A stretch of DNA of 64,000 nt from Streptomyces deccanensis (GTDB taxonomy: Bacteria > Actinomycetota > Actinomycetes > Streptomycetales > Streptomycetaceae), in assembly GCF_022385335.1 (NCBI RefSeq), contig NZ_CP092431.1, forward strand, positions 5,022,001 through 5,086,000, read 5' to 3'. Positions 1 through 64,000 of the stretch are shown one piece after another (positions within the stretch are counted from its first letter, which is position 1; each line of letters begins with the position of its first letter). A program made the position numbers and the translations under genes. The notes beneath the pieces are model-generated. The model ran no database searches. It was not told where the DNA came from and was given only the letters and a program-made list of their open reading frames with translations.

Positions 1-375
1 GACCCCGTTTCCGACCGCTCTCAGGCGCTGGTCCTGTCGGTCACCGGGGTCTACGGCACCGTCCTGAGCCCGGTGACGGCGCGTGATGAACTCCTTCGGG
101 TACTGGATCGCCGCGACAACGGACCGGTCCCTTTGGTCGGACCCCGCACTATCACCCCGCCCGGCTCCCAAGAGCCGCTGCAGTGCCGCGTGACCACTCG
201 GCGGATGCCTGACGTGGACTTCGACACGGTAGAAGCGGCGTGCACGTGGGCTGATGCCTCCACGGTCGCGACGGTGAGCGAGGTACTGCGTCCGACGGTC
301 AAGCCCGAAGATGTGAACCTTGACGCCTTCGCCAGCGAAGTGGACACGATCCGCAACGACGTCCGGGCAGACTGA
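1..375 (+). CDS. C-terminal part of a hypothetical protein (gene starts upstream of the window)
   Basis: The + frame is open from base 1 to the TGA ending at 375, so this is probably the last ~124 codons of a gene that begins outside the window; a GTG at 73 gives a 100-aa internal ORF, but I see no ribosome-binding site before it. The visible protein is soluble, rich in D, V, R and T, and contains no motif, membrane segment or repeat that I recognise. It lies upstream of, and on the opposite strand from, the OLD-family gene, inside the accessory block. I cannot assign a function, and it may itself be a fragment of a degraded gene. Confidence 0.4.
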   Translation, partial: DPVSDRSQALVLSVTGVYGTVLSPVTARDELLRVLDRRDNGPVPLVGPRTITPPGSQEPLQCRVTTRRMPDVDFDTVEAACTWADASTVATVSEVLRPTVKPEDVNLDAFASEVDTIRNDVRAD

Positions 376-732
376 AGTAGACCAGCAGGTTCAGGCGTAC
401 GGCGAGGCACTGCGCCGCATCGCCTGGACGACGTGACGGGCGATCTTCCTGTCACTCGCTCAGCGCCAAGGTGCGGAAATTTCCAGCCTGCGTACACGCC
501 TTCAAGCCGACCGCCCCAGCGGACCGACTGAGTTACAACTTTCTCTACTGGTTCAAGGCGGCTCGCTCCGCTCACCGCGCGCGGCCCGGCCCCCGGCCGG
601 GCCTGCGCTCCTGCCTTCGTCCCGCTCCAGCCCGGCCGGCGCCCGCGCCACGCTCTCAGCAGTCAGCCGCCTGAACCAGAGCGAGGTGGGAGCGTCACAG
701 CTGGAGCAGTTGACCGCCTCAGGGGAGCGGCA
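376..732. other. Intergenic stretch without a convincing gene
   Basis: This stretch lies between the end of the partial gene and the stop codon of the OLD-family gene. It contains only a short GC-rich open frame with proline/arginine-rich, low-complexity translation. I see no RNA gene, clear terminator hairpin or repeat in it. The two flanking genes converge here. Confidence 0.4.
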
Positions 733-2835
733 CTAATCCTCGAAGAAACTCCGGAAGATCAAGTCAAACTCGCACTCGTCAGCAGGAGTATCCTGCGCAA
801 TAGCAGATCTGATTGCGCTACCCGTTCGATACCCATCACAAAAGCTTTGCGCCGCCGTCAACTTATCCCCCGAAATCGATTCGGGGTAATAATCTTCAAT
901 TGCACCCCGCTCAAGCACATAAATCTTCTCGCTGCGCAAAGATGAGATAAGCGCATCCTTCGCATCGGAAATCTTGCCAGAGGGAGGGTATTTGACGAGA
1001 ATCGTTCGCAAGTCGCGAGTTACAGCGCGGGTGAAGAAGTCGTCAACCTTCTTCTGCAGTTCGGGCCACTCGCACTTCCCGTCCATGAATAGGTCGCCAA
1101 ATTCCTTCGCGTCTCTCCAGAGCTCTTTCATGGTAGGAGCATCACGCAGCCTGCGCGCCTGATTGTTGGAAACTTCGTCAGATTCCGAGCCGCTGGCGGA
1201 AATATGCTCCCCGATCAACTGCATGAGATGGCGCTGCTTCTCAAGCGAGTTAGCGCCAGCGCCCAATTTGTTAAATCCCTCTGCGATGGCATCAAGATCC
1301 GCAAGGACGGCCACCGATACACCGAATCGCTCAAAGAAGTCCCGATACCTTGCGATGCTCGCCTTACCGTTAACGCGCGCGATAGCCACAGACTGTTTAT
1401 CGAAATCCCAATCAGGATTCAGCGTTCGCGCGATATGGGGAATGAGAATATGATCACTATCCCCTTCAACGAGAAGCACCTTATCGGAGAAGAAGGCTGC
1501 ATCGTTGTTCTCTTGGCGAATCATCTGAAACTGATCCTTCGCCTTGAGATGGGAAAGGTCTACAGGGAATGCGACTGCAGTCGGCGGAGTTATTGTTCGA
1601 TTCTTCGCAATCTTGACAAAAGTTCCCGTCGCTTGAGGGCTATAGAATGCCGTTGAATGAGTGCTGACGAGAACATGGTTGTCCTGCGCGAAAATCCGTA
1701 GCGCCTCGAAGAGTTGTCGCTGAGCACGCGGGTGCAGGAAGAGTTCAGGCTCCTCGAACAAGAGCAGGTACGGTCTAGGGCGGGCCCCTGTTGAGTCTCC
1801 ACGCACGGTAGTTCGCAACTCTGCGTAAGATCGCAGAATGGCGAACGTAACCGACCTGCGGAGGCCGTCACCTTTACTCTTGAAAGCCCCACGGACTCCG
1901 TCGTCAACTGTGATAGTCGCATTTGACAAAACACTTCGAAGGTCAGGCGGAGGAATCTCAATACTCACCGCCGTATCGGGAAATGCCGCCTGCAAGTTTC
2001 CTTGCACCAAAGACTCAATCTGGCGAACTTCGTCAAGCCGCTCGTCACTGACCTGACCGTCGGGCAAGGTTTCGGCATTGAGGTAACGGCGCAACTGCCC
2101 AAACAGCGTGTCGACGTCGGTCAGTCGAGGCTTGATCTGCTCGAAAAGGATCCCCAGCAGCTTACCGAAAGAGGCGCTCTCGGATGTTTTGAGATCGTCG
2201 GACAATTCTTTCACGGCTGGGATGTAGATTACCTCGGGGAGAAGTGCTTGAATGGATTTGTCCATTCCTGTCACGAGGTCAACATCGCCTCTTTTCCGCT
2301 CGGCAGGCGAGAGATTGGCGGCCAGCTCGGCAATGGCTTCCTTCACTGCCTTCTGTGTCGGATTCGCTGACAATTTATCGCGAAGCTCGGGAAAAGCATA
2401 GATGGCACTCTGCCTCAGCTCGTCTCCGCGCTTGCCCGCCACGAGTTCTTGAGCGGAAGTGGGCCAGTAGCGCATATCTGACGGAACGTCGTCAACCTGC
2501 TTCAGGATGCCCTTTCCGGGAGTGGCGTAGACTCGCGAAAGTGTCAGCTTTCCACCTTCGGCTACCTTTCCAATTCGACTTCGATGTTCCTCTGCAAGTC
2601 TCGCAAGGTCTTCGTCTTTGATCTCTTCGAAAGCGACCTCGATGCGCAGTGGGCTGTGCGCGTCATAGAAATCTGCGTCTTTCAAGGAAGGGCCACCGAA
2701 GAAGATGTCGAGAGCTTGCAGGATAGAGGACTTTCCCGCATTATTCTCACCGATGATGCAGCCAAATTGAGAGACTGGAATCTGAAGATCTCGAAGTCCG
2801 CGATAATTTTGGACATGTACATGCGAGATCCGCAT
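733..2835 (-). CDS. OLD-family ATPase with C-terminal TOPRIM nuclease domain
   Basis: This 700-aa protein has the architecture of overcoming-lysogenization-defect (OLD) endonucleases: an SMC/RecF-like ATPase followed by a TOPRIM domain. Visible ATPase motifs are Walker A GENNAGKS (29-36), a signature-like KGDGLRRS (321-328), Walker B EEPELFLHP (361-369) and the switch STHS (391-394). The TOPRIM acidic motifs are LLVEGDSD (454-461) and LADLDA (511-516). OLD proteins are metal-dependent DNA nucleases, several of which act in phage defence. The gene is visibly AT-richer than the rest of the window, which suggests horizontal transfer. No UvrD/GajB-like helicase lies next to it, so it resembles a stand-alone class 1 OLD rather than Gabija. 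An HNH nuclease gene on the same strand lies 546 bp upstream. Family assignment is firm; the biological role is inferred. Confidence 0.9.
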   Translation of the reverse strand: MRISHVHVQNYRGLRDLQIPVSQFGCIIGENNAGKSSILQALDIFFGGPSLKDADFYDAHSPLRIEVAFEEIKDEDLARLAEEHRSRIGKVAEGGKLTLSRVYATPGKGILKQVDDVPSDMRYWPTSAQELVAGKRGDELRQSAIYAFPELRDKLSANPTQKAVKEAIAELAANLSPAERKRGDVDLVTGMDKSIQALLPEVIYIPAVKELSDDLKTSESASFGKLLGILFEQIKPRLTDVDTLFGQLRRYLNAETLPDGQVSDERLDEVRQIESLVQGNLQAAFPDTAVSIEIPPPDLRSVLSNATITVDDGVRGAFKSKGDGLRRSVTFAILRSYAELRTTVRGDSTGARPRPYLLLFEEPELFLHPRAQRQLFEALRIFAQDNHVLVSTHSTAFYSPQATGTFVKIAKNRTITPPTAVAFPVDLSHLKAKDQFQMIRQENNDAAFFSDKVLLVEGDSDHILIPHIARTLNPDWDFDKQSVAIARVNGKASIARYRDFFERFGVSVAVLADLDAIAEGFNKLGAGANSLEKQRHLMQLIGEHISASGSESDEVSNNQARRLRDAPTMKELWRDAKEFGDLFMDGKCEWPELQKKVDDFFTRAVTRDLRTILVKYPPSGKISDAKDALISSLRSEKIYVLERGAIEDYYPESISGDKLTAAQSFCDGYRTGSAIRSAIAQDTPADECEFDLIFRSFFED

Positions 2836-3381
2836 CGTTGTGCCTCTCGTGGATCATGGGCTCCAGGCCAGACAGCGCCCTGGTTCGTGTGTTGACCAGA
2901 GTAGGTGTACGAGGCTCATGGGAGCGGTGTTTTTTGCGAGTTGGCCGATCCTGCTGGCACTTGCCTTACTCCTGCAGGGCCTTGGTGAGCGCGAGTCCCA
3001 AACCAACCCGCCTGCAACGAGGAAGCCTCCGCGACACGTGTTGCCCGGAGCGCGGTCCGACCCGCCTTGGCCACAGCCAGGCTGTGGCCAAGGCGAGCCC
3101 TCCAGCAGGTCTCGAGTGACTGCAGCTTCCCAAGCTGAGAGGTTTGACAGAGCCGCCTTCGTAGGCCGGCCGTTGGGGCTTGCTCAGGTCGACGGCACCG
3201 ATAGGCGTGGTTGAGGCCGGTAGGGGTGCAGCGAGGCACACGCGCGCGCAGTCGGCTAGGGCACCCGCCGTCGTGGCTGGCTTTCGTCGGCTGAGGCTCA
3301 GTCGGGCCGCATCAAAGGCGCCGCCGTCAGTCGAACGCGGCACTGTAGCCGATCAACATTGGGCCGTCCGAGGCCTGGCCC
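2836..3381. other. 546-bp gap between the OLD and HNH genes
   Basis: No credible gene is visible here; the open frames are GC-driven shadows on both strands. The stretch is much GC-richer than the flanking OLD gene and contains the strong 31-nt palindrome at 3064-3094, several rearranged copies of short motifs and otherwise unassigned DNA. The size of the gap argues against one simple OLD/HNH operon, although both genes point the same way. Confidence 0.4.
3064..3094. repeat. 31-nt palindrome (15-bp perfect arms)
   Basis: The arms GCCTTGGCCACAGCC and GGCTGTGGCCAAGGC are exact reverse complements around a single central A. It could form a hairpin or cruciform, or be a terminator-like or REP-like element. 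There is no T-run on either side, so a standard intrinsic terminator is not obvious. Confidence 0.6.
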
Positions 3382-4374
3382 TCACCGACTGGCTCCCCCC
3401 TGAGTCTTTACTCGCTCTTCTAGGGCGCTCAACCCAACGTATGGCTCGGGTCGATCCAATTCCGACCGCCCGTATTCTTCTCGGGTGAAGTTGTTAACAA
3501 AGATGCCATCTCCTACACGATGAGGCAGAACTCCTTCGTCGAAGCGAAAAAGCGGGTCAAGCTCCAGTCGTACTGAATCGCACACAAAGTTGGCCGCTTT
3601 AGTCAGCTCCCAGGAAAGCTCACAAAGTAGGTCCGTTCGGTACTCAAAATCGCGAAGAGATGCATCGTACTCTGATTGACTCATGGTTCTATGCTTGTAT
3701 TCTCGATACATCTCCCACATCTCCTCCCTGCCTTCGAGGGGTTTCATTGACCGACGAATATGATTCACCGTGTCCCGAAGTGCAGCAGTGTAATTTTTAA
3801 AGGCTCGCCTCAACTCCGGATACTGTATCGGCCAGTTCCGCATCATCGCCCACTCGGCTTGCTCCGCGAGGAGATCAATGTCGCTCTGAGGCAAACGGAC
3901 AACGGGAACGTTCAGCCTCCAAGTAAGGCGTTCCCACTCAGCCAGATTCGCCTTCCTTGTCCACACTTCAACCATTGCGAGGGTGCGAAGCTCAATGTCC
4001 TCAAGACGTTTCTCGGGTCCGCTCTTTAAGACACTCCGAGAGGCTTCATGTTCGGACTTCATCCGCCGAAGAGTCTCCACAGAGAAGCCGGAACCATCCT
4101 TCTTGTCGACAAGACGGTGGTGCGTAGGACACAACAAAATTAGGTTCTCATAGCTGTCGACTTTTTCGACAGGGTATGAAGCGTCATACCTCGGGCCCTC
4201 CGGGCTTCCGGAGATGATGTGAGCTTCTTCCCCTAGAGGAATCCCGGCCGCTTCCAGACTTTGTGACCCCTCATCATGCAGATTGACCGTGAGACGCTGG
4301 AGGCATCCCGAGTAAGCACACAGATCTGCTGACCGAGCCCAAAGGACCTTTCGCGCAGTACTGCCGATCGCCAT
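3382..4374 (-). CDS. HNH endonuclease family protein
   Basis: The 330-aa protein has an N-terminal HNH module: a zinc pair C19 and C24, the catalytic EEAHI (H52), N77 in YENLILLC, and CPTHH (C82, H85, H86). The remaining ~230 residues are charged and mainly helical with tryptophan-rich stretches; I do not recognise a domain there. I chose the ATG at 4374 because it follows an AGGGAG ribosome-binding site and begins just before the HNH fold; the longer open frame up to 4617 adds an arginine/cysteine-rich leader with no homology signal. HNH proteins cleave DNA or RNA and are common in restriction and defence loci. The neighbours are the OLD nuclease and a nucleotidyltransferase pair. The substrate and any partner are unknown. 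Confidence 0.8.
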   Translation of the reverse strand: MAIGSTARKVLWARSADLCAYSGCLQRLTVNLHDEGSQSLEAAGIPLGEEAHIISGSPEGPRYDASYPVEKVDSYENLILLCPTHHRLVDKKDGSGFSVETLRRMKSEHEASRSVLKSGPEKRLEDIELRTLAMVEVWTRKANLAEWERLTWRLNVPVVRLPQSDIDLLAEQAEWAMMRNWPIQYPELRRAFKNYTAALRDTVNHIRRSMKPLEGREEMWEMYREYKHRTMSQSEYDASLRDFEYRTDLLCELSWELTKAANFVCDSVRLELDPLFRFDEGVLPHRVGDGIFVNNFTREEYGRSELDRPEPYVGLSALEERVKTQGGASR

Positions 4375-4543
4375 ATTTCTCCCTGAGTAGCCCTGCCAGG
4401 CCCATAACCGTTGCTTCAAGCTAAGCGCCCGCGATGTTACGCATGCTAGGTCGGTTTGAGTGCAGAGCCATAGGACTCTCGAAACTGATAGCAGGATATT
4501 TGGCCCGACTCGGCGACGGCCTCTGGCGATGTCGAGGGATGCT

Positions 4544-5449
4544 CTATTCCTCAAACAATTGCTCTTGCCCATCACTGACCCGCAAGAAGCGGTACTCAGT
4601 CGATCGAGCGCGGCCAAGCCTGTCCGTCCGTCGAGCTACCTCGACTACGAATGAGACCGTCATACCGAGTTCCAGGTGCATCCCGATAAGGGCTTCAGGA
4701 TCCACCCGCACTTCGTATGCGGAAGATGTTCGCGAAACGCCGGTTTTTATCTTAACGAATCCAGATTCACGGAGCTCAGTGATCCTGCCCGTGATGCCCA
4801 TCTTGGATTTCTGCATCTCAGTGTTTCGAAGACTACGGACGTAATCCTTCCCTCGCCGCGATAGGCGCGATGACCGAACCGTTCCATCCAGACTGAACCA
4901 GCGCATATCCATGGCCAGGTCGAATTTGTCTAGCGCTTCGACAACGCCGTCCAGGCCGGGAACTATCCGCTCCCACCGCCGCACATCCTGCTCTTTCTCC
5001 GCAGCGTCAACGAGCTTGAGAAAATCACGCATTGCAGGGTCAGCGATGGAGGAATCCACAACCGCCATATCCCCATCAGCGTCAACAGCGATTTCTGGAA
5101 CACTGGGTCGCACGTGCAGGACAGTGCTCCCCCGGGAAACACCTGTCAATTCAAGTTCCACGTCTTTACGAGCGGCCGCAGAAACGCCCTCCCTTAGCGG
5201 TTTCAGTAACGCGTCACCGATGCGAAAGTCAAGAGCACCTCGGTCGGCCGCCTCTCCTCGGAGACGCACAACCAGTTCTTCGTGCAGCTGCGCCGCAGGA
5301 TCGTAGTGACGTACTGCCTCAAGCCAGTGCCGGCGCAGCTCCTCTTCGTAGGCGTCTTCGCTCAGATGCTCTGAATCTTGATCAGCAAAGAAGCGCGCGT
5401 TGGCCTCGCGGTTCCGTTCAAGGGCACGTTGCCGCCAGTTGGTGCTCAT
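4544..5449 (-). CDS. Unrecognised 301-aa protein, overlapping partner of the nucleotidyltransferase-like gene
   Basis: I do not recognise the family. The N-terminal ~60 residues are highly charged and helical; the centre (~100-140) looks like beta strands; the last ~90 residues resemble a small beta-barrel. There is no signal peptide or membrane segment, and no R-x(4-6)-H HEPN motif. The start codon overlaps the stop of the upstream gene by an ATGA, so the two are translationally coupled and probably function together. The two-gene arrangement next to nuclease genes is compatible with a toxin-antitoxin or defence pair, but that is inference. The ORF continues to 4544 with its own stop, 170 bp before the HNH start. 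Confidence 0.7.
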   Translation of the reverse strand: MSTNWRQRALERNREANARFFADQDSEHLSEDAYEEELRRHWLEAVRHYDPAAQLHEELVVRLRGEAADRGALDFRIGDALLKPLREGVSAAARKDVELELTGVSRGSTVLHVRPSVPEIAVDADGDMAVVDSSIADPAMRDFLKLVDAAEKEQDVRRWERIVPGLDGVVEALDKFDLAMDMRWFSLDGTVRSSRLSRRGKDYVRSLRNTEMQKSKMGITGRITELRESGFVKIKTGVSRTSSAYEVRVDPEALIGMHLELGMTVSFVVEVARRTDRLGRARSTEYRFLRVSDGQEQLFEE

Positions 5450-6027
5450 AACGTCACCTCCACGTAGCCGCGTCGGGGAGCCGCACTGAGAAGCGTCGGC
5501 TCACTCTTGTCTACCCCATTGGGCCGACAACGCTGCCACCAGTCGTCCCATGCGCCACGCTCCCGAAGGTATGTCTGCTCGGCCGGATCAAGTCGCTCCG
5601 AGCGGAAGACAGAAACGATCGGGCGATATCCGACCCTGAGCGGCGAGACCCCAAGCTCAGCCAGGCGTGCCTTCCGGTTGAACGCCGACGCAAGCCACCG
5701 CGTTCCCTCCAGGCCACGCATGGCAGCTACGGCAGCCTCATCTATCAAAACCGTGAGATCAATGTTCTGGGGGTTCAACTTGGTGCTGACGTAGCTGCCC
5801 CCCAACCAGATTGCATGGATGAGGGAAGTGTTTCCGAGCACCGCTCGATGCCGGTCCTCAAGATCAAAAAAGCGACTGAGATAGGTCTCCAGGCCTTCCC
5901 ATAACAACTGTCGAGTCTCCGAGCCAGCGAAGCGCGGATCATGAATTAGCTCCTGCTCGGCTCGCTCAGGTTCCAATCGGTACCGGCCGGGCGCGAGAAA
6001 GCCGTTATCCCCCCACTCGAGAACCAC
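5446..6027 (-). CDS. Nucleotidyltransferase-like protein (DUF6932-like)
   Basis: This 193-aa protein carries the start of a minimal nucleotidyltransferase fold at about residues 74-97: GGSYVSTKLNPQNIDLTVLI, the G-S-x(n)-D pattern of MNT-type enzymes and of the family I recall as DUF6932. The second acidic residue of the usual D-x-D is replaced by Thr (IDLT), so catalysis may be altered or absent. There is no signal peptide or membrane segment. It is the first gene of a two-gene unit, its TGA overlapping the ATG of the next gene. MNT proteins are often antitoxins (for example with HEPN toxins), but the partner here is not recognisably HEPN. Fold assignment is reasonable; function is unknown. 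Confidence 0.7.
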   Translation of the reverse strand: MVLEWGDNGFLAPGRYRLEPERAEQELIHDPRFAGSETRQLLWEGLETYLSRFFDLEDRHRAVLGNTSLIHAIWLGGSYVSTKLNPQNIDLTVLIDEAAVAAMRGLEGTRWLASAFNRKARLAELGVSPLRVGYRPIVSVFRSERLDPAEQTYLRERGAWDDWWQRCRPNGVDKSEPTLLSAAPRRGYVEVTL

Positions 6028-6480
6028 GTGCCCCCCTTAGCGTCGTTCCCTCCCCACCCATGATCGGTGCACTGATGCCCGTCGACAAGACCGCTGATCG
6101 GTCTGGTTCCCTCGCAGCGGAACCGCAGGCTACCGCCCACACTGACGCCTTGAATGTCTAGCTGCGTGACAACGGCGACAAACGGCAGCGGACAAGCGCA
6201 CAGGCCCACGGGCCGTCGTTACAGAAGAGGGGGCGCTTCCTCAGGATCATGCGCCCGCCCAAGTTGTTCGGGACGAAGAGGTCTCGTGCCACAGTCGTGC
6301 CAGATGCAGGGGTCAGCCACGGTCAACTGCGGGGACGAACGGGAGCGTCCGTGCCCCCTAGCTCAACCCAAGAAGCCGCAGGTCACCGACCAATCGCCCC
6401 CGCCTCTCTCCTAAAGCGGGTGTCGTAGATCATGTACGAGGCCCCTGACGAGTTCAGGTCGCTCGGCGGACAATCAAGTC
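6028..6480. other. Divergent intergenic region before the DUF6578-like gene
   Basis: This 453-bp gap separates the nucleotidyltransferase-like gene (reading left) and the DUF6578-like gene (reading right), so promoters for both must lie here, but I could not pick out convincing -35/-10 boxes. It holds short repeated motifs (for example GTGCCA near 6288-6302) and no open frame I would call a gene. Confidence 0.35.
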
Positions 6481-6900
6481 GTGACGTTGACGATTTGGGT
6501 CGATGACTGGCAGATCCAGTGCTGCGGCACGAGCTTCGCGCCTGGTGACGTTGTCTCCTGGACGCTGCTGGAGGCCGATCCGGAGGACTACGCCGACGTC
6601 GTCGGTAGCGAACGTGCGGATGAGATCGACTTCCGGGAGGAACATCACGGCCAGGAGGAGGGGCATGTACCCACCTCGGTAGAGGTGCTGTCGATCGCTG
6701 AGGTCCACTGCCGCTACGAGATCCCCCCGGGCGCCACGGACAAGGTGAACTACCCCGTTCCGGGCACGACTGCACTGGTTCCGGTCAATAAGGCGGATGG
6801 GTGGGCACAGGCCCGGACGGACGTTCGTTTCGCTGGCTACCTGGTGACCGCCCGACGCGTCACAGACCTGCCGGAAGGCGCGGTTGCTCGCGGTCAATGA
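6481..6900 (+). CDS. DUF6578-like hypothetical protein
   Basis: The 139-aa product begins MTLTIWVDDWQIQCCG, which matches what I remember of the small Streptomyces family DUF6578. It is acidic and soluble with no signal peptide or membrane span. The paired cysteines CC (residues 14-15) and the tryptophan-rich start are its most distinctive elements. Start is GTG at 6481; no strong ribosome-binding site is evident. It lies between the defence-like genes and the tRNA-Ser gene, with base composition like the core genome. Function is unknown. Confidence 0.7.
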   Translation: MTLTIWVDDWQIQCCGTSFAPGDVVSWTLLEADPEDYADVVGSERADEIDFREEHHGQEEGHVPTSVEVLSIAEVHCRYEIPPGATDKVNYPVPGTTALVPVNKADGWAQARTDVRFAGYLVTARRVTDLPEGAVARGQ

Positions 6901-7133
6901 GGAAGCCGGCGGGAGAGGCTACGGGCCCTTGCGCTGTACAGCAGCGCAGTACCGCAACCCCAGCAACCGGCCCCGTCCGCCAACGTTCTTCCATGGCCTC
7001 GGCGCGGCCCGTATGGCCGTCGCTGACCGATCCGGCTGGAGCTACGGATCAGAAGGTGCACGTGCCCCATCCGTGCCCGATCCAGCGGGAAGCCACGGGG
7101 AACCACGGTGCTGAGCGGGGACCGCGCACGACG

Positions 7134-7167
7134 ACGGCCCCTGACCAATTGCCTGGTCAGGGGCCGT
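7134..7167 (-). terminator. Hairpin directly downstream of tRNA-Ser(UGA)
   Basis: A perfect 14-bp stem (ACGGCCCCTGACCA and TGGTCAGGGGCCGT) with a 6-nt loop lies seven bases beyond the tRNA 3' end. On the minus strand there is no clear U-run, but position and stem strength support a terminator for the tRNA transcript. Confidence 0.75.
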
Positions 7168-7173
7168 TTCACC

Positions 7174-7261
7174 TGGCGGTGGGTGTGGGATTTGAACCCA
7201 CGGTGACTCGCGCCACGACGGTTTTCAAGACCGTTCCCTTAGGCCGCTCGGGCAACCCACC
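7174..7261 (-). tRNA. tRNA-Ser (anticodon UGA)
   Basis: Read on the minus strand, the sequence folds as a class II tRNA. The acceptor arm pairs GGTGGGT with ACCCACC, followed by an encoded GCCA. The anticodon stem-loop is ACGGTCTTGAAAACCGT with anticodon TGA, there is a long variable arm, and the T-arm is GTGGGTTCAAATCCCAC. The gene is complete. Its 5' half and upstream DNA are duplicated at 9255-9334, which marks it as an integration target. Confidence 0.95.
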
Positions 7262-7303
7262 TGTGCCTCGCCCACCTGGGGCGGAGCGGGTACAGCGTAC
7301 CGG
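7224..7303. repeat. Attachment-site-like direct repeat, copy 1 (within tRNA-Ser and its upstream DNA)
   Basis: These 80 bases match 9255-9334 with 3 mismatches, and the first 40 are identical. The block begins in the anticodon loop (the anticodon complement TCA is at 7225-7227), covers the whole 5' half of the tRNA and runs ~42 bp upstream of it. The layout is that of an att core left by a tyrosine-recombinase element inserted into the tRNA gene, with the element supplying the present 5' half. Confidence 0.8.
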
Positions 7304-7449
7304 GCGCGGGCGGTGCTCGGGGGCGTGGTCCACGCCGGGTCCACTGGCCCCGGTGCCGGGTGCCTGCCGCCGACCGCCAAACGTCACAGAGGAAGCCCCA
7401 GCAACCGGGCCCCTACTGCCTCACCATGCCGGAGTACGGGGAGGCGTAG

Positions 7450-7698
7450 AAGGCGGCCCGGCTCGCAGTGCTGACGCAGTCCGAGGCTGCCTCGCCGCTG
7501 GCTGACGTGCCGTACTCCATGCGCCACGCGGGCGTCTCCCACTGGCTTGAGTCCGGCGTCTCCCCAGCAGAGGTCGCGCGACGGGCGGGCCACAGCATCG
7601 CTGTCCTGTTCCGCTTCTACGCCAAGGCGATTCACCGCAACCAACAGCGCTCGAACGAGCAGATCGAACGGGCCCTGGAGGCTGCCGACGGCGAATAG
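7450..7698 (+). pseudogene. Tyrosine integrase, C-terminal remnant
   Basis: The frame encodes only the end of a phage/plasmid-type tyrosine recombinase. It has YSMRHAGVSHWL (the second catalytic Arg region), then ARRAGHSIAV (GHS histidine box) and FRFYAK (catalytic Tyr), followed by a basic helical tail. An in-frame TAG at 7447-7449 closes the frame immediately upstream, and no N-terminal or core-binding domain is found in neighbouring frames, so roughly four fifths of the gene is missing. It sits just inside the att-like repeat beside tRNA-Ser, where the integrase of an element inserted there is expected. Family identity is firm; it cannot be active as it stands. Confidence 0.8.
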
Positions 7699-8278
7699 GC
7701 AAGGCCGTCCGTCCAACCGCAGAAGCCATCCTCAACCCACATGCGGAGAGGATGGCTCCTTGCGCTGTTCTGGTGTGGTCGACGCTCCGAACGAGAGAAG
7801 GTCTCTGACCAGCACTTTCCCGAAAAGTCTGCCGGTTCGTGGTGGCGCCCGGCCCTTACCGCAAACAAATCGCGCCCGTGCTCGTCACCAATCCGTCCAA
7901 CACCGTCTAGCCGACCTTCTCAGGCATGTGGCGATACGCGGAGGACTCAACCGGGCACAGCATCTCGACACCGAGCGGTACAACAGCTTCGACTCGATCT
8001 ACATTGCCCGGACGGCAACAGGGACGGGGGAAGGGGGCGGCCAGCGTCGGCGAGCAACTCGGCCGCGTGGCCGTTTCGAAGGGTCGGGTCGATCGGCGCG
8101 AACGACCGGGGCCGTTCGGGAGTACCGCCGCGCCTTTCGCGCGGTGCGGCCGAACGTCGCTGGGTGGCCTTCCGGCCGCAGCGGACTACGGACGTTTCAT
8201 CGATGTGGGTTCGCCTGCCCCACGATGACTCTAGAATCGCGTCCGTCCATGATCATTCTTGCTACAGACGGGATTACG
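7699..8278. other. Interior of the decayed element, no clear gene
   Basis: Open frames cross this stretch on both strands, but none has a convincing start, ribosome-binding site or recognisable motif. It is probably the degraded interior of the integrated element, plus the promoter region of the secreted-protein gene at 8279. Confidence 0.35.
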
Positions 8279-8734
8279 GTGTCGATATTCGCGAAACGGA
8301 CCGCCACGCTTCTGGCCGCGACCGCTATGGCCGTCAGCATCTCCCTCGGTTCCGGCGCGGGCACAGCCGCGGCTGCTCCCACGCTGACCTACGACGTGTA
8401 CTGGTCCCAGACCAACAAATCGGCGATCTACTACCTCTACGCCAACGGTGCCTACGCCGGATTCGTGGAATGGCACGCTGACCCGGTGGGCTCCACTCCT
8501 GGTGACGCGCTGCGGGCGCGTGACAGCGCGGCAGAGGGGTGGGGCGTCGAGGCGACGGTCAGTACGATCACGATCGGCTACTCCCGTACGGCTACCACCC
8601 GGGGAATGCCGTCCCCTTACACGACTCCGTGGAATACCGGCAACCTCGAAGAGGGGACCAAGCTGCGACTCACGGGCTGCCTGGTGAAGGGCTCGGAGGA
8701 GGTCTGCACGGCGGGCCACCACGTCTACGCGTAG
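8279..8734 (+). CDS. Small secreted protein of unknown function
   Basis: Starting from GTG at 8279, the 151-aa product has a Sec-type signal peptide: a short basic N-region (FAKR), a hydrophobic Ala/Val-rich core and a likely cleavage after an Ala run near residue 37. An ATG at 8249 would add ten residues to the N-region, so I prefer the GTG. The mature ~115 residues are rich in Tyr, Thr and Ser with two cysteines near the end (GCLVKGSEEVC), which could form a disulfide. I do not recognise the family. It lies between the two att-like repeats and so appears to be cargo of the decayed element. Confidence 0.6.
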   Translation: MSIFAKRTATLLAATAMAVSISLGSGAGTAAAAPTLTYDVYWSQTNKSAIYYLYANGAYAGFVEWHADPVGSTPGDALRARDSAAEGWGVEATVSTITIGYSRTATTRGMPSPYTTPWNTGNLEEGTKLRLTGCLVKGSEEVCTAGHHVYA

Positions 8735-9254
8735 CCGCGGCCCCTCGACGGGACGAACCGGCGGGCGGCGGGAGGGGGATCCGTGATCCGCCACTGCGGG
8801 GGTACCTGTAGTTCTTGGACCGCTCCGCCACGAAGTTGTGTCCGCCGCTGATTACGCGACGGTCGCGGGGTGGCGACCTGGTCGCACAACTCGAACAGCG
8901 GGGAACCACTTCTAGACGAGTAGTTCCGATGTGGGTCAGTGGTCGTAGGCGATCAGTGACTCTGCCACATCTCGCGTCCACATCATGGACGGCCGGATGA
9001 AAAGACAGACTGGCTCAGATCATCGGATGAGCCCTGGTCAGCCGGCATTTCACAGGTCTGCCCACAGCGCGCCATTTGGTCCACGCCTGGTCCACACGTA
9101 CTGATCCACACCGCGACACGGCCGGATCAAGGTGAGACAGCCCCGCGCAGAAGGGGTGCGCTCAGTGAGAGGCACCCCTTCTGACCAGCATGTCTATGAC
9201 CTGCGGAGTGGGCGGGATCCGGGCCCACGGAGACGCTTTCGCGTCCTCACGTTC
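8735..9254. other. Non-coding stretch up to the second att-like repeat
   Basis: No credible gene is visible here. Between about 9079 and 9118 there are closely spaced copies of TGGTCCAC/TGATCCAC (three in ~35 bp), which could be arm-type binding sites of the lost recombinase or simply chance repeats. The rest is unassigned. Confidence 0.3.
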
Positions 9255-9334
9255 TTCAAGACCGTTCCCTTAGGCCGCTCGGGCAACCCACCTGCGCCCC
9301 GCCCACCTGGGGCGAAGCGGGTACAGCGTACCGG
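9255..9334. repeat. Attachment-site-like direct repeat, copy 2 (partial tRNA-Ser)
   Basis: This copy carries only the 5' half of tRNA-Ser(UGA), from the anticodon loop through the acceptor 5' strand, plus ~40 bp upstream; left of 9255 the sequence is unrelated to the tRNA 3' half. It is 77/80 identical to 7224-7303 in the same orientation. It is therefore a tRNA fragment, not a second functional gene, and marks the far edge of the inserted element. Confidence 0.8.
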
Positions 9335-9423
9335 CTGCGTTCATGATCATGGGATGGCGGCCCGCAACAGGTTCCACAGTGACGGGGCGATCGGCTGCGA
9401 CGGTGAGTTGGGGGAGGGGCCCA

Positions 9424-9981
9424 ATGAAGCCGGAGACCTTGATCTCTGTGTCGGCCACCGTGATCGCACTCGCTTCGCTCTGGGTGAGCTTCACGGAATC
9501 GAGAAGCATCCGATCGCACAACCGTCAGTCGGTGAGACCGCTCCTGCAGATCCGGCGGGTGCTGAACTTTGAAGGGACACGGACGGGCATCCAGCTCGTC
9601 AACGCCGGTCTGGGGCCGGCCATCGTCACCACGACCATCGTGAGGCTGCTGTTTTCCGACGACTTCGAACGGGACGCGCACGCATGGTTCTGGGCGCTCG
9701 TCAGTGAGCGTCTGATGATCGAGATCTTCTACGAGTCGATGTACGGCGGCGAGAACTTCCGAGCCGTGTTGATTCCGCCGTGGGAGATTCCTGCTCGATG
9801 CTGCCTGACGTTGCCCGACGTCTGTCCGATGGCGAGGCCCACCGAATGCGCTGCCTTGAGGCCCACCGAATGCGCTACCTCATGCCGGACCGTCTCCGCC
9901 CCAGCAGATAGCTGGGGCGGAGACGGCGGAGCAAGTGGTGAGGGGTGGGTCAGCTGTCGCCCTCGCGTTCGCCCAACGTGA
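9424..9981 (+). CDS. Membrane-anchored hypothetical protein, probably with an altered C-terminus
   Basis: I place the start at the ATG at 9424, after GGGGGAGGGG. The product opens with one N-terminal membrane helix (about residues 5-22) followed by a cytosolic or external domain (QSVRPLLQIRRV, then LVNAGLGPAIVT), a pattern seen in conserved single-span Streptomyces hypotheticals. After about residue 125 the translation changes into cysteine/proline-rich sequence. It then runs straight through the inverted repeat at 9890-9926 that serves the opposite-strand protease gene, and overlaps that gene by ~30 bp. This suggests a frameshift or truncation near 9795-9800 that replaced the native C-terminus. 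Function is unknown. Confidence 0.5.
   Translation: MKPETLISVSATVIALASLWVSFTESRSIRSHNRQSVRPLLQIRRVLNFEGTRTGIQLVNAGLGPAIVTTTIVRLLFSDDFERDAHAWFWALVSERLMIEIFYESMYGGENFRAVLIPPWEIPARCCLTLPDVCPMARPTECAALRPTECATSCRTVSAPADSWGGDGGASGEGWVSCRPRVRPT
9890..9926 (-). terminator. Terminator hairpin after the HtrA-like gene
   Basis: CCGTCTCCGCCCCAGC pairs with GCTGGGGCGGAGACGG across a short AGATA loop, a perfect 16-bp stem lying 23 bp beyond the stop of the minus-strand protease gene. It is suitable as a terminator for that gene; the + strand hypothetical ORF reads through it. Confidence 0.75.
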
Positions 9982-11674
9982 CCTCCGCCGTGTGGGTCTT
10001 GCCGTCGCGGGTGTACGTGAGGGTGACCTTGTCGCCGGGGAGGTGGGTCCAGATCTCGCCGATGAGGGTGGGGCCGCTGTCGATGACGTGGTCGTCGAGC
10101 TTGGTGATCACGTCACCGGGCTTGAGGCCGGCCTTGTCGGCGGGTCCGCCCGCGGTGATGGACTCCGAACCACCCTCGCCCGAGTTCGTGATCTTCGCTC
10201 CGCCCGTGCCCTCCTCCAGGGAGACCGATGCGCCGATCACCGGGTACACCGGCTTGCCCGTCCTGATCAGTTGCTGGGCCACGTTCTTGGCCTGGTTGAT
10301 CGGGATGGCGAAGCCGAGGCCGATGGAGCCCGCCTGACCGGAGCCGAAGCTGCCGTTGCTCGCGGACTGGATCGCCGAGTTGATGCCGATGACGTTGCCC
10401 CGGGCGTCGAGGAGCGGGCCACCGGAGTTGCCCGGGTTGATCGACGCGTCGGTCTGCAGGGCGCTCATGTACGAGGCCTTGCTGCCGGAGGAACCGTCGC
10501 TGGAGGCCACCGGGCGGTTCTTGGCGCTGATGATGCCCGTCGTGACCGTGTTGGAGAGGCCGAAGGGCGCGCCGATCGCGATCGTCGAGTCGCCCACCGC
10601 CACCTTGTCCGAGTCGCCGAGCGTCAACGGCCGCAGGTTCGACGGGGCGTTCTTCAGCTTGATGACCGCCACGTCGTAGCCCTGCGCGTGCCCGACGACC
10701 TCGGCGTCGTACTTCTTGCCGTTGGGGAAGGTGGCCGACACCTTGCCGCCGTCGACGGCCTCCGCCACCACGTGGTTGTTGGTGACGATGTGGCCTTCCT
10801 TGTCGAACACGAACCCGGTGCCCGTGCCGCCCTCACCGTCGTTGCCGGACGCCTCGATGGTGACCGTGCTCGGCAGCGCCGCGGAGGCCACCGCGGCGAC
10901 CGTGCCGGCCGCGCGCTTGACGTCACCGCCGTTCTGGGAGGCCGAGACGGTCGTGGAGCCCGTGGAGTCGTCGTTGCGGTCGGCCAGCGTGTAGCCGATG
11001 CCACCGCCGACACCACCCGCGACCAGTGCGGCCACGAGGATCGCGGCGATCAGACCGCCGCGCTTGTTGCCGGCCGGCTTGGGGGCCGGCTGCTGCGTCT
11101 GCTGCCAGGAGGAGCCCCAGCCGCCGTCGCCCGGGCCGCCGGGACCGCCCGCGCCACCGGCGCCTCCGGCCGCGCCCGCGTTCCCGTACGCGCCGGTGCT
11201 GTCCCCGTACGCGCCGGCGGCCGCGCCGTGGTCCGCGTACGACGGGACGGCGGGCGGCGGCGGGGGAGGCCAGGAGGCGTCGGGCGCGGACCCGCCGGGT
11301 CCGCCCGGTCCGGCCGGACCGCCAGGTGCCTGTGCGTAGCCGCCGCCACCGGGCGCCTGACCGTATCCACCGCCGGGCACCTGGCCGTGGCTCGCCGCGT
11401 ATCCGGGTGCCCCCGTGGACACCAGCTCGGGCTGGGGCTGCTGCGCCGTCGGCGGGACCGGCGGAAGCTGCTCCGTCGGCGGGACCGGCGGGATCTGCGT
11501 CGTCGGCGCGTTGTCGGCGGCGGTCGCGGCCGAGGGGGCCGGGGCGGTGGTCTCCGCCGGGGCCGCGCTCGGCTCGTTCGCCGGGGCCTGCGCGGAGGCA
11601 GCGGGAGAATCCACCGGCACGGGAGGTGCGGACGGGGCCGGGGGTACCGCGGTGCCCTCGTTCTCGGTGCTCAC
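9950..11674 (-). CDS. Membrane-anchored HtrA/DegP-like serine protease with PDZ domain
   Basis: The 574-aa protein is a trypsin-like HtrA protease displayed outside the membrane. Residues 1-200 are a Pro/Ala/Gly-rich, low-complexity cytosolic region; ~206-230 is the single membrane helix; the protease domain carries the triad H301 (TNNHVV), D334 (GYDVAVIKL) and S417 (GNSGGPLL); a PDZ domain (GGPADKAGLKPGDVITKL) ends the protein. HtrA proteases degrade or refold damaged exported proteins and are usually induced by secretion stress. Start is GTG at 11674 with a GAGGAGA ribosome-binding site. It is divergent from the glycerophosphodiesterase gene. Family assignment is firm; which of the several Streptomyces HtrA paralogues this is cannot be settled from sequence alone. 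Confidence 0.93.
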   Translation of the reverse strand: MSTENEGTAVPPAPSAPPVPVDSPAASAQAPANEPSAAPAETTAPAPSAATAADNAPTTQIPPVPPTEQLPPVPPTAQQPQPELVSTGAPGYAASHGQVPGGGYGQAPGGGGYAQAPGGPAGPGGPGGSAPDASWPPPPPPAVPSYADHGAAAGAYGDSTGAYGNAGAAGGAGGAGGPGGPGDGGWGSSWQQTQQPAPKPAGNKRGGLIAAILVAALVAGGVGGGIGYTLADRNDDSTGSTTVSASQNGGDVKRAAGTVAAVASAALPSTVTIEASGNDGEGGTGTGFVFDKEGHIVTNNHVVAEAVDGGKVSATFPNGKKYDAEVVGHAQGYDVAVIKLKNAPSNLRPLTLGDSDKVAVGDSTIAIGAPFGLSNTVTTGIISAKNRPVASSDGSSGSKASYMSALQTDASINPGNSGGPLLDARGNVIGINSAIQSASNGSFGSGQAGSIGLGFAIPINQAKNVAQQLIRTGKPVYPVIGASVSLEEGTGGAKITNSGEGGSESITAGGPADKAGLKPGDVITKLDDHVIDSGPTLIGEIWTHLPGDKVTLTYTRDGKTHTAEVTLGEREGDS

Positions 11675-11849
11675 AGCTTTTCTCCTCGGTCCACGGCTTC
11701 ACCTGGTAGGCGGTCGACTGTTCTTGATCGCGTGCTCTCGCATCGCGGGTTCTTGGTCGCACAGAGGGCTGTGCGTGAGTTTGTTGCTGCGGTCAGCTTT
11801 TCCCACGAGCCGTCAGGGCACCATAAGCGGTGTCTGTGGGTCCGGGACC

Positions 11850-11865
11850 ATCCTTTATATAGGAT
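11850..11865. promoter_or_regulatory. Short inverted repeat in the htrA/phosphodiesterase divergent promoter region
   Basis: ATCCT-TTATAT-AGGAT is a small palindrome with an AT core in the 284-bp gap between the divergent genes at 11674 (minus) and 11959 (plus). The AT core could be the -10 of one or both promoters or the centre of an operator. Assignment is tentative. Confidence 0.3.
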
Positions 11866-11958
11866 CTATCGGACTAACAGCGCGTACTGTGCGTACGAAC
11901 CCGGTCGTCCACGGTCACCACCCCCACGCGTACCCCGTCACGGTGGCACCATGACGCG

Positions 11959-12768
11959 GTGACCCACGCACGACAGCTCCCGATTCAGGTCGTCGCCCAC
12001 CGGGGCGCCTCCGAGGCGGCCCCCGAGCACACCCTGGCCGCGTACAAGAAGGCGATCGAGGACGGCGCGGACGCCCTCGAGTGCGATGTCCGGCTGACGG
12101 CGGACGGCCACCTCGTCTGTGTCCACGACCGACGCGTCAACCGTACGTCGAACGGCCGCGGCGCGGTCTCCGCCCTGGAGCTCGCCGACCTGGCCGCCCT
12201 GGACTTCGGTTCCTGGAAGAACGGCGACGAGGCCCCTGACTGGGAGGTCACCCCCGAGGACCGGGCGGACACCTCCGTCCTCACCCTTGAGCGTCTGCTC
12301 GAACTCGTGGCCGACGCGGGGCGCCGGGTGGAGCTGGCCATCGAGACCAAGCACCCCACACGCTGGGCCGGCCAGGTCGAGGAGCGGCTGCTGGTCCTGC
12401 TCAAGCGGTTCGGCCTGGACGCCCCGGAATCGGCCGCCGACTCCCCGGTGCGGATCATGAGCTTCTCGGCGCGCTCGCTGCACCGCGTCCGGGCCGCGTC
12501 CCCGACCCTGCCCACGGTCTATCTGACGCAGTTCGTCTCGCCCCGGCTGCGCGACGGGCGGCTGCCGACCGGTGTCCGGATCGCGGGCCCCTCGATCCGG
12601 ACCGTGCGCAACCACCCCGTGTACATCGAGCGCCTGAAGAGTGCCGGGCACCAGGTGCACGTGTGGACCGTGAACGAGCCCGAGGACGTCGACCTCTGTG
12701 TCGGGTTGGGCGTGGACGCCATCATCACCAATCGGCCACGCGCGGTTCTCCGTCAGCTCGGCCGCTGA
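11959..12768 (+). CDS. Glycerophosphodiester phosphodiesterase
   Basis: This 269-aa cytosolic GDPD-family enzyme hydrolyses glycerophosphodiesters to glycerol 3-phosphate and an alcohol. Family motifs are HRGASEAAPEHTLAAY (catalytic His and Glu), LECDVRLTADG (metal-binding Glu/Asp) and VCVHD (second His), then the late VWTVNEP and AIITNRP strands of the TIM barrel. There is no signal peptide, so it is probably cytosolic. Start is GTG at 11959; the ribosome-binding site is weak. It is transcribed divergently from the HtrA-like protease. Confidence 0.92.
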   Translation: MTHARQLPIQVVAHRGASEAAPEHTLAAYKKAIEDGADALECDVRLTADGHLVCVHDRRVNRTSNGRGAVSALELADLAALDFGSWKNGDEAPDWEVTPEDRADTSVLTLERLLELVADAGRRVELAIETKHPTRWAGQVEERLLVLLKRFGLDAPESAADSPVRIMSFSARSLHRVRAASPTLPTVYLTQFVSPRLRDGRLPTGVRIAGPSIRTVRNHPVYIERLKSAGHQVHVWTVNEPEDVDLCVGLGVDAIITNRPRAVLRQLGR

Positions 12769-13161
12769 GCCCGCGCCCCGACCGCCGAGCGTTCAACTCG
12801 GCCGCTGGGCGCACGGGTTCCCACAACTTCGAACACACCGTTCTCGACAACTCCGCACACGCGCACGGCGGCAGCTCCGAACACGCCTCTGTTCACATCT
12901 GCGACCGCCCCGTCGTCCGCCGGCGCCGCCCCTGCGCGGCGCTTGGCGGAGGTAAGAATTCCGCCAAGACGACCTGGCCACTCCCGGGGACAAGTCGGCA
13001 TATCGGGGACGAAATTCAGCCACCTGACTACAGGGTGTGCACCGGCGCGTTCGGTCCGTATTCGAGTGTGAGGAGTGCGTCAGGGCACGCGGGTTGGCCG
13101 GTTTCCAGTCCAGTCCAATGGGGCATTCACACCGTGGCGTGGGGCGAAGGAGGTCTCGGGG
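12769..13161. other. Intergenic region upstream of the RsbW-like gene
   Basis: About 390 bp without a supported gene. It includes an imperfect inverted repeat GGCGGA...TCCGCC at 12943-12965 and several CGAACAC/CGACAAC-type repeats between 12820 and 12900. A promoter for the gene at 13162 should lie here, but I cannot identify it reliably. Confidence 0.35.
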
Positions 13162-13704
13162 GTGGCGTTGGTGGTGGCACAGGAGGTGCCCACGTCGTCG
13201 AGCATGGCCGTACCCCATGGCCCTGCGGGCGTGGGGGAAGCGAGGCACCGGATGCGCGATCAGTTGCGCACCGGCGGTGTGGCGGAATCGGTCATCGACG
13301 ATGCCCTACTGATCCTTTCCGAACTGCTCAGCAATGCCTGCAAACACGGCAGACCGCTCGGCGACGCGCTGGCCGGTGACGGCGACGTGCGCTGCGCCTG
13401 GCGGATGGATCCCTCCGGGCGACTCACGGTCGAGGTGACGGACGGCGGTGGTCCGACCCGCCCGGTTCCGTCGACGCCCTCGGTCACCGCACACGGCGGC
13501 CGCGGGCTGAACATCGTCACGGCACTGGCGGACGACTGGGGCGTACGGGACGACGCCCGCGGTGAGGTCACGGTGTGGGTCGTCGTCCAGGACGACGTCT
13601 ACCGCGCCCACCGCCGGGACGACTTCGTCACCCGCGTCGTCGCCCCCTCGGTCTCCGCCCTCCCCGACCTGGACTTCGCGGACGCGTTCGACGACATGGA
13701 CTGA
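13162..13704 (+). CDS. ATP-binding RsbW/SpoIIAB-like protein (HATPase_c)
   Basis: The 180-aa protein is a single GHKL ATPase domain like the anti-sigma-factor serine kinases: the N-box LILSELLSNACKHG, the G1 box VEVTDGGG and the G2 motif HGGRGLNIV. Such Streptomyces proteins phosphorylate anti-sigma antagonists or bind sigma factors in partner-switch systems. I chose GTG at 13162, eight bases after GAAGGAGG; the open frame extends upstream to 13075 without a better start. The C-terminal ~35 residues (SVSALPDLDFADAFDDMD) are an acidic tail. No sigma factor or antagonist gene is adjacent, so the target is unknown. Confidence 0.85.
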   Translation: MALVVAQEVPTSSSMAVPHGPAGVGEARHRMRDQLRTGGVAESVIDDALLILSELLSNACKHGRPLGDALAGDGDVRCAWRMDPSGRLTVEVTDGGGPTRPVPSTPSVTAHGGRGLNIVTALADDWGVRDDARGEVTVWVVVQDDVYRAHRRDDFVTRVVAPSVSALPDLDFADAFDDMD

Positions 13705-13827
13705 CCCGCCGGGCAAACAGACGGACTGACCGCCGGGCGATGACACGGACTGCCCCGGCCCGGCACATCCGGCACGGGGCCCGGCACATCCCGCTCCGAT
13801 CCGCCGGTTCCGGGACGACTCGGTGCG

Positions 13828-13836
13828 TTGTCCACA
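13828..13836 (+). promoter_or_regulatory. Single DnaA box (TTGTCCACA)
   Basis: An exact match to the Streptomyces DnaA-box consensus TTGTCCACA in the short gap between the RsbW-like and DUF5926 genes. Isolated boxes occur by chance, so binding is uncertain. Confidence 0.4.
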
Positions 13837-13911
13837 GGGTCCCGTCGGGCGTCGTACGAGCGGCTAGGCTCGCGCGAGTACGAGACGAGCCGTGATCGGG
13901 AGACACCCACG

Positions 13912-14901
13912 ATGGCCAAGAAGCGACCCCACACCAAGGCCAAGCGCCCGCAGGGCACCGGCGGAGCCGGCGCCGCCAGCGCCGATGGGCAGGTTCCGGT
14001 TGTCGGCGCGCGCGAGCAATGCCCCTGCGGCAGCGGCCGCCGCTACAAGGCCTGCCACGGCCGGGCCGCCGCCCAGGCGGTGACCGAGCTGGTGCAGCGC
14101 CCCTTCGAGGGCCTGCCGGGCGAGGGCGACTGGATCGCGCTGCGCGAGCTGGTGCCCGCCGCCACCGTCGAGCTGAAGCTGAAGGACGCGCTCCCCGAGG
14201 GGGTCCCGTCGGTGACGCTCGCCACCGTCCTGCCCATGGCCTGGCCCGCGCTGCGCCGCGACGACGGCTCGGTCCTGCTCGGCCTGCAGAACGACACCTC
14301 GTCCGGAGACATCAGCCGCGACCTCGCCGACACCCTGCAGCGCGCCCTCGTCGCCGAGCCGGGCACTCCGGTTCAGGGGCGGCGCGCTCCGGCCGACGGC
14401 CCGCGCCTGCAGGACCTGCTCGACCCCGAAGGTGAGTTCGAGCCAGTTGTGCACACGGGCTTCGAGTTCTGGGTCCCGGACACGGAGAACGCGACTCCGG
14501 AGGTGACCGCCTCCCTGGAGCGCGCCAACTCCGCGGCGATCCCGACCGTGAAGCTCGCGGGCGTCGACGCGGCCTACTGGTGCGAGACCCCCGAGAAGAA
14601 CCACCTGCGCTGGGTCATGCCGCACGCCGAGGAGCAGCTTCTCGACGCGCTCGCCCGGCTGCACGCGGCGGGGCGCTCGAGCCTCGGCGAGGGCACCCGT
14701 CTGGTGGGCTCCTTCCGTGCTCACGGCCTCACCGTGCCGGTCTGGGACCTCCCCAGCGGGGTGGGCGCGGACGACATCGAGAAGCCGGCGGCCGAGTTCG
14801 CCGAGCGGCTCGCCGGTGCCCTGGCCGACGAGTCCCCGCTCACTCCGGAAGAACGCCGGGCGCGCGGTGGCCTCACCAACCGACAGGTCACGCTGAGCTG
14901 A
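13912..14901 (+). CDS. DUF5926 family protein with SEC-C zinc motif
   Basis: The 329-aa soluble protein starts at ATG 13912 behind a GGGAGA ribosome-binding site with a basic MAKKRPHTKAKRPQG tail. A SEC-C motif follows, CPCGSGRRYKACHG (about residues 38-51), the small zinc finger also found at the end of SecA. The remaining ~270 residues match what I remember of the actinobacterial family DUF5926. SEC-C fingers bind zinc and often mediate protein contacts, but no enzymatic role is known to me. It is conserved in gene context rather than mobile and ends before a strong + strand terminator. Confidence 0.8.
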   Translation: MAKKRPHTKAKRPQGTGGAGAASADGQVPVVGAREQCPCGSGRRYKACHGRAAAQAVTELVQRPFEGLPGEGDWIALRELVPAATVELKLKDALPEGVPSVTLATVLPMAWPALRRDDGSVLLGLQNDTSSGDISRDLADTLQRALVAEPGTPVQGRRAPADGPRLQDLLDPEGEFEPVVHTGFEFWVPDTENATPEVTASLERANSAAIPTVKLAGVDAAYWCETPEKNHLRWVMPHAEEQLLDALARLHAAGRSSLGEGTRLVGSFRAHGLTVPVWDLPSGVGADDIEKPAAEFAERLAGALADESPLTPEERRARGGLTNRQVTLS

Positions 14902-15055
14902 CGTACGCTCCCGCGCCGACGGGGCGGTCGGCCGACCGAGTGCGTTCGAAGTGTGGTGACTCCTGTCACAACTCCCCTACGTGACAGGCAAATTCGTGTC
15001 CGAATAGCCGAGATCGAATTTGCGAAGCGCCGATCTCTTGTTACGGTTCCATTAG

Positions 15056-15099
15056 CCCGGTTGCTGGTGCATCCCCCGTCGCCAGCAACCGGGTCTTTT
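15056..15099 (+). terminator. Intrinsic terminator between convergent genes
   Basis: CCCGGTTGCTGG pairs perfectly with CCAGCAACCGGG (12-bp stem) and is followed by TCTTTTC on the + strand. It lies ~155 bp after the DUF5926 stop and before the convergent membrane-protein gene. Confidence 0.85.
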
Positions 15100-15155
15100 C
15101 ATGCCCGGGTTCGGAGCGGCCTCGCTGGACGGAATCCCTCTGGGCGTCAACGCCC

Positions 15156-15971
15156 TTACGAGCGGCCCGAGTTGCTCCCTGAGCGCAGCAGAAGCGGTCC
15201 CCCGCCGTCCGGTGCCGCGAACTCCGCGACGGCCGTGTACGCCCCCGTCCCGCCCCGCGTACGCTCCCTCGGCGTCTCACACACACCCGGCTCGTCGTGC
15301 GCGCCCACGGCGCAGTGGATCCGTACGGTGTGCCCGCCGGGCGCCATCATGCTGAGGACCGAACTCAGTTCACGTCCGGTGGCGTTGCGGTAGTACGTGC
15401 GGGCCCAGGTCCGGTCGCCCTGGGTGAGGACGCACGTCTGCGCCTCGATGCCGTCGGGGGAGGTGAGGTCGGGGCCGCAGCGGGCGGCGGTGGCGAGCCC
15501 GAGGCCGAGCAGCCGCGCGGGAGCCTCGGCATCGCCCGGGGTGTCGGTGTCGTCCGCGGCCTTCGTGTCCTGCTCGTCGGCGGCACCGCCCGCCTTCTGA
15601 TCAGCGCGGTCGGCGGACTTCTCGACGTCCCCGCCGGATCCGTCCGCGCTTCCGCCGGCCCCGGCCACGCTCCCGGCGGCACGCTCGAGTTCGGAGGTGA
15701 GAGCACCCTCGGGAGTGGCGGCCCTCTCGGGAGTGGCGGCCCTCTCGGGATTGGCGGCGCGCTCGGACGCGGGAAGGTCGGCGAGCGGGCCGGCGGAGGC
15801 GACGAGGGGGATGCCGAGGGCGACCGCGACCGCGACGGTCAGTCCCGCGAGCCGGAACCGACGCGGATCCGGCCCGCCGCACGCCGGCTCGGGTGCTCTG
15901 CGGCTCCGGGGCGGGGGAGCACTGTGACGGCCGCGCGACGGGGCCCCGTGGCCCCCGGGAAGACGCTGCAT
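15156..15971 (-). CDS. Membrane-anchored or secreted hypothetical protein
   Basis: The 271-aa protein has a Pro/Arg-rich cytosolic start, one hydrophobic segment (about residues 41-60) and a long extracytoplasmic part. Residues ~70-95 contain short repeats of the type PERAATPERAATPEG. A low-complexity Ala/Asp/Gly linker follows, then a compact C-terminal domain with three cysteines (AARCGPD, AQTCVLT, IHCAVG) plus VCETP that may form disulfides. I do not recognise the family. It is co-directional with, and 54 bp downstream of, the primase-like gene. Confidence 0.7.
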   Translation of the reverse strand: MQRLPGGHGAPSRGRHSAPPPRSRRAPEPACGGPDPRRFRLAGLTVAVAVALGIPLVASAGPLADLPASERAANPERAATPERAATPEGALTSELERAAGSVAGAGGSADGSGGDVEKSADRADQKAGGAADEQDTKAADDTDTPGDAEAPARLLGLGLATAARCGPDLTSPDGIEAQTCVLTQGDRTWARTYYRNATGRELSSVLSMMAPGGHTVRIHCAVGAHDEPGVCETPRERTRGGTGAYTAVAEFAAPDGGGPLLLRSGSNSGRS

Positions 15972-16025
15972 GTCCGGACGATACGACCGACCGGGGGCGC
16001 CCGGCCCCGCGCGCGCCGGGCGGGC

Positions 16026-16691
16026 TCAGAACTCGGGCGCGCTCACACCCGTACGAGTGAGGGCGTCGACGACGGCGTCCACGACCGCCTCGACGTCGGG
16101 CACCCAGGGCGCGGCCGAACCGGGCAGCGGTGCCCGCTCCCAGCGGACGAGGCCGTGCCCGGTCTCGGAGGGAGGCAGGGCCAGGTAGCCGCCCTCGCCG
16201 TGGAACCGGAGGGAGCCGGGGACGAAGTCCTTGGCGTAGAGCAGCTCGCCCAACTGCTCCATGGAGTACGGCGCGACGAGGATCGCCCAGCGGTGCGGGG
16301 CCGCGACCACGGGGCCGAGGCGCATGCCGGTGCGGTCGAGGGCGGCGAGGGCGCGCGAGGCGGCCAGGGCCGGCAGGCTCACCGCGCAGGGGGCGGCGCC
16401 TCCGGTGGCCAGCACGATCGGCGCGGTCGGCCGGTTGGTCCACCACCAGCGGACCATGCGCTCGTCGGTGGTGGCGGCCAGCAGGCCGGGGTCGAAGGGG
16501 TGAGCGCCGGGCACCACGCACTCCGGGTCCGGGCAGCCGCAGCGGGCACGCCCGTGCGGGTCCGGCGCCACCCCCGGGAGTACGGGCCACTGCCATTCCG
16601 TCGCGAACGTCAGGGCCTGCTCAAGAAGCTCGGGCCTCCCGCCGTTGCGCTTGGACAGGAGCCTGCGTCGCTTTCCGGGGATCTCGCGCAT
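16026..16691 (-). CDS. Bifunctional DNA primase/polymerase-like (Prim-Pol N-terminal) protein
   Basis: The 221-aa product resembles the N-terminal domain of bifunctional primase-polymerases as annotated in many Streptomyces. Typical patterns are ALTFATEWQWPVLPG near the start, a cysteine-rich segment CGCPDPECVVPGAHP and WWWTNRPTAPIVLATG. In full Prim-Pol enzymes this region is fused to a helicase, which is absent here. Acidic catalytic residues are not clearly conserved, so it may be a non-catalytic relative. I start at ATG 16691, preceded by AAAGGA; an upstream ATG at 16727 would add 12 residues. Confidence 0.75.
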   Translation of the reverse strand: MREIPGKRRRLLSKRNGGRPELLEQALTFATEWQWPVLPGVAPDPHGRARCGCPDPECVVPGAHPFDPGLLAATTDERMVRWWWTNRPTAPIVLATGGAAPCAVSLPALAASRALAALDRTGMRLGPVVAAPHRWAILVAPYSMEQLGELLYAKDFVPGSLRFHGEGGYLALPPSETGHGLVRWERAPLPGSAAPWVPDVEAVVDAVVDALTRTGVSAPEF

Positions 16692-17280
16692 GAGCGCTCG
16701 TCCTTTCCGTTGCACGCATGGCAACACCGTGGGTCACATCACAACATGTGTCGTTCACTGCACTGTGCGTACCTGCTGGCGCATCACACCCCTGTCGCGG
16801 ACAAGGGGAAGCCCTGCGGGCCGAGCTCGGTTACGTCCGCGTCCATCGCTTGCGTCGACTTGCGTCTGTCAAAAGCATGGGCATGGCGTAGGGGTGGCGG
16901 CGCCTGGCGTTTTGCTGTCCCGCATGTGCTCGCCGCCTCCGCCACGGGAGGATGGGGCTCGGTCGTCGGTGGATAGGACGCCCGGGTCCGTCGCCAGGTT
17001 CCGGGTGGCCTCCGCCGCCCCTGGCCTTCACCGGGTACGTACCCATCACGACCGCTGTGACGCTCTGTTGAACAAGGCCAGTCGACCTCAATACACCGTT
17101 CACCACAACACTTTTAGGCCAACTTAGCTTTCGCCAAAGGACTGGACAAGAAGTCGACGGTCGCCCAACAGCGCCTCACGGACACCAGATATCCCAGCAG
17201 GACAATGCTGGACATCCCCTCACGAGTGCGTGTACATGTGGAGACACTGCTAGCGGCGCAGAATGACATGGGGGTTTGCG
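16692..17280. other. Divergent intergenic region before the GAF/SpoIIE phosphatase gene
   Basis: Nearly 600 bp without a credible gene. It should contain promoters for the primase-like gene (leftward) and the phosphatase gene (rightward). I note TTGAAC at 17069, a possible -35, and a small inverted repeat CCAGCA...TGCTGG at 17194-17211, but cannot assign either with confidence. Confidence 0.35.
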
Positions 17281-17325
17281 ATGCTTTTGAGCAATACGCA
17301 CCGGTCGGAAAGCCGGACACCATGA
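17281..17325 (+). CDS. Possible 14-codon leader peptide coupled to the phosphatase gene
   Basis: An ATG at 17281, seven bases after a GGGGG motif, opens a 14-codon frame (MLLSNTHRSESRTP) whose TGA overlaps the ATG of the phosphatase start at 17322 as ATGA. The frame is short, but the ribosome-binding site before it is better than anything directly in front of 17322, so it could drive coupled translation. Alternatively, it is the remnant of an N-terminal extension lost by a frameshift. Confidence 0.35.
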   Translation: MLLSNTHRSESRTP

Positions 17326-18728
17326 ACGCCCCTCACCCTCCGAAAGTGGCTGGAATCGATTCAACGGTTCCCTCCCCCGCACACACTGTCGCGCCCGCGC
17401 CCGCACCCCCGAGCACCCCATCGGCCCCTCCCGCCACAGGACCGGGCACCGCCCCCGGGGCCGTGCTCCAGGACAGACTCGCGGGCTGGGTCTCGGACCT
17501 CACGACGCTGCACGAACTCACCGAACGCCTGACCCGCACGGACGCGCTCGACAGCGCCCTGAAGGAAATCCTGCACGCCGGAGCCGCCCTCGTCGGTGCC
17601 CGCCGGGGTCTCGTCGTCCTGGAACCGGCCGACGGGCTCGGCCCGGACACCACCATCGGCCTCGGTCTCGGCCGCGCCGACCTCGGGCACATCGAGACCG
17701 TGCCCCGCAGCTCCCTGCCGTACGGCCGCATCCTCGACGGGCTGCCCGGCGGCGACGGCGAGATCGCCCAGCCCGACCTGTTCGCCGAGGACGGGCTCGA
17801 TCCCCGCCACCGCGAGGTCGCGGCCCGGCTCGGATACGCGGCGAGCTACGCGCTGCCCCTGTCCACCGAGAAGGCCGGCCGGCTCGGCGCCGCCGTCTGG
17901 CTGTACGACGAGCCCGCGGAGCCGGTCGAGCGGCAGCGGCATCTCGCCGGGCTGTACACGCGGTACGCCGCCGAGCACCTGGCACGGATCGTCGAGGTCG
18001 AGCGCACGCGCGCGTCCATGGCGACCATCGCCGAGGAGCTGCTCCCCTCCCGGCTGCCCCGGGTCTCCGGTGTCCAGCTCGCCGCCCGGCACCGCACCGG
18101 GCCGCGCGGCGGCGGCGACTGGTACGACGCGCTGCCGCTGCCGGACGCCGCGCTCGGCCTCGCGGTCGGCTCGGTCACGGGGGCCGGACCCAGCGCGGTC
18201 GCCGCGATGGGAAGGCTGCGGGCCTCGCTGCGCGCCTACGCCGTGATGGAGGGGGAGGACCCCGTCGCGGTCCTCTCCGACCTGGAGCTGCTCCTGCGGC
18301 TCACCGAACCGGCCCGCTCCGCCACCGCGCTCTTCGCCTACGTCGAACCCGCGCTGCGCAAGATCACCCTGGCCGGGGCCGGGCACAGTCCGCCGCTGCT
18401 GATCGGCGACCGGCGCACGGAGTACGTGGAGACGTCCCTGTCCGCTCCGCTCGGCATGCTCGCCTGCTGGGAGGCGCCCAGTGTCGAGCTGACCGCCGAG
18501 CCAGGAGAAACCGTCCTGCTCTACACCGACGGCCTCCTCCAGCGCACCGGCGAGCCCGTCGACCGCGCCTTCACCCGCCTCCACGCGGCCGCCGCCGGCG
18601 TCCCCCGGGCCCTGCGCACCGACCCCGGCGCCGTCGCCGACCACATCCTCCGCACGATGCTCCCGAACGGCCTCGACGAGGCACACGGCGCGGAGGACGT
18701 CGTGGTGCTGGCGGCGCGGTTCGAGTAG
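17322..18728 (+). CDS. GAF-domain SpoIIE-type (PP2C) protein phosphatase
   Basis: From ATG 17322 the protein is 468 aa: a Pro/Ala-rich N-terminus (to ~55), a GAF-like sensor region (about 70-230, ending with LYTRYAAEHLARIVEVERTR) and a SpoIIE/PP2C phosphatase domain. Phosphatase motifs are GGGDWYDAL (metal-binding Asp), GSVTGAGPSAVAAMG (usually GDVxGxG; the first Asp is Ser here), AGHSPPLL and LLYTDGLLQR. Such enzymes dephosphorylate anti-sigma antagonists opposite RsbW-like kinases. The D-to-S change at the second metal site could weaken activity. The frame is open further upstream to 17205, but that extension lacks a ribosome-binding site. Confidence 0.85.
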   Translation: MNAPHPPKVAGIDSTVPSPAHTVAPAPAPPSTPSAPPATGPGTAPGAVLQDRLAGWVSDLTTLHELTERLTRTDALDSALKEILHAGAALVGARRGLVVLEPADGLGPDTTIGLGLGRADLGHIETVPRSSLPYGRILDGLPGGDGEIAQPDLFAEDGLDPRHREVAARLGYAASYALPLSTEKAGRLGAAVWLYDEPAEPVERQRHLAGLYTRYAAEHLARIVEVERTRASMATIAEELLPSRLPRVSGVQLAARHRTGPRGGGDWYDALPLPDAALGLAVGSVTGAGPSAVAAMGRLRASLRAYAVMEGEDPVAVLSDLELLLRLTEPARSATALFAYVEPALRKITLAGAGHSPPLLIGDRRTEYVETSLSAPLGMLACWEAPSVELTAEPGETVLLYTDGLLQRTGEPVDRAFTRLHAAAAGVPRALRTDPGAVADHILRTMLPNGLDEAHGAEDVVVLAARFE

Positions 18729-18912
18729 GGCGGACGGTTCGAGCGGGGACCAGCCCGTGTTGCCCCTTCGGGCCAGGCGGTGAGCGGCAGTCTCGCGGCT
18801 GCTTGTCGTGAGGGGGTGGTGACCCCTTGTGAGGGCTGGTCATGTGCCCTTCGGGGTGTTCGGCGCGACCGTACGATGGACGGGGTCCAGTGCCGTACCT
18901 AGGAGGATGACC

Positions 18913-20397
18913 GTGGCGGACGAGCTCGAGCCGGCGATCCCGGAGACCGAGGCGACCGAAGCCGAAGAGCCGATCAAGCAGCGCAAGAACGGCCTGTACC
19001 CGGGCGTGTCCGACGAGCTGGCCGAGAACATGAAGTCGGGCTGGGCCGACACCGAGCTGCACGGCCTGGAGCCGATCGCCCAGGCCGCCGAGACCGCCGC
19101 CCGCCGCGCCGCGCTCTCCGCGCGCTTCCCCGGCGACCGCCTGGTGATCCCCTCGGGCAACCTGAAGACCCGCTCGAACGACACCGAGTACCCCTTCCGG
19201 GCGTCGGTCGAGTACGCGTACCTCACCGGCAACCAGACCGAGGACGGCGTCCTCGTCCTGGAGCCCTCGCGCTCGGGCGAGGGCCACGACGCGACGATCT
19301 ACCTGCTGCCGCGCTCCGACCGGGAGAACGGCGAGTTCTGGCTCTCCGGCCAGGGTGAGCTGTGGGTCGGCCGACGCCACTCGCTGACCGAGTCGGCGGA
19401 GCTGTACGGCATCCCCGCCGCCGACGTGCGCGAACTCGCCGACAAGCTGCGCGAGGCCACCGGCCCGGTCCGGGTCGTCCGTGGCTACGACGCCGGCATC
19501 GAGGCGGCCCTCACGGACAAGGTCACCGCCGAGCGCGACGAGGAGCTGCGGGTCTTCCTGTCCGAGGCCCGGCTCGTCAAGGACGACTTCGAGATCGGCG
19601 AGCTGCAGAAGGCGGTCGACTCGACCGTGCGCGGCTTCGAGGACGTCGTCCGGGTGCTGGACAAGGCCGAGGCCACGTCGGAGCGCTACATCGAGGGAAC
19701 GTTCTTCCTGCGCGCCCGGGTCGAGGGCAACGATGTCGGCTACGGCTCCATCTGCGCCGCCGGCCCGCACGCCACCACCCTGCACTGGGTCCGCAACGAC
19801 GGTCCGGTCCGCTCCGGCGACCTGCTCCTGCTGGACGCGGGCGTCGAGACGCACACGTACTACACGGCCGACGTGACCCGGACCCTGCCGATCAACGGCA
19901 CGTTCAGCGAGATCCAGAAAAAGATCTACGACGCGGTGTACGACGCCCAGGAGGCCGGCATCGCCGCCGTGCGGCCCGGTGGCAAGTACCGCGACTTCCA
20001 CGACGCCGCGCAGCACGTCCTGGCCGAACGGCTGGTCGAGTGGGGGCTCGTCGAGGGCCCCGTGGAGCGGGTCCTGGAGCTGGGGCTCCAGCGCCGCTGG
20101 ACCCTCCACGGCACCGGGCACATGCTCGGCATGGACGTCCACGACTGCGCCGCCGCGCGCGTCGAGTCGTATGTCGACGGGACCCTGGAGCCGGGGATGG
20201 TCCTGACCGTCGAGCCCGGGCTCTACTTCCAGGCCGACGACCTCACCGTCCCCGAGGAGTACCGGGGCATCGGCGTCCGCATCGAGGACGACATCCTGGT
20301 GACGGCCGACGGCAACCGCAACCTCAGCGCCGGGTTGCCCCGCAGGTCGGACGAGGTCGAGCTGTGGATGGCCTCGTTGCGGGGTACGCGGGGCTGA
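18913..20397 (+). CDS. pepP: Xaa-Pro aminopeptidase (M24 family)
   Basis: The 494-aa enzyme has the two-domain aminopeptidase P layout: an N-terminal creatinase-like domain and a C-terminal pita-bread domain. The M24 metal ligands are visible: Asp in LLLLDAGVETHTYY and ADVTRTLP, His in GTGHMLGMDVHD, Glu in TVEPGLYF and Glu in GVRIEDDILV. It removes N-terminal residues preceding proline. Start is GTG at 18913, six bases after AGGAGG; a nearer ATG at 18907 has no spacing. An N-terminal acidic tail of ~30 residues is typical of actinobacterial copies. A REP-like inverted repeat follows the gene. Confidence 0.92.
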   Translation: MADELEPAIPETEATEAEEPIKQRKNGLYPGVSDELAENMKSGWADTELHGLEPIAQAAETAARRAALSARFPGDRLVIPSGNLKTRSNDTEYPFRASVEYAYLTGNQTEDGVLVLEPSRSGEGHDATIYLLPRSDRENGEFWLSGQGELWVGRRHSLTESAELYGIPAADVRELADKLREATGPVRVVRGYDAGIEAALTDKVTAERDEELRVFLSEARLVKDDFEIGELQKAVDSTVRGFEDVVRVLDKAEATSERYIEGTFFLRARVEGNDVGYGSICAAGPHATTLHWVRNDGPVRSGDLLLLDAGVETHTYYTADVTRTLPINGTFSEIQKKIYDAVYDAQEAGIAAVRPGGKYRDFHDAAQHVLAERLVEWGLVEGPVERVLELGLQRRWTLHGTGHMLGMDVHDCAAARVESYVDGTLEPGMVLTVEPGLYFQADDLTVPEEYRGIGVRIEDDILVTADGNRNLSAGLPRRSDEVELWMASLRGTRG

Positions 20398-20435
20398 GGG
20401 GGCCGGCTTTTCGTCTGAGGGTGCGTGGGGGCTGG

Positions 20436-20530
20436 TCGCGCAGTTCCCCGCGCCCCTGAAGGCCTACGGCCTTCCGCCCCGAAAAAGCTGGGCGCAGCCC
20501 GCTTTTTCAGGGGCGCGGGGAACTGCGCGA
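20436..20530. repeat. REP-like inverted repeat of the GCAGTTCCCCGCGCCCCT type
   Basis: A perfect 25-bp arm (20436-20460) recurs inverted at 20506-20530, with an inner GAAAAAGC/GCTTTTTC pair (20481-20508). This GCGCAGTTCCCCGCGCCCC motif is widespread between Streptomyces genes. Its position between the convergent pepP and CitG-like genes is compatible with bidirectional termination. Confidence 0.75.
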
Positions 20531-20616
20531 GAAGCCCCACCGGACGGACGCCTGGGGGTCAAAGGGGCGCAGCCCCTTCAGGATGGGACGGGTAGGGGCG
20601 GCGGGGGCGAGAAACC

Positions 20617-21450
20617 CTACGCGGCCCCCCTCGCGGCAGCGACCGGCAGCGCGTCCACGAACAACGCGCCCACCAGCAACGCCCCGCTCCCCCGAGGACT
20701 CCACCCCCGCTCCTGCAGATCCACGTCGAACGCCCCCAACGCCGCCCTCCCCTCCGCCGTGCCCGCACCCCCCACGTCGATCACCCCTCGCGCCCCGGCC
20801 TGCACATGCCGCAGCCCACGCGGCCCGGCGGTGTACAGCAACTCGGTGTCCTGCAGCGTCGACATGACCGTGAGCAGCGCGTCGAGCCGGGCGTCCGCCT
20901 CCGGCGTGCCCGCCGTACGGGCCTTCGCCAGCACGTCCAACGCCCGCCGCACATGGGGGAATCCGGCCCGCGCCTCACCCCGGGCCCCGGCCGCCCCGTA
21001 CTTGGCGGAGACGGACGACCCCCGGGACGGCCGCCGCGGCGCACGCCGGTCCGGATGCGCGGCGATCTTCTTCGCGATGGCGGCCAGTTCACGTCCCCGC
21101 GCCCCGGGATCCATCGCCGCCGCGGCGACCAGCAGCCCGAGCACCCAGGTGGCGCCCCGGTGGCCGCCCCCGGCGAGCCGCGTCGAGTGTTCGGTGCAGC
21201 GTCCTATCGCCCCGAGTTCGTCTCGGAGTTCGGGCGTCGCCGCACCGTGGCGGCGGGCGCAGGCCGCCGTCGCCGTGAGGCCGGGCACCAGCGCCTTCGC
21301 CGACCAGCGCAGGGCACGGTGGTCCTGCCGGGTGATCCGGGCGCCGAGATCGCGGGGGTCGGGCAGGCCGGGCTTGGGCATGAGCTCCAACTGCCGTATC
21401 AGCGCGGCCACCGCGGCCCGCGCGAGCGTCTCGTCCTCGCGGCTGCTCAT
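20617..21450 (-). CDS. Triphosphoribosyl-dephospho-CoA synthase-like protein (CitG/MdcB family)
   Basis: The 277-aa helical protein shows CitG-family motifs: GGGHRGATWVLGLLVAAA (compare TH-[KR]-GA in CitG) and KYGAAGARGEARAGFPHV. CitG enzymes make the prosthetic-group precursor of citrate lyase or malonate decarboxylase from ATP and dephospho-CoA. No lyase or decarboxylase genes are nearby. It starts only 9 bp after the dioxygenase stop, so the two are probably co-transcribed, an association whose meaning is unclear. Family assignment is good; the actual substrate in this context is uncertain. Confidence 0.85.
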   Translation of the reverse strand: MSSREDETLARAAVAALIRQLELMPKPGLPDPRDLGARITRQDHRALRWSAKALVPGLTATAACARRHGAATPELRDELGAIGRCTEHSTRLAGGGHRGATWVLGLLVAAAAMDPGARGRELAAIAKKIAAHPDRRAPRRPSRGSSVSAKYGAAGARGEARAGFPHVRRALDVLAKARTAGTPEADARLDALLTVMSTLQDTELLYTAGPRGLRHVQAGARGVIDVGGAGTAEGRAALGAFDVDLQERGWSPRGSGALLVGALFVDALPVAAARGAA

Positions 21451-21459
21451 GGCCGTACC

Positions 21460-22416
21460 CTACGAGGCCGGCTCGGCGGCCGTGGCGCTGTTGGTCGGGG
21501 CGTCCGCCGGGGGCTCGCCCGACGGCGGCGTACCGCCCTCGCCACCACCACCGCCGCCCTCGCCACCACCGCCGCCGGCGCCGGTGTTCTCGGCGTCGGG
21601 GTCGATGCCGAGGGTGAGGGAGCCCTTGTAACCGCGGGCCGGGTTCGCCTTCTTCACGGCTTCCAGGGTGAGCAGGCCGCCGGCGGCGCCGCCTCCGTCG
21701 TAGACCATGTCGTCGTCGAGGGTGGTGTAGCTGCCGGTGTGCCGGGAGTAGGGCTCCAGCGTGAAGACCTGCTGGGCGATCTCGTCGTCGAAGAAGAACT
21801 GGCCGGTGTAATTGACCTTGCCGCCCTCGTACGTGCCGTCCTCCTTCTCGCCGCCGGTGTGCACCTTCACGTGGATGTGGCAGGTGCGCGGTGTGTACCA
21901 ACCGGGGAAGATGGTCTCGAACTTGACCACCCCGTTCGCGTTCGCGATCTGGTAACCGCGGAGATAGGTGGCGTCGTCGGCGGTCGAACCGTCCTCGCTC
22001 TCGGCGGGCGCCGCGCCGCCTGGATTCGCGGTGGTGTAGCCGGAGTAGTAGCCCCAGGCGTCGCAGTGCCAGATCTCCACGGCAGCGCCGGGGACCGGGG
22101 TGCAGCCGTCGGTGGCGTCCACGACCGTGAGCCGCAGCGTCAGCGGAACACCGCTCTTGCCTTCGGCGATGTCCTTGCGGACCAGGGCGCCGTCCAGGTA
22201 GTAGGGGCCCTCCGTGACGCTCGACATCAGCGTCATGCACGCGTCGGCGGTGCTCGTCGTGGAGGCCGTGGCCGTGGCCTCGGCGTCGCTCGTCGTTCCG
22301 TCCGCGAACGCCGACTGGTAGCCGGCGACCGCAAAGCCGCCGGCGGCGACCGTCCCTCCGGTCACCGCGAGGGCGCGGCGCCGGGTGATCGTTTTGCTTG
22401 TGTGGTGTCCCGTCAT
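21460..22416 (-). CDS. Tat-exported intradiol dioxygenase-like protein
   Basis: The 318-aa protein begins with a twin-arginine signal (ITRRRALAVTGG) and continues as an intradiol ring-cleavage dioxygenase: EGPYYLDG (first Fe-ligand Tyr region), EIWHCDAWGYYSGY and FPGWYTPRTCHIHVKVH (Tyr plus the two His ligands). The tail is Gly/Glu/Pro-rich (GGGGGEGGGGGGEGG). Intradiol enzymes open catechol or hydroxyquinol rings using Fe(III); extracellular Streptomyces relatives act on plant-derived aromatics. It is the first gene of a likely two-gene operon with the CitG-like gene and is divergent from fxsA. Confidence 0.88.
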   Translation of the reverse strand: MTGHHTSKTITRRRALAVTGGTVAAGGFAVAGYQSAFADGTTSDAEATATASTTSTADACMTLMSSVTEGPYYLDGALVRKDIAEGKSGVPLTLRLTVVDATDGCTPVPGAAVEIWHCDAWGYYSGYTTANPGGAAPAESEDGSTADDATYLRGYQIANANGVVKFETIFPGWYTPRTCHIHVKVHTGGEKEDGTYEGGKVNYTGQFFFDDEIAQQVFTLEPYSRHTGSYTTLDDDMVYDGGGAAGGLLTLEAVKKANPARGYKGSLTLGIDPDAENTGAGGGGGEGGGGGGEGGTPPSGEPPADAPTNSATAAEPAS

Positions 22417-22799
22417 ACCGGCGAAGGTAGGGAGGGGGCCCGTCAGGGGGCTGAGGCGTGGCTGTGCCGGGGCTGAGAGTGCCGAGAACCCCGAAGCCGC
22501 CCGGAATGGGCGACCTTCCGCTCAACTGCCGTGCTTGCGCCGGGCGGTGAGACGGTTCTCACGTTTGCCGCCCCGAATACGGACGAGGCTTGTGGTGCCG
22601 TCCGAAGCACTCCTCGGCGTCGGCTATGTTCTGGTCCCAACCAGCAGCCGACCGGATATTCGGCGCTGTTCGCCAGGTCGGCCGCTAACTTCTACTGCGG
22701 CCGGTGCTCGAGTGAGAAATTCCTACCGGCATCTGCTTCATCGAGCCGCAAGGCACCCGCAACCCCGTCAGTTTCCACGCACAGATTGATGAGGTCCCC
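22417..22799. promoter_or_regulatory. Divergent control region between the dioxygenase and fxsA
   Basis: This 383-bp gap must hold the fxs promoter. I see a small palindrome TGAGA-CGGT-TCTCA at 22548-22561 and no convincing ORF. Directly before fxsA is GATGAGGTCCCC, a suitable ribosome-binding site for ATG 22800. Confidence 0.4.
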
Positions 22800-22997
22800 A
22801 TGAACGCATCCCTCGACCCCACGGCCGAAGAGTCGGGCACCACGGCCGCCGTCGGTCCGGAGCGGGTGTCCTTGGTGCAGTTGGCGGCCCGGAGCGGCGG
22901 CGCGCTGTCGCCCGCCCTGACCCGTGCCGTGTCGAACGGCACCGACCGCAGGGGCCCGGCGAGGGTCGCGGTGGCGGCCTTCCAGTCCTCCGTCTGA
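22800..22997 (+). CDS. fxsA: FxSxx-COOH precursor peptide FxsA
   Basis: The 65-aa product ends in FQSSV, an exact F-x-S-x-x-COOH terminus, which defines this precursor family. The preceding ~55 residues act as a leader (VSLVQLAARSGGALSPALTR) and have no cysteines. In the family, the radical SAM partner crosslinks the Phe ring to the side-chain carbon of the residue two positions later, giving a three-residue cyclophane; here that would be F61 and S63. The gene follows GAGGT spaced for ATG 22800 and is 43 bp upstream of the maturase gene. The identification rests on the terminus and the complete fxs context. Confidence 0.88.
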   Translation: MNASLDPTAEESGTTAAVGPERVSLVQLAARSGGALSPALTRAVSNGTDRRGPARVAVAAFQSSV

Positions 22998-23040
22998 CAC
23001 CGCCGGCCCCCACCACCCCCGCCGAGACCACCGACATCAC

Positions 23041-25530
23041 ATGACCGTCGAGACCGTCGAGACCGTCATGGGCCGACCGCTCCTGCCGTTGCGTCAGTTC
23101 GTGCTGAAGATGCACAGTCGCTGCGATCTCGCGTGCGACCACTGCTATGTGTACGAGCACGCCGACCAGAGCTGGAGCCGTCGGCCCGTGGTGGTGTCGG
23201 ACGAGGTCCTGCGCCGCACGGCGGAACGCATCGCCGAACACGCCGGGGCGCACGGACTGACCACCGTCCACGTCGTCCTGCACGGCGGCGAACCCCTCCT
23301 CGCGGGCCGGGCCCGGTTGCGCAGGGCCGCGAGGGAGCTGACGACCGCCCTGAGCGGCGTGTGCGAGCTGGACCTGCGGATCCACACCAACGCCGTCACG
23401 CTCGACGAACGGTTCCTGGACCTGTTCGACGAGTTCGACATCAAGGTCGGTGTCTCGCTGGACGGCGACCGCGCGGCGAACGACCTGCACCGCCGCTACG
23501 CCGACGGGCGCAGCAGCCACGACCGCGTCCTCAGAGGCATCGCCCTGCTCAACCGGCCCCGCCACCGCCATCTCTTCGCGGGCATCCTCTGCACGATCGA
23601 CCTCCGCAACGACCCGGTCGCCGTCCATGACGCGCTCGCCGCGCTCGCCCCGCCCCGCGTCGACTTCCTCCTCCCGCACGCCACCTGGGACGAGCCCCCC
23701 GCGCGCCCCGCCGAGGACACCGCAGGCACGGCGTACGCGCGCTGGCTGCTGGCCGTCCACGACCGTTGGACCGCGACCGGTCGCTCCATGGACGTCCGGG
23801 TGTTCGACTCGGTGCTGCGGACCCTGCGCGGCGAGAGCAGCCTGACCGAGTCGCTGGGGCTGGCGCCCACCGATCTCGCCGTGATCGAGACCGACGGGAC
23901 CTTCGAACAGGCGGACTCCCTCAAGACCGCGCACGACGGGGCGCCCGCCACCGGACTGGACGTGTTCGGCAACTCCCTGGACGAGGTCGCCGCGCATCCG
24001 GGCATCGTGGCCCGGCAGCAGGGCCTGGACGGGCTGGCCGAGCAGTGCCGGGCCTGCCCGGTGGTGCGCTCGTGCGGCGGCGGCCTCTACGCCCACCGGT
24101 ACCGCTCCGACGGCAGCGGCTTCCGCAATCCGTCCGTGTACTGCTCCGATCTGCTGTCCCTCATCACCGACCTCCGGGACCGTCATATGACCGACCAGTC
24201 CGCGCGGCCGGCGCTCGCCGACCACCATCTGGCCGAACTGGCCACCGGACGCGGCACGGGCGCCACCGTCGACCTGCTGGCCCGCCACCAACTCGCCCTC
24301 TCCCGCGAGCTGCTGGGCCTCGTCCGGCACGAGACGACGCTCGCGGCGGAGAAGGAGGCCGACGAGGAGGCGTGGGACACCCAGGCGGCGTGGGACACGC
24401 TGACCGCCCTCGACAGCGAGGCCCCGGAAGCCGTGGACCGCGTCCTGGCCCACCCCTATGTACGGTCCTGGGCGCTGAGTTCCCTCGGGGCCCGTCCGGC
24501 TCCGGGACCGAGCGGAGGCGTCGCGGAAGCCGCCGCGATCGCGGCACGTGGGATCGCGGCACGCGGGATGGCGGAGATCGCCGCCGCGGCGGCGCTGCGG
24601 GCCGGGCGCCGGGCATCGGTGGTCGTCCCGGTGCACGACGGGCTGTTGCGGCTGCCCACGCTCGGGACCCTGACGGTGGAGGCGGAGACCGGGCGAGCCC
24701 TGGTCCGCACGGACATCGACGGCTGCACCGTCCACGTGGACGACCGGACGTACGCGATCGACCGGTCGTACGCGATCGGCCGAGGCGGCCCCGGGGATCC
24801 CGCCTGGCGGGGCACCCGGCCGTTCGAACTGGACGGCTGGTCCGTGGCCCTGGAGGACACCGACCCCTGGCGGGACTGCCACGGACATCCCGCGCACCCC
24901 CGGCTCGCGGAGGTCGAGGCCGAGGCGTGGCGGGCCGACCTGACCGAGGCCTGGGCCTGGATCCGCCGCGAACTGCCCGCGTACGCGCCGGGGATCGCCG
25001 CCGGGCTCCGGGTGATCACCCCGCTCAGGCCGTCCCCCGAGGGTGCCGACATCAGCTCCGCCGCCCGCGACGCCTTCGGCGCGGTGGCCATCGCCCGCCC
25101 GTCCACGCCGGAGACCCTGGCGCTGCTCCTCGTCCACGAGTTCCAGCACGTGAAGCTGGGGGCCGTACTGGATCTCGTCGACCTGCACGACCCTGCCTGC
25201 GAGACGTTGTTCTACGCGCCCTGGCGTCCCGACCCGCGCCCGCTGGAGGGGTTGTTGCAGGGGACGTACGCGCATCTCGCGGTGGTCGACTTCTGGCGCG
25301 CCCGCTGGCGCGGCGGGGGCGGGCGGGAGGCCGAGGTGCGGTTCTCCCGGTGGCGGGACCAGACGGCGGAGGCGGTGGGGACGCTCGCGGGCTCGGGGGC
25401 GCTGACGGAGGCCGGGCAGCGGTTCGTCGCCGGGCTCGGGGAGGCGCTGGCGGCGGACGAGGTGAGCGCGGAGGCCCTGCGGGCGGCCCGGCAGGAGGCG
25501 GAGGAGCACCGGCGGGCCATGCGGCCGTAG
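23041..25530 (+). CDS. fxsB: FxsB radical SAM/SPASM peptide maturase fused to an HExxH domain
   Basis: The 829-aa protein starts as a radical SAM enzyme: CxxxCxxC at C28, C32 and C35 (RCDLACDHCY), HGGEPLLAG and later SLDGDRAANDLHRRY. A SPASM-type cysteine region (CRACPVVRSCGGG...YCSDL) ends the ~390-residue maturase. The C-terminal half is an HExxH domain with HEFQH at 699-703, like the peptide hydroxylase-type domain of other FxsB proteins. It should bind the FxsA leader and modify its C-terminus. ATG 23041 is used; ATG 23068 is a possible alternative, and neither has a strong ribosome-binding site, so translation may depend on fxsA. Confidence 0.92.
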   Translation: MTVETVETVMGRPLLPLRQFVLKMHSRCDLACDHCYVYEHADQSWSRRPVVVSDEVLRRTAERIAEHAGAHGLTTVHVVLHGGEPLLAGRARLRRAARELTTALSGVCELDLRIHTNAVTLDERFLDLFDEFDIKVGVSLDGDRAANDLHRRYADGRSSHDRVLRGIALLNRPRHRHLFAGILCTIDLRNDPVAVHDALAALAPPRVDFLLPHATWDEPPARPAEDTAGTAYARWLLAVHDRWTATGRSMDVRVFDSVLRTLRGESSLTESLGLAPTDLAVIETDGTFEQADSLKTAHDGAPATGLDVFGNSLDEVAAHPGIVARQQGLDGLAEQCRACPVVRSCGGGLYAHRYRSDGSGFRNPSVYCSDLLSLITDLRDRHMTDQSARPALADHHLAELATGRGTGATVDLLARHQLALSRELLGLVRHETTLAAEKEADEEAWDTQAAWDTLTALDSEAPEAVDRVLAHPYVRSWALSSLGARPAPGPSGGVAEAAAIAARGIAARGMAEIAAAAALRAGRRASVVVPVHDGLLRLPTLGTLTVEAETGRALVRTDIDGCTVHVDDRTYAIDRSYAIGRGGPGDPAWRGTRPFELDGWSVALEDTDPWRDCHGHPAHPRLAEVEAEAWRADLTEAWAWIRRELPAYAPGIAAGLRVITPLRPSPEGADISSAARDAFGAVAIARPSTPETLALLLVHEFQHVKLGAVLDLVDLHDPACETLFYAPWRPDPRPLEGLLQGTYAHLAVVDFWRARWRGGGGREAEVRFSRWRDQTAEAVGTLAGSGALTEAGQRFVAGLGEALAADEVSAEALRAARQEAEEHRRAMRP

Positions 25531-25702
25531 GGGAGCAGGGTGGAAGCGGATGGGGAGCGCGGGGCCCCTTTGCTTCCGCTTACTTGTTCGAGAGCCGCGT
25601 GCCGGTGGGCCGATGCCGGGACATTGGGCCCGTTCGTCATATTCCACGTGCCCCTGCCCCCTTCCTACACTGAGGAAAGTCACCGGGCATCGGGGGGCAT
25701 GG

Positions 25703-26953
25703 GTGCGAGGAGATGCGGCCAGGGGCGGCGGAAGCCCTTATTTCTTCCTCAGTTACGCGCACACGCCGCGAAACGACGCCGGTGACACCGATCCGAACAT
25801 CTGGGTGAGAAAGCTCTACGACGGGCTGTGCGCGCACATCATGCAGATGACCGATCTGCCGCGCGGCGCACGGGCCGGTTTCCTGGACCAGGGCATGGCG
25901 GTCGGCACCCGGTGGACGGACGAGCTGTCGGAGAACCTCGCGCGCTGCAAGGTGTTCGTCCCCCTGTACTCACCGCGCTACTTCATCAGCGAGCAGTGCG
26001 GGCGGGAGTGGTGGGCGTTCAGCCAGCGGCAGATCAGCCACCGGGCCCGCGGCGGCGTCACCCGCGAGCACGCGATCATCCCCGCGTTATGGGTGCCCGT
26101 GGAACCCGCCCAATTACCGCACGCGGCCAAGGACCTGCAGTTCAACCATGTGTCCTTCGGCCAGGACTACGCGGAGGAGGGGTTCTACGGGCTCACCAAA
26201 CTCCGGTACCTCAGGGACGAGTACGAGCGGGCCCTGTACCGGCTGGCCAAGCAGATCGTGCACGTCGCCAAGGTCACCGAGCTGGACGAGGGGCAGACGT
26301 ACGACGACTACGAGTCGCTGCCCAGCGCGTTCGGCACGTCGGGCCACCCCCCGGAGTTCGACATCACGGTCATGGCGTGCACCCGCTCCGACCTGCCGCC
26401 CGGCCGTGAGCCCGACTGCTACGGGCAACTGCCGCGCGACTGGAACCCGTACCACCCGGCATCGACGCGCCCCCTCGGCGAACACGCGGCGGATCTGGTG
26501 CGCACCATGGACTACAAGGTCAACATCGGGGACTTCGAGAAGGACGCCGACCGGCTGCTCGGCCCCGGCCCGCCCCGCGCCCCCGGGCTGCTTCTGCTCG
26601 ACCGGTGGGCCCTCGCCTCCGCGCGCGGCCGGGAGCTGATGGACCGGCTGTGCGAGGAGCAGCGGCCGTGGATCAGCGTGATGATCCCCCGGTGCGACGA
26701 CGACGCCGGGCCCGCGCGGGAGAAGAGGCTGACGGCGCTCACCGAGAAGGCCCTGGCCGCGCGGACCACGGAGGGCAGCGGCCACCGGACCCTCAACGGC
26801 GGCATCCGCACCCTGGACGCCTTCGGCAACGAACTGCAGACGGCCGTGAAGCAGGCCGTCGCCTCCTACGAGGCACACGCACGGACCTATCCACCGGCGG
26901 GACCCCTCGTCGCACCCCCGCGGCTGCGGGGCCCGGACGACCTGGGCGGCTGA
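25703..26953 (+). CDS. fxsC: TIR-like protein FxsC
   Basis: The ~416-aa protein has a TIR-like domain at the start: PYFFLSYAHT (first strand), KVFVPLYSPRYFISEQCG and CGREWWAF, where the Glu lies at the position of the catalytic Glu of TIR NADases. A linker (YDDYESLPSAFG) leads to a second Rossmann-like half (FDITVMACTRSDLP, LLLLDRWAL) whose function I do not know. The family name FxsC is taken from the FxSxx-COOH systems. Start is uncertain: GTG 25703, following GGGGGG, gives a short leader before the TIR strand; the frame is open upstream to 25550. It lies 172 bp after fxsB and 89 bp before fxsT. Confidence 0.85.
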   Translation: MRGDAARGGGSPYFFLSYAHTPRNDAGDTDPNIWVRKLYDGLCAHIMQMTDLPRGARAGFLDQGMAVGTRWTDELSENLARCKVFVPLYSPRYFISEQCGREWWAFSQRQISHRARGGVTREHAIIPALWVPVEPAQLPHAAKDLQFNHVSFGQDYAEEGFYGLTKLRYLRDEYERALYRLAKQIVHVAKVTELDEGQTYDDYESLPSAFGTSGHPPEFDITVMACTRSDLPPGREPDCYGQLPRDWNPYHPASTRPLGEHAADLVRTMDYKVNIGDFEKDADRLLGPGPPRAPGLLLLDRWALASARGRELMDRLCEEQRPWISVMIPRCDDDAGPAREKRLTALTEKALAARTTEGSGHRTLNGGIRTLDAFGNELQTAVKQAVASYEAHARTYPPAGPLVAPPRLRGPDDLGG

Positions 26954-27042
26954 AACCCGGTGTCACCGGGGCGTGCGGAAGGACGTGCGGGAGTCGGGAG
27001 TACGGCAACAGCGGGTCGGACAGGGCGGAGGACGGCAGGCGC

Positions 27043-30000
27043 ATGACGGAGAACCGCAACGGCACGGTCATCACGTTCTACTCGTACAAGGGCGGCACCG
27101 GCCGGACCATGACGCTCGCGAACGTGGCGTGGATTCTGGCCGCGGGCGGACACCGCGTCCTGGCCGTCGACTGGGACCTGGAGGCACCCGGTCTGCACAA
27201 GTTCTTCCACCCCTTTCTCAACCCGGCGATGCTCCGGGCCACCCCCGGCCTGAGCAACCTCATCGGCGACTACCGCCGGGAGGCGCTGCGCGACCTGCCC
27301 GACCGCGCCCCCGACTGGCACCGCAGGTACGCCCGTGTACGCCCGCACGCGCTGACCCTCGACTGGACGTTCCCCGAGGGCGGCAGCCTGGACTTCCTCT
27401 CCGCCGGGCGCCGGCACGACGACTACCCGGTGATCGGCAACATGGACTGGGAGCTCTTCTACGCCAGTTACGGCGGCGGCCGGTTCTTCGAGGCGATGCG
27501 CGCGGACATGCGGCGCCACTACGACTACACCCTGATCGACAGCCGTACCGGCCTCAGCGACCTCGCCGACGTCTGCACCGTGCAGATGCCCAACACCCTC
27601 GTCGTCTGCTACACCCTCAGCGGCCAGAGCATCGAAGGCGCCGCCGCCGTCGCGCAGAGCATCCGGGAGCGGTTCGGCCACAAGGGCATCCGCATCCTGC
27701 CCCTCGCCATGCGCATCGACCTCGGCGAGAAGGACAAGCTCGACGCGGGGCGCGCCCTGGCCCGGGAGCGCTTCGCCGGACTGCCCGCCGGCCTGGATGG
27801 CGACCGGCTGACCGACTACTGGTCGTCGATGGAGGTCCTCTACCAGCCGTACTACGCCTACGAGGAGATCCTGGCGGCCTTCGGCGACCCGCCGAAGACG
27901 GCCAACTCCATGCTGAGCGCCTGCGAACGGGTCACCTCCGTCATCACCGAGGGCCGGGTCACCCGGCTCCCCCTCATCGGCGAGGAGAAGCGGGCCCGGT
28001 ACAAGGCCGCGTACACCCGCCGACGGCCGCTGCCCGTCTCCCGGCTGGTGCTGTACTACGTCTCCGAGGACCGCATGTGGGTCGACTGGCTGGAGTCGGT
28101 ACTCCGGAACGCCGGCTTCGACGTGGCGCCGATGGACGTCCGGGCGCTGCCGCAGGACGCCGGGGGACTGCCGGGCGACGACGACCGGACGGCGTCCGGC
28201 GCCGAGGACGCGGCCGACGGCTCGGAGCGACTGCTCGCCGTGGTCTCCCCCGCCTTCCTCGACTCCCGGCGGGCGCGCCGGGCCTGGGAGGACGCCGTGC
28301 ACGCCGACGGGCGCAAGCCGGGGAACCGGCCGGTGGCAGTCCGCGTCGACGACGTCCGGCTCAGCCTGCCGCACTCCTCCCGGGGCGCCATCGACCTCAC
28401 CCGGCTCGACGAGGAACGGGCCCACCGGACCCTGCTGACGAGCCTCGACCACCCGGACGTCCTGTCCGCGCCGCCGGACGGCGGCGCCCGCTTCCCCAAC
28501 ACCGGCACCCGGATCTCCAACGTCCAGCCCCGCTACCCGTGGTTCACCGGCCGCTCACCGATCCTGGACCGGCTGCGCGAGCGCCTGGTCAGCGGCCGCT
28601 CCGGGCAGCGGCTGCCGCAGGTGCTGCACGGTCTGGGCGGGGTCGGCAAGTCCCAGCTGGCCCGTGAGTACGCCCACCGGTTCAAGGCGGACTACGACCT
28701 GGTGTGGTGGATCGACGCCGAGCAGCCGGACCTCGTCCTGCCCAAGGTGGCCGCCCTCGCGCAGGAGTTGGACCTGCCCGTCGGCGACGACGTCTCCGAG
28801 GCGGCCGAGGCGGCGATGAGAGCGCTCCGCCAGGGCGACCCGTGCGCCCGCTGGCTGCTGATCTTCGACAACGTCCCGGACCTGAACCGGGCGTTGCCGC
28901 TCTTCCCGGGCCAGGCGGCCCCGGTACGGGACCACGTGTACGGCCACATCCTGGTCACCACCCGCGATCGGCCCGGCTCGACGCTGGTCCAGTCGCTGGA
29001 GATGGAGGTCTTCACCCGCGAGGAAAGCGTGGAGCACCTGTGCCGCCGGGTGCCCGGACTGCGGGAGAACGACGCCGACCGGGTCGCCGACGCGCTGGGC
29101 GACCTGCCGCTCGCCGTGGAGGTCGCGGCGGCCTGGCTGGAGGCGACGGCCACACCGGTGGAGGAGTACATCGACCAGCTGCGGGAGCAGTCCACCCGGG
29201 TGCTGTCGGTGCAGGAGGCGGTGAACGCGGTCGAGTACCCGTCCTCCGTGGGCGCCACCTGGAACATCTCCATCACCCGGCTGCGCGAGGAGTCCCCGGC
29301 CGCGGCCCGGCTGCTCGAACTGTGCGCCTTCTTCTCGGCCGAGCCCATCTCCATGACCCTGATCAGCAGTGACGCGATGATCGACGCCCTGCTGCCGTAC
29401 GACCGTGACCTGCGCGCCCGCTACATGCTCGGCCGCGTCACCCAGGCCCTGAACCGCTTCGCCCTCGCCAAGGTCGACTCCGCCGACAACTCCATCCAGG
29501 TGCACCGGCTGGTGCAGGCGGCGGTGCGGGACAGCCTGGACCCCCAGCGGTACGTGGAGACCATCCACGAGGTGCACCGCATCCTCGCCGCCGCCCGGCC
29601 GCGCGAGGGCGCCGTGGACGATCCCGCGCAGTGGCTCGGGTTCGAGGTGATCTGGCCACATCTGATGCCCTCGAACATCCGCGAGTGCGCGGAGGAGGAG
29701 CCCCGTCAGCTGATGGTGGACCGCGTCCGCTACCTGGGGAAACGCGGCGAACTGCAGGCGGCCCGCGACCTGGCCACCGACCTCGACGAGCTGTGGACCA
29801 ACGAGATCCTCGACGCGGACGACGAGCAGGTCCTCAACCTCCGCTTCCAGCTGGCCAACGTGATGCGCTCCCAGGGCGACTACCAGGCCGCGCGGGCGAT
29901 GGACGAGCGGACCCTGGACGGCCAGCGCCGGCTGCTCGGCGAGGACCATCCGAACATCCTGATGACCTCGGGCAGCCTGGCCGCCGACCTCCGCGCGCTG

Positions 30001-31038
30001 GGCCGCTACAAGGAGGCGCTCGACCTGGACCTGCGCATCCACCTGGGCTTCAAGGAGATCTTCGGCGACGACCATCCCCGTACGCTCTCGGCGGCCAACA
30101 ACCTGGCCATCGACCTGCGGCTGGCCGGCGACAGCGAAGCCGCCCGCCGGCTCACCGAGGACACGGTCCGCCGCCGCACCGCGCTGCTCGGTCCGACCCA
30201 TCCCTACACGCTCGCCACCAAGGGGCACCACGCGCGCGACCTGCGCGACCTGGGGGATTACCGGACCTCCGCCGAGCTGCTGCGCGAGGTCCGCGAAGGC
30301 TTCGAACAGGTGTTCAATCCGGGGGTGCCCGAGGTGTTGCAGGCCGACAAGAGCCTCGCGGTCTCCCTGCGCAAGGCGGGCCGTACCGCCGAGGCGCTGC
30401 GGATCACCGAGGAGACCTGGAAGACGTACGCCCGCTACCACGACCGCTACGGCAGCACCATCCCCGAGATCCTGGCCTGCGGGCTCAACCTGGCCGCGGA
30501 CTACTACGCCACGGATCCCGAGGACGGCCCGGCGCGGGCGGTCCACCAGGTCGAGGAGGTGCTGGACGGGTACCAGGACTCGTTCGGCATCGAGCACCCG
30601 TTCACCATGTACTGCTACAACAACCTCGCCATGTACCACCGGGCCCTCGGCGACATCGAGAAGGCGGAGGAGCTGAGCCGTCACGCCCGCGACTGCCTGG
30701 CCGCCACGCTCGGCGACGACCACCCGGCCGTGCTCTCCGCCGGCCTCAACCTGGCCAACGCCTACGGGGACCGGGGCCTGTACGACCACGCCGAGCGCTC
30801 GGAGCGCCAGGCCGTGGAGGGGCTGCGGCGACGGTTCGGCGCCGACCACCCCGATGTGCTGGTCGGCATGGGCAATCTGGCGATCACCCTGCGGGACACG
30901 GGGCGGGACGAAGCCGTACGGCTCCAGGAGAAGGCGGCGACCCGGCTGGCCCAACTCCTGGGCCGGAGCCACCCGGTGACCACGCTGGTACGCGGCTGGC
31001 AGCGGGTGGGGAGGGATTTGGAGCCGCATCAGATCTGA
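27043..31038 (+). CDS. fxsT: FxsT: ParA-like / TIR-like / NB-ARC / TPR multidomain protein
   Basis: The 1331-aa protein combines four modules. Residues ~1-310 are ParA/MinD-like, with a deviant P-loop KGGTGRT (16-22; the usual second Lys is Arg), VDWDLEAPG and LIDSRTGLSD. Residues ~330-450 are TIR-like (RLVLYYVSEDRMWVDWLESV, then LLAVVSPAFLDS). Residues ~505-880 are an NB-ARC/STAND ATPase with GLGGVGKS (~529-536), WLLIFDNV and LGDLPLAVEVAA. Residues ~890-1320 are TPR units with recurring G-x-x-HP motifs. It is the usual large partner in FxSxx-COOH systems and has the layout of an immune-type signalling sensor. Start ATG 27043 follows GGCGGAGG. Domain calls are firm; the role is not known. Confidence 0.92.
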   Translation: MTENRNGTVITFYSYKGGTGRTMTLANVAWILAAGGHRVLAVDWDLEAPGLHKFFHPFLNPAMLRATPGLSNLIGDYRREALRDLPDRAPDWHRRYARVRPHALTLDWTFPEGGSLDFLSAGRRHDDYPVIGNMDWELFYASYGGGRFFEAMRADMRRHYDYTLIDSRTGLSDLADVCTVQMPNTLVVCYTLSGQSIEGAAAVAQSIRERFGHKGIRILPLAMRIDLGEKDKLDAGRALARERFAGLPAGLDGDRLTDYWSSMEVLYQPYYAYEEILAAFGDPPKTANSMLSACERVTSVITEGRVTRLPLIGEEKRARYKAAYTRRRPLPVSRLVLYYVSEDRMWVDWLESVLRNAGFDVAPMDVRALPQDAGGLPGDDDRTASGAEDAADGSERLLAVVSPAFLDSRRARRAWEDAVHADGRKPGNRPVAVRVDDVRLSLPHSSRGAIDLTRLDEERAHRTLLTSLDHPDVLSAPPDGGARFPNTGTRISNVQPRYPWFTGRSPILDRLRERLVSGRSGQRLPQVLHGLGGVGKSQLAREYAHRFKADYDLVWWIDAEQPDLVLPKVAALAQELDLPVGDDVSEAAEAAMRALRQGDPCARWLLIFDNVPDLNRALPLFPGQAAPVRDHVYGHILVTTRDRPGSTLVQSLEMEVFTREESVEHLCRRVPGLRENDADRVADALGDLPLAVEVAAAWLEATATPVEEYIDQLREQSTRVLSVQEAVNAVEYPSSVGATWNISITRLREESPAAARLLELCAFFSAEPISMTLISSDAMIDALLPYDRDLRARYMLGRVTQALNRFALAKVDSADNSIQVHRLVQAAVRDSLDPQRYVETIHEVHRILAAARPREGAVDDPAQWLGFEVIWPHLMPSNIRECAEEEPRQLMVDRVRYLGKRGELQAARDLATDLDELWTNEILDADDEQVLNLRFQLANVMRSQGDYQAARAMDERTLDGQRRLLGEDHPNILMTSGSLAADLRALGRYKEALDLDLRIHLGFKEIFGDDHPRTLSAANNLAIDLRLAGDSEAARRLTEDTVRRRTALLGPTHPYTLATKGHHARDLRDLGDYRTSAELLREVREGFEQVFNPGVPEVLQADKSLAVSLRKAGRTAEALRITEETWKTYARYHDRYGSTIPEILACGLNLAADYYATDPEDGPARAVHQVEEVLDGYQDSFGIEHPFTMYCYNNLAMYHRALGDIEKAEELSRHARDCLAATLGDDHPAVLSAGLNLANAYGDRGLYDHAERSERQAVEGLRRRFGADHPDVLVGMGNLAITLRDTGRDEAVRLQEKAATRLAQLLGRSHPVTTLVRGWQRVGRDLEPHQI

Positions 31039-31076
31039 GGCGGGGGTCGCGGAGGCGTGGGGGGTCCGGAAGCCGT

Positions 31077-31100
31077 GGGGCCCGGCAGATCGTGGGCCCC
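31077..31100. terminator. Candidate bidirectional terminator after fxsT
   Basis: GGGGCCC and GGGCCCC form a 7-bp GC stem around a 10-nt loop in the 80-bp gap between the convergent fxsT and RsbW-like genes. There is no T-run, so confidence is modest. Confidence 0.4.
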
Positions 31101-31118
31101 GGAGGAGCGGCGTGGGGG

Positions 31119-31565
31119 CTAGACGGCTACCAGGGGTGCGCCGTCGCGCCACTTCAGGATCTTGTCGAAGCTGACGATCGCGCCGCCGTGGCCCGATTTG
31201 TTGCCGATGTGGACGTGGTCGGCGAGCTCCCGGATGAGACAGAGGCCGCGGCCGTCCTCGGCGTCGGTGGGGGCGGGGCGGACCGGGTGGCGGTGCGGGA
31301 AGCCGGGGCCGGAGTCGACGACCTCGATCCGGCACTTCTCCCCGTCGAGGTACGCGGTCACCCGGTACGCCTCGGTGGTGGTGCCGGCCGGGATCGCGCC
31401 GCCGTGCTCGACCGCGTTGGCACAGGCCTCGCTGAGGGCGATGGAGAGGTCGTAGGAGACGTCCGGATCGACGCCCGCGGTCTCCATCGTGCCGATCAGC
31501 AGCCGTCGGGCGAGCGGCACGCTCGCAGCCTCACGCCGCAAATGGAGGGACCACCAGATGCTCAT
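31119..31565 (-). CDS. ATP-binding RsbW/SpoIIAB-like protein (HATPase_c)
   Basis: This compact 148-aa GHKL-fold protein has the N-box LSIALSEACANAVEHG, G1 box IEVVDSGPGFP and G2 box EDGRGLCLIRELAD, and ends KWRDGAPLVAV. Such proteins in Streptomyces act as anti-sigma kinases or dissociated phosphatase/kinase regulators. Start ATG 31565 follows GGAGG. It converges on fxsT and is divergent from a membrane-protein gene; no partner antagonist or sigma factor gene is next to it. Confidence 0.88.
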   Translation of the reverse strand: MSIWWSLHLRREAASVPLARRLLIGTMETAGVDPDVSYDLSIALSEACANAVEHGGAIPAGTTTEAYRVTAYLDGEKCRIEVVDSGPGFPHRHPVRPAPTDAEDGRGLCLIRELADHVHIGNKSGHGGAIVSFDKILKWRDGAPLVAV

Positions 31566-31802
31566 GCTCCAGCCTCCTGGCCGCGGCTCGACATACCGTT
31601 ACGTATTGCCGCCAAGAGCCACGCGCAATCGCCCGGAACCCGTCTCTCCGCCCATACGGCGGATGCGCCCCCCGAACATCCGGTGTATGCGCACTGAACG
31701 CTTCCAAATCCCTCACCTGAACACCGCCCCCTCCCTCCCCGTACCTCCACCCATGAACCCGCCGACCCCTGCGGAGCGCCCCGGTGGGATGATGGGCCCG
31801 CC

Positions 31803-32618
31803 ATGACTGCCCCCCACCCCCACCGCGCGCCCGCGACGCGCCGCACCCGCGCCGGAGGGGACCTCCGGTTCCTGCGGGCCGCGGTGTTCGCCGCGGTCTG
31901 CGTCGTGCTGGCCGGGGCCGGACACGCGCTCGCCTCGTGCGCGACGGTCCCGCTGTGGAGCCTGGGCGTCGGTTTCATCGGCACCTTCTGCGTCGCCGCC
32001 CCGCTCGCCGGCCGGCGGCGCTCGCTCCCCGGCATCGCGGCACTGCTGGCGGTGGGCCAGACCGTGCTGCACATCCTGTTCGGCCTGAACCAGCACGGAA
32101 CCGCGGCCGCGTCCCGCACCACGGAAGCCATGGACGCCGCGCTCATCGAGCGCGCCGCCCGCTTCGTGTGCGGCACGACCGCCGCGGCCCTGAGCCCCAC
32201 GCAGGCCCGGCGCATCCTCGTCGACGCCGGGGTCGGCGGCACACACGTCGCGCACGACCCGGCGGACGCCATGACGACCGTGCCGGGCTCCTCCGCCGCG
32301 CTGCTGCCGTCCCTGCCCATGCTGCTCGGCCACGTCCTCGCGGCCGTGGCCGCCGGGTGGGTCCTGCGCCACGGCGACCTCGCACTGCTTCGTCTGACCC
32401 GGCTGGCGACCGAGGAGCCGCTCGTACGGTCCCTGCGCGGCGCGCTCGCGCTGGCGCGGGCCCTGCGATCCGGGCTCCCGGGCACGCCGGAGGCCGTTTC
32501 GCGCGCCCCGCACACCAGCCACGCCGCGCCCGCCGCACTCCGGACGACCACGCTCCAACACGCCCTCGTCCGCCGCGGCCCGCCGACCGCCGCACCGGAC
32601 TTCACCCTCGCCGCCTGA
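31803..32618 (+). CDS. Integral membrane protein of unknown function upstream of the copper operon
   Basis: The 271-aa protein has hydrophobic segments at about residues 25-45, 50-68, 75-95 and 155-185 (four likely helices), then a basic cytosolic C-terminus. I do not recognise the family; proteins of this type often precede the YcnI-like gene in actinobacteria. It is co-directional with the copper genes but separated by ~260 bp of repeat-rich DNA, so it may have its own promoter. Confidence 0.7.
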   Translation: MTAPHPHRAPATRRTRAGGDLRFLRAAVFAAVCVVLAGAGHALASCATVPLWSLGVGFIGTFCVAAPLAGRRRSLPGIAALLAVGQTVLHILFGLNQHGTAAASRTTEAMDAALIERAARFVCGTTAAALSPTQARRILVDAGVGGTHVAHDPADAMTTVPGSSAALLPSLPMLLGHVLAAVAAGWVLRHGDLALLRLTRLATEEPLVRSLRGALALARALRSGLPGTPEAVSRAPHTSHAAPAALRTTTLQHALVRRGPPTAAPDFTLAA

Positions 32619-32713
32619 CCCGACGCACGCTCACTCCACACCTGGGAGAGGGAGTCCGTCGGCGCCCGGCGTCGAGACCCGCGCACCCGCTGCCCACTCC
32701 AGGCCCAGCGGCC

Positions 32714-32802
32714 TCGGCTGTCGGACATCGACTTTCGGCTGTCGGTGTCGGCTGTTCGATCGGCTGTCGGCTCGGTCATCGGCTGTCGGCCATCGGCTCG
32801 GC
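32714..32802. repeat. Degenerate short repeats of TCGGCTGTCGG
   Basis: TCGGCTGT recurs at least five times (starting at about 32714, 32735, 32747, 32760 and 32779) at 12-21-bp intervals, followed by a shortened copy. The block lies between the membrane-protein gene and the copper operon, ~80-165 bp upstream of the YcnI-like start, so it may be part of that promoter region or a non-functional microsatellite-like tract. Confidence 0.5.
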
Positions 32803-32878
32803 GCGCGGTGTCCCTCGTCCTCGCCTCTCCCTTATTCACCCGCACTTTCCTCTCACTCACTGTGGAGTGTCACCAGTC

Positions 32879-33625
32879 ATGAAGGCTTCTCGTATCGCCG
32901 CCGTCGGCGCCCTCGCCGGCTCGGCCGTCCTCCTCCTGTCCGGCCCCGCGTTCGCGCACGTCAGCGTCGCGGCGGAGGGCACGGCGGCCAAGGGCGGGTA
33001 CGCGACCGTCAACTTCAAGGTCCCCAACGAGCGCGACGACGCCACGACCACCAAGCTCGAGGTGAACTTCCCGACGGACCACCCGCTCGCCTCGGCCCAG
33101 CCGGAGGCCGTCCCCGGCTGGAAGATCCAGGTCACCAAGGCCAAGCTCGACAAGCCGCTCGAACTGCACGGTGAGCAGATCGACGAGGCCGTCTCCAAGA
33201 TCACCTGGACCGCGACCGGCGACGGCATCGCGACGGGCTTCTTCCAGAAGTTCCCGGTCTCCATCGGCCAGCTCCCCGAGAACACCGACGAACTGGTCTT
33301 CAAGGCCATCCAGACGTACTCCAACAAGGACGTCGTCCGCTGGATCGAGGTCCCGCAGGAAGGCCAGGACGAGCCCGAGAACCCGGCACCCGTGCTCGCG
33401 CTGTCCGCCGCGTCCGACGACCACCACGGCTCGTCCGGCGCCTCGAACGCCTCCGACGACTCGAAGAACGCCGACGACGCCGAGGCCGCGTCGAAGGAGA
33501 CCGCCGCCGCGCCCGCCGACAGCAGCGACACCACCGCCCGCGTTCTCGCCGTCGTCGGCATCGTCGTCGGCGCCGCGGGCGTGGCGTACGGCGTCCTGGC
33601 CGGCCGCCGGCGCACGACCGCCTGA
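32879..33625 (+). CDS. YcnI-like copper-binding membrane protein (DUF1775)
   Basis: The 248-aa protein is exported by a Sec signal ending FAHVSV, so the mature protein starts with His, which in YcnI binds copper. The DUF1775 domain (KVPNERDD, LEVNFPTDHPL, PGWKIQ, FFQKFPVSIGQLP) is followed by a His/Ser/Asp-rich linker (DDHHGSSGASNASDD) and a C-terminal membrane helix with a basic stop-transfer (GRRRTTA). It is the first gene of the copper-handling operon; the next gene starts 81 bp downstream. Confidence 0.9.
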   Translation: MKASRIAAVGALAGSAVLLLSGPAFAHVSVAAEGTAAKGGYATVNFKVPNERDDATTTKLEVNFPTDHPLASAQPEAVPGWKIQVTKAKLDKPLELHGEQIDEAVSKITWTATGDGIATGFFQKFPVSIGQLPENTDELVFKAIQTYSNKDVVRWIEVPQEGQDEPENPAPVLALSAASDDHHGSSGASNASDDSKNADDAEAASKETAAAPADSSDTTARVLAVVGIVVGAAGVAYGVLAGRRRTTA

Positions 33626-33706
33626 GCCTCCGGCTTCCCGGCCCTTCCCTCGGCGCGCGCGGGTACGCCCGTGCGCGCCGGGGCACGAACCAACTGGACA
33701 TTTCTC

Positions 33707-34381
33707 ATGCGCACGCACACCCACAAGAAGACGCTGGCGGCCGGTGCCCTGCTGGTCGCGGCCGTCCTCGGCCTCTCGGCCTGCGGCACGGGCGACAGCT
33801 CCACCACCTCCGTCGCCGAGGTCTCCGACACCGGTCCCCAGAAGCACTACACGGTCCTCGACCAGCCGTTCACCAAGCCGGACCTGGTCCTCACCGACAC
33901 GAACGGCAAGTCGTACGACCTCCGCAAGGAGACCGCGGGCAAGCCGACGCTGATCTACTTCGGCTACACCAACTGCCCCGACGTCTGCCCGCTCACCATG
34001 AACAACCTCGCGGTCGCCAAGAAGGAGATCGCGAAGAAGGTACCGAAGGAGGAGCTGGCGAACCTGCGGCTCGTCTTCGTCACCACCGACCCGGAGCGCG
34101 ACACCTCGGCCGAACTGGGGAAGTGGCTCAAGGGCATCGACTCCGAGATCGTCGGCCTGACCGGCGACTTCGACGACATCCAGGCCGGCGCCCGCACCCT
34201 CGGCATCTCCATCGCCCCGCCGACCAAGGACAAGAACGGCAAGACCGTCTCCGAGCACGGCACCCAGGTCATTGCGTTCTCGCCGAAGACCGACGGCGGC
34301 TATGTGCTGTACGACGACAATGCCACCGTGCAGGACTACGAGCAGGGCCTGCCGAAGCTGCTCAAGGGCGAGAACCCGTGA
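33707..34381 (+). CDS. sco: Sco/SenC copper-binding lipoprotein
   Basis: The 224-aa lipoprotein has a lipobox LSAC and a thioredoxin fold with the copper-binding NCPDVCP (CxxxC) and a distal His in SEHGTQV. Sco proteins deliver copper to the CuA centre of cytochrome oxidase; in S. lividans a Sco protein from a similar operon is required for oxidase activity and development. Start ATG 33707 is internal to a longer frame and just precedes the signal peptide. Its TGA overlaps the next gene's GTG (GTGA), so the two are coupled. Confidence 0.92.
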   Translation: MRTHTHKKTLAAGALLVAAVLGLSACGTGDSSTTSVAEVSDTGPQKHYTVLDQPFTKPDLVLTDTNGKSYDLRKETAGKPTLIYFGYTNCPDVCPLTMNNLAVAKKEIAKKVPKEELANLRLVFVTTDPERDTSAELGKWLKGIDSEIVGLTGDFDDIQAGARTLGISIAPPTKDKNGKTVSEHGTQVIAFSPKTDGGYVLYDDNATVQDYEQGLPKLLKGENP

Positions 34382-34848
34382 GACCACTGACCGGCCCCGT
34401 CCTGATCACCGCCGCCGCGCTGGTCGCCCTGTCCGGCTGCGGCTCCTCCGACTCCTCCTCAGGCGACTCCTCCGCGGCGGAGCTGTCTGTGAAGGCGGCC
34501 TACATGCCGCAGCCCGTCACGGACTCCCTGGCCGCCGGTTACCTCGTCATCGAGAACGACGGCGGTACGGCGGACGAGCTGACCTCCGTCACCAGCGACC
34601 TCGCCCAGGACGTCACGGTGCACGAGACGGCCGGGCAGTCGATGCGGGAGGTCGCGGGCCTGAAGGTCCCGGCCGACGGCGAACTCGTCCTGGAGAGCGG
34701 CGGAAACCACCTGATGTTCGAGAACCTGAAGCGCAAGCCGAAGGAAGGCGAGACGGTGTCCCTGCGGTTGAACTTCACCAAGTCCGAGGCCATCACGGTC
34801 GAGATGCCCGTGAAGTCGGCGACGTACCAGCCGACCAGCGGTCACTGA
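34378..34848 (+). CDS. ecuC: PCu(A)C-type extracytoplasmic copper chaperone (ECuC-like)
   Basis: The 156-aa lipoprotein (LSGC lipobox) has the PCuAC/DUF461 fold with the copper-ligand pattern HETAGQSM...NHLM. Together with Sco it would receive Cu(I) outside the cell; the S. lividans counterpart is called ECuC. GTG 34378 overlaps the sco stop codon. The copper operon order here is ycnI-like, sco, ecuC, copCD, dtpA. Confidence 0.9.
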   Translation: MRPLTGPVLITAAALVALSGCGSSDSSSGDSSAAELSVKAAYMPQPVTDSLAAGYLVIENDGGTADELTSVTSDLAQDVTVHETAGQSMREVAGLKVPADGELVLESGGNHLMFENLKRKPKEGETVSLRLNFTKSEAITVEMPVKSATYQPTSGH

Positions 34849-34862
34849 GGGAGGTAGCACCG

Positions 34863-36896
34863 GTGAGCCGGTTGAGGCCGTTGCTGTTGCTGTTGTTCGC
34901 CACCGTCGGAGCGCTGCTCGCCGGTGCCGTGCCCGTCTCCGCGCACGCCGCGCTGACGGGCAGCGACCCGCAACAGGGGTCCGTGGTCCAGGAGGCACCG
35001 GACCAGGTGTCGCTCACCTTCTCCGAGAAGGTCGCGGTGTCCGACGGCTCGGTGCGCGTGTACGACCCCAAGGGCAAGGAGGCCGACACCGGCGAGGTCA
35101 CCGACCTGGGCGGCAACAGCTACGCCGTCGGGCTGCACTCGGGCCTGCCCGACGGCACGTTCACCGTCACCTACCAGGTCGTCTCGGCGGACAGCCACCC
35201 CGTCTCCGGCGCCTTCACCTTCTCGGTGGGGGCGCCGTCCAAGACGACGGTCGCGGTACCCGAGCAGGGGGCCGGCGGTGGGCTCGTCGGCGGCCTCTAC
35301 GGCTTCGCGCGCTATCTGTCGTACGCCGGTTTCATCCTGCTGGTCGGCGGCGCGGCCTTCGTGCTGGCCTGCTGGCAGCGCGGGGCCGGGGTACGGCCCG
35401 TGCAGCGGCTCGTGGTCTCCGGGTGGCTCACGCTGACCACGGCCACCCTCGCGATGCTACTGCTGCGCGGCTCCTACACCGGTTCCGGCAAGCTCGGCGA
35501 CATCGTCGACCTCGACCTCCTCAGCCAGGTCCTGCAGACGAAGACCGGCGCCGCCCTCGTCTCCCGACTCCTGCTCCTCGCCGCGGCGGCACTCTTCATC
35601 GCCGTGCTCTTCGGCGCGTACGCCCGACGGGACGAGGAGACCGAGGACGACGAAGACACCGAGGACACGACCGACTCCGAGCCGGCATCCGAAGGGGACG
35701 CCGACTCCGAAAAGGACACCGACTCCGCACACGACGCGGACTCCGAGAAGGACGACGTGTCCCTCCAGCGGGACCTCACCTTCGGGCTGGCCATCGGCGG
35801 GGGCGTGGTCGCGGCCGGGCTCGCCGCGAGCTGGGCGATGGCCGAGCACGCCTCGACCGGTATCCAGACCGGCCTCTCGATGCCCCTGGACGTCCTGCAC
35901 CTGCTGGCCGTCGCCGCCTGGCTGGGCGGCCTCGCGACGCTGCTCGTGGCTCTCTTCCGGGCACCCGTCGACGCGCAGATCGAGACCGGTGCCGTACGAC
36001 GGTTCTCCCGGGTCGCCTTCGGCAGTGTGCTCGTACTGACCGCGACCGGGATCTACCAGTCGTGGCGCCAGGTCGGCAGCTGGTCCGCGCTGACCGGCAC
36101 GTCGTACGGGCAGCTCCTCCTCGTGAAGATCGGCCTGGTGGCCGTACTGGTCGGGATCGCCTGGATCTCCCGCCGCTGGACGTCGCAGCTGGCGGAGGCG
36201 CCGACGGCGGTGGACACCGAAGCCGCCGAGGCGAAGGAGCCGGTGACCGCGCACGCCACAGGCGGCTCCACGAAGGCGACCGGCGAGGGTTCCGGGCGGG
36301 CCGCGCAGAGCGAGGGCTCCGAGCGGGCCGCTCAGCTCGCCCGGCAGCGGGCGGCGATGGCGAGCGCGCGCGAGAAGCGGATGCGGAACGCGGATCCGGG
36401 CCGTACGGGGCTGCGTCGGTCCGTGCTGGCGGAGGCGGGCGTCGCCGTCGTCCTGCTCGCCGTCACGACGGTGCTGACAGCCACCGAACCGGGGCGCACG
36501 GTGGAGGAGGCCGAGGCGGCCAAGGCTGCCGTGACGCAGCAGGACGAGACGTCGGGGGCGCTGGCGCTGGACATGTCGTTCGACACCGGGGGCAAGAACG
36601 GCCAGGGCGTGGCCCGGCTGCAGATCGACCCCGCGCGGGTGGGCGCCAACGAGATGCACGTCTATGTCCAGCGGCCCGACGGCAAGCCCTTCGACGTCCC
36701 CGAGGTGAAGGTCGCCTTCACCCTGGAGGCCAAGAAGATCGGCCCCCTGCCCGTGGTCCCCGACCGCGTCACCACCGGCCACTGGACGGCGAGTGGCGTA
36801 CAGATCCCCATGGCGGGCGACTGGAAGATCGAGATCACCGTACGGACATCCGAGATCGACCAGGTCACCGTCAGCAAGAACGCGAAGATCGGCTGA
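34863..36896 (+). CDS. CopC-CopD fusion copper-transport protein
   Basis: The 677-aa protein joins an exported CopC domain to a multispan CopD domain. The signal peptide ends SAHAALTGSDP, leaving an N-terminal His (the CopC copper ligand), and ADSHPVSGAF carries the other. At least eight hydrophobic helices follow. A cytosolic or extracellular acidic insert of ~40 residues (rich in DE, with TEDDEDTED) interrupts the helices near residues 255-300. The C-terminal ~160 residues are a soluble YtkA-like domain (GARLQIDPARVGANEMHVYV). GTG 34863 follows GGGAGG. CopC/CopD import or periplasmically sequester copper. Confidence 0.88.
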   Translation: MSRLRPLLLLLFATVGALLAGAVPVSAHAALTGSDPQQGSVVQEAPDQVSLTFSEKVAVSDGSVRVYDPKGKEADTGEVTDLGGNSYAVGLHSGLPDGTFTVTYQVVSADSHPVSGAFTFSVGAPSKTTVAVPEQGAGGGLVGGLYGFARYLSYAGFILLVGGAAFVLACWQRGAGVRPVQRLVVSGWLTLTTATLAMLLLRGSYTGSGKLGDIVDLDLLSQVLQTKTGAALVSRLLLLAAAALFIAVLFGAYARRDEETEDDEDTEDTTDSEPASEGDADSEKDTDSAHDADSEKDDVSLQRDLTFGLAIGGGVVAAGLAASWAMAEHASTGIQTGLSMPLDVLHLLAVAAWLGGLATLLVALFRAPVDAQIETGAVRRFSRVAFGSVLVLTATGIYQSWRQVGSWSALTGTSYGQLLLVKIGLVAVLVGIAWISRRWTSQLAEAPTAVDTEAAEAKEPVTAHATGGSTKATGEGSGRAAQSEGSERAAQLARQRAAMASAREKRMRNADPGRTGLRRSVLAEAGVAVVLLAVTTVLTATEPGRTVEEAEAAKAAVTQQDETSGALALDMSFDTGGKNGQGVARLQIDPARVGANEMHVYVQRPDGKPFDVPEVKVAFTLEAKKIGPLPVVPDRVTTGHWTASGVQIPMAGDWKIEITVRTSEIDQVTVSKNAKIG

Positions 36897-36904
36897 AACA
36901 CACC

Positions 36905-38242
36905 ATGGCTGACCAGAACCTCGTCGAAGACGGCTCCGCCGTGCCGACGAGACAGGAAGACCCGGCCCCCGGGGACCTCGCGAACGGAACCGTCTCCCGG
37001 CGCCGTCTGCTCGGCACGGCCGGCGCGACCGGCCTCGCACTGGGTGTGGCGGGGGCCGCCGGGGGCTATGCGGCCGGTTCCGCCTCCGCGTCCTCCTCCG
37101 AGAAGGTCACCCCCCTGTCCTCCCTCGGTGCGGGGGAGGTGATGTTTCACGTGAAACATCAGCCGGGGATCACCACCCCGCTCCAGGCCCGAGGCCATCT
37201 CGTCGCCTTCGACCTGGCCGCCGGGGCGGGGCGCAAGGAGGCGGCCGCTCTGCTGCGCCGCTGGTCGGACACGGCCCGACGGCTGATGGCGGGCGAGCCC
37301 GCGGCTCAGGACGACACCGACATCGCCCTCGACGCGGGCCCCTCGTCCCTGACGATCACCTTCGGCTTCGGCCACAGCTTCTTCGCCCGTACCGGTCTGG
37401 AGAAGCAGCGCCCGGAGTCCCTGGACCCGCTGCCGGACTTCTCCTCGGACCAGCTCGACAAGGCGCGCAGCAACGGCGATCTGTGGGTGCAGATCGGGGC
37501 GGACGACGCCCTCGTCGCCTTCCACGCCCTGCGCGCGATCCAGAAGGACGCGGGCGGCGCGGCCCGAGTGCGGTGGCAGATGAACGGCTTCAACCGTTCG
37601 CCGGGTGCCACGGCCCACCCCATGACCGCCCGCAATCTGATGGGGCAGGTCGACGGCACGCGCAACCCGAAGCCGACCGAGTCCGACTTCGACGAGCGGA
37701 TCTTCGTGCCCGAGTCCGCCTCACCGAGCACCTCCGGCGACCCCGCGTGGATGGCGAACGGCTCCTACGCGGTCGTGCGCCGTATCCGCATGCTGCTCGA
37801 CGACTGGGAGCAGCTCTCGGTCAAGGAGCAGGAGAACGTCATCGGGCGCCGGAAGTCCGACGGCGCGCCGCTGAGCGGGGGTGCGAAGGCGACGGAGACG
37901 ACCGCGATGGATCTGGAGAAGACGGACGCCCAGGGCAATCTCCTCGTCCCGATCAACGCGCACGCCCGCATCACCCGCCCCGACCAGAACGGCGGCGCGG
38001 CCATGCTCCGCCGCCCGTTCTCCTTCCACGACGGCATCGACGCGAAGGGCGTCCCTGACGCCGGTCTCCTCTTCGTCTGCTGGCAGGCCGACCCCCTGCG
38101 GGGTTTCGTCACCGTCCAACGCAAGCTCGACCGCGGCGACGCGCTGTCGAAGTTCATCCGCCACGAGTCGAGCGGCCTCTTCGCGGTGCCGGGGGGCGCG
38201 GCGGAGGGGGAGTACGTGGGGCAGCGGCTGCTGGAGGGCTGA
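36905..38242 (+). CDS. dtpA: Tat-exported DyP-type heme peroxidase (DtpA-like)
   Basis: The 445-aa protein has a Tat signal (SRRRLLG), the DyP distal motif GQVDGTRNP and proximal-heme region HARITRPDQN. In S. lividans a DyP of this type in the same copper operon (DtpA) is needed to mature the radical copper oxidase GlxA. It starts 8 bp after the CopC-CopD stop, so is co-transcribed. A perfect 16-bp ParB site (37143-37158) lies in the coding sequence and encodes FHVK, residues ~81-84, near the start of the mature protein. Enzyme family is certain; the physiological partner is inferred from known operons. Confidence 0.92.
   Translation: MADQNLVEDGSAVPTRQEDPAPGDLANGTVSRRRLLGTAGATGLALGVAGAAGGYAAGSASASSSEKVTPLSSLGAGEVMFHVKHQPGITTPLQARGHLVAFDLAAGAGRKEAAALLRRWSDTARRLMAGEPAAQDDTDIALDAGPSSLTITFGFGHSFFARTGLEKQRPESLDPLPDFSSDQLDKARSNGDLWVQIGADDALVAFHALRAIQKDAGGAARVRWQMNGFNRSPGATAHPMTARNLMGQVDGTRNPKPTESDFDERIFVPESASPSTSGDPAWMANGSYAVVRRIRMLLDDWEQLSVKEQENVIGRRKSDGAPLSGGAKATETTAMDLEKTDAQGNLLVPINAHARITRPDQNGGAAMLRRPFSFHDGIDAKGVPDAGLLFVCWQADPLRGFVTVQRKLDRGDALSKFIRHESSGLFAVPGGAAEGEYVGQRLLEG
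37143..37158. other. parS (ParB-binding site) inside dtpA
   Basis: TGTTTCACGTGAAACA is an exact 16-bp palindrome matching the Streptomyces ParB-binding parS consensus. It is in the reading frame of dtpA and reads MFHVKH there. ParB complexes assembled on such sites segregate the origin region. Confidence 0.92.
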
Positions 38243-38279
38243 CAGCCGGGCTGTCCGGCCGGGCCACCGGACCGGGCGT

Positions 38280-38329
38280 CGGGCGGGGCTGTCGGGCCGA
38301 GGGTCGGGCGGGGCTGTCGGGCCGAGGGT
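38280..38329. repeat. Two perfect tandem 25-bp repeats before pheA
   Basis: The unit beginning CGGGCGGGGCTGTCGGGCCG (25 bp) occurs twice head to tail in the 122-bp gap between dtpA and pheA. It could affect read-through or simply be a slippage product. Confidence 0.6.
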
Positions 38330-38364
38330 CGTACGGCCGGACCGAGGCCCATTAGGGTGAGTCC

Positions 38365-39300
38365 ATGCCAGCCAGCTACGTGTACCTCGGCCCCGAGGGC
38401 ACCTTCACCGAGGTCGCCCTGCGCACGCTGCCGGAGTCCGCGACCCGCGAGCTCGTCCCGATGGTGTCCGTGCCCGCCGCACTCGACGCCGTCCGCAACG
38501 GCGAGGCCGAGGCCGCGTTCGTCCCGATCGAGAACTCCGTGGAGGGCGGCATCACGACCACGCTCGACGAGCTGGTCGCCGGCGCCCCGCTGATGATCTA
38601 CCGCGAGGTGCTCCTCTCGATCACCTTCGCGCTCCTGGTCCGACCGGGCACCCAGCTCTCGGACATCAAGACGGTCACCGCCCACCCGGCCGCTCAGCCG
38701 CAGGTCCGCAACTGGATGAAGGCCAACCTCCCGCCCGACGTCGTCTGGGAGTCCGCCGCCTCGAACGCCGACGGCGCCCGTCTCGTCCAGGAGGGCCGTT
38801 ACGACGCCGCCTTCGCCGGCGAGTTCGCGGCCTCGCGGTACGGCCTTGAGGCCCTGGAGACCGAGATCCACGACGCGGAGAACGCCCAGACCCGGTTCGT
38901 CCTGGTCGGCCGTCCCGCCCGGCCCGCCGCCCCGACCGGCTCCGACAAGACGTCCGTCGTCATCTGGCAGCGCGACGACCACCCCGGCGGACTGCGCGAC
39001 CTGCTCGGCGAGTTCGCCGTCCGCGGTGTCAACCTCATGCTCCTGCAGTCCCGCCCGACCGGCGAGGGCATCGGCAACTACTGCTTCGCCATCGATGCCG
39101 AGGGCCATATCTCCGACCGGCGGGTGGCGGAGGCGCTGATGGGCCTCAAGCGGGTCTGCCTCCAGGTCCGCTTCCTCGGTTCGTACCCGCGTGCGGACGC
39201 CGCCACCGCGAAGGTCCGGCCCACGCTGCCGGGCACCTCCGACGCCGAGTTCGTGGCCGCGTCGGACTGGGTGGCGCGCTGCCAGGACGGCCGCTTCTGA
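38365..39300 (+). CDS. pheA: Prephenate dehydratase
   Basis: The 311-aa enzyme converts prephenate to phenylpyruvate in phenylalanine synthesis. It shows the PDT domain (YLGPEGTFTEVAL; IENSVEGGITTTLDEL; AQTRFVLVG) followed by an ACT regulatory domain (LLGEFAVRGVNLMLLQSRP, GNYCFAIDAEGH), which in the family binds Phe for feedback inhibition. There is no chorismate mutase fusion, as usual in actinobacteria. Start ATG 38365 is preceded by GGTGAG. Confidence 0.95.
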   Translation: MPASYVYLGPEGTFTEVALRTLPESATRELVPMVSVPAALDAVRNGEAEAAFVPIENSVEGGITTTLDELVAGAPLMIYREVLLSITFALLVRPGTQLSDIKTVTAHPAAQPQVRNWMKANLPPDVVWESAASNADGARLVQEGRYDAAFAGEFAASRYGLEALETEIHDAENAQTRFVLVGRPARPAAPTGSDKTSVVIWQRDDHPGGLRDLLGEFAVRGVNLMLLQSRPTGEGIGNYCFAIDAEGHISDRRVAEALMGLKRVCLQVRFLGSYPRADAATAKVRPTLPGTSDAEFVAASDWVARCQDGRF

Positions 39301-39335
39301 TCCGGCCCGCCGCCGGTGCTACCTGCTTATTTTCT

Positions 39336-39657
39336 TTGTCCACAGAAGTTATCCACAGGGCACCTTCTCGACCTGGGGACAAGTCGACAACACAGCCCCA
39401 CTCAGTCGACAAATCCCCTTCGCGGACCTCGCTGTGTCCACAACCCCGTAGGTCACCCTTCGTCCACGTGTTTCCTCACGTCAATCCTTTAGAGCGACCC
39501 ATTCCCCCGCCAATCCACTCGAAAGTGGGCGTGACGGTGGTTTGACTCGGGAATCCTCAAGGCGGAGCCCGATATCCCCGGTGATCTTTCTCGAAGTCCA
39601 CAGATCTTTCGCACAGCCTGTGGATAACTTTGCGGCACCGCGGGTTCCTGTGGACGA
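39336..39657. promoter_or_regulatory. Cluster of DnaA boxes between pheA and serS
   Basis: The 570-bp gap contains exact DnaA boxes TTGTCCACA (39336-39344), TTATCCACA (39349-39357) and, inverted, TGTGGATAA (39619-39627), plus one-mismatch boxes at 39434-39442 (GTGTCCACA) and 39649-39657 (inverted TCGTCCACA). The gap encodes no protein. Streptomyces chromosomes carry DnaA-box clusters outside oriC that bind DnaA and tune initiation; this gap is a good candidate. It also contains the serS promoter, so effects on serS are possible. Confidence 0.75.
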
Positions 39658-39870
39658 CCGAACCCCAAGTCCCTTGCCGCGCAAGGGAGTCGAGTCAACC
39701 AGGTGCCGCACGCCTGCCCCCTTTCAGGGGGTTACCCCGTGGTTCATTGACTTTCACCGGCATCCGTCAGGACGACTCGACGTGATCGACATTCCGCGCA
39801 ATAGCCCCCATAAAGGGCGTACCGCGAATTCAAGTCGTGGGCCGGAACCACGCACCGGTAGCCTTGAGGG

Positions 39871-41148
39871 GTGATTGACCTTCGCCTGCTCCGTGAGGAC
39901 CCCGACCGTGTGCGCGCGTCCCAGCGCGCCCGTGGAGAGGACGTCGCGCTCGTCGACTCCCTCCTGTCCGCCGACGAGCGGCGCAGGTCGTCCGGCGTCC
40001 GCTTCGACGAGCTCCGCGCCGAGCAGAAGTCGCTCGGCAAGCTGATCCCCAAGGCCTCCGCCGACGAGAAGGCCGAGCTGCTCAAGCGCGCGGAACAGCT
40101 CAAGGCCGACGTCAAGGCCGCCGACGCCGAGCGCGACGCGGCCGACAGCGAGACCCAGGAGCTCCTCCTCCAGCTGGGCAACCTCGTCCACCCCGACGTC
40201 CCCGTCGGCGGCGAGGAGGACTTCGTCACGCTGGAGACGCACGGCGACATCCGTGACTTCGCGGCCGAGGGCTTCGAGCCCAAGGACCACCTGGAGCTCG
40301 GCACGATCCTCGGCGCCATCGACACCGAGCGCGGCGCCAAGGTCTCCGGCTCGCGCTTCTACTTCCTGACGGGTATCGGCGCCCTCCTCGAACTCGCCCT
40401 GGTCAACGCGGCGATCGCCCAGGCCACCGCAGCCGGCTTCACCCCGATGCTGACCCCGGCGCTGGTCCGCCCGCAGTCCATGGCCGGCACCGGTTTCCTC
40501 GGCCAGGCCGCCCAGGACGTCTATCACCTCGACAAGGACGACCTGTACCTGGTCGGCACGTCCGAGGTCGCGCTCGCGGCGTACCACATGGACGAGATCA
40601 TCGACGCCGACCGCCTCCCCCTGCGCTACGCGGGCTTCTCCCCCTGCTTCCGCCGCGAGGCCGGTTCGCACGGCAAGGACACCCGGGGCATCTTCCGCGT
40701 CCACCAGTTCGACAAGGTCGAGATGTTCTCGTACGTCGCGCCGGAGGACTCGCAGGCCGAGCACCAGCGCCTGCTGGACTGGGAGAAGCAGTGGCTGACG
40801 TCGCTCGAACTGCCCTTCCGGGTCATCGACGTCGCCTCCGCCGACCTCGGCTCCTCGGCCTCGCGCAAGTTCGACTGCGAGGCGTGGATCCCGACCCAGG
40901 GCAAATACCGCGAGCTGACCTCGACGTCCGACTGCACGGAGTACCAGTCGCGCCGACTGCAGATCCGCTTCCGTGACGGCAAGCAGGTCAAGCCGCTGGC
41001 CACGCTCAACGGCACGCTCTGCGCCGTCCCGCGCACCATCGTGGCGATCCTGGAGAACCACCAGCAGGCCGACGGATCGGTCCGCGTCCCCGAGATCCTC
41101 CGCCCCTACCTGGGCGGCCGCGAGGTGCTGGAGCCGGTAGCCAAGTGA
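39871..41148 (+). CDS. serS: Seryl-tRNA synthetase
   Basis: The 425-aa class II synthetase has the N-terminal coiled-coil tRNA-binding arm (~30-105), motif 2 [21 protein letters not shown] and motif 3 [19 protein letters not shown]. It charges tRNA-Ser; both tRNA-Ser genes in this window, at 7174 and 42255, are substrates. Start is GTG at 39871. Its stop overlaps the start of the downstream HAD gene (GTGA), so they are co-translated. Confidence 0.97.
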
Positions 41149-42059
41149 GCGAAGCGGCAGCCACCGGGGGCTCCACGGACTCCGGCGAGACCACGATGTC
41201 CGCAGCCCTCGGGGCGTCCGTCGCCGAGGGCTCTGCGGTCTCCGAACCGTCCGCGACACTCCCGGGCTTCCCGTACAAGCTGATCGCGACCGACCTCGAC
41301 GGAACGCTTCTCCGCTCCGACGACTCGGTCTCCCGGCGCACCCGTGAAGCGCTCGCCGCGGCCACCGCGGCGGGCGCCGCCCACATCGTCGTCACCGGCC
41401 GGGCCGTCCCCTGGACCCGCCACATCCTCGACGACCTCGGCTACCGGGGACTGGCCGTCTGCGGCCAGGGCGCACAGGTCTACGACGCCGGGGAGCACCG
41501 GCTGCTCACGGCGGTCACCCTGGACCGGCAGCTCGCCGCGGTCGCGCTCGCCAAGATCGAGGCGGAGGTCGGCCCCCTGCACCTGGCCGCCAGCCGCGCG
41601 GGCCTGGCCGGCGAGATCCTGGTCGGCTCGGGGTACGCCCTGCACGGCTCGCTCCCCACCACTCCGCTCACGGACGTGTCCGAGCTCTGGGCGGCCCCGC
41701 TGAACAAGATCTACATACAGCACCCCACGCTGACCTCCGACGAACTCACCGAGGCCTCCCGCCAGGCCGCCGGCGGCTTCGTCACGGTCGCCATGGCCGG
41801 CGAGGGCATCGTCGAGCTGCTCCCCCTCGGCCTCACCAAGGCCACCGGTCTCTCCCTCGCCGCCCGCCGCCTCGGCGCGAAGCGCACGGACACCATCGCC
41901 TTCGGCGACATGCCCAACGACATCCCCATGTTCACCTGGGCCGCCCACGGCGTGGCCATGGCCAACGCCCACGTCGACCTCAAGGCTGTCGCCGACGAGG
42001 TGACCTCCTCGAACGAGGACGACGGCATCGCCGAGGTACTCGAACGCCTGCTCCCCTGA
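41145..42059 (+). CDS. HAD-superfamily (Cof-type, class IIB) hydrolase
   Basis: The 304-aa protein is a HAD phosphatase: motif [10 protein letters not shown] near residue 50, then VVTGRAVPW, a lysine motif ([14 protein letters not shown]) and motif [13 protein letters not shown]. The first ~40 residues are low-complexity Ser/Thr/Ala, so a later start is possible; GTG 41145 overlaps the serS TGA. Substrate is unknown (sugar phosphates are typical). A close paralogue is at 50553. Confidence 0.88.
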
Positions 42060-42072
42060 GCACGCACACCAC

Positions 42073-42100
42073 CGCCCTCGCCGCGACGACGGCGAGGGCG
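42073..42100 (+). terminator. Terminator hairpin after the serS-HAD operon
   Basis: CGCCCTCGCC and GGCGAGGGCG form a perfect 10-bp stem around an 8-nt loop, 13 bp after the HAD stop codon. A few extra base pairs (CAC/GTG) extend it imperfectly. No T-run follows, which is common in Streptomyces. Confidence 0.65.
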
Positions 42101-42252
42101 TGTGGAAGTGGGGACGGAGTGGACCTTGCGCTCGCTCGGCGCGGACCACCTGGGCGCCGACAGCCGGCGTCCGGAGCCCCGCCACAGCTCACGAGCCTCT
42201 CCACACGTACCCCAGGCCCCACGACCCGGCCACGTCACAGCGACAGCGAAAC

Positions 42253-42338
<86 letters not shown>

Positions 42339-42619
42339 GGGTGGGCGGCCCACGCGAAGCGATTCGCGTGCTCGAAGCGGCCGCCCCGGGCAGCTCCCCA
42401 CTGGGGGACGGACTCGACGGAGGGGTGACTACTCCGGAGTCCGCCGTGAGCTGCCCTGCGGGGAACTCGACGTACTGCGCCTGAAGGACAGCATCGCCGG
42501 GCTCCTCTCCCAGTACGTGGCGCCGCTCGATCCGGCGACCTGGACATCAACCACTGTGCCCGGCGACCGAGTTGCCCGCCACCGAATATCGGCCGCCGGC
42601 CCCCGGCCACTCCGAACGG

Positions 42620-42865
42620 TCACCGGCGGCGCCACTTGCGGCGTCGTGCCTTGCTGAAGAACCACCCGGCGGGCGGCTCGTCCGAGCGCCAGGGCTGGGG
42701 ATCCGGGGCCTGTCGCCGCCACCGCGCCGTCAACATCCGGGCCCGCGCCGACGGTTCGGCCGTCTCGGCGGACCGTATGAAGTCGTCGTCCAGCACGAGG
42801 TCGTCCCAGACGTCCTCACCCGTGCCCCGCGTCTCGCCGCCGTCGGCCGAACCCTCCGCCGCCAT
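42620..42865 (-). CDS. Small conserved hypothetical protein
   Basis: The 81-aa acidic-to-basic protein (start MAAEGSADGGE, centre DVWDDLVLDDDFIRSAE, end KARRRKWRRR) has no signal or membrane segment. It follows a GGGAGG ribosome-binding site, which supports expression. No motif is recognised; it lies between the tRNA-Ser gene and the ABC operon. Confidence 0.65.
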   Translation of the reverse strand: MAAEGSADGGETRGTGEDVWDDLVLDDDFIRSAETAEPSARARMLTARWRRQAPDPQPWRSDEPPAGWFFSKARRRKWRRR

Positions 42866-42988
42866 CCCCGTGCCTCCCGCCCTCCGGCCGCCCTTCCTGG
42901 CCGCGTATGTCCCGCTTCTGTCCCGTGTATCCGTCCTGCCCAGTCTGCCTGGACGCGTGTCAAGCCGCCGTCAAGGTCGGAGGAGGGG

Positions 42989-43013
42989 CCTCCGGGGCGA
43001 AGCGCCCCGGAGG
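42989..43013 (-). terminator. Terminator hairpin after the ABC operon
   Basis: CCTCCGGGGCG pairs with CGCCCCGGAGG (11 bp, 3-nt loop AAG) just 6 bp past the last permease stop on the minus strand. There is no U-run. Confidence 0.7.
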
Positions 43014-43019
43014 GTTCCG

Positions 43020-43739
43020 TCACTCCTCGCCGGCGAGCTTCAGCGTCCGCAGCTTCTGCCCCGCGTACCAGGTCGCGCCCGCCGTGACGACCGTCAACAG
43101 GACCACCGCGGTGGGCAGTCCGACGTCGGAGGTCACCAGACCGCCGTCGGTGACCTTCTGGGCGACGGCCAGCGCCCACTGCTGGACGCTGAGGGTGCGC
43201 GCCCCCTCCACCAGGGACCCGAAGAGGGTCTCCCAGACGAGTGCGTAGACGAGCCCGAAGACGACCGCGTGCCGGGTGACCGTCCCGAGGAGCAGGAACA
43301 TCGCGGCGTACGCGATCGAGGCGACCAGCGCCGCCACCGTGTAGGCGACCGCGATCTGCTGCCCGTTGCCGTTCAGGATCAGGCCGGCGATCAGTGTCGG
43401 CACGGCCGAGAAGGCCATGGTCACCGCGATGGCCACGATCAGCTTGGTGAAGATGATCGTCGGCCGCTTCACCGGCTTGGCCAGCAGATACACCACGGAG
43501 CCGTCGTCGATCTCCGGCCCGATCGCGCCTGTTCCCGCGATGACGCCGATGATCGGCACCATCGTGGCGAGCGCGAATCCGCCCAGGAGATCCGCGGCCA
43601 CCTGGTCGTCGGCGCCGCTCAGGGCGCGCACGGCCACGGAGAGCACGAGCAACAGGGCGGGCAGCGCGCTGAGGATGAGGGCCCGACGGCGGCCGAGCAG
43701 GGCCCGGTAGGTGAGCCGGGCGACTGTGGGGTCGTACAT
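43020..43739 (-). CDS. ABC-2 type transporter permease
   Basis: The 239-aa permease has about six hydrophobic helices in the ABC-2 pattern, with ALLGRRRALILSALPALLLVL near the start. ATG 43739 is preceded by GGAGG; the longer frame upstream lies in another gene. It is the last gene of the four-gene ABC unit and probably pairs with the ATPase at 43750. Cargo is unknown. Confidence 0.85.
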   Translation of the reverse strand: MYDPTVARLTYRALLGRRRALILSALPALLLVLSVAVRALSGADDQVAADLLGGFALATMVPIIGVIAGTGAIGPEIDDGSVVYLLAKPVKRPTIIFTKLIVAIAVTMAFSAVPTLIAGLILNGNGQQIAVAYTVAALVASIAYAAMFLLLGTVTRHAVVFGLVYALVWETLFGSLVEGARTLSVQQWALAVAQKVTDGGLVTSDVGLPTAVVLLTVVTAGATWYAGQKLRTLKLAGEE

Positions 43740-43749
43740 GTTCGGCCTC

Positions 43750-44661
43750 CTACGCCGCGACGAGATACGAGAAGACGGACTCGAGGGACTCGTCCGACGG
43801 TGAGACCGTGAGCAGACGGATGCCGTGGTCCCGGGCCACCCTCGGCAGCAGGGTCGTGAACCGGCCGAAGTCGACGGCCTGGACACGCAACGCGCCCTCG
43901 GCCAGATCCACTTCGATCCCGGCGGTCGACGGGTCGGCGATCAGCGCGGCGGCCAGGGCCCGGTCGTCGCTGGAACGCACCAGATAGCGGTGCGGGCGGT
44001 CGGTCATCAGTCGGCGGATGCGCCGGAAGTCACCGCTCGCCGCGTGCCGTCCGGCGACGATCACCTCGATGTGGGCCGCCAACTGCTCGACCTCTTCGAG
44101 GATGTGGGACGAGAACAGCACCGTGCGACCCTCGTCGCCCATCCGCCGCAGCAGATCCATGAGCTGCATGCGCTGGCGCGGGTCCATGCCGTTGAACGGC
44201 TCGTCGAGCAGCAGCAGCGACGGCTCGTGGACCAGCGCCGACGCCATCTTCACGCGCTGGCGCATGCCCTTGGAGTACGTCGAGATCTTGCGGTCCTGCG
44301 CGTACTCCATCTCCACCGTGGCGAGCGCCCGCTGGGCGGCCGTCGCGCCGAGGCCGTGCAACTCGGCGTTGGCGACGACGAATTCGCGGCCCGTGAGGAA
44401 GTCGTACATCGCCTCGCGCTCGGGGACGATCCCGATGTGCTTGTAGATCTGCTCGTTGCGCCACACCGGGGTGCCGTCGAGGGTGACGGAGCCCGTGGAG
44501 GGGGCGAGGAAGCCGCCCATCATGTTGATGAGGGTGGACTTGCCGGCGCCGTTCGGGCCGAGCAGGCCGGTGACGCCGGGGCCGATCGTCATCGTGACGT
44601 CGTTGACCGCCACCACGTTGCCGAACCAGCGGGAGACGTGGTCGATGTTGAGGGTGGTCAC
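43750..44661 (-). CDS. ABC transporter ATP-binding protein
   Basis: The 303-aa ATPase has Walker A GPNGAGKST, signature YSKGMRQR, Walker B LLLLDEPFNGMDPRQ and switch H in LFSSHILEEV. It ends with a ~70-aa C-terminal domain common to antibiotic- or gliding-type exporters. GTG 44661 overlaps the preceding permease stop (GTGA), and it is 10 bp upstream of the next permease. Exporter function is inferred; substrate is unknown. Confidence 0.9.
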   Translation of the reverse strand: MTTLNIDHVSRWFGNVVAVNDVTMTIGPGVTGLLGPNGAGKSTLINMMGGFLAPSTGSVTLDGTPVWRNEQIYKHIGIVPEREAMYDFLTGREFVVANAELHGLGATAAQRALATVEMEYAQDRKISTYSKGMRQRVKMASALVHEPSLLLLDEPFNGMDPRQRMQLMDLLRRMGDEGRTVLFSSHILEEVEQLAAHIEVIVAGRHAASGDFRRIRRLMTDRPHRYLVRSSDDRALAAALIADPSTAGIEVDLAEGALRVQAVDFGRFTTLLPRVARDHGIRLLTVSPSDESLESVFSYLVAA

Positions 44662-45596
44662 AGCCCGACCTTTCGGTAGCGGCGCATCAGCAGGCCGTAG
44701 GAGCCGGCGATGAGACCCAGGACGACGAGGACGTAGAGGGCTCCCTGCCCGTCGGAGGGCCCGTGCCCGCCCGGGAAGGCGGAGGTGGCGCCCAGGAAGG
44801 CGGTCTGTACGCCGTCGATGAGCGTGATGGGCGAGAAGAAGCCGAGCCACGGCACCGCGTCCGAGCTGTTCTGCTCGGTGGCGATGGCCTGGACGACGGA
44901 CACGGCGCCGTAGGAGATCGTCAGGACGGCGATGACGGCCGCGATGCCGAAGCCCCGCCGCGGGGTGACCGCCGAGATCACCAGGCCGATACCGGCGAAG
45001 AGGAGCGACAGCAACGCCACGGACACCAGTCCCTGTGCCAATCCCTTGGTCTGGTCGGTGAAGTCGAGCTTGGCGAGCAGCGCGCCGACGTAGAGCACGA
45101 GCAGGGGCACCGCGGTGAGGACGAACAGCGCCGAGGTCAGCGCCGCGAACTTCGCGCGGACGTAGTCGGCGGTCTCGATCGGGCGCGAGAAGTACAGCGG
45201 GACGGTCTTGAAGCGCAGGTCGCGCGAGACCGACTGGGGTGCCTGCGAGGCGACGTACAGGCCGATGACGGCCTGCATGATGACCGCGTAGTCGGTGTAC
45301 TTCACGGGCAGGTCGTTGGCCTGGGTGGCGACCGCCACCGCCACCATGATGGCCGCCGGCACGCACATCACCGCGAACAGCAGCATGGGCAGCACCTTGG
45401 ACTTGGCCGAGCGGCCCAGTCCGTACGCGCCGCGCAGGGACTGCGAGTACAGCGAGCGCCGGGCGTAGGCGCGGCCGAGGCGGGGGCCGTCGTAGGAGCG
45501 GTATCCGATGTTGTGGATACGGCTCTGCTCGCCCGTGCGGGCGGGCTGTCCGCCGTCGAGGGACGGTGCCGGTGCACCGTGCTGCTCAACCGCCAT
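44658..45596 (-). CDS. ABC-2 type transporter permease
   Basis: The 312-aa permease has an N-terminal cytosolic tail (RIHNIGYRSYDGPRLGRAYA, a motif typical of this exporter family) and about six membrane helices. Its start overlaps the upstream ATPase gene by 11 bp and its stop overlaps the downstream ATPase start. It is thus part of one tight operon with two ATPases and two permeases. Confidence 0.88.
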   Translation of the reverse strand: MAVEQHGAPAPSLDGGQPARTGEQSRIHNIGYRSYDGPRLGRAYARRSLYSQSLRGAYGLGRSAKSKVLPMLLFAVMCVPAAIMVAVAVATQANDLPVKYTDYAVIMQAVIGLYVASQAPQSVSRDLRFKTVPLYFSRPIETADYVRAKFAALTSALFVLTAVPLLVLYVGALLAKLDFTDQTKGLAQGLVSVALLSLLFAGIGLVISAVTPRRGFGIAAVIAVLTISYGAVSVVQAIATEQNSSDAVPWLGFFSPITLIDGVQTAFLGATSAFPGGHGPSDGQGALYVLVVLGLIAGSYGLLMRRYRKVGL

Positions 45597-46581
45597 GGCC
45601 GACCGCCTCCTTTCCTGCGTCCTGGGCGCTACGGGTGCCCTGCTGCTCGTCGTTGTCCTGGAAGACCTCCGCGATCTGGTGCCTGCGCTGCTCCATGCGG
45701 ACCAGGCCGAGGCCCAGGTCGGCGACGACGTCGCGGATCAGGTCGTAGGTCTCGTCGCCCTGGGCGGTGAGCAGCAGGATGTGCCCGGCGCCCGGGAGGC
45801 CGCTGCCGTCGGAGACGGTGACTCCGCGCGCGTGGAGGGCCTGACGCAGTGCGCCGGTGCCGTCCGGGTGCTCGTCGCTGTCGGTGACCTCGATCGCGAG
45901 GGTCGCCGTGCTCTGGGTGAAGTCCCTGGTGGAGCTGGACCGCAGGAGCTTGCCGCCGTCGACCACGACCACGTGGTCGCAGGTGCGCTCCAGTTCGCCG
46001 AGCAGATGGGAGGTGACCAGGACGGAGATGCCGAAGTCGGTGTGGATGCGGCGGATGAGGCCGAGCATCTCGTCCCGGCCGACCGGGTCCAGGCCGTTGG
46101 TCGGCTCGTCCAGGAAGACCAGCTGCGGGTCGTGCACCAGGGCCTGGGCGAGTTTCACCCGCTGTTTCATGCCGGTGGAGTAGCCGCCGATGGGGCGGTA
46201 CCGCTCCTCGTACAGCCCGACGTGCCGCAGGGTGTCCGCGGTGCGCTCACGCGCGGCGGTCGGCGGAAGGCCGGACATGCGGGCCATGTGCACGACGAAC
46301 TCGGTGGCCGAGACGTCGGGCGGCAGGCAGTCGTGCTCCGGCATGTACCCCACGCGCTCGCGGATGGCGCCGCCCTTGGTGGCGACGTCGAGGCCGAGCA
46401 CCTCCGCGCGGCCCTCCGAGGCGGGGGACAGACCCAGCAGGATTTTGATCAGTGTGGACTTGCCGGCGCCATTGGCACCGACGAGTCCGGTCACACCGGG
46501 TCCGATGTCCACGGAGAGCCGGTCAAGAGCGGTCACCCTCGGGAACCGCTTGCTCAGGCTTTCGGTCGCGATCACAGTCAC
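45586..46581 (-). CDS. ABC transporter ATP-binding protein
   Basis: The 331-aa ATPase has GANGAGKST, YSTGMKQR, LVFLDEPTNGLDPVGR and LVTSHLLGEL, with an acidic C-terminal extension (EVTDSDEHPDG). It is the first gene of the operon (GTG 46581) and is divergent from the EphD-like gene, with a 397-bp control region between them. It is similar in layout to the second ATPase, so the operon encodes two related exporter halves or one heteromeric exporter. Confidence 0.9.
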   Translation of the reverse strand: MTVIATESLSKRFPRVTALDRLSVDIGPGVTGLVGANGAGKSTLIKILLGLSPASEGRAEVLGLDVATKGGAIRERVGYMPEHDCLPPDVSATEFVVHMARMSGLPPTAARERTADTLRHVGLYEERYRPIGGYSTGMKQRVKLAQALVHDPQLVFLDEPTNGLDPVGRDEMLGLIRRIHTDFGISVLVTSHLLGELERTCDHVVVVDGGKLLRSSSTRDFTQSTATLAIEVTDSDEHPDGTGALRQALHARGVTVSDGSGLPGAGHILLLTAQGDETYDLIRDVVADLGLGLVRMEQRRHQIAEVFQDNDEQQGTRSAQDAGKEAVGHGG

Positions 46582-46662
46582 GATTTAGACATTAGGGGCG
46601 TGGGCCACCGCGGTCGTCAGCCCGCAGAGCTGTCTCGGCCTCACCCTGGAGTCGTACGGGCT

Positions 46663-46696
46663 CCTAGGGGCCATCCCTCGCTGGTTCCCCTAGGGG
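46663..46696. promoter_or_regulatory. Two CCTAGGGG-type palindromic repeats in the divergent ABC/EphD control region
   Basis: CCTAGGGG at 46663-46670 and the perfect palindrome CCCCTAGGGG at 46687-46696 lie 24-26 bp apart, ~80-115 bp upstream of the first ATPase gene. Two similarly spaced palindromes suggest an operator for an unknown dimeric regulator. The rest of the 397-bp gap holds one DnaA box (46834). Confidence 0.4.
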
Positions 46697-46833
46697 TCAC
46701 CCTGAGGTCGAACAGGTGGACAGAGCCGAGCCGTGCGCGAGGGGCCGTCATGAGAGGAAACGACCGGCGTCAGGGTTTCGTGCCCGCGTCCGCTCCTTTC
46801 TTCATATCTCCGGAGCGGCCCGCAGCCGCGGGG

Positions 46834-46842
46834 TTGTCCACA
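46834..46842 (+). promoter_or_regulatory. Single DnaA box (TTGTCCACA)
   Basis: An exact consensus box in the divergent region before the EphD-like gene; isolated, so of uncertain function. Confidence 0.4.
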
Positions 46843-46978
46843 GCCCGCGCGCACCCCCATTGACGCAGCCATCGATCGCTGGCACATTCGCCTACGTCAC
46901 ACCACGATCACGGAACGTAGTCGACCAGGGCGGGCACGAGGACGGGCACGGTGGCTGCCGAGGCCCGAAGGGGGAGAC

Positions 46979-48742
46979 ATGGCGGATGCCGGGACGCTCA
47001 AAGATGCGCGGGAGCGCAGGGTGCGCGCCGACGGAGTCGAGCTGAGCGTCGCCGAACTCGGCGACCCCGGGCGGCCGACCGTGGTGCTCGTGCACGGCTA
47101 TCCCGACTGCAAGGAGGTCTGGTCCGAGGTCGCCGTACGGCTGGCGGAGCACTTCCACGTGGTGCTGTACGACGTCCGCGGTCACGGCGGTTCCACCGCA
47201 CCGGAGCCCCTGCGCGGCGGATTCACGCTGGAGAAGCTGACGGACGACTTCCTGGCGGTCGTGGACGCCGTCAGCCCGGACCGCCCGGTGCACCTGGTGG
47301 GACACGACTGGGGGTCGGTCCAGGGCTGGGAGTTCGCGACGGTCGAGCGCACCGAGGGGCGCATCGCGTCCTTCACCTCGATGTCCGGCCCCTCCCTCGA
47401 CCACCTGGGGCACTGGATCAAGCGGCGGGTGAAGCGCCCGACCCCGCGTCGGATCGGTCAACTCCTGGGCCAGGGGGCCAGATCCTGGTACGTCTACGTG
47501 CTGCACACCCCCGTCCTGCCCGAGCTCGCCTGGCGCGGCCCCCTCGGCAAGTGGTGGCCCGACCTGGTCCGCAGAGCCGAGAAGCTGCCCCGGGGCGACT
47601 ACCCCAGCGCGTCGCTGCCCACCGACGCCGCGCACGGGGCCTGGCTGTACCGGGACAACATGCGCGCCCGCCTGGCCGACCCCCGGGACGACGCGTACGC
47701 CCATGTACCCGTGCAGCTCATCACACCCCTGGGCGACCAGTTCCTCTCCGAGCGCCTCCACGACGACCTGGAGTCGTGGGTTCCGCGGCTCACCCGCCGC
47801 ACTCTGCCGACCAAGCACTGGATACCGCGCACCCGGCCCGATCAGCTGTCCGCCTGGATCACCGAGTTCGTCACGGCGACCGAGGAGGGGCGCCGGACGC
47901 CGATGGCCACCGGGCGGCACACGGACCGCTTCGGCGGGCAGTTGGTGCTGGTCACCGGCGCGGCCGGCGGGATCGGCAGGGCCACGGCCCTCGCGTTCGC
48001 CGAGGCGGGGGCGCGCGTCGTCGCCGTCGACGTGGACGCCGAAGGGGCGGCTCGCACGGCGGAGTCGGCCCGGCGGATCGGCGCGCCCGAAGCCTGGGCG
48101 GAGACGGTCGACGTCTCGGACGAGCAGGCCATGGAGAAGCTCGCGGAGAAGGTCGCCGCCGAGCACGGAGTGGTCGACGTCCTGGTGAACAACGCGGGGA
48201 TCGGGCTGTCCGGGTCCTTCCTGGACACGACCTCCGAACAGTGGCGCAAGGTCCTCGACGTCAACCTGTGGGGCGTGATCCACGGTTGCCGGCTCTTCGG
48301 CAGGCAGATGACCGAGCGCGGCCAGGGCGGCCACATCGTCACCATCGCCTCGGCCGCCGCGTATCTGCCCTCCCGGTCGCTGCCCGCGTACAGCACCTCC
48401 AAGGCGGCGGTTTTGATGCTGAGCGAGTGCCTGCGCGCGGAGTTGGCCGGGCAGGGCATCGGGGTGTCGGTGATCTGTCCCGGCATCGTCAACACCGGCA
48501 TCACCTCGACCGCGCGCTTCGCGGGGGTCGACGCGGCGGAGGAGCGCCGGCAGCGCAGGGCCGCGAAGCTCTACGGACTGCGGAACTACCCGCCGGAGAA
48601 GGTCGCGGAGGCCGTCCTGCGCGCGGTCGTCCGGAACCAGGCGGTCGTGCCCGTCACCCCGGAAGCCCGCGGCGGTCACTTCATGGCCCGGTTCACCCCC
48701 CGTGCCCTGCGCGCCCTCGCCCGCCTCGAGCCGCCGCTGTGA
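46979..48742 (+). CDS. EphD-like fusion of an alpha/beta hydrolase and a short-chain dehydrogenase
   Basis: The 587-aa protein has an N-terminal alpha/beta-hydrolase ([13 protein letters not shown] oxyanion loop; [10 protein letters not shown] with nucleophile Asp, the epoxide-hydrolase-like type; late His in [11 protein letters not shown]). A C-terminal SDR domain ([13 protein letters not shown] nucleotide loop; NNAGIG; YSTSK catalytic Tyr/Lys) follows from about residue 315. Mycobacterial EphD has this same layout. ATG 46979 follows GGGGGAGA. Substrate is unknown. Confidence 0.88.
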
Positions 48743-48803
48743 GCCCCGGCACCGAGGAGGACGAGTCGGCCGACGCACCGCCCATCCCTGAATTCGGCGG
48801 TCG

Positions 48804-48857
48804 TTGTCCACAGAATCTTCAATTCCCCTGTGGATAACTCCACTTGGCTGTGGATCA
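48804..48857. promoter_or_regulatory. DnaA-box cluster between the EphD-like gene and kptA
   Basis: TTGTCCACA (48804-48812) and TGTGGATAA (inverted TTATCCACA, 48829-48837) are exact, and TGTGGATCA (48849-48857) has one mismatch: three boxes in 54 bp. The spacing is tight and the orientations are mixed. Close to the kptA start, so it could affect transcription as well as titrate DnaA. Confidence 0.65.
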
Positions 48858-48913
48858 AACATCCGCGGCAAAATCAAGTGCGTGACGCGGGTCTCGCCGG
48901 GCACGCTGGCGAG

Positions 48914-49462
48914 ATGAACGAACGACGTACCGTGAGAGTGTCGAAGTACCTCTCGAAACATCTGCGCCACCAGCCGGAGCGGATCGGGCTCACGCTCGAC
49001 GAGGGCGGCTGGGTCGGAATCGACACGCTCATGGAGGCGGCCGCCGCCCACGGTTTCCCCTTCACCAGGGCCGAGCTCGACCATGTGGTCGAGGCCAACG
49101 ACAAGCGGCGCTTCGCGGTCGAGGGCGACCGGATCCGCGCCAACCAGGGCCACACCGTCGAGGTCGACCTGGGGCTGCCTCCCGCGACCCCGCCCCCGTA
49201 CCTCTACCACGGGACCGTGGCGGCCTTCCTGGGCGCGATCCGCGCCGAGGGGCTGCGCGCCATGAACCGCCACGACGTGCACCTCTCGCCCGACCGCGAG
49301 ACCGCCACCCGCGTCGGCGCCCGCCGCGGCCGGCCCGTGGTGCTGTCCGTGGACGCGGGCGCCATGCACCGCGACGGCCATGTCTTCCGGGTCAGCGACA
49401 ACGGGGTGTGGCTGACCGAGGCGGTCCCGCCCCGGTACCTGCGGTTCCCGGAGTCGCACTGA
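48914..49462 (+). CDS. kptA: RNA 2'-phosphotransferase (KptA/Tpt1)
   Basis: The 182-aa protein is a KptA family member: N-terminal winged helix ([21 protein letters not shown]) and a C-terminal ART-like fold ([40 protein letters not shown]). The family transfers a 2'-phosphate from RNA to NAD. In bacteria the natural substrate is not clear; some members act in NAD-capped RNA or ADP-ribose chemistry. Start ATG 48914; the frame is open upstream through the DnaA boxes but lacks a start with a ribosome-binding site. Confidence 0.92.
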
Positions 49463-49498
49463 GTGGGACCACCCGGCGGGTGCCCTTACGCTCGGGGT

Positions 49499-50401
49499 AT
49501 GAGTCTGCGTCTGAGCACCGTGATCCTGCCGTACCTCCGCTGGCACGAGGGCGGCCGTGACATGTGGCAGCGGGCCGAGCAGCTCGGGTTCCACACCGCG
49601 TTCACCTACGACCACCTGTCGTGGCGGACCTTCCGGGACGGGCCGTGGTTCGGCGCCGTACCCACCCTGACCGCGGCGGCCGCCGTCACCGACCGCATCC
49701 GCCTCGGCACCCTCGTGACCTCGCCGAACTTCCGGCACCCGGTGACCCTCGCCAAGGAACTGATCTCCCTCGACGACATCTCCGGCGGCCGGCTCACCCT
49801 GGGCGTCGGCGCGGGCGGAACCGGCTTCGACGCCACCGCGCTCGGCCAGGAACCGTGGACGCCGCGTGAGCGCGCCGACCGTCTCGCCGAGTTCGTCCCC
49901 CTGCTCGACCGGCTGCTCACCGAGGACTCCGTCTCGTACGAGGGCGACCACTACTCCGCCCACGAGGCGCGCAACATCCCCGGCTGCGTCCAGCGCCCTC
50001 GGCTGCCCTTCGCGGTGGCCGCCACCGGGCCGCGCGGGATGCGACTGGCCGCCCGCTACGGGCAGGCCTGGGTGACCACCGGGGACCCCAAGCTGTTCGA
50101 GTCGGGCACGCCCGAGCAGTCGGTTCAGGCCATTCGCGGACAGATCGACAAGCTGGCCGACAGCGCCGCCGCGGTCGGCCGCGACGCGGCCCGGCTCGAC
50201 AAGATCCTCCTCACCGGTTTCACCCCGGACCGAGGCCGCCCCCTGGAGTCGCTCGACGCCTTCGTGGACTTCGCGGGCCGCCACGCCGAGCTGGGCGTCA
50301 CCGACCTCGTGATCCACTGGCCGATCCCGGACTCGGACTTCGCCGCGGACGAGAAGGTCTTCGAGCGGATCGCCATGGAGGCCCCGGCCCAGTTGGCGTG
50401 A
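49499..50401 (+). CDS. LLM-class F420-dependent oxidoreductase
   Basis: The 300-aa protein is a luciferase-like TIM barrel: [61 protein letters not shown]. Such proteins in actinobacteria usually use reduced F420 or FMN. ATG 49499 follows CTCGGGG. Substrate unknown; it is 36 bp downstream of kptA and may be co-transcribed. Confidence 0.88.
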
Positions 50402-50552
50402 CGCGCTCCACAGCCGGCGCGGTCGGGCAGAGCGCACGGCTCGGAGAAGTGCGGGTACGGCCGCCGACAACAGGCCAGGCAGCGGAGCCGCGGGTCCCGC
50501 GTTCACTCACCTGTGCGGGTGCCCGCACGACCGTGCGCGCATATGCGCGACA

Positions 50553-51431
50553 ATGGTGCCCGTGACCTCAGCGACGCGACAGCCCGAGACCCCGGCCCCG
50601 ACCGTCCCGCTCCGGCTCATAGCCACGGACCTCGACGGCACCCTGCTCCGCGACGACAAGTCGGTCTCGCCCCGCACCGTCGCCGCCCTCGCGGCCGCGG
50701 AGGAGGCGGGCGTCGAGGTCTTCTTCGTCACCGGCCGCCCGGCCCGCTGGATGGACGTCGTCAGCGAGCACGTCCACGGTCACGGCCTCGCGATCTGCGG
50801 AAACGGTGCCGCCGTGGTCGACCTGCACGGCGGGCCCGGCGCCCACCGCTTCGTCAAGGTCCGCGAGTTGCCCCGCGAGAACGCCCTCGACGCCGTACGG
50901 CTGCTGCGCGAGGCCGCGCCGGGCACGGTGTACGCGGTGGAGCAGACGTTCGGCTTCAACCAGGAGCCCGACTACCCCAAGCTCCACATGGAGGTCCCCG
51001 ACACCCTGGCGCCCGCCGAGAAACTGCTGGCCCCGGGCGGTGTGGCCGATCACGAGCCGGTGCTGAAGATCCTCGCGTACCACCCGTCGATCGACCCCGA
51101 CGACTTCCTCGCCACCGCTCGCATCGCCGTCGGCGACCGTGCCACCATCACCCGCTCCAGCCCCAGTGCCCTCCTGGAGATCAGCGGGCCGGGCGTCTCC
51201 AAGGCCAGCACGCTCGCCCTGTGCTGCGCCGAGCGCGGTATCTCGCACGAGGAGGTCGTCGCCTTCGGGGACATGCCGAACGACGTCGAGATGCTCACCT
51301 GGGCCGGCCAGTCGTACGCCATGGGCAACGCGCACCCGGACGTCCTCGCGGCGGCCTCCGGCCGGACCGTGGCCAACAACGACGACGGGGTGGCGGTCGT
51401 GATCGAGCGGCTCCTGGCGGAGCGGCTGTAG
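50553..51431 (+). CDS. HAD-superfamily (Cof-type, class IIB) hydrolase
   Basis: The 292-aa protein shows the HAD phosphatase motifs [38 protein letters not shown] and FGDMPNDVEML. It is a clear paralogue of the gene at 41145. Start ATG 50553 has no obvious ribosome-binding site; a GTG 9 bases later (MVPV-TSA) could also be used. Substrate unknown. Confidence 0.87.
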   Translation: MVPVTSATRQPETPAPTVPLRLIATDLDGTLLRDDKSVSPRTVAALAAAEEAGVEVFFVTGRPARWMDVVSEHVHGHGLAICGNGAAVVDLHGGPGAHRFVKVRELPRENALDAVRLLREAAPGTVYAVEQTFGFNQEPDYPKLHMEVPDTLAPAEKLLAPGGVADHEPVLKILAYHPSIDPDDFLATARIAVGDRATITRSSPSALLEISGPGVSKASTLALCCAERGISHEEVVAFGDMPNDVEMLTWAGQSYAMGNAHPDVLAAASGRTVANNDDGVAVVIERLLAERL

Positions 51432-51452
51432 CGAGACCTGCCGGAACACCGT

Positions 51453-52517
51453 CTACAACGTGACCCCGTGCTTCCGCAGCCACGGCACGGGGTCCACACC
51501 CGAGCCGAGCTCCGGGGTGACCCGTACCTCGAAGTGCAGGTGGGGGCCGGTGGAGTTGCCGGTCGTGCCCGACTGGCCGATCCACTGGCCCGGGCGCACC
51601 CGGTCCCCCTGGTCGACGGTGACGGCGGCGAGGTGCGCGTACTGCGTGAAGTAGCCGTCCGCGTGCTCGACGACGATCTCGATGCCGAAGGCACCCCCGC
51701 ACGACACCTTCACCACGCGTCCCGCACCGACCGCCCGCACCGGCGTCCCGATCGGCACCGCGAAATCCTGCCCGGTGTGCTGACTGGCCCAGCGCTCACC
51801 GCCGCTGCCGTAGCCGGCGGAGAGTTCGTACGTGGCCACCGGGGCGACCCACGCGGCCGACGGCCCGCCGTCCGGCTGGTCCAGACGGACGGCTCCCCGG
51901 CAGGCTCCGGCCGCGACCGCTTCGTCGGCCTGGCCCTGGAGCGTCCACTGCGCCACTTCGAGCTTCTGCTCGATCGCCTTCTTGATCCCGGAGAGCCCGG
52001 TCTTCCACTCCTCCAGCGCTCGCCACGCCGTCGCCGCCTTCGCCTCGTCCGCGGCGAGCCGCGTCTCCGCGCGACGGCTCTTGGCGACGGCGTTGTTGAC
52101 GGCCAGATCGGCCTGCCAGGCCGCCCGCTGACCTCGCATCAGCTCCTCGGGGTCCTCCGCGAACAGCATCTGCGCGGTGTACGGCACCCCGCCGCCCTCG
52201 CGATACTGGGCGCGGGCGATCCGGCCGAGGTCTGCGTTGAGCACGGCGATCTGCTTCCGCTCCCGCGTGAGCAGCTTCTCCAGCCGCTCCGTCTTCGCCC
52301 TCTGCGCCTCCGCCGCCTCCCTCCCCGCCTCGTACCGCTGCGTGGCGACCGCCGCCTCCCCGAACAACCGCGCCACCCGCGCGCTGATGCCCTCCTCGGC
52401 GGGCGCGGCCTGGGCCCCAGCACGATCGCTGTCGGCCACCGCCGGCCGGGCCACGACAGTGACCGAGGCGCACAGCACCATGGCGACGAACAGCGAGTGT
52501 CGGCGAGAGAAGGGCAT
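51453..52517 (-). CDS. Secreted M23-family (LytM-like) peptidase
   Basis: The 354-aa exported protein has a Sec signal (FSRRHSLFVAMVLCASVTVV, cleaved after VADS region), a long coiled-coil region (~50-170, heptads of A/E/R/K, like EnvC or NlpD regulators) and a C-terminal M23 domain: HTGQDFAVPIGTP (zinc His/Asp) and HLHFEV. It is likely to cleave peptidoglycan cross-bridges or regulate such enzymes. Start ATG 52517 is chosen because the signal begins there. It converges on the HAD gene. Confidence 0.9.
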   Translation of the reverse strand: MPFSRRHSLFVAMVLCASVTVVARPAVADSDRAGAQAAPAEEGISARVARLFGEAAVATQRYEAGREAAEAQRAKTERLEKLLTRERKQIAVLNADLGRIARAQYREGGGVPYTAQMLFAEDPEELMRGQRAAWQADLAVNNAVAKSRRAETRLAADEAKAATAWRALEEWKTGLSGIKKAIEQKLEVAQWTLQGQADEAVAAGACRGAVRLDQPDGGPSAAWVAPVATYELSAGYGSGGERWASQHTGQDFAVPIGTPVRAVGAGRVVKVSCGGAFGIEIVVEHADGYFTQYAHLAAVTVDQGDRVRPGQWIGQSGTTGNSTGPHLHFEVRVTPELGSGVDPVPWLRKHGVTL

Positions 52518-52835
52518 AGCAGCGATCGTGGACCTGCCCCGCGCCAGAGTCCTGTTCGCGTCGTACGGCCGGGGGACACCATGCCCCGGACGGGCCAAGA
52601 AATGGAGCCGAACAGGGTCCGGAGGATGGGGCGTTCGGCGCGGGTCCTTGCGACCGAGACGGCGAGGCAGGCGGCGCGGATCCTACGACCGAGACGGCGA
52701 GCCACTCGGCGCGGCCCCTCGCGGTCGTGGCAGCCCCGCGGCGAACGGGTCCGATCAGCGGCACCGCGGCAGCCGACCGGACACCGGCCGACCTTCGGTC
52801 ACCGCCGTGGCAGCCCCGGCGGAGCCGCGAGGCGC
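52518..52835. other. Intergenic region between cydCD and the M23 peptidase
   Basis: No gene is supported. It contains an exact 16-bp repeat CGACCGAGACGGCGAG at 52651 and 52686 (35 bp apart) within a longer imperfect tandem, and related GGCAGCCCCG copies further right. A promoter for the M23 gene should lie near 52530-52600. Confidence 0.45.
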
Positions 52836-55800
52836 TCAGACACCGGCCAGCAGTTCCCCCGCCGCCTCCCGTTCCAGCATCTCCCGCAAGGGGCCGTCCA
52901 CCAGGGCCAGTTCCGCGTAGGTCCCGCGCTGCGCGACACGTCCCTCCGCCAGGACGACGACTTCGTCCACCGCGTCGAGGCCGGCCAGCCGATGGGTGAT
53001 CAGCAGGGTCGTACGGCCCTCGGTCGCGGCCAGCAGGTCCGCCGTGAGCGCGTCCGCCGTCGGCAGGTCCAGGTGCTCGGCGGGCTCGTCGAGGACGAGC
53101 ACCGGGAAGTCGGCCAGCAGCGCGCGGGCGAGAGCGAGCCGCTGACGCTGACCGCCGGACAGCCGTGCCCCGTGCTCGCCGATCAAGGTGTCGAGCCCGT
53201 CGGGCAGTTCGTCGGCCCAGTCGAGCAGTCGGGCCCGCGCGAGCGCGTCCCGCAGCTCCGCCTCGCCGGCGTCCTTCCTCGCGAGCAGCAGGTTCTCCCG
53301 TACCGAACTGTCGAAGAGGTGCGCGTCCTGGGCGCACAGCCCCACGAGCCGCCGCACGGCGTCCCCGTCGAGCGTGCCCGCGTCCACGCCGCCCAGCGTG
53401 TAGGTTCCCTCGCGCGCGTCCAGGAACCGCAGCAGCACCTGCGCGAGCGTCGTCTTGCCCGCACCCGAGACCCCGACCACGGCGATCCTGCGGCCCTCGT
53501 CGAGGGTGAGGTCCAGCGCGGTGAGCGCGTTCCGGTCCTGCCCGGCGTACCGTGCGCCGAGCCCTTCGAGCCGCAGCGGGAACGGCGACAGCGGCGCCTC
53601 TGCCGGTTCCTCCGGTTCACGAACGGGATCGGGTGTGTCCAGCACCTCGTACACGCGCTCCGCGCTCCTGCGCACCCGTTGGCGGAACTGGACGGCGAGC
53701 GGCATCCCCAGTACCGCTTCGAACGCGGCCAGCGGGGTGAGCACGACGACGGCCATGGCCACGCCGCTCAGCCGCCCGTCGACGACCGCCTGTGCGCCGA
53801 AGAGCGCGGTGGCGGCGACGGTGAGCCCGGAGACGAGCGCGGTGAGCCCGTCACCGAGCGCGGTGGCCGTGGCGGCCCGGGACGCGATCCGGGTGAGCGC
53901 CTGGTCGGCCCGGCGCGCCTCCGCCGTACGCGTGGGCAGGGCGCCCGCGACCGCCAACTCGGCGGTGCCGGTGAGCAGATCGGCCACGCGGGTGGCCAGC
54001 ACTCCACGGGCCGGCGCGAGCCGGTACTCCGCCCGTCGGGCCACGGCACCGGTCACGAGAGGAACCCCGGCCCCGGCGGCGAGCAGACCGACGGCCAGCG
54101 CGGCTCCCGCCTCGGGCAGCAGCCACGCGGTGAATCCGACGGAGGCGGCGGAGACGGTCACCGCGGCACCGGCGGGCAGCAGCCAACGCACCCAGTAGTC
54201 CTGCAACGCGTCCACGTCGGCGACCAGCCGTGAGAGCAGGTCGCCCCGTCGGATCGTCCGCAGTCCGGCGGGGGCGAGCCGCTCCAGTCGCCGGTAGACG
54301 GCCACCCTCGTGTCGGCCAGCATCCGCAGCACGGCGTCGTGCGACACCAGTCGCTCGGTGTACCGGAACACCGCCCGTCCGATCCCGAACGCCCTCGTCG
54401 CCGTCACCGCGACCATCAGATACAGCACCGGGGGCTGCTGCGAGGCCCGCGAGATCAGCCATCCGGAGGTCGCCATCAGCCCGACCGCGCTGCCCAGCGC
54501 GAGGCTGCCGAGCAGCAGCGCGAGGGTGAGCCGTCCCCGTCGCGGCCCGGCCATCCGACGGACCCGGGTCAGCACGCCTCCGCCCTGCTCCAGTGGCAGG
54601 TCTTCCCCGGGCGCGGGCTCCAGGGCCTCCTGTCGTTCCGGCAGAGCGGACACGGCGACCGCTCGCTCACGCTCGGCGGCCGGTGCCGCCCCGCGGCCCG
54701 AGGCCGCCTCCAGTCGCACCACTCGGTCCGCCACCTCCAGCAGGGCCGGGCGGTGGACCACCAGCAGCACGGTCCGGCCCACTGCCAGCCGCCGTACCGC
54801 CTGGACGACCTCCGCCTCGGTCTCCCCGTCCAGCGAGGCCGTCGGCTCGTCGAGGAGCAGCACGGGCCGGTCGGCGAGGAACGCCCGGGCGAGGGCGAGG
54901 CGTTGGCGCTGTCCGGCGGAGAGTCCGACGCCGTCCTCACCGAGGACCGTGTCGGCCCCGGCGGGCAGGGCGTCCACGAATCCGAGCGCCCCCGCGTCGG
55001 CGAGGGCCTGGCGCACCGCCGTGTCGTCCGCGTCCGGACGGGCCAGCCGGACGTTCTCCGCGATCGTCCCCGCGTACAGGTGCGGCCGTTGCGGCACCCA
55101 GGCCACCCGCGCTCGCCACGCGTCCAGGTCGAGCGAGGAGAGATCGGCTCCCCCGACTCGCACGGAGCCCGCCGTGGCCTCGGTGAACCCCAACAGCACG
55201 TTCAGCAGGGTCGACTTGCCCACGCCACTCGGCCCGACGAGGGCCACCGTCTCGCCGGGTGCCACGGTGAAGGAGACGTCCGTGACGGCGTCGTACGACC
55301 GGCCGGGGTAGCGGACGGTCACCCCCTCGAAGCGGAGATCGCCCGCGCGCGGTATCTCCCCGGCCCCGGATGCCGGCACCGGCGTCTCCAGGACCTCGAA
55401 GATCTCCTCGGCCGCCGCGAGCCCCTCGGCGGCCGCGTGGAACTGGGCGCCCACCTGCCGCACCGGCAGATACGCCTCGGGAGCCAGGACGAGGATGACG
55501 AGACCGATGTACAGGTCCATCTCGCCGTGGACGAGCCGCATGCCGATGGTGACCGCGACCAGCGCGACCGAGATCGTCGCGAGCAGTTCCAGCGCGAAGG
55601 ACGACAGGAAGGCGATCCGCAGCGTCCGCATGGTCGCCTGGCGGTACTCGCCGGTGATCCGCTTGATCGACTCGGCCTGGGCCTTGGCCCGGCCGAACAC
55701 CTTCAGCGTCGGCAGCCCGGCGACGACATCCAGGAAGTGCCCCGACAACTGTGACAGCAGGCGCCACTGACGGTCCATCTGCGAGCGGGTGGCCCAGCCG

Positions 55801-56360
55801 ATGAGCACCATGAAGACCGGGATCAGCGGCAACGTTCCGACGATGATGGCCGCCGACACCCAGTCCTCGGTGACGATCCGCGCGAGGACCGCGACGGGCA
55901 CGACGACGGCGAGACCCAACTGGGGCAGGTAGCGCGAGAAGTAGTCGTCGAGCGCATCGACCCCACGGGTGGCGAGGGCGACCAGCGAGCCGGTGCGCTG
56001 CCCGCTCAGCCAGCCGGGCCCCAGGGCGGTGGCTCGTTCCAGCAGCCGTCCCCGCAGCTCCGACTTCACCGCGGCACTCGCGCGGTGGGCGGCCAGCTCG
56101 GTGAGCCAGGAGACCAGAGCCCGGCCGAGTGCGACCGCGGCCAAGAGCAGCAGGGGAGTCCGAAGTTCGGAGACCGGCATCCCGTGTTGGAAGGCGCCTA
56201 CGACCACTTCGGCGATGAGCATGGCCTGCGCGATGACGAGCGCGGCTCCCGCAACACCCAGTCCGACGACGACCACCAGGAAGAAGCGAGTGGCGCGCGC
56301 GTACCGCAGCAGTCGTGGGTCGATCGGTTTCACGTGAAACACCCTCTTCTCAGCAGTCAT
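52836..56360 (-). CDS. cydCD: CydD-CydC fused ABC exporter for cytochrome bd assembly
   Basis: The 1174-aa protein joins two ABC exporter halves, as usual in Streptomyces. The first half has ~6 membrane helices, GPSGVGKST, SAGQRQRLALARA, LLLDEPTASLD; the second has GVSGAGKTT, SGGQRQRLALARA, LVLDEPAEHLD. CydDC exports glutathione/cysteine or thiols needed to assemble cytochrome bd. Starts: ATG 56360 has only the parS sequence upstream, while GTG 56333 is preceded by GAGGG at a spacing of eight, so the true start may be there. Last gene of the cydAB operon. Confidence 0.9.
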   Translation of the reverse strand: MTAEKRVFHVKPIDPRLLRYARATRFFLVVVVGLGVAGAALVIAQAMLIAEVVVGAFQHGMPVSELRTPLLLLAAVALGRALVSWLTELAAHRASAAVKSELRGRLLERATALGPGWLSGQRTGSLVALATRGVDALDDYFSRYLPQLGLAVVVPVAVLARIVTEDWVSAAIIVGTLPLIPVFMVLIGWATRSQMDRQWRLLSQLSGHFLDVVAGLPTLKVFGRAKAQAESIKRITGEYRQATMRTLRIAFLSSFALELLATISVALVAVTIGMRLVHGEMDLYIGLVILVLAPEAYLPVRQVGAQFHAAAEGLAAAEEIFEVLETPVPASGAGEIPRAGDLRFEGVTVRYPGRSYDAVTDVSFTVAPGETVALVGPSGVGKSTLLNVLLGFTEATAGSVRVGGADLSSLDLDAWRARVAWVPQRPHLYAGTIAENVRLARPDADDTAVRQALADAGALGFVDALPAGADTVLGEDGVGLSAGQRQRLALARAFLADRPVLLLDEPTASLDGETEAEVVQAVRRLAVGRTVLLVVHRPALLEVADRVVRLEAASGRGAAPAAERERAVAVSALPERQEALEPAPGEDLPLEQGGGVLTRVRRMAGPRRGRLTLALLLGSLALGSAVGLMATSGWLISRASQQPPVLYLMVAVTATRAFGIGRAVFRYTERLVSHDAVLRMLADTRVAVYRRLERLAPAGLRTIRRGDLLSRLVADVDALQDYWVRWLLPAGAAVTVSAASVGFTAWLLPEAGAALAVGLLAAGAGVPLVTGAVARRAEYRLAPARGVLATRVADLLTGTAELAVAGALPTRTAEARRADQALTRIASRAATATALGDGLTALVSGLTVAATALFGAQAVVDGRLSGVAMAVVVLTPLAAFEAVLGMPLAVQFRQRVRRSAERVYEVLDTPDPVREPEEPAEAPLSPFPLRLEGLGARYAGQDRNALTALDLTLDEGRRIAVVGVSGAGKTTLAQVLLRFLDAREGTYTLGGVDAGTLDGDAVRRLVGLCAQDAHLFDSSVRENLLLARKDAGEAELRDALARARLLDWADELPDGLDTLIGEHGARLSGGQRQRLALARALLADFPVLVLDEPAEHLDLPTADALTADLLAATEGRTTLLITHRLAGLDAVDEVVVLAEGRVAQRGTYAELALVDGPLREMLEREAAGELLAGV
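56326..56341. other. parS site inside the 5' end of cydCD
   Basis: GGTTTCACGTGAAACA contains the exact 14-bp parS core. In the cydCD reading frame it covers residues 7-11 and reads VFHVKP. It overlaps the candidate GTG start at 56333. Confidence 0.88.
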
Positions 56361-56375
56361 GTTTCACGTGAAACA
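56360..56375. other. parS site between cydB and cydCD (first of two)
   Basis: TGTTTCACGTGAAACA matches the full 16-bp consensus exactly and directly abuts the ATG at 56360, where a ribosome-binding site would be expected. Confidence 0.9.
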
Positions 56376-56398
56376 TGCCTCTTCGGTCTGAGGAGGTG

Positions 56399-56414
56399 TG
56401 TTTCACGTGAAACA
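56399..56414. other. parS site between cydB and cydCD (second of two)
   Basis: TGTTTCACGTGAAACA again, 39 bp from the previous site and 28 bp from the cydB stop. Together three parS sites fall within 89 bp. Confidence 0.9.
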
Positions 56415-56441
56415 TCGTCAAACACACCTCCCCGCCGGGAC

Positions 56442-57446
56442 TCAGTGCACCGACTCGGCGATGTGCTGTGTACCGATCCGCTTGCGGAACACCCAGTAGG
56501 TCCACCCCTGGTAGAGCATGACCACCGGGGTGGCGATGGCCGCGCACCACGTCATGATCTTCAGGGTGTACGGGCTGGACGAGGCATTGGTGACCGTCAG
56601 GCTCCAGTCCTCGTTCAGCGAGGACGGCATGACGTTCGGGAAGAGCGTCAGGAAGAGCATCGCGACGGCGGCCACGATGGTGACCCCCGACAGGGCGAAC
56701 GCCCAGCCCTCGCGTCCCGCCCGAACCGCCACCAGCGCCACCACCAGCGCGGCGACCGCCACGCCCGCGGCGACCAGGGAGGCGCCGTCACCCTTCTCGA
56801 TCTGCGTCCAGAGCAGGAAGAGCAGCGCCACTCCGGCCGTCACGGCACCCACCCTCAGGGCCAGCGTGCGTGCCCGCTCACGGATGTCCCCGACGGTCTT
56901 GAGGCCGACGAACACCGTTCCGTGGAAGGTGAACAGGGTCAGCGTGACCAGACCGCCCAGCAGGGCGTACGGGTTGAGCAGGTCGGCGAGGCTGCCCACG
57001 TACTCGAAGTCACGGTCGATCTTGACCCCGCGCACGATGTTGGCGAAGGCCACGCCCCACAGGAAGGCGGGAAGCAGCGAGGTCCAGAAGATCGCCGTCT
57101 CCCAGTTGCGCTGCCAGTTCTCCTCGGGCCGCTTCACCCGGTACTCGAAGGCCACACCGCGGACGATCAGGCAGGCCAGGATGAGCAGCAGCGGCAGGTA
57201 GAAGCCGGAGAAGAGGGTGGCGTACCACTCGGGGAAGGCGGCGAAGGTCGCGCCGCCCGCCGAGAGCAGCCAGACCTCGTTGCCGTCCCAGACGGGCCCG
57301 ATGGTGTTGATGAGGACCCGCTTCTCCGGACGGTTCCGGGCCAGCAGTTTGGTGAGGACACCGACCCCGAAGTCGAAGCCCTCCAGGAAGAAGTAGCCGA
57401 TCCACAGGACGGCGATGAGGACGAACCAGACGTCGTGAAGTTCCAT
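56442..57446 (-). CDS. cydB: Cytochrome bd oxidase subunit II
   Basis: The 334-aa protein has the CydB start (MELHDVWFVLIAVLWIGYF; FLEGFDFGVG) and about nine membrane helices, with GPVWDGNEVWLL as the typical first-loop motif. With CydA it reduces O2 to water using menaquinol, at high affinity. It is 26 bp downstream of cydA and 81 bp upstream of cydCD. Confidence 0.96.
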   Translation of the reverse strand: MELHDVWFVLIAVLWIGYFFLEGFDFGVGVLTKLLARNRPEKRVLINTIGPVWDGNEVWLLSAGGATFAAFPEWYATLFSGFYLPLLLILACLIVRGVAFEYRVKRPEENWQRNWETAIFWTSLLPAFLWGVAFANIVRGVKIDRDFEYVGSLADLLNPYALLGGLVTLTLFTFHGTVFVGLKTVGDIRERARTLALRVGAVTAGVALLFLLWTQIEKGDGASLVAAGVAVAALVVALVAVRAGREGWAFALSGVTIVAAVAMLFLTLFPNVMPSSLNEDWSLTVTNASSSPYTLKIMTWCAAIATPVVMLYQGWTYWVFRKRIGTQHIAESVH

Positions 57447-57472
57447 GACTGTGCTCCCTTGGCCCGGTCGGC

Positions 57473-58981
57473 CTAGTACGAGAAGGCCATCGGCTTGTCG
57501 GCGTCACGGGAGTCGCCGCCGATCTTCGTGGGCGGGTTGAGGTCGGCCTCCGTCAGCTCGGGCGGTCCCGCCTTGACGTACTTCACGAGCAGCTTGACCT
57601 CGACGACGGCGAGGATCGCGTACAGCGTGGTGAAGACGATCATCGAGGTGATGATCTCGCCCTGGGAGACACCGGGGGAGACCGCGTCCTCGGTGCGCAG
57701 CACGCCGTAGACGACCCAGGGCTGGCGGCCCATCTCGGTGAAGATCCAGCCCCAGGAGCTGGCGATCAGCGGGAAGCCGAGGGTGAGGACCGCGATGCGC
57801 CAGTACCACTTGGTGAGTGTCGGACCGAGGGCCTTCTTCGGCAGCAGGACGAGATGCGGCACCTCGTCGTCGCCGACCCGCAGGTGCTGCGGCAGCAGGA
57901 ACTTCCGGCGGGTGAGCCAGAGGCCGACCGCGCCGATCGCGACGGAGGCCATGCCGAAGCCGATCATCCAGCGGAAGCCCCAGTAGGCGACGGGGATGTT
58001 GGGCCGGTAGTCGCCGGGCCCGAACTTCTCCTGCTCGGACTTGTTGACGTCGTTGATGCCGGGGACGTACGAGTCGAAGTCGTCGTTGGCGAGGAAGGAC
58101 AGCAGGCCGGGGATCTCGATGGCGACCTTGTTGTGGCCCTCGTCGACGTCGCCGTAGGCGAAGACGGAGAACGGCGCGGGCGCCTCGCCGTCCCACAGGG
58201 CCTCGGCGGCGGCCATCTTCATCGGCTGCTGCTTGAACATGACCTTGCCGAGCAGGTCGCCGCTGATCGCGGTGAGCATGCCGGCGACCACGACGGTGAC
58301 CAGGCCGAGGCGCAGCGAGGTCTTCATCATCGGGATGTGCTTCTTGCGGGCCAGGTGGAAGGCGGCGATGCCGACCATGAAGGCTCCGCCGGCGAGGAAG
58401 GCCGCCGCGAGGGTGTGGAAGACCTGGGTCAGCGCGGTGTTCTGGGTCAGGACGAGCCAGAAGTCGGTGAGCTCGGCCCGGCCCTTCGCCTCGTTGATCC
58501 GATAGCCCACCGGGTGCTGCATCCACGAGTTGGCCGCGAGGATGAAGTACGCCGACAGGATCGTGCCTATGGAGACCATCCAGATGCAGGCCAGATGGAT
58601 CTTCTGCGGGAGCTTGTCCCAGCCGAAGATCCACAGACCGATGAAGGTGGACTCGAAGAAGAAGGCGATCAGCGCCTCGAAGGCGAGCGGGGCTCCGAAG
58701 ACATCACCGACGAAGCGGGAGTAGTCGGACCAGTTCATCCCGAACTGGAACTCCTGCACGATGCCAGTGACGACACCCATCGCGATGTTGATCAGGAAGA
58801 GCTTGCCCCAGAACTTGGTGGCCTGGAGGTACTTCTCCTTCCCCGAGCGCACCCAGGCGGTCTGCAGGCCCGCGGTGAGCGCGGCGAGCGAGATCGTCAG
58901 GGGGACGAAGAGGAAGTGGTAGACGGTCGTGATGCCGAACTGCCATCGCGCCAGAGTCTCCGGCGCCAGAGCGAGATCCAC
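57473..58981 (-). CDS. cydA: Cytochrome bd oxidase subunit I
   Basis: The 502-aa subunit carries the heme ligands: H in TTVYHFLFVPLTI (b595/d), the Q-loop quinol-binding region (about 250-330, short form typical of actinobacteria) and the GRQPWVVYGVLRTEDAVSP motif. It has ~9 membrane helices. GTG 58981 follows AAGGAG. Its promoter region contains a Rex operator, so it is expected to be induced at low oxygen / high NADH. Confidence 0.96.
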   Translation of the reverse strand: MDLALAPETLARWQFGITTVYHFLFVPLTISLAALTAGLQTAWVRSGKEKYLQATKFWGKLFLINIAMGVVTGIVQEFQFGMNWSDYSRFVGDVFGAPLAFEALIAFFFESTFIGLWIFGWDKLPQKIHLACIWMVSIGTILSAYFILAANSWMQHPVGYRINEAKGRAELTDFWLVLTQNTALTQVFHTLAAAFLAGGAFMVGIAAFHLARKKHIPMMKTSLRLGLVTVVVAGMLTAISGDLLGKVMFKQQPMKMAAAEALWDGEAPAPFSVFAYGDVDEGHNKVAIEIPGLLSFLANDDFDSYVPGINDVNKSEQEKFGPGDYRPNIPVAYWGFRWMIGFGMASVAIGAVGLWLTRRKFLLPQHLRVGDDEVPHLVLLPKKALGPTLTKWYWRIAVLTLGFPLIASSWGWIFTEMGRQPWVVYGVLRTEDAVSPGVSQGEIITSMIVFTTLYAILAVVEVKLLVKYVKAGPPELTEADLNPPTKIGGDSRDADKPMAFSY

Positions 58982-59058
58982 GTCTTCTCCTTACATGCCG
59001 TGGCACTGCGGCAGCCTGTCCCGATGACACGTACATCTCAGGACAACCAGGACGCGCT

Positions 59059-59074
59059 TGTGAACGCGTTCACA
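59059..59074. promoter_or_regulatory. Rex operator upstream of cydA
   Basis: TGTGAACGCGTTCACA is a perfect 16-bp palindrome matching the Streptomyces Rex operator pattern TGTGAAC-NN-GTTCACA. Overlapping outer half-sites CTTGTGAA/TTCACAAG (59057-59082) extend it. It is 78 bp upstream of the cydA start. The NADH-sensing repressor Rex is known to control cydABCD in S. coelicolor. Confidence 0.9.
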
Positions 59075-59189
59075 TTCACAAGCAATTATGACGCATGCCC
59101 GTTCGATCATCGATAGGCGGGGGGTCCCTAAGTCCGTGCCGATGGACCTATGGCGCAAACGGGCACGTCAGCCCTATCGCACACGCGAA

Positions 59190-59215
59190 AGGGGTTCGGG
59201 AGATCCCGAACCCCT
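59190..59215 (-). terminator. Intrinsic terminator of hisC
   Basis: AGGGGTTCGGG and CCCGAACCCCT form an 11-bp stem with a 4-nt loop, 22 bp past the hisC stop on the minus strand, followed on that strand by TTTCGCG. Confidence 0.8.
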
Positions 59216-59236
59216 CACCGCCGCGAGCGCCGAAAC

Positions 59237-60316
59237 CTACAGCTCCTTGCGGAACTCTTCTGTGACCTTCAGGAAGATGTCGTTGGCCTCGGTCTCGCCG
59301 ATCGTCACCCGCACACCCTCACCCGGGAACGGCCGCACGACGACTCCGGCCTGCTCGCACGCACCGGCGAACTCGACGGTGCGCTCCCCCAGCCGCAGCC
59401 AGACGAAGTTGGCCTGCGTCTCCGGCACCGTCCAGCCCTGACCGCGCAGCCCCTCGAGCACCCGGTTCCGCTCGCAGACCAGCGAACCGACCCGGCCGAG
59501 CAGCTCGTCCTCGGCACGCAGCGAGGCGACGGCGGCGTCCTGTGCGAGTTGGCTCACACCGAACGGCACAGCCGTCTTCCGCAGCGCGGCCGCCACCGGC
59601 TCGTGAGCGATCGCGAATCCCACGCGCAGTCCCGCGAGCCCGTACGCCTTGGAGAAGGTACGCAGCACACAGACGTTCGGCCGCTCGCGATAGAACTCGA
59701 CGCCGTCCGGCACCTCGACGTCCCGCACGAATTCGCGGTACGCCTCGTCCAGCACGACGAGAACATCGCCGGGCACCCGGTCGAGGAACCGCTCCAGCTC
59801 GGCGCGGCGGACCGCCGTACCCGTCGGATTGTTCGGGTTGCAGACGAAAATCAGCCGCGTCCGGTCGGTGATCGCGTCCGCCATCGCGTCCAGGTCGTGC
59901 ACATCGCCCGGCGTCAAGGGCACCTGCACGGACGTGGCCCCGCTGATCTGCGTGATGATCGGATACGCCTCGAACGACCGCCAGGCGTAGATCACCTCGT
60001 CGCCCGGCCCCGAGGTCGCCTGGACCAGCTGCTGAGCCACACCGACCGAGCCGGTGCCCGTGGCGAGGTCCGTGACCGGCACCCCGAACCGGTCCGCGAG
60101 CTCGCTCATCAGCCCCGTGCACGCCATGTCCGGGTACCGGTTGAAGGACGCGGCCGACCCCGTCACGCTCTCCAGCACACCGGGCAGCGGCGGATACGGG
60201 TTCTCGTTGGAGGACAGCTTGTACGCCACCGGGCCGCCCGCCGCGGCCGGCTTGCCGGGCTTGTAGGTGGGGATACCCTCCAGCTCGGCTCGCAGCTTGG
60301 GGCTCGTCTCGCTCAC
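59237..60316 (-). CDS. hisC: Histidinol-phosphate / aromatic aminotransferase (HisC family)
   Basis: The 359-aa class II (fold type I) aminotransferase has [24 protein letters not shown] and the PLP lysine in [16 protein letters not shown]; the late FVWLRLGE strand completes the fold. It converts histidinol phosphate and glutamate or, in related enzymes, aromatic acids, so a HisC2 or ArAT role is possible, as the histidine operon is not here. GTG 60316 follows GAGGAGG; the longer frame adds 11 residues. It is 256 bp from the cydA start and transcribed toward it from the far side of the Rex operator. Confidence 0.88.
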
Positions 60317-60381
60317 CGCAGTCCTCCTCGTCGACGTAATGCTTCTCACCTTATGAGGATTCGGCGCCCCTGCGAATGGCC

Positions 60382-60390
60382 TGTGGACAA
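60382..60390 (-). promoter_or_regulatory. Single DnaA box (inverted TTGTCCACA)
   Basis: TGTGGACAA is an exact box in the hisC/LacI divergent region (60317-60761, a 445-bp gap with no gene). Confidence 0.4.
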
Positions 60391-60651
60391 CCGCGTCCGC
60401 TCCCGGTCCGTCCCACGTCCGTTCCTCCGCCCACCCACGCCCGCTCCTCCGCCGTCACATCCGCCCCAGGGGCATCAGGGCACGAAGGTGTACGAATCAG
60501 GGGGCGCACTGCTCAGGAACGCACGCGCCGGTGGCTCACGCCGTAGCGCGCATCACCCGTCCAGGTGAGTTGAGACCTCTTCGAGACATCAGCTACTTGG
60601 CAGGCCCATGCGCGTCGACAAGTCACGTCCTTACCTGGGATCACACAACTC

Positions 60652-60666
60652 CCTTGCAATGCAAGG
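60652..60666. promoter_or_regulatory. Candidate operator for the LacI-family regulator
   Basis: CCTTGCAATGCAAGG is a 15-bp palindrome around a central A, ~100 bp before the regulator start. LacI-type proteins often bind a palindrome near their own promoter. Nearby TTGCGACCTTGCAG repeats part of the motif. Confidence 0.45.
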
Positions 60667-60761
60667 AAATTGACCCTTTGCGACCTTGCAGAAACGTGCC
60701 TGTCAACGAGTGCATATGCGTCCGCACTACCCCACCGCATGAGCCCTACTATCGGCTCGCC

Positions 60762-61874
60762 ATGACAGCAGCAGGGAAGCACCAGGTGAGCCGCGCGGAA
60801 ACTCCCCGCCGAGGCAGCCGGTCGGGCCGGGCGGGCATCCGGGACGTGGCCGCCGCCGCCGGAGTCTCCATCACGACCGTTTCCGACGCCCTCAACGGCA
60901 AGGGCCGGCTCCCGGACGCCACCCGACGCCATGTACGCGAGGTCGCCGACCGACTTGGCTACCGCCCCTCGGCGGCCGCCCGAACTCTCAGAACCGGCAA
61001 ATCGGGCCTCATCGGCCTGACCGTGACCACCTACGGGGATGAACCTTTCACCTTCACCGAGTTCGCGTACTTCGCGGAAATGGCGCGGGCCGCCACCTCG
61101 GCCGCGCTGGCCCGGGGCTACGCCCTGGTCATCCTCCCCGCGACCTCGCGACACGACGTGTGGTCGAACGTCGCCCTGGACGGCACCGTGGTCATCGACC
61201 CCTCCGACCACGACCCGGTCGTCAGCGAGTTGGTCCGCCAGGGATTACCGGTGGTCTCCGACGGCCGACCGGCCGGCTCACTGCCGGTCACCGCGTGGGT
61301 CGACAACGACCATGAGGCCGCCGTCCTCGGCATCCTCGACCACCTGGCCGACGCGGGCGCCCGCCGGATCGGGCTCCTCACCGGCACGTCGACGGACACG
61401 TACACACATCTCTCCACCACCGCATACCTGCGCTGGTGCGAGCGCGTCGGACAGGATCCTGTCTACGAGGCCTATCCGGCGCACGATCCGTGCGCCGGAG
61501 CCGTCGCGGCCGACCGACTCCTGGCCCGGCCGGACCGCCCGGACGCGGTCTACGGCCTCTTCGACCCGAACGGCACCGACCTGCTGGCCGCGGCCCGGCG
61601 GTACGGCCTGCGCGTCCCCGACGACCTGCTGCTGGTCTGCTGCAGCGAGTCGGCGGTGTACGCGACCACCGAGCCGCCGATCACTACGCTCTCGCTGAAG
61701 CCGCGCAGGATCGGCACGGCGGTGGTCCAGCTCCTCATCGACGCGATCGAGGGGGTCGAATCGGACCAACCGGTCGAGCAGGTGATACCGACGGAGTTGA
61801 TCGTGCGGACCTCGTCCGAGCGGCGTCCACCGCGTACGACGGTCAGCCCGCCACGATCACCTGAAGCGGGTTGA
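60762..61874 (+). CDS. LacI-family transcriptional regulator
   Basis: The 370-aa regulator has an N-terminal helix-turn-helix (IRDVAAAAGVSITTVSDALNGKGRLPDATRRHVREVADRLGYRP, split here for display as IRDVAAAAGVSITTVSDA and LPDATRRHVREVADRLGYRP) followed by a periplasmic-binding-type sensor domain (LIGLTVTTYG; GTVVIDPSDHDP; AVYGLFDPNG). ATG 60762 is the first in-frame ATG before the helix-turn-helix. The ligand is unknown; no sugar-transport genes lie next to it. Confidence 0.9.
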   Translation: MTAAGKHQVSRAETPRRGSRSGRAGIRDVAAAAGVSITTVSDALNGKGRLPDATRRHVREVADRLGYRPSAAARTLRTGKSGLIGLTVTTYGDEPFTFTEFAYFAEMARAATSAALARGYALVILPATSRHDVWSNVALDGTVVIDPSDHDPVVSELVRQGLPVVSDGRPAGSLPVTAWVDNDHEAAVLGILDHLADAGARRIGLLTGTSTDTYTHLSTTAYLRWCERVGQDPVYEAYPAHDPCAGAVAADRLLARPDRPDAVYGLFDPNGTDLLAAARRYGLRVPDDLLLVCCSESAVYATTEPPITTLSLKPRRIGTAVVQLLIDAIEGVESDQPVEQVIPTELIVRTSSERRPPRTTVSPPRSPEAG

Positions 61875-61903
61875 CGCCCCACTTGAGGATCCGAACGGGA
61901 ATC

Positions 61904-61923
61904 GGGCGGGGAGAGCCCCGCCC
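61904..61923 (+). terminator. Terminator hairpin after the LacI-family gene
   Basis: GGGCGGGG and CCCCGCCC form an 8-bp stem around AGAG, 29 bp beyond the stop codon, with GAAT/ATTC extending the stem. Confidence 0.7.
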
Positions 61924-62090
61924 AATTCGGGAGAAAACCGCGGTGAACTGGGGCCCTGCGCCATTTCACCACCCCTGGGTCATCACACGGCGCGATCCGC
62001 ATTCCTATGATGGGCGCACACACCGCGCGGGCCGCTGCGACCAGGCAGTCCGACGCGGTGCAGATGCGGGCGATGGTGGTGGAGGGGTCG

Positions 62091-63170
62091 ATGACTCAGG
62101 GGGCCGGTCAGGGACCCGAGGTGCGGACGCCGACGGTGCGCGATTTCCGCGTGCCCGCGTACGTCCACGAGGCCGGTCCGTACGGACACTCCGCGGACCC
62201 CGGTGAAGCCTCCGGGCCCGCCGAGGACCCTGAGGGCTACCCCGACGGGTACACCCCGACCCAGCGCGACCTTCCGGTGATCAACCGGGGCGACACGCTC
62301 CAGGTCGTGATCGACCCGGAGACCACGGCGGTCGAGCCGGCCTCCGACAGGCCGAGCCCGCTCTTCGTCGTCGGGGACGTCCACGGCTACCTGGACGAGC
62401 TCCTCGCCGCGCTCCACGAGAAGGGCCTCGTCGACGCCGCGGGCAACTGGTCGGCGGGCACCGCCCGGCTCTGGTTCCTCGGCGACTTCACCGACCGGGG
62501 CCCGGACGGCATCGGCGTCATCGACCTCGTGATGCGCCTGTCCGCCGAGGCCGCCGCGGCCGGCGGCTACTGCAAGGCCCTCATGGGCAACCACGAACTT
62601 CTGCTGCTGGGCGCCAAGCGCTTCGGCGACACCCCCGTCAACTCCGGCGCCGGCACGGCCACCTTCCAGGCCGCCTGGCTCCTCAACGGCGGCCAGAAGA
62701 CCGACATGGACCGCCTCCAGGACCACCACCTCCAGTGGATGGCCCGTCTGGACGCCATGGAAGAGGTCGACGGCCACCTCCTGGTGCACTCCGACACCAC
62801 CGCCTACCGCGACTACGGCGACTCCATCGAGGCGGTCAACGACACCGTCCGCGAGACGATCACGCGCAACGACCCGGACGAGGTCTGGGACCTCTTCCGC
62901 AAGTTCACCCGTCGCTTCTCCTTCCGCGACGAGGGCGGCGCCGATGCCGTGCGCTCACTGCTCGAGACCTACGGCGGCAGCCGCATCGTCCATGGTCACA
63001 GCCCGATTCCGTACCTCCTGGGAGAGGTCGGCTCGGAGGACGGCGAAGACGGAACGGGCCCCTCGGTCGACGGGCCGTACACCTATGCGGACGGTCTGGC
63101 CGTCGCCATGGACGGCGGTGTGACCATGGCCGGAAAGCTGCTGGTCCAGGAACTTCCGCTGCCTACCTGA
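62091..63170 (+). CDS. Calcineurin-like metallophosphoesterase
   Basis: The 359-aa enzyme has all five motifs of the phosphoesterase fold: GDVHGY, GDFTDRG, GNHELLLLG, a His in LVHSD and GHSPIPYL. The N-terminal ~95 residues (PTVRDFRVPAYVHE...) are an extension of unknown function. ATG 62091 has GGAGGGG upstream; earlier in-frame ATGs (62007) are less likely. Family assignment firm; substrate unknown. Confidence 0.9.
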   Translation: MTQGAGQGPEVRTPTVRDFRVPAYVHEAGPYGHSADPGEASGPAEDPEGYPDGYTPTQRDLPVINRGDTLQVVIDPETTAVEPASDRPSPLFVVGDVHGYLDELLAALHEKGLVDAAGNWSAGTARLWFLGDFTDRGPDGIGVIDLVMRLSAEAAAAGGYCKALMGNHELLLLGAKRFGDTPVNSGAGTATFQAAWLLNGGQKTDMDRLQDHHLQWMARLDAMEEVDGHLLVHSDTTAYRDYGDSIEAVNDTVRETITRNDPDEVWDLFRKFTRRFSFRDEGGADAVRSLLETYGGSRIVHGHSPIPYLLGEVGSEDGEDGTGPSVDGPYTYADGLAVAMDGGVTMAGKLLVQELPLPT

Positions 63171-63359
63171 GCCGTCAACGGGCAGGCGTCCCCCGTCGGA
63201 AGACTTCGCTGGCCAGGGGCCAATTTCTTCAAACCCCCTGTCACCGCCTGCCGTCACCGCTCTACCATCGGCTTATCCGTAGCAGGCTCCCCTCCGTTTC
63301 TGCCCGACGGCTCGTCAGCATGCCGAGCCACAAGCCCTACGGAGCATCGGGGGATGCAC

Positions 63360-64000
63360 ATGAACAGCGTTCCGCAGCACCTGCTCAGTGAGGACCGCCA
63401 GGAGTACGAGCGGATCCTCGGCGAGGCGCTGCGCTCCGCACCACACCGCCCGGAATTCGCCGCAGGCCTCCAGCGGCTCAACCTCGAACAGCTGCGCACC
63501 ATGGCCCTCAACGCCTCGGCGATCATCACAGCCGCCGCGGCGACCGAATACCAGTACTACGTCAAGGTCCGCGACGAATTCCGCAGCCCGTCGTCGGCCA
63601 CCACGCCCGCCGCCGAGGGGACGGCGTCCGGCTCCAGCGAGCCGGACGGCTCCACGGTGGGTCTCGCGGCCACCATGGGCGAGGTCACCGAGGCGGCGGG
63701 TGCGGGCGCCGGTGCCGTCGCCGCGGTGCTCGCTCCGGTCCTCGCCGGGACCGCGGCGGTCCTCTTCCTGCTCGTCGGGTACGTCATGAAAGTGCTCGAC
63801 CCCGACCGGGCGATCGCCGAGACCCTCCTCACCACGGGCTGGGTCTTCGGCGCGGTCACCGCGGCGGCGATCCTGGTGGCCGCGGTCGGCCTGCTGCTCA
63901 CCGCCCTGCGCAACAACGCCACCGCGCTCCTCGACGACGGAGCGCGCAGCGAACTGAACGAGGAGTTGACCCGGGCCAGGGACGCCTGGCGCGAGGCCCT
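63360..64000 (+). CDS. Hypothetical membrane protein, 3' end outside the window
   Basis: The frame opens with ATG 63360, seven bases after GGGGG (an ATG two codons earlier, 63354, is possible), and is still open at the last base. The first ~75 residues are soluble and helical (LLSEDRQEYERILGEALRS); two hydrophobic segments follow at about residues 115-140 and 158-180, separated by a short loop, then a charged helix (LNEELTRARDAWREA). It is likely anchored by the two helices. I do not recognise the family. Confidence 0.7.
   Translation, partial: MNSVPQHLLSEDRQEYERILGEALRSAPHRPEFAAGLQRLNLEQLRTMALNASAIITAAAATEYQYYVKVRDEFRSPSSATTPAAEGTASGSSEPDGSTVGLAATMGEVTEAAGAGAGAVAAVLAPVLAGTAAVLFLLVGYVMKVLDPDRAIAETLLTTGWVFGAVTAAAILVAAVGLLLTALRNNATALLDDGARSELNEELTRARDAWREA

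Follow-up and report, generated by a model that had tools for sequence, protein, structure and literature searches.

A complete fxsABCT locus of Streptomyces deccanensis, tentatively read as a peptide-governed conflict system

FxSxx-COOH systems comprise four gene families, namely a precursor peptide (TIGR04268), a radical SAM/SPASM maturase (TIGR04269), the TIR protein FxsC (NF040588/TIGR04276) and FxsT (NF040586), all of which are present in the DNA considered here. Kaur et al. (2020, eLife, PMC7159879) described FxSxx peptides encoded with a radical SAM/SPASM gene and an AP-ATPase carrying TIR and TPR modules, as well as standalone actinobacterial FxSxx systems in which the AP-ATPase bears an inactive MinD/ParA-like domain, and proposed that a metallopeptidase releases the peptide as a toxin or signal. 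A preliminary description of the S. deccanensis DNA had held the link between the peptide and the TIR and STAND proteins to be unexplained, but that proposal was already in print. With the standalone systems, as they appear in the available portions of that paper, the locus shares the FxSxx peptide, the radical SAM/SPASM enzyme and an AP-ATPase with TPRs and a ParA/MinD-like domain. It differs in that its HExxH domain is fused to FxsB and is read here as a hydroxylase, not a peptidase; relative to the same portions, the division of labour between two TIR domains and a branch with SLATT and SLOG-like genes are additions of the present study. An experimental test of a role of FxsC, FxsT or the peptide, or of a defence or ligand role, was not found in the open-licence literature.

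Fused radical SAM and alphaKG-HExxH enzymes are represented by ChlB/ChlH (PDB 9gm3 and 8s5f), from a Nature Chemistry 2024 paper cited in PMC12636437; these and PDB 22nu/22ob have in common with FxsB two activities that are predicted from sequence for the latter. The introduction of PMC12636437 presents the HExxH relatives fused to radical SAM as alphaKG hydroxylases, against a peptidase annotation; according to the same source, the related HExxH enzyme PflC also cuts the backbone and PosC cleaves before an Ala. A review (PMC11002830) states that MscB links Phe C4 to Ser C-beta in residues i and i+2, a Phe-x-Ser crosslink type of triceptide maturases that fits the FQS of FxsA and is the predicted activity of FxsB. 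The bioactivities of triceptides have not been elucidated, according to a 2025 paper (PMC12257519), while their enzymology is advanced. In the fxsABCT unit, a peptide of this type is linked to an immune-type receptor and a TIR protein, and the unit could thus reveal the purpose of a class of modified peptides.

Thoeris consists of a TIR signal maker and a SLOG-type sensor effector. One fxs branch resembles it in grouping a TIR protein, a SLOG-like protein and a membrane effector. However, the S. deccanensis locus contains neither a SLOG-like nor a SLATT gene, and the STAND protein and the modified peptide have no Thoeris counterpart. The other comparison is with the VMAP-MoxR-vWA ternary systems (PMC7159879), since a plasmid-borne SAV_2336-type protein contains FxsC and FxsT-like TPRs and lies beside VMAP-M2 and an AAA ATPase. 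In contrast, no MoxR, vWA or VMAP family was found among the 12 neighbour ORFs scanned at the S. deccanensis locus (15297-39300).

The window, that is, the whole stretch of 64,000 nucleotides that was analysed, corresponds to 5.02-5.09 Mb of the 10.1-Mb single-contig genome. Its fxsABCT unit is complete and co-directional (+ strand, 22800-31038), and each protein exceeds its own NCBIfam cut-off, in agreement with the earlier claim of a complete fxs locus of four co-directional genes (Table 1). Chance is excluded by the family scores and by conservation across relatives; fxsABCT is a known named unit and the window holds a real, complete member of it. The start of fxsB is probably the ATG at 23041, within an ORF open from 22924, and that of fxsT probably the ATG at 27043, within the ORF from 26605, so that no overlap of fxs genes is required; the start codon of fxsC is uncertain (25550, 25613 or 25703). 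The locus is mid-chromosomal, with ordinary flanks (HATPase, CitG and dioxygenase-like genes, among others) that are common to related species. A promoter and terminator scan of the locus gave no result above chance. The most economical reading of the unit, to which we give a probability of roughly 0.4, is an intracellular conflict system (a self-limiting alarm) in which modified FxsA would act on FxsT and FxsT would unleash FxsC. From the observed gene content, order, conservation, motif integrity and neighbours, and with the chemistry borrowed from published relatives, we infer FxsA-FxsT binding, TIR-TIR recruitment, NAD+ chemistry and a biological trigger.

Table 1. Features of the fxsABCT locus (positions in the window)
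Feature	Coordinates	Strand	Basis
fxsA, precursor peptide, 65 aa	22800..22997	+	TIGR04268, 37.7 bits (cut-off 28)
fxsB, radical SAM/SPASM maturase fused to alphaKG-HExxH domain	23041..25530 (ORF 22924-25530)	+	TIGR04269, TIGR04267
FxsB radical SAM/SPASM part	23089..24177	+	TIGR04269, residues 56-418
FxsB alphaKG-HExxH domain, residues 674-838 of ORF	24943..25437	+	HEFQH intact, 25135-25149
fxsC, TIR domain and FxsC C-terminal domain	25550..26953	+	NF040588, TIGR04276
Codon of FxsC Glu153 in CGREW, putative TIR catalytic Glu	26006..26008	+	Aligned FxsC rows
fxsT: ParA/MinD-like (KGGTGRT), TIR-like, NB-ARC STAND ATPase, TPR array	27043..31038 (ORF 26605-31038)	+	
FxsT TIR-like domain, without Glu where FxsC Glu153 aligns	28057..28434	+	
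FxsT NB-ARC (STAND) domain, P-loop GLGGVGKS intact	28564..29223	+	
FxsT TPR array, candidate peptide-binding part (inferred)	29836..31035	+	PF13374/PF13424

FxsB scores 600.8 bits against TIGR04269 (cut-off 370) and 188.8 bits against TIGR04267 (cut-off 40). The latter match reveals a C-terminal alphaKG-HExxH hydroxylase domain with an intact motif; the domains named in the preliminary description were right, but its list was incomplete in lacking this one. The inactivated beta-hydroxylase form FxsBH (NF040587) is not what the window encodes, the score of 178.1 bits lying below the cut-off of 225 and the motif being intact. By sequence, FxsB matches the ChlB radical SAM domain (9gm3, E 1.3e-75), its residues 418-859 match the HExxH extension of 22nu (E 3.9e-91, HEFQH conserved), and ChlH (8s5f) is matched weakly (E 0.00076). 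The CxxxCxxC motif occurs in 74 of 77 aligned FxsB rows (the others are gapped, one with L and A) and four C-terminal Cys residues are present in all 77. The InterPro entry of MscB is presumably the FxsB family, and a Phe-Ser cyclophane is expected within the FQS of FxsA.

FxsA ends in FQSSV, with a leader motif RVSLVQL and a C-terminal core AAFQSSV, both similar to those of related loci. By eye, an R[VI]PLxxL-like leader motif is found in precursors of both the HExxH-intact and the HExxH-lost class, followed by a variable linker, and the core is conserved far more than the linker. That Phe and Ser are invariant (71/71 FxsA) is a circular result, as the precursors were searched for by the FxSxx rule. 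The exact C-terminal rule is broken in three precursors outside this set of 71: that of L044 ends in AAFQSFSSK, that of L005, in the window's own genome, in FASALL, and the second precursor of L011 continues for seven residues after FESSI.

The 76 typed loci, which include those of the own genome and some on truncated contigs, divide into 32 with an intact HExxH, 41 that have lost it and 3 in which it is not present; L086, in which FxsB is split over two frames, was counted as class none. On an FxsB tree of 77 rows, midpoint-rooted and with changes read by us as losses, HExxH was lost about four separate times (L040, L034, L023 and one large clade), with the radical-SAM part kept. From these sequences, therefore, crosslinking looks essential and hydroxylation optional. 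The core varies with the domain. Where HExxH is intact, the residue before Phe is Ala in 28/28 FxsA and the ring residue is Gln in 26/28; where it is lost, the corresponding figures are 2/41 and 4/41 (two further FxsA of the 71 belong to the untyped class). This covariation was first taken as a pointer to the hydroxylated residue and then downgraded to suggestive, because the tree has only about four losses, of which the Ala change coincides with two (L023 and the large clade) and the Gln change with one. The Gln change lies inside the large clade, at the base of which L060 retains Gln.

A peptidase reading of the HExxH domain was set aside, given the alphaKG hydroxylase function attributed to its relatives in radical SAM fusions; since PflC shows some proteolysis, peptidase release stays as a rival. 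According to this published alternative (PMC7159879), FxsA would be cut by the HExxH domain and secreted, as a signal or toxin that warns or kills neighbours. Backbone cleavage by PflC speaks for it (PMC12636437), and so does the Ala that precedes Phe in every HExxH-intact FxsA, PosC being an enzyme that cleaves before an Ala. We nevertheless consider it unlikely: beside the hydroxylase description of the relatives in PMC12636437, HExxH was repeatedly lost while the remainder was kept, so release by this domain is not essential, the fxsABCT unit contains no exporter, and two transporter-like families are found among 16 neighbour clusters scanned.

A scan with an FxsC profile, one genome per species, gave 392 relatives; the 80 best were retained together with up to 10 kb of flanking sequence. 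FxsB is recognised in 71 of these 80, FxsT in 75, and FxsB, FxsC and FxsT together in 68, always in the order B-C-T and on one strand (68/68 complete loci). An ORF ending in FxSxx lies directly 5' of fxsB in 65 of the 68, the exceptions being L022 and L031, which start at a contig edge, and L044, with the precursor mentioned above; as background, FxSxx endings occur in 77 of the 14,000 ORFs with a length of 40-150 aa across all 85 loci, fxsA genes included. The conserved co-occurrence of the four genes, on which the preliminary description had made its reading depend, is thus borne out. The 12 incomplete loci are mostly cut by contig ends, and L038, L068, L078 and L088 have at least 9 kb upstream without a recognised FxsB.

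The phylogenetic distribution was also followed in 61 congeneric genomes. FxsC is present in 26/61 (24/61 above the family cut-off), and both FxsB and FxsT lie within 14 kb at 26/33 FxsC loci. Of 63 FxsB copies, 49 are accompanied by FxsT and 29 by FxsC, 22 having FxsT without FxsC, so the maturase is more closely tied to FxsT than to FxsC; this points to FxsT as the partner of the maturase. Conversely, 50 of 110 FxsT matches occur with FxsB, and FxsT matches (110) outnumber FxsB (63), although thresholds differ. That fxsABCT is an ordinary RiPP natural-product cluster with incidental TIR and STAND neighbours is hardly credible: triceptides, the kind to which FxsA and FxsB belong, have elsewhere come from natural-product clusters (PMC11002830), but the invariant gene order and the FxsB-FxsT association constitute a conserved linkage. 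The linkage is, however, indirect evidence about FxsA. When seven of the 22 FxsB-FxsT loci without FxsC were inspected, six had no ORF of at least 40 aa ending in FxSxx, L120 alone having one upstream of fxsB; the maturases of these loci therefore probably serve other precursors. In all seven, FxsT has no ParA-like match, and five have a separate HExxH ORF. Another 12 FxsB copies have neither an FxsC nor an FxsT start within 14 kb, and near 6 of them there is a weakly STAND-like ORF (42-68 bits).

FxsC (NF040588, 240.4 bits, cut-off 130; TIGR04276, 227.2 bits, cut-off 55) carries a TIR domain in which the Glu153 position is E in 85 of 86 aligned rows. Glu153 belongs to a CGREW sequence that we take to be a known TIR motif, and is the putative catalytic Glu, an equivalence based on motif and fold. 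FxsT (NF040586, 994.2 bits, cut-off 300; ParA-like NF047398, 126.5 bits, cut-off 90) also matches TIR_2, NB-ARC and TPR. At its position aligned with Glu153, 77 of 81 rows have L, V, A, I, F or S, the window's residue being Ala, and the TIR domain of FxsT evolves faster than that of FxsC. Both TIR modules reported earlier are present, but they are probably not equivalent. The fold alignments comprised 27 of 28 picked rows for each protein, with omission of a TIR-only gene of L004 for FxsC and of an L068 row with other-strand coordinates for FxsT. The FxsC structure model has a pTM of 0.53, and Foldseek returned for it only one PDB match at E <= 0.001, a plant TIR-NLR; PDB sequence searches with FxsC gave no match. 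No FxsC relatives were found in phage records, nor in viral contigs in a scan that reaches close relatives only. The closest FxsC is from Streptomyces caniscabiei (98% identity over the best segment), followed by S. stelliscabiei and S. scabiei, in a ranking from which the own genome's record was possibly excluded, and the FxsB tree agrees on the nearest relatives.

Neighbouring genes were counted, as ORFs of at least 70 aa, in the 68 of 80 loci with FxsB, FxsC and FxsT (HExxH lost in 38, intact in 29, untyped in 1; own-genome loci omitted). An alpha/beta hydrolase gene is found in 61/68, mostly convergent and just downstream of fxsT, and also in L004 and L010 of the own genome, but it was not counted as part of the system because it is missing at the window and in its nearest relatives (L018-L022). 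A gene with SLATT_3 and SLATT_1 domains occurs in 39/68 loci (35 lost, 3 intact, 1 untyped), mostly divergent and upstream of fxsA, and a SLOG-like gene in 35/68 (33 lost, 1 intact, 1 untyped), so labelled from motifs and from matches to SLOG, DprA and deoxyribosyltransferase families that score far below the cut-offs; a PDB search with one member gave no match. Both genes are rare in the HExxH-intact class of the window (3 and 1 of 29 complete loci), and profiles for them had no match in window positions 12001-42000, a stretch that also lacks the alpha/beta hydrolase. In the separate sample of 61 congeneric genomes, SLATT_3 exceeds its cut-off in 19, each with a single gene (in two pieces in one genome). 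Of these 19 genes, 16 lie within 6 kb of fxsC, in 16 of the 26 complete fxs loci; the link was therefore not created by the FxsC-seeded choice of loci. Since many loci are syntenic, independent events are fewer than the counts. On the FxsB tree, SLATT is spread over the large lost clade with L010, plus L097, L051 and L044; it is also found in L119, which is unplaced on the tree and has an unfused FxsB and a precursor ending in FDSAL.

Two plasmids carry FxsC in fused form. In NZ_CP108204, a 1524-aa protein combines a SAV_2336-type N-terminus, a TPR array matching FxsT (381.5 bits, cut-off 300) and both FxsC halves, and its gene adjoins a VMAP-M2 gene and an AAA ATPase; in a Kitasatospora plasmid, a SAV_2336-FxsC fusion adjoins a gene annotated as MoxR family ATPase. 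Pfam gave no vWA domain in either fusion, and neither FxsA nor FxsB is annotated within 9 kb on either side of both in an incomplete gene table. In these fusions, FxsC takes an effector-like place within a ternary conflict system and is linked to FxsT-type TPRs. The signalling or immune setting suggested earlier is in keeping with this company, as the Glu-bearing TIR, the STAND protein, SLATT and SLOG-like genes in one branch and AAA/MoxR-like and VMAP genes on plasmids are of conflict-system type. That FxsA itself is a toxic effector, held or released by FxsT and FxsC, is very improbable: Kaur et al. (PMC7159879) also allow for a peptide toxin or signal, and the FxsA core is far better conserved than the linker (with Phe and Ser fixed by the search rule), but FxsC has an effector signature of its own, used in the SAV_2336-type fusion, and SLATT provides a membrane effector in one branch.

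Under the preferred conflict-system reading, FxsB would form a three-residue cyclophane by crosslinking FQS in the C-terminal core of FxsA, and its HExxH domain would add a hydroxylation. The peptide, as activating ligand or guarded self-peptide, would act on FxsT, with the TPR array as the most likely site, and set the threshold of the STAND ATPase. Activated FxsT would recruit FxsC through its Glu-less TIR-like domain, and FxsC, with its Glu-bearing TIR, would consume NAD+ or make a nucleotide signal. This signal may be read in related loci by the SLOG-like protein and the SLATT two-helix membrane effector, while the window locus, which has neither, may act through NAD+ loss or an unlinked effector. 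By association, an anti-phage function is plausible. Several observations speak against this reading, namely the FxSxx-ending ORF missing from most inspected FxsC-less loci, the rarity of SLATT and SLOG-like genes in the window's class, and the FxsC structure model with its pTM of 0.53, single Foldseek match and no PDB sequence match. Moreover, the FxsC fusions without annotated FxsA or FxsB and the excess of FxsT over FxsB mean that neither FxsC nor FxsT always needs the peptide.

Also unlike typical mobile defence islands, both the window locus and the loci of the HExxH-lost class have flanks that recur in related species. Together with the mid-chromosomal site, this would suit a developmental or stress-signalling module of Streptomyces in which the peptide reports the state of SAM, iron-sulphur clusters, alphaKG and oxygen, all needed for its maturation, to FxsT. 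In a sample of the phylum, FxsC was found in 4/296 genomes (three above cut-off, including the window's own), three of them of the window's genus, which also speaks for such a module. This alternative is possible but rather unlikely, for the TIR, SLATT, SLOG-like, VMAP and STAND company is of conflict-system type, the distribution within the genus is patchy (26/61 for FxsC, as above) and the window's genome has five divergent copies. In that genome, FxsB, FxsC and FxsT occur together in five places, whereas 21 of the other 60 congeners have one such locus and none has more, though further copies may be hidden by fragmented assemblies. The HExxH is fused and intact in the window and in L004, encoded by a separate ORF in L005 and degenerate in L010; L011 has a pair of FxsB genes and a pair of precursors. 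The FxsC of L004 has Gln in place of the Glu, but an adjoining TIR-only FxsC-type gene has Glu.

A more specific form of the conflict reading, decidedly unlikely when all its steps are taken jointly, makes FxsA a self-peptide whose cyclophane and hydroxylation certify metabolic integrity, its free FxSxx carboxyl end lying in the FxsT TPR. The modification would cost SAM, an iron-sulphur cluster, alphaKG and oxygen. An invader that disturbs the supply or state of FxsA would cause FxsT to assemble, the non-catalytic TIR would recruit the catalytic FxsC TIR, and a nucleotide signal would open SLATT pores via the SLOG-like sensor where present. If true, this would be, to our knowledge, the first case of a ribosomal peptide natural product controlling an immune STAND receptor, and an oxidatively modified self-peptide would join the ways of triggering STAND/TIR immunity.

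As far as we found, five points are new to print: the Glu kept in FxsC with a faster-evolving, Glu-less TIR in FxsT; the SLATT branch, usually with a SLOG-like gene; about four HExxH losses with radical-SAM kept; the FxsB-FxsT linkage exceeding that of FxsB with FxsC; and five loci in the window's genome against at most one in each of 60 congeners.

A PADLOC scan of seven proteins (FxsB, FxsC, FxsT and four neighbours) gave no match for FxsC or the four neighbours, a weak viperin match in the general radical-SAM region of FxsB (28.4 bits) and, for FxsT, the candidate defence protein PDC-M28B (68 bits over 50 ParA-like residues) and a TPR model (21 bits). Strict gene calling detected an AAC(3)-like gene in 13/68 loci, and a profile detected it in 21/85. 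Of the 28 largest neighbour clusters, 16 were scanned, two of which are transporter-like: 15 loci have an ABC-2 family member about 3 kb away, and 11 have an EamA family member on the opposite strand, about 1 kb upstream.

The genome of S. deccanensis harbors five divergent fxs loci, each with FxsB, FxsC and FxsT (22800-31038 of the window, L004, L005, L010 and L011), whereas the 60 sampled congeners contain at most one such locus per genome. L011 possesses two FxsB genes and two precursors, in one of which FESSI is followed by a seven-residue extension.

Among the 68 complete loci found within the best 80 FxsC relatives (own-genome loci not included), a conserved alpha/beta hydrolase is present at 61, both where the alphaKG-HExxH domain of FxsB has lost its HExxH motif and where this is intact. 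It is located close to the fxsT end, in most loci on the opposite strand. The window and its nearest relatives lack this otherwise usual companion of fxs. Secreted alpha-lytic-type protease genes lie on one or both sides of the neighborhood at 37 of these 68 loci and were noted for the HExxH-lost class.

At L010, L051, L055, L056, L058, L070, L076, L079 (PF02522) and L119, a member of the aminoglycoside 3-N-acetyltransferase fold family is encoded within or adjoining the fxs unit. This protein is perhaps an additional acyltransferase that modifies the peptide, and not a drug resistance determinant.

Weakly STAND-like ORFs occur near FxsB-type maturases devoid of FxsC/FxsT in 6 of the 12 cases examined, hinting at a broader set of peptide-STAND pairs. 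In Streptomyces and Kitasatospora plasmids, SAV_2336-type proteins carry a fused FxsC and adjoin AAA or MoxR-like ATPase genes.

Features at the compared loci (coordinates count within each locus)
Feature	Location
Entry with doubled FxsB and precursor	L011:6634-6891 and L011:14089-14292
Aminoglycoside 3-N-acetyltransferase fold family gene	L010:7301-8083
Alpha/beta hydrolase (example)	L058:15254-16165
Secreted alpha-lytic-type protease (example, HExxH-lost class)	L084:16699-17784
FxsB with weakly STAND-like ORF nearby, without FxsC/FxsT	L103, L105, L107, L109, L111, L112
FxsC-SAV_2336-type fusions	L098:5635-10209 and L099:6178-10191
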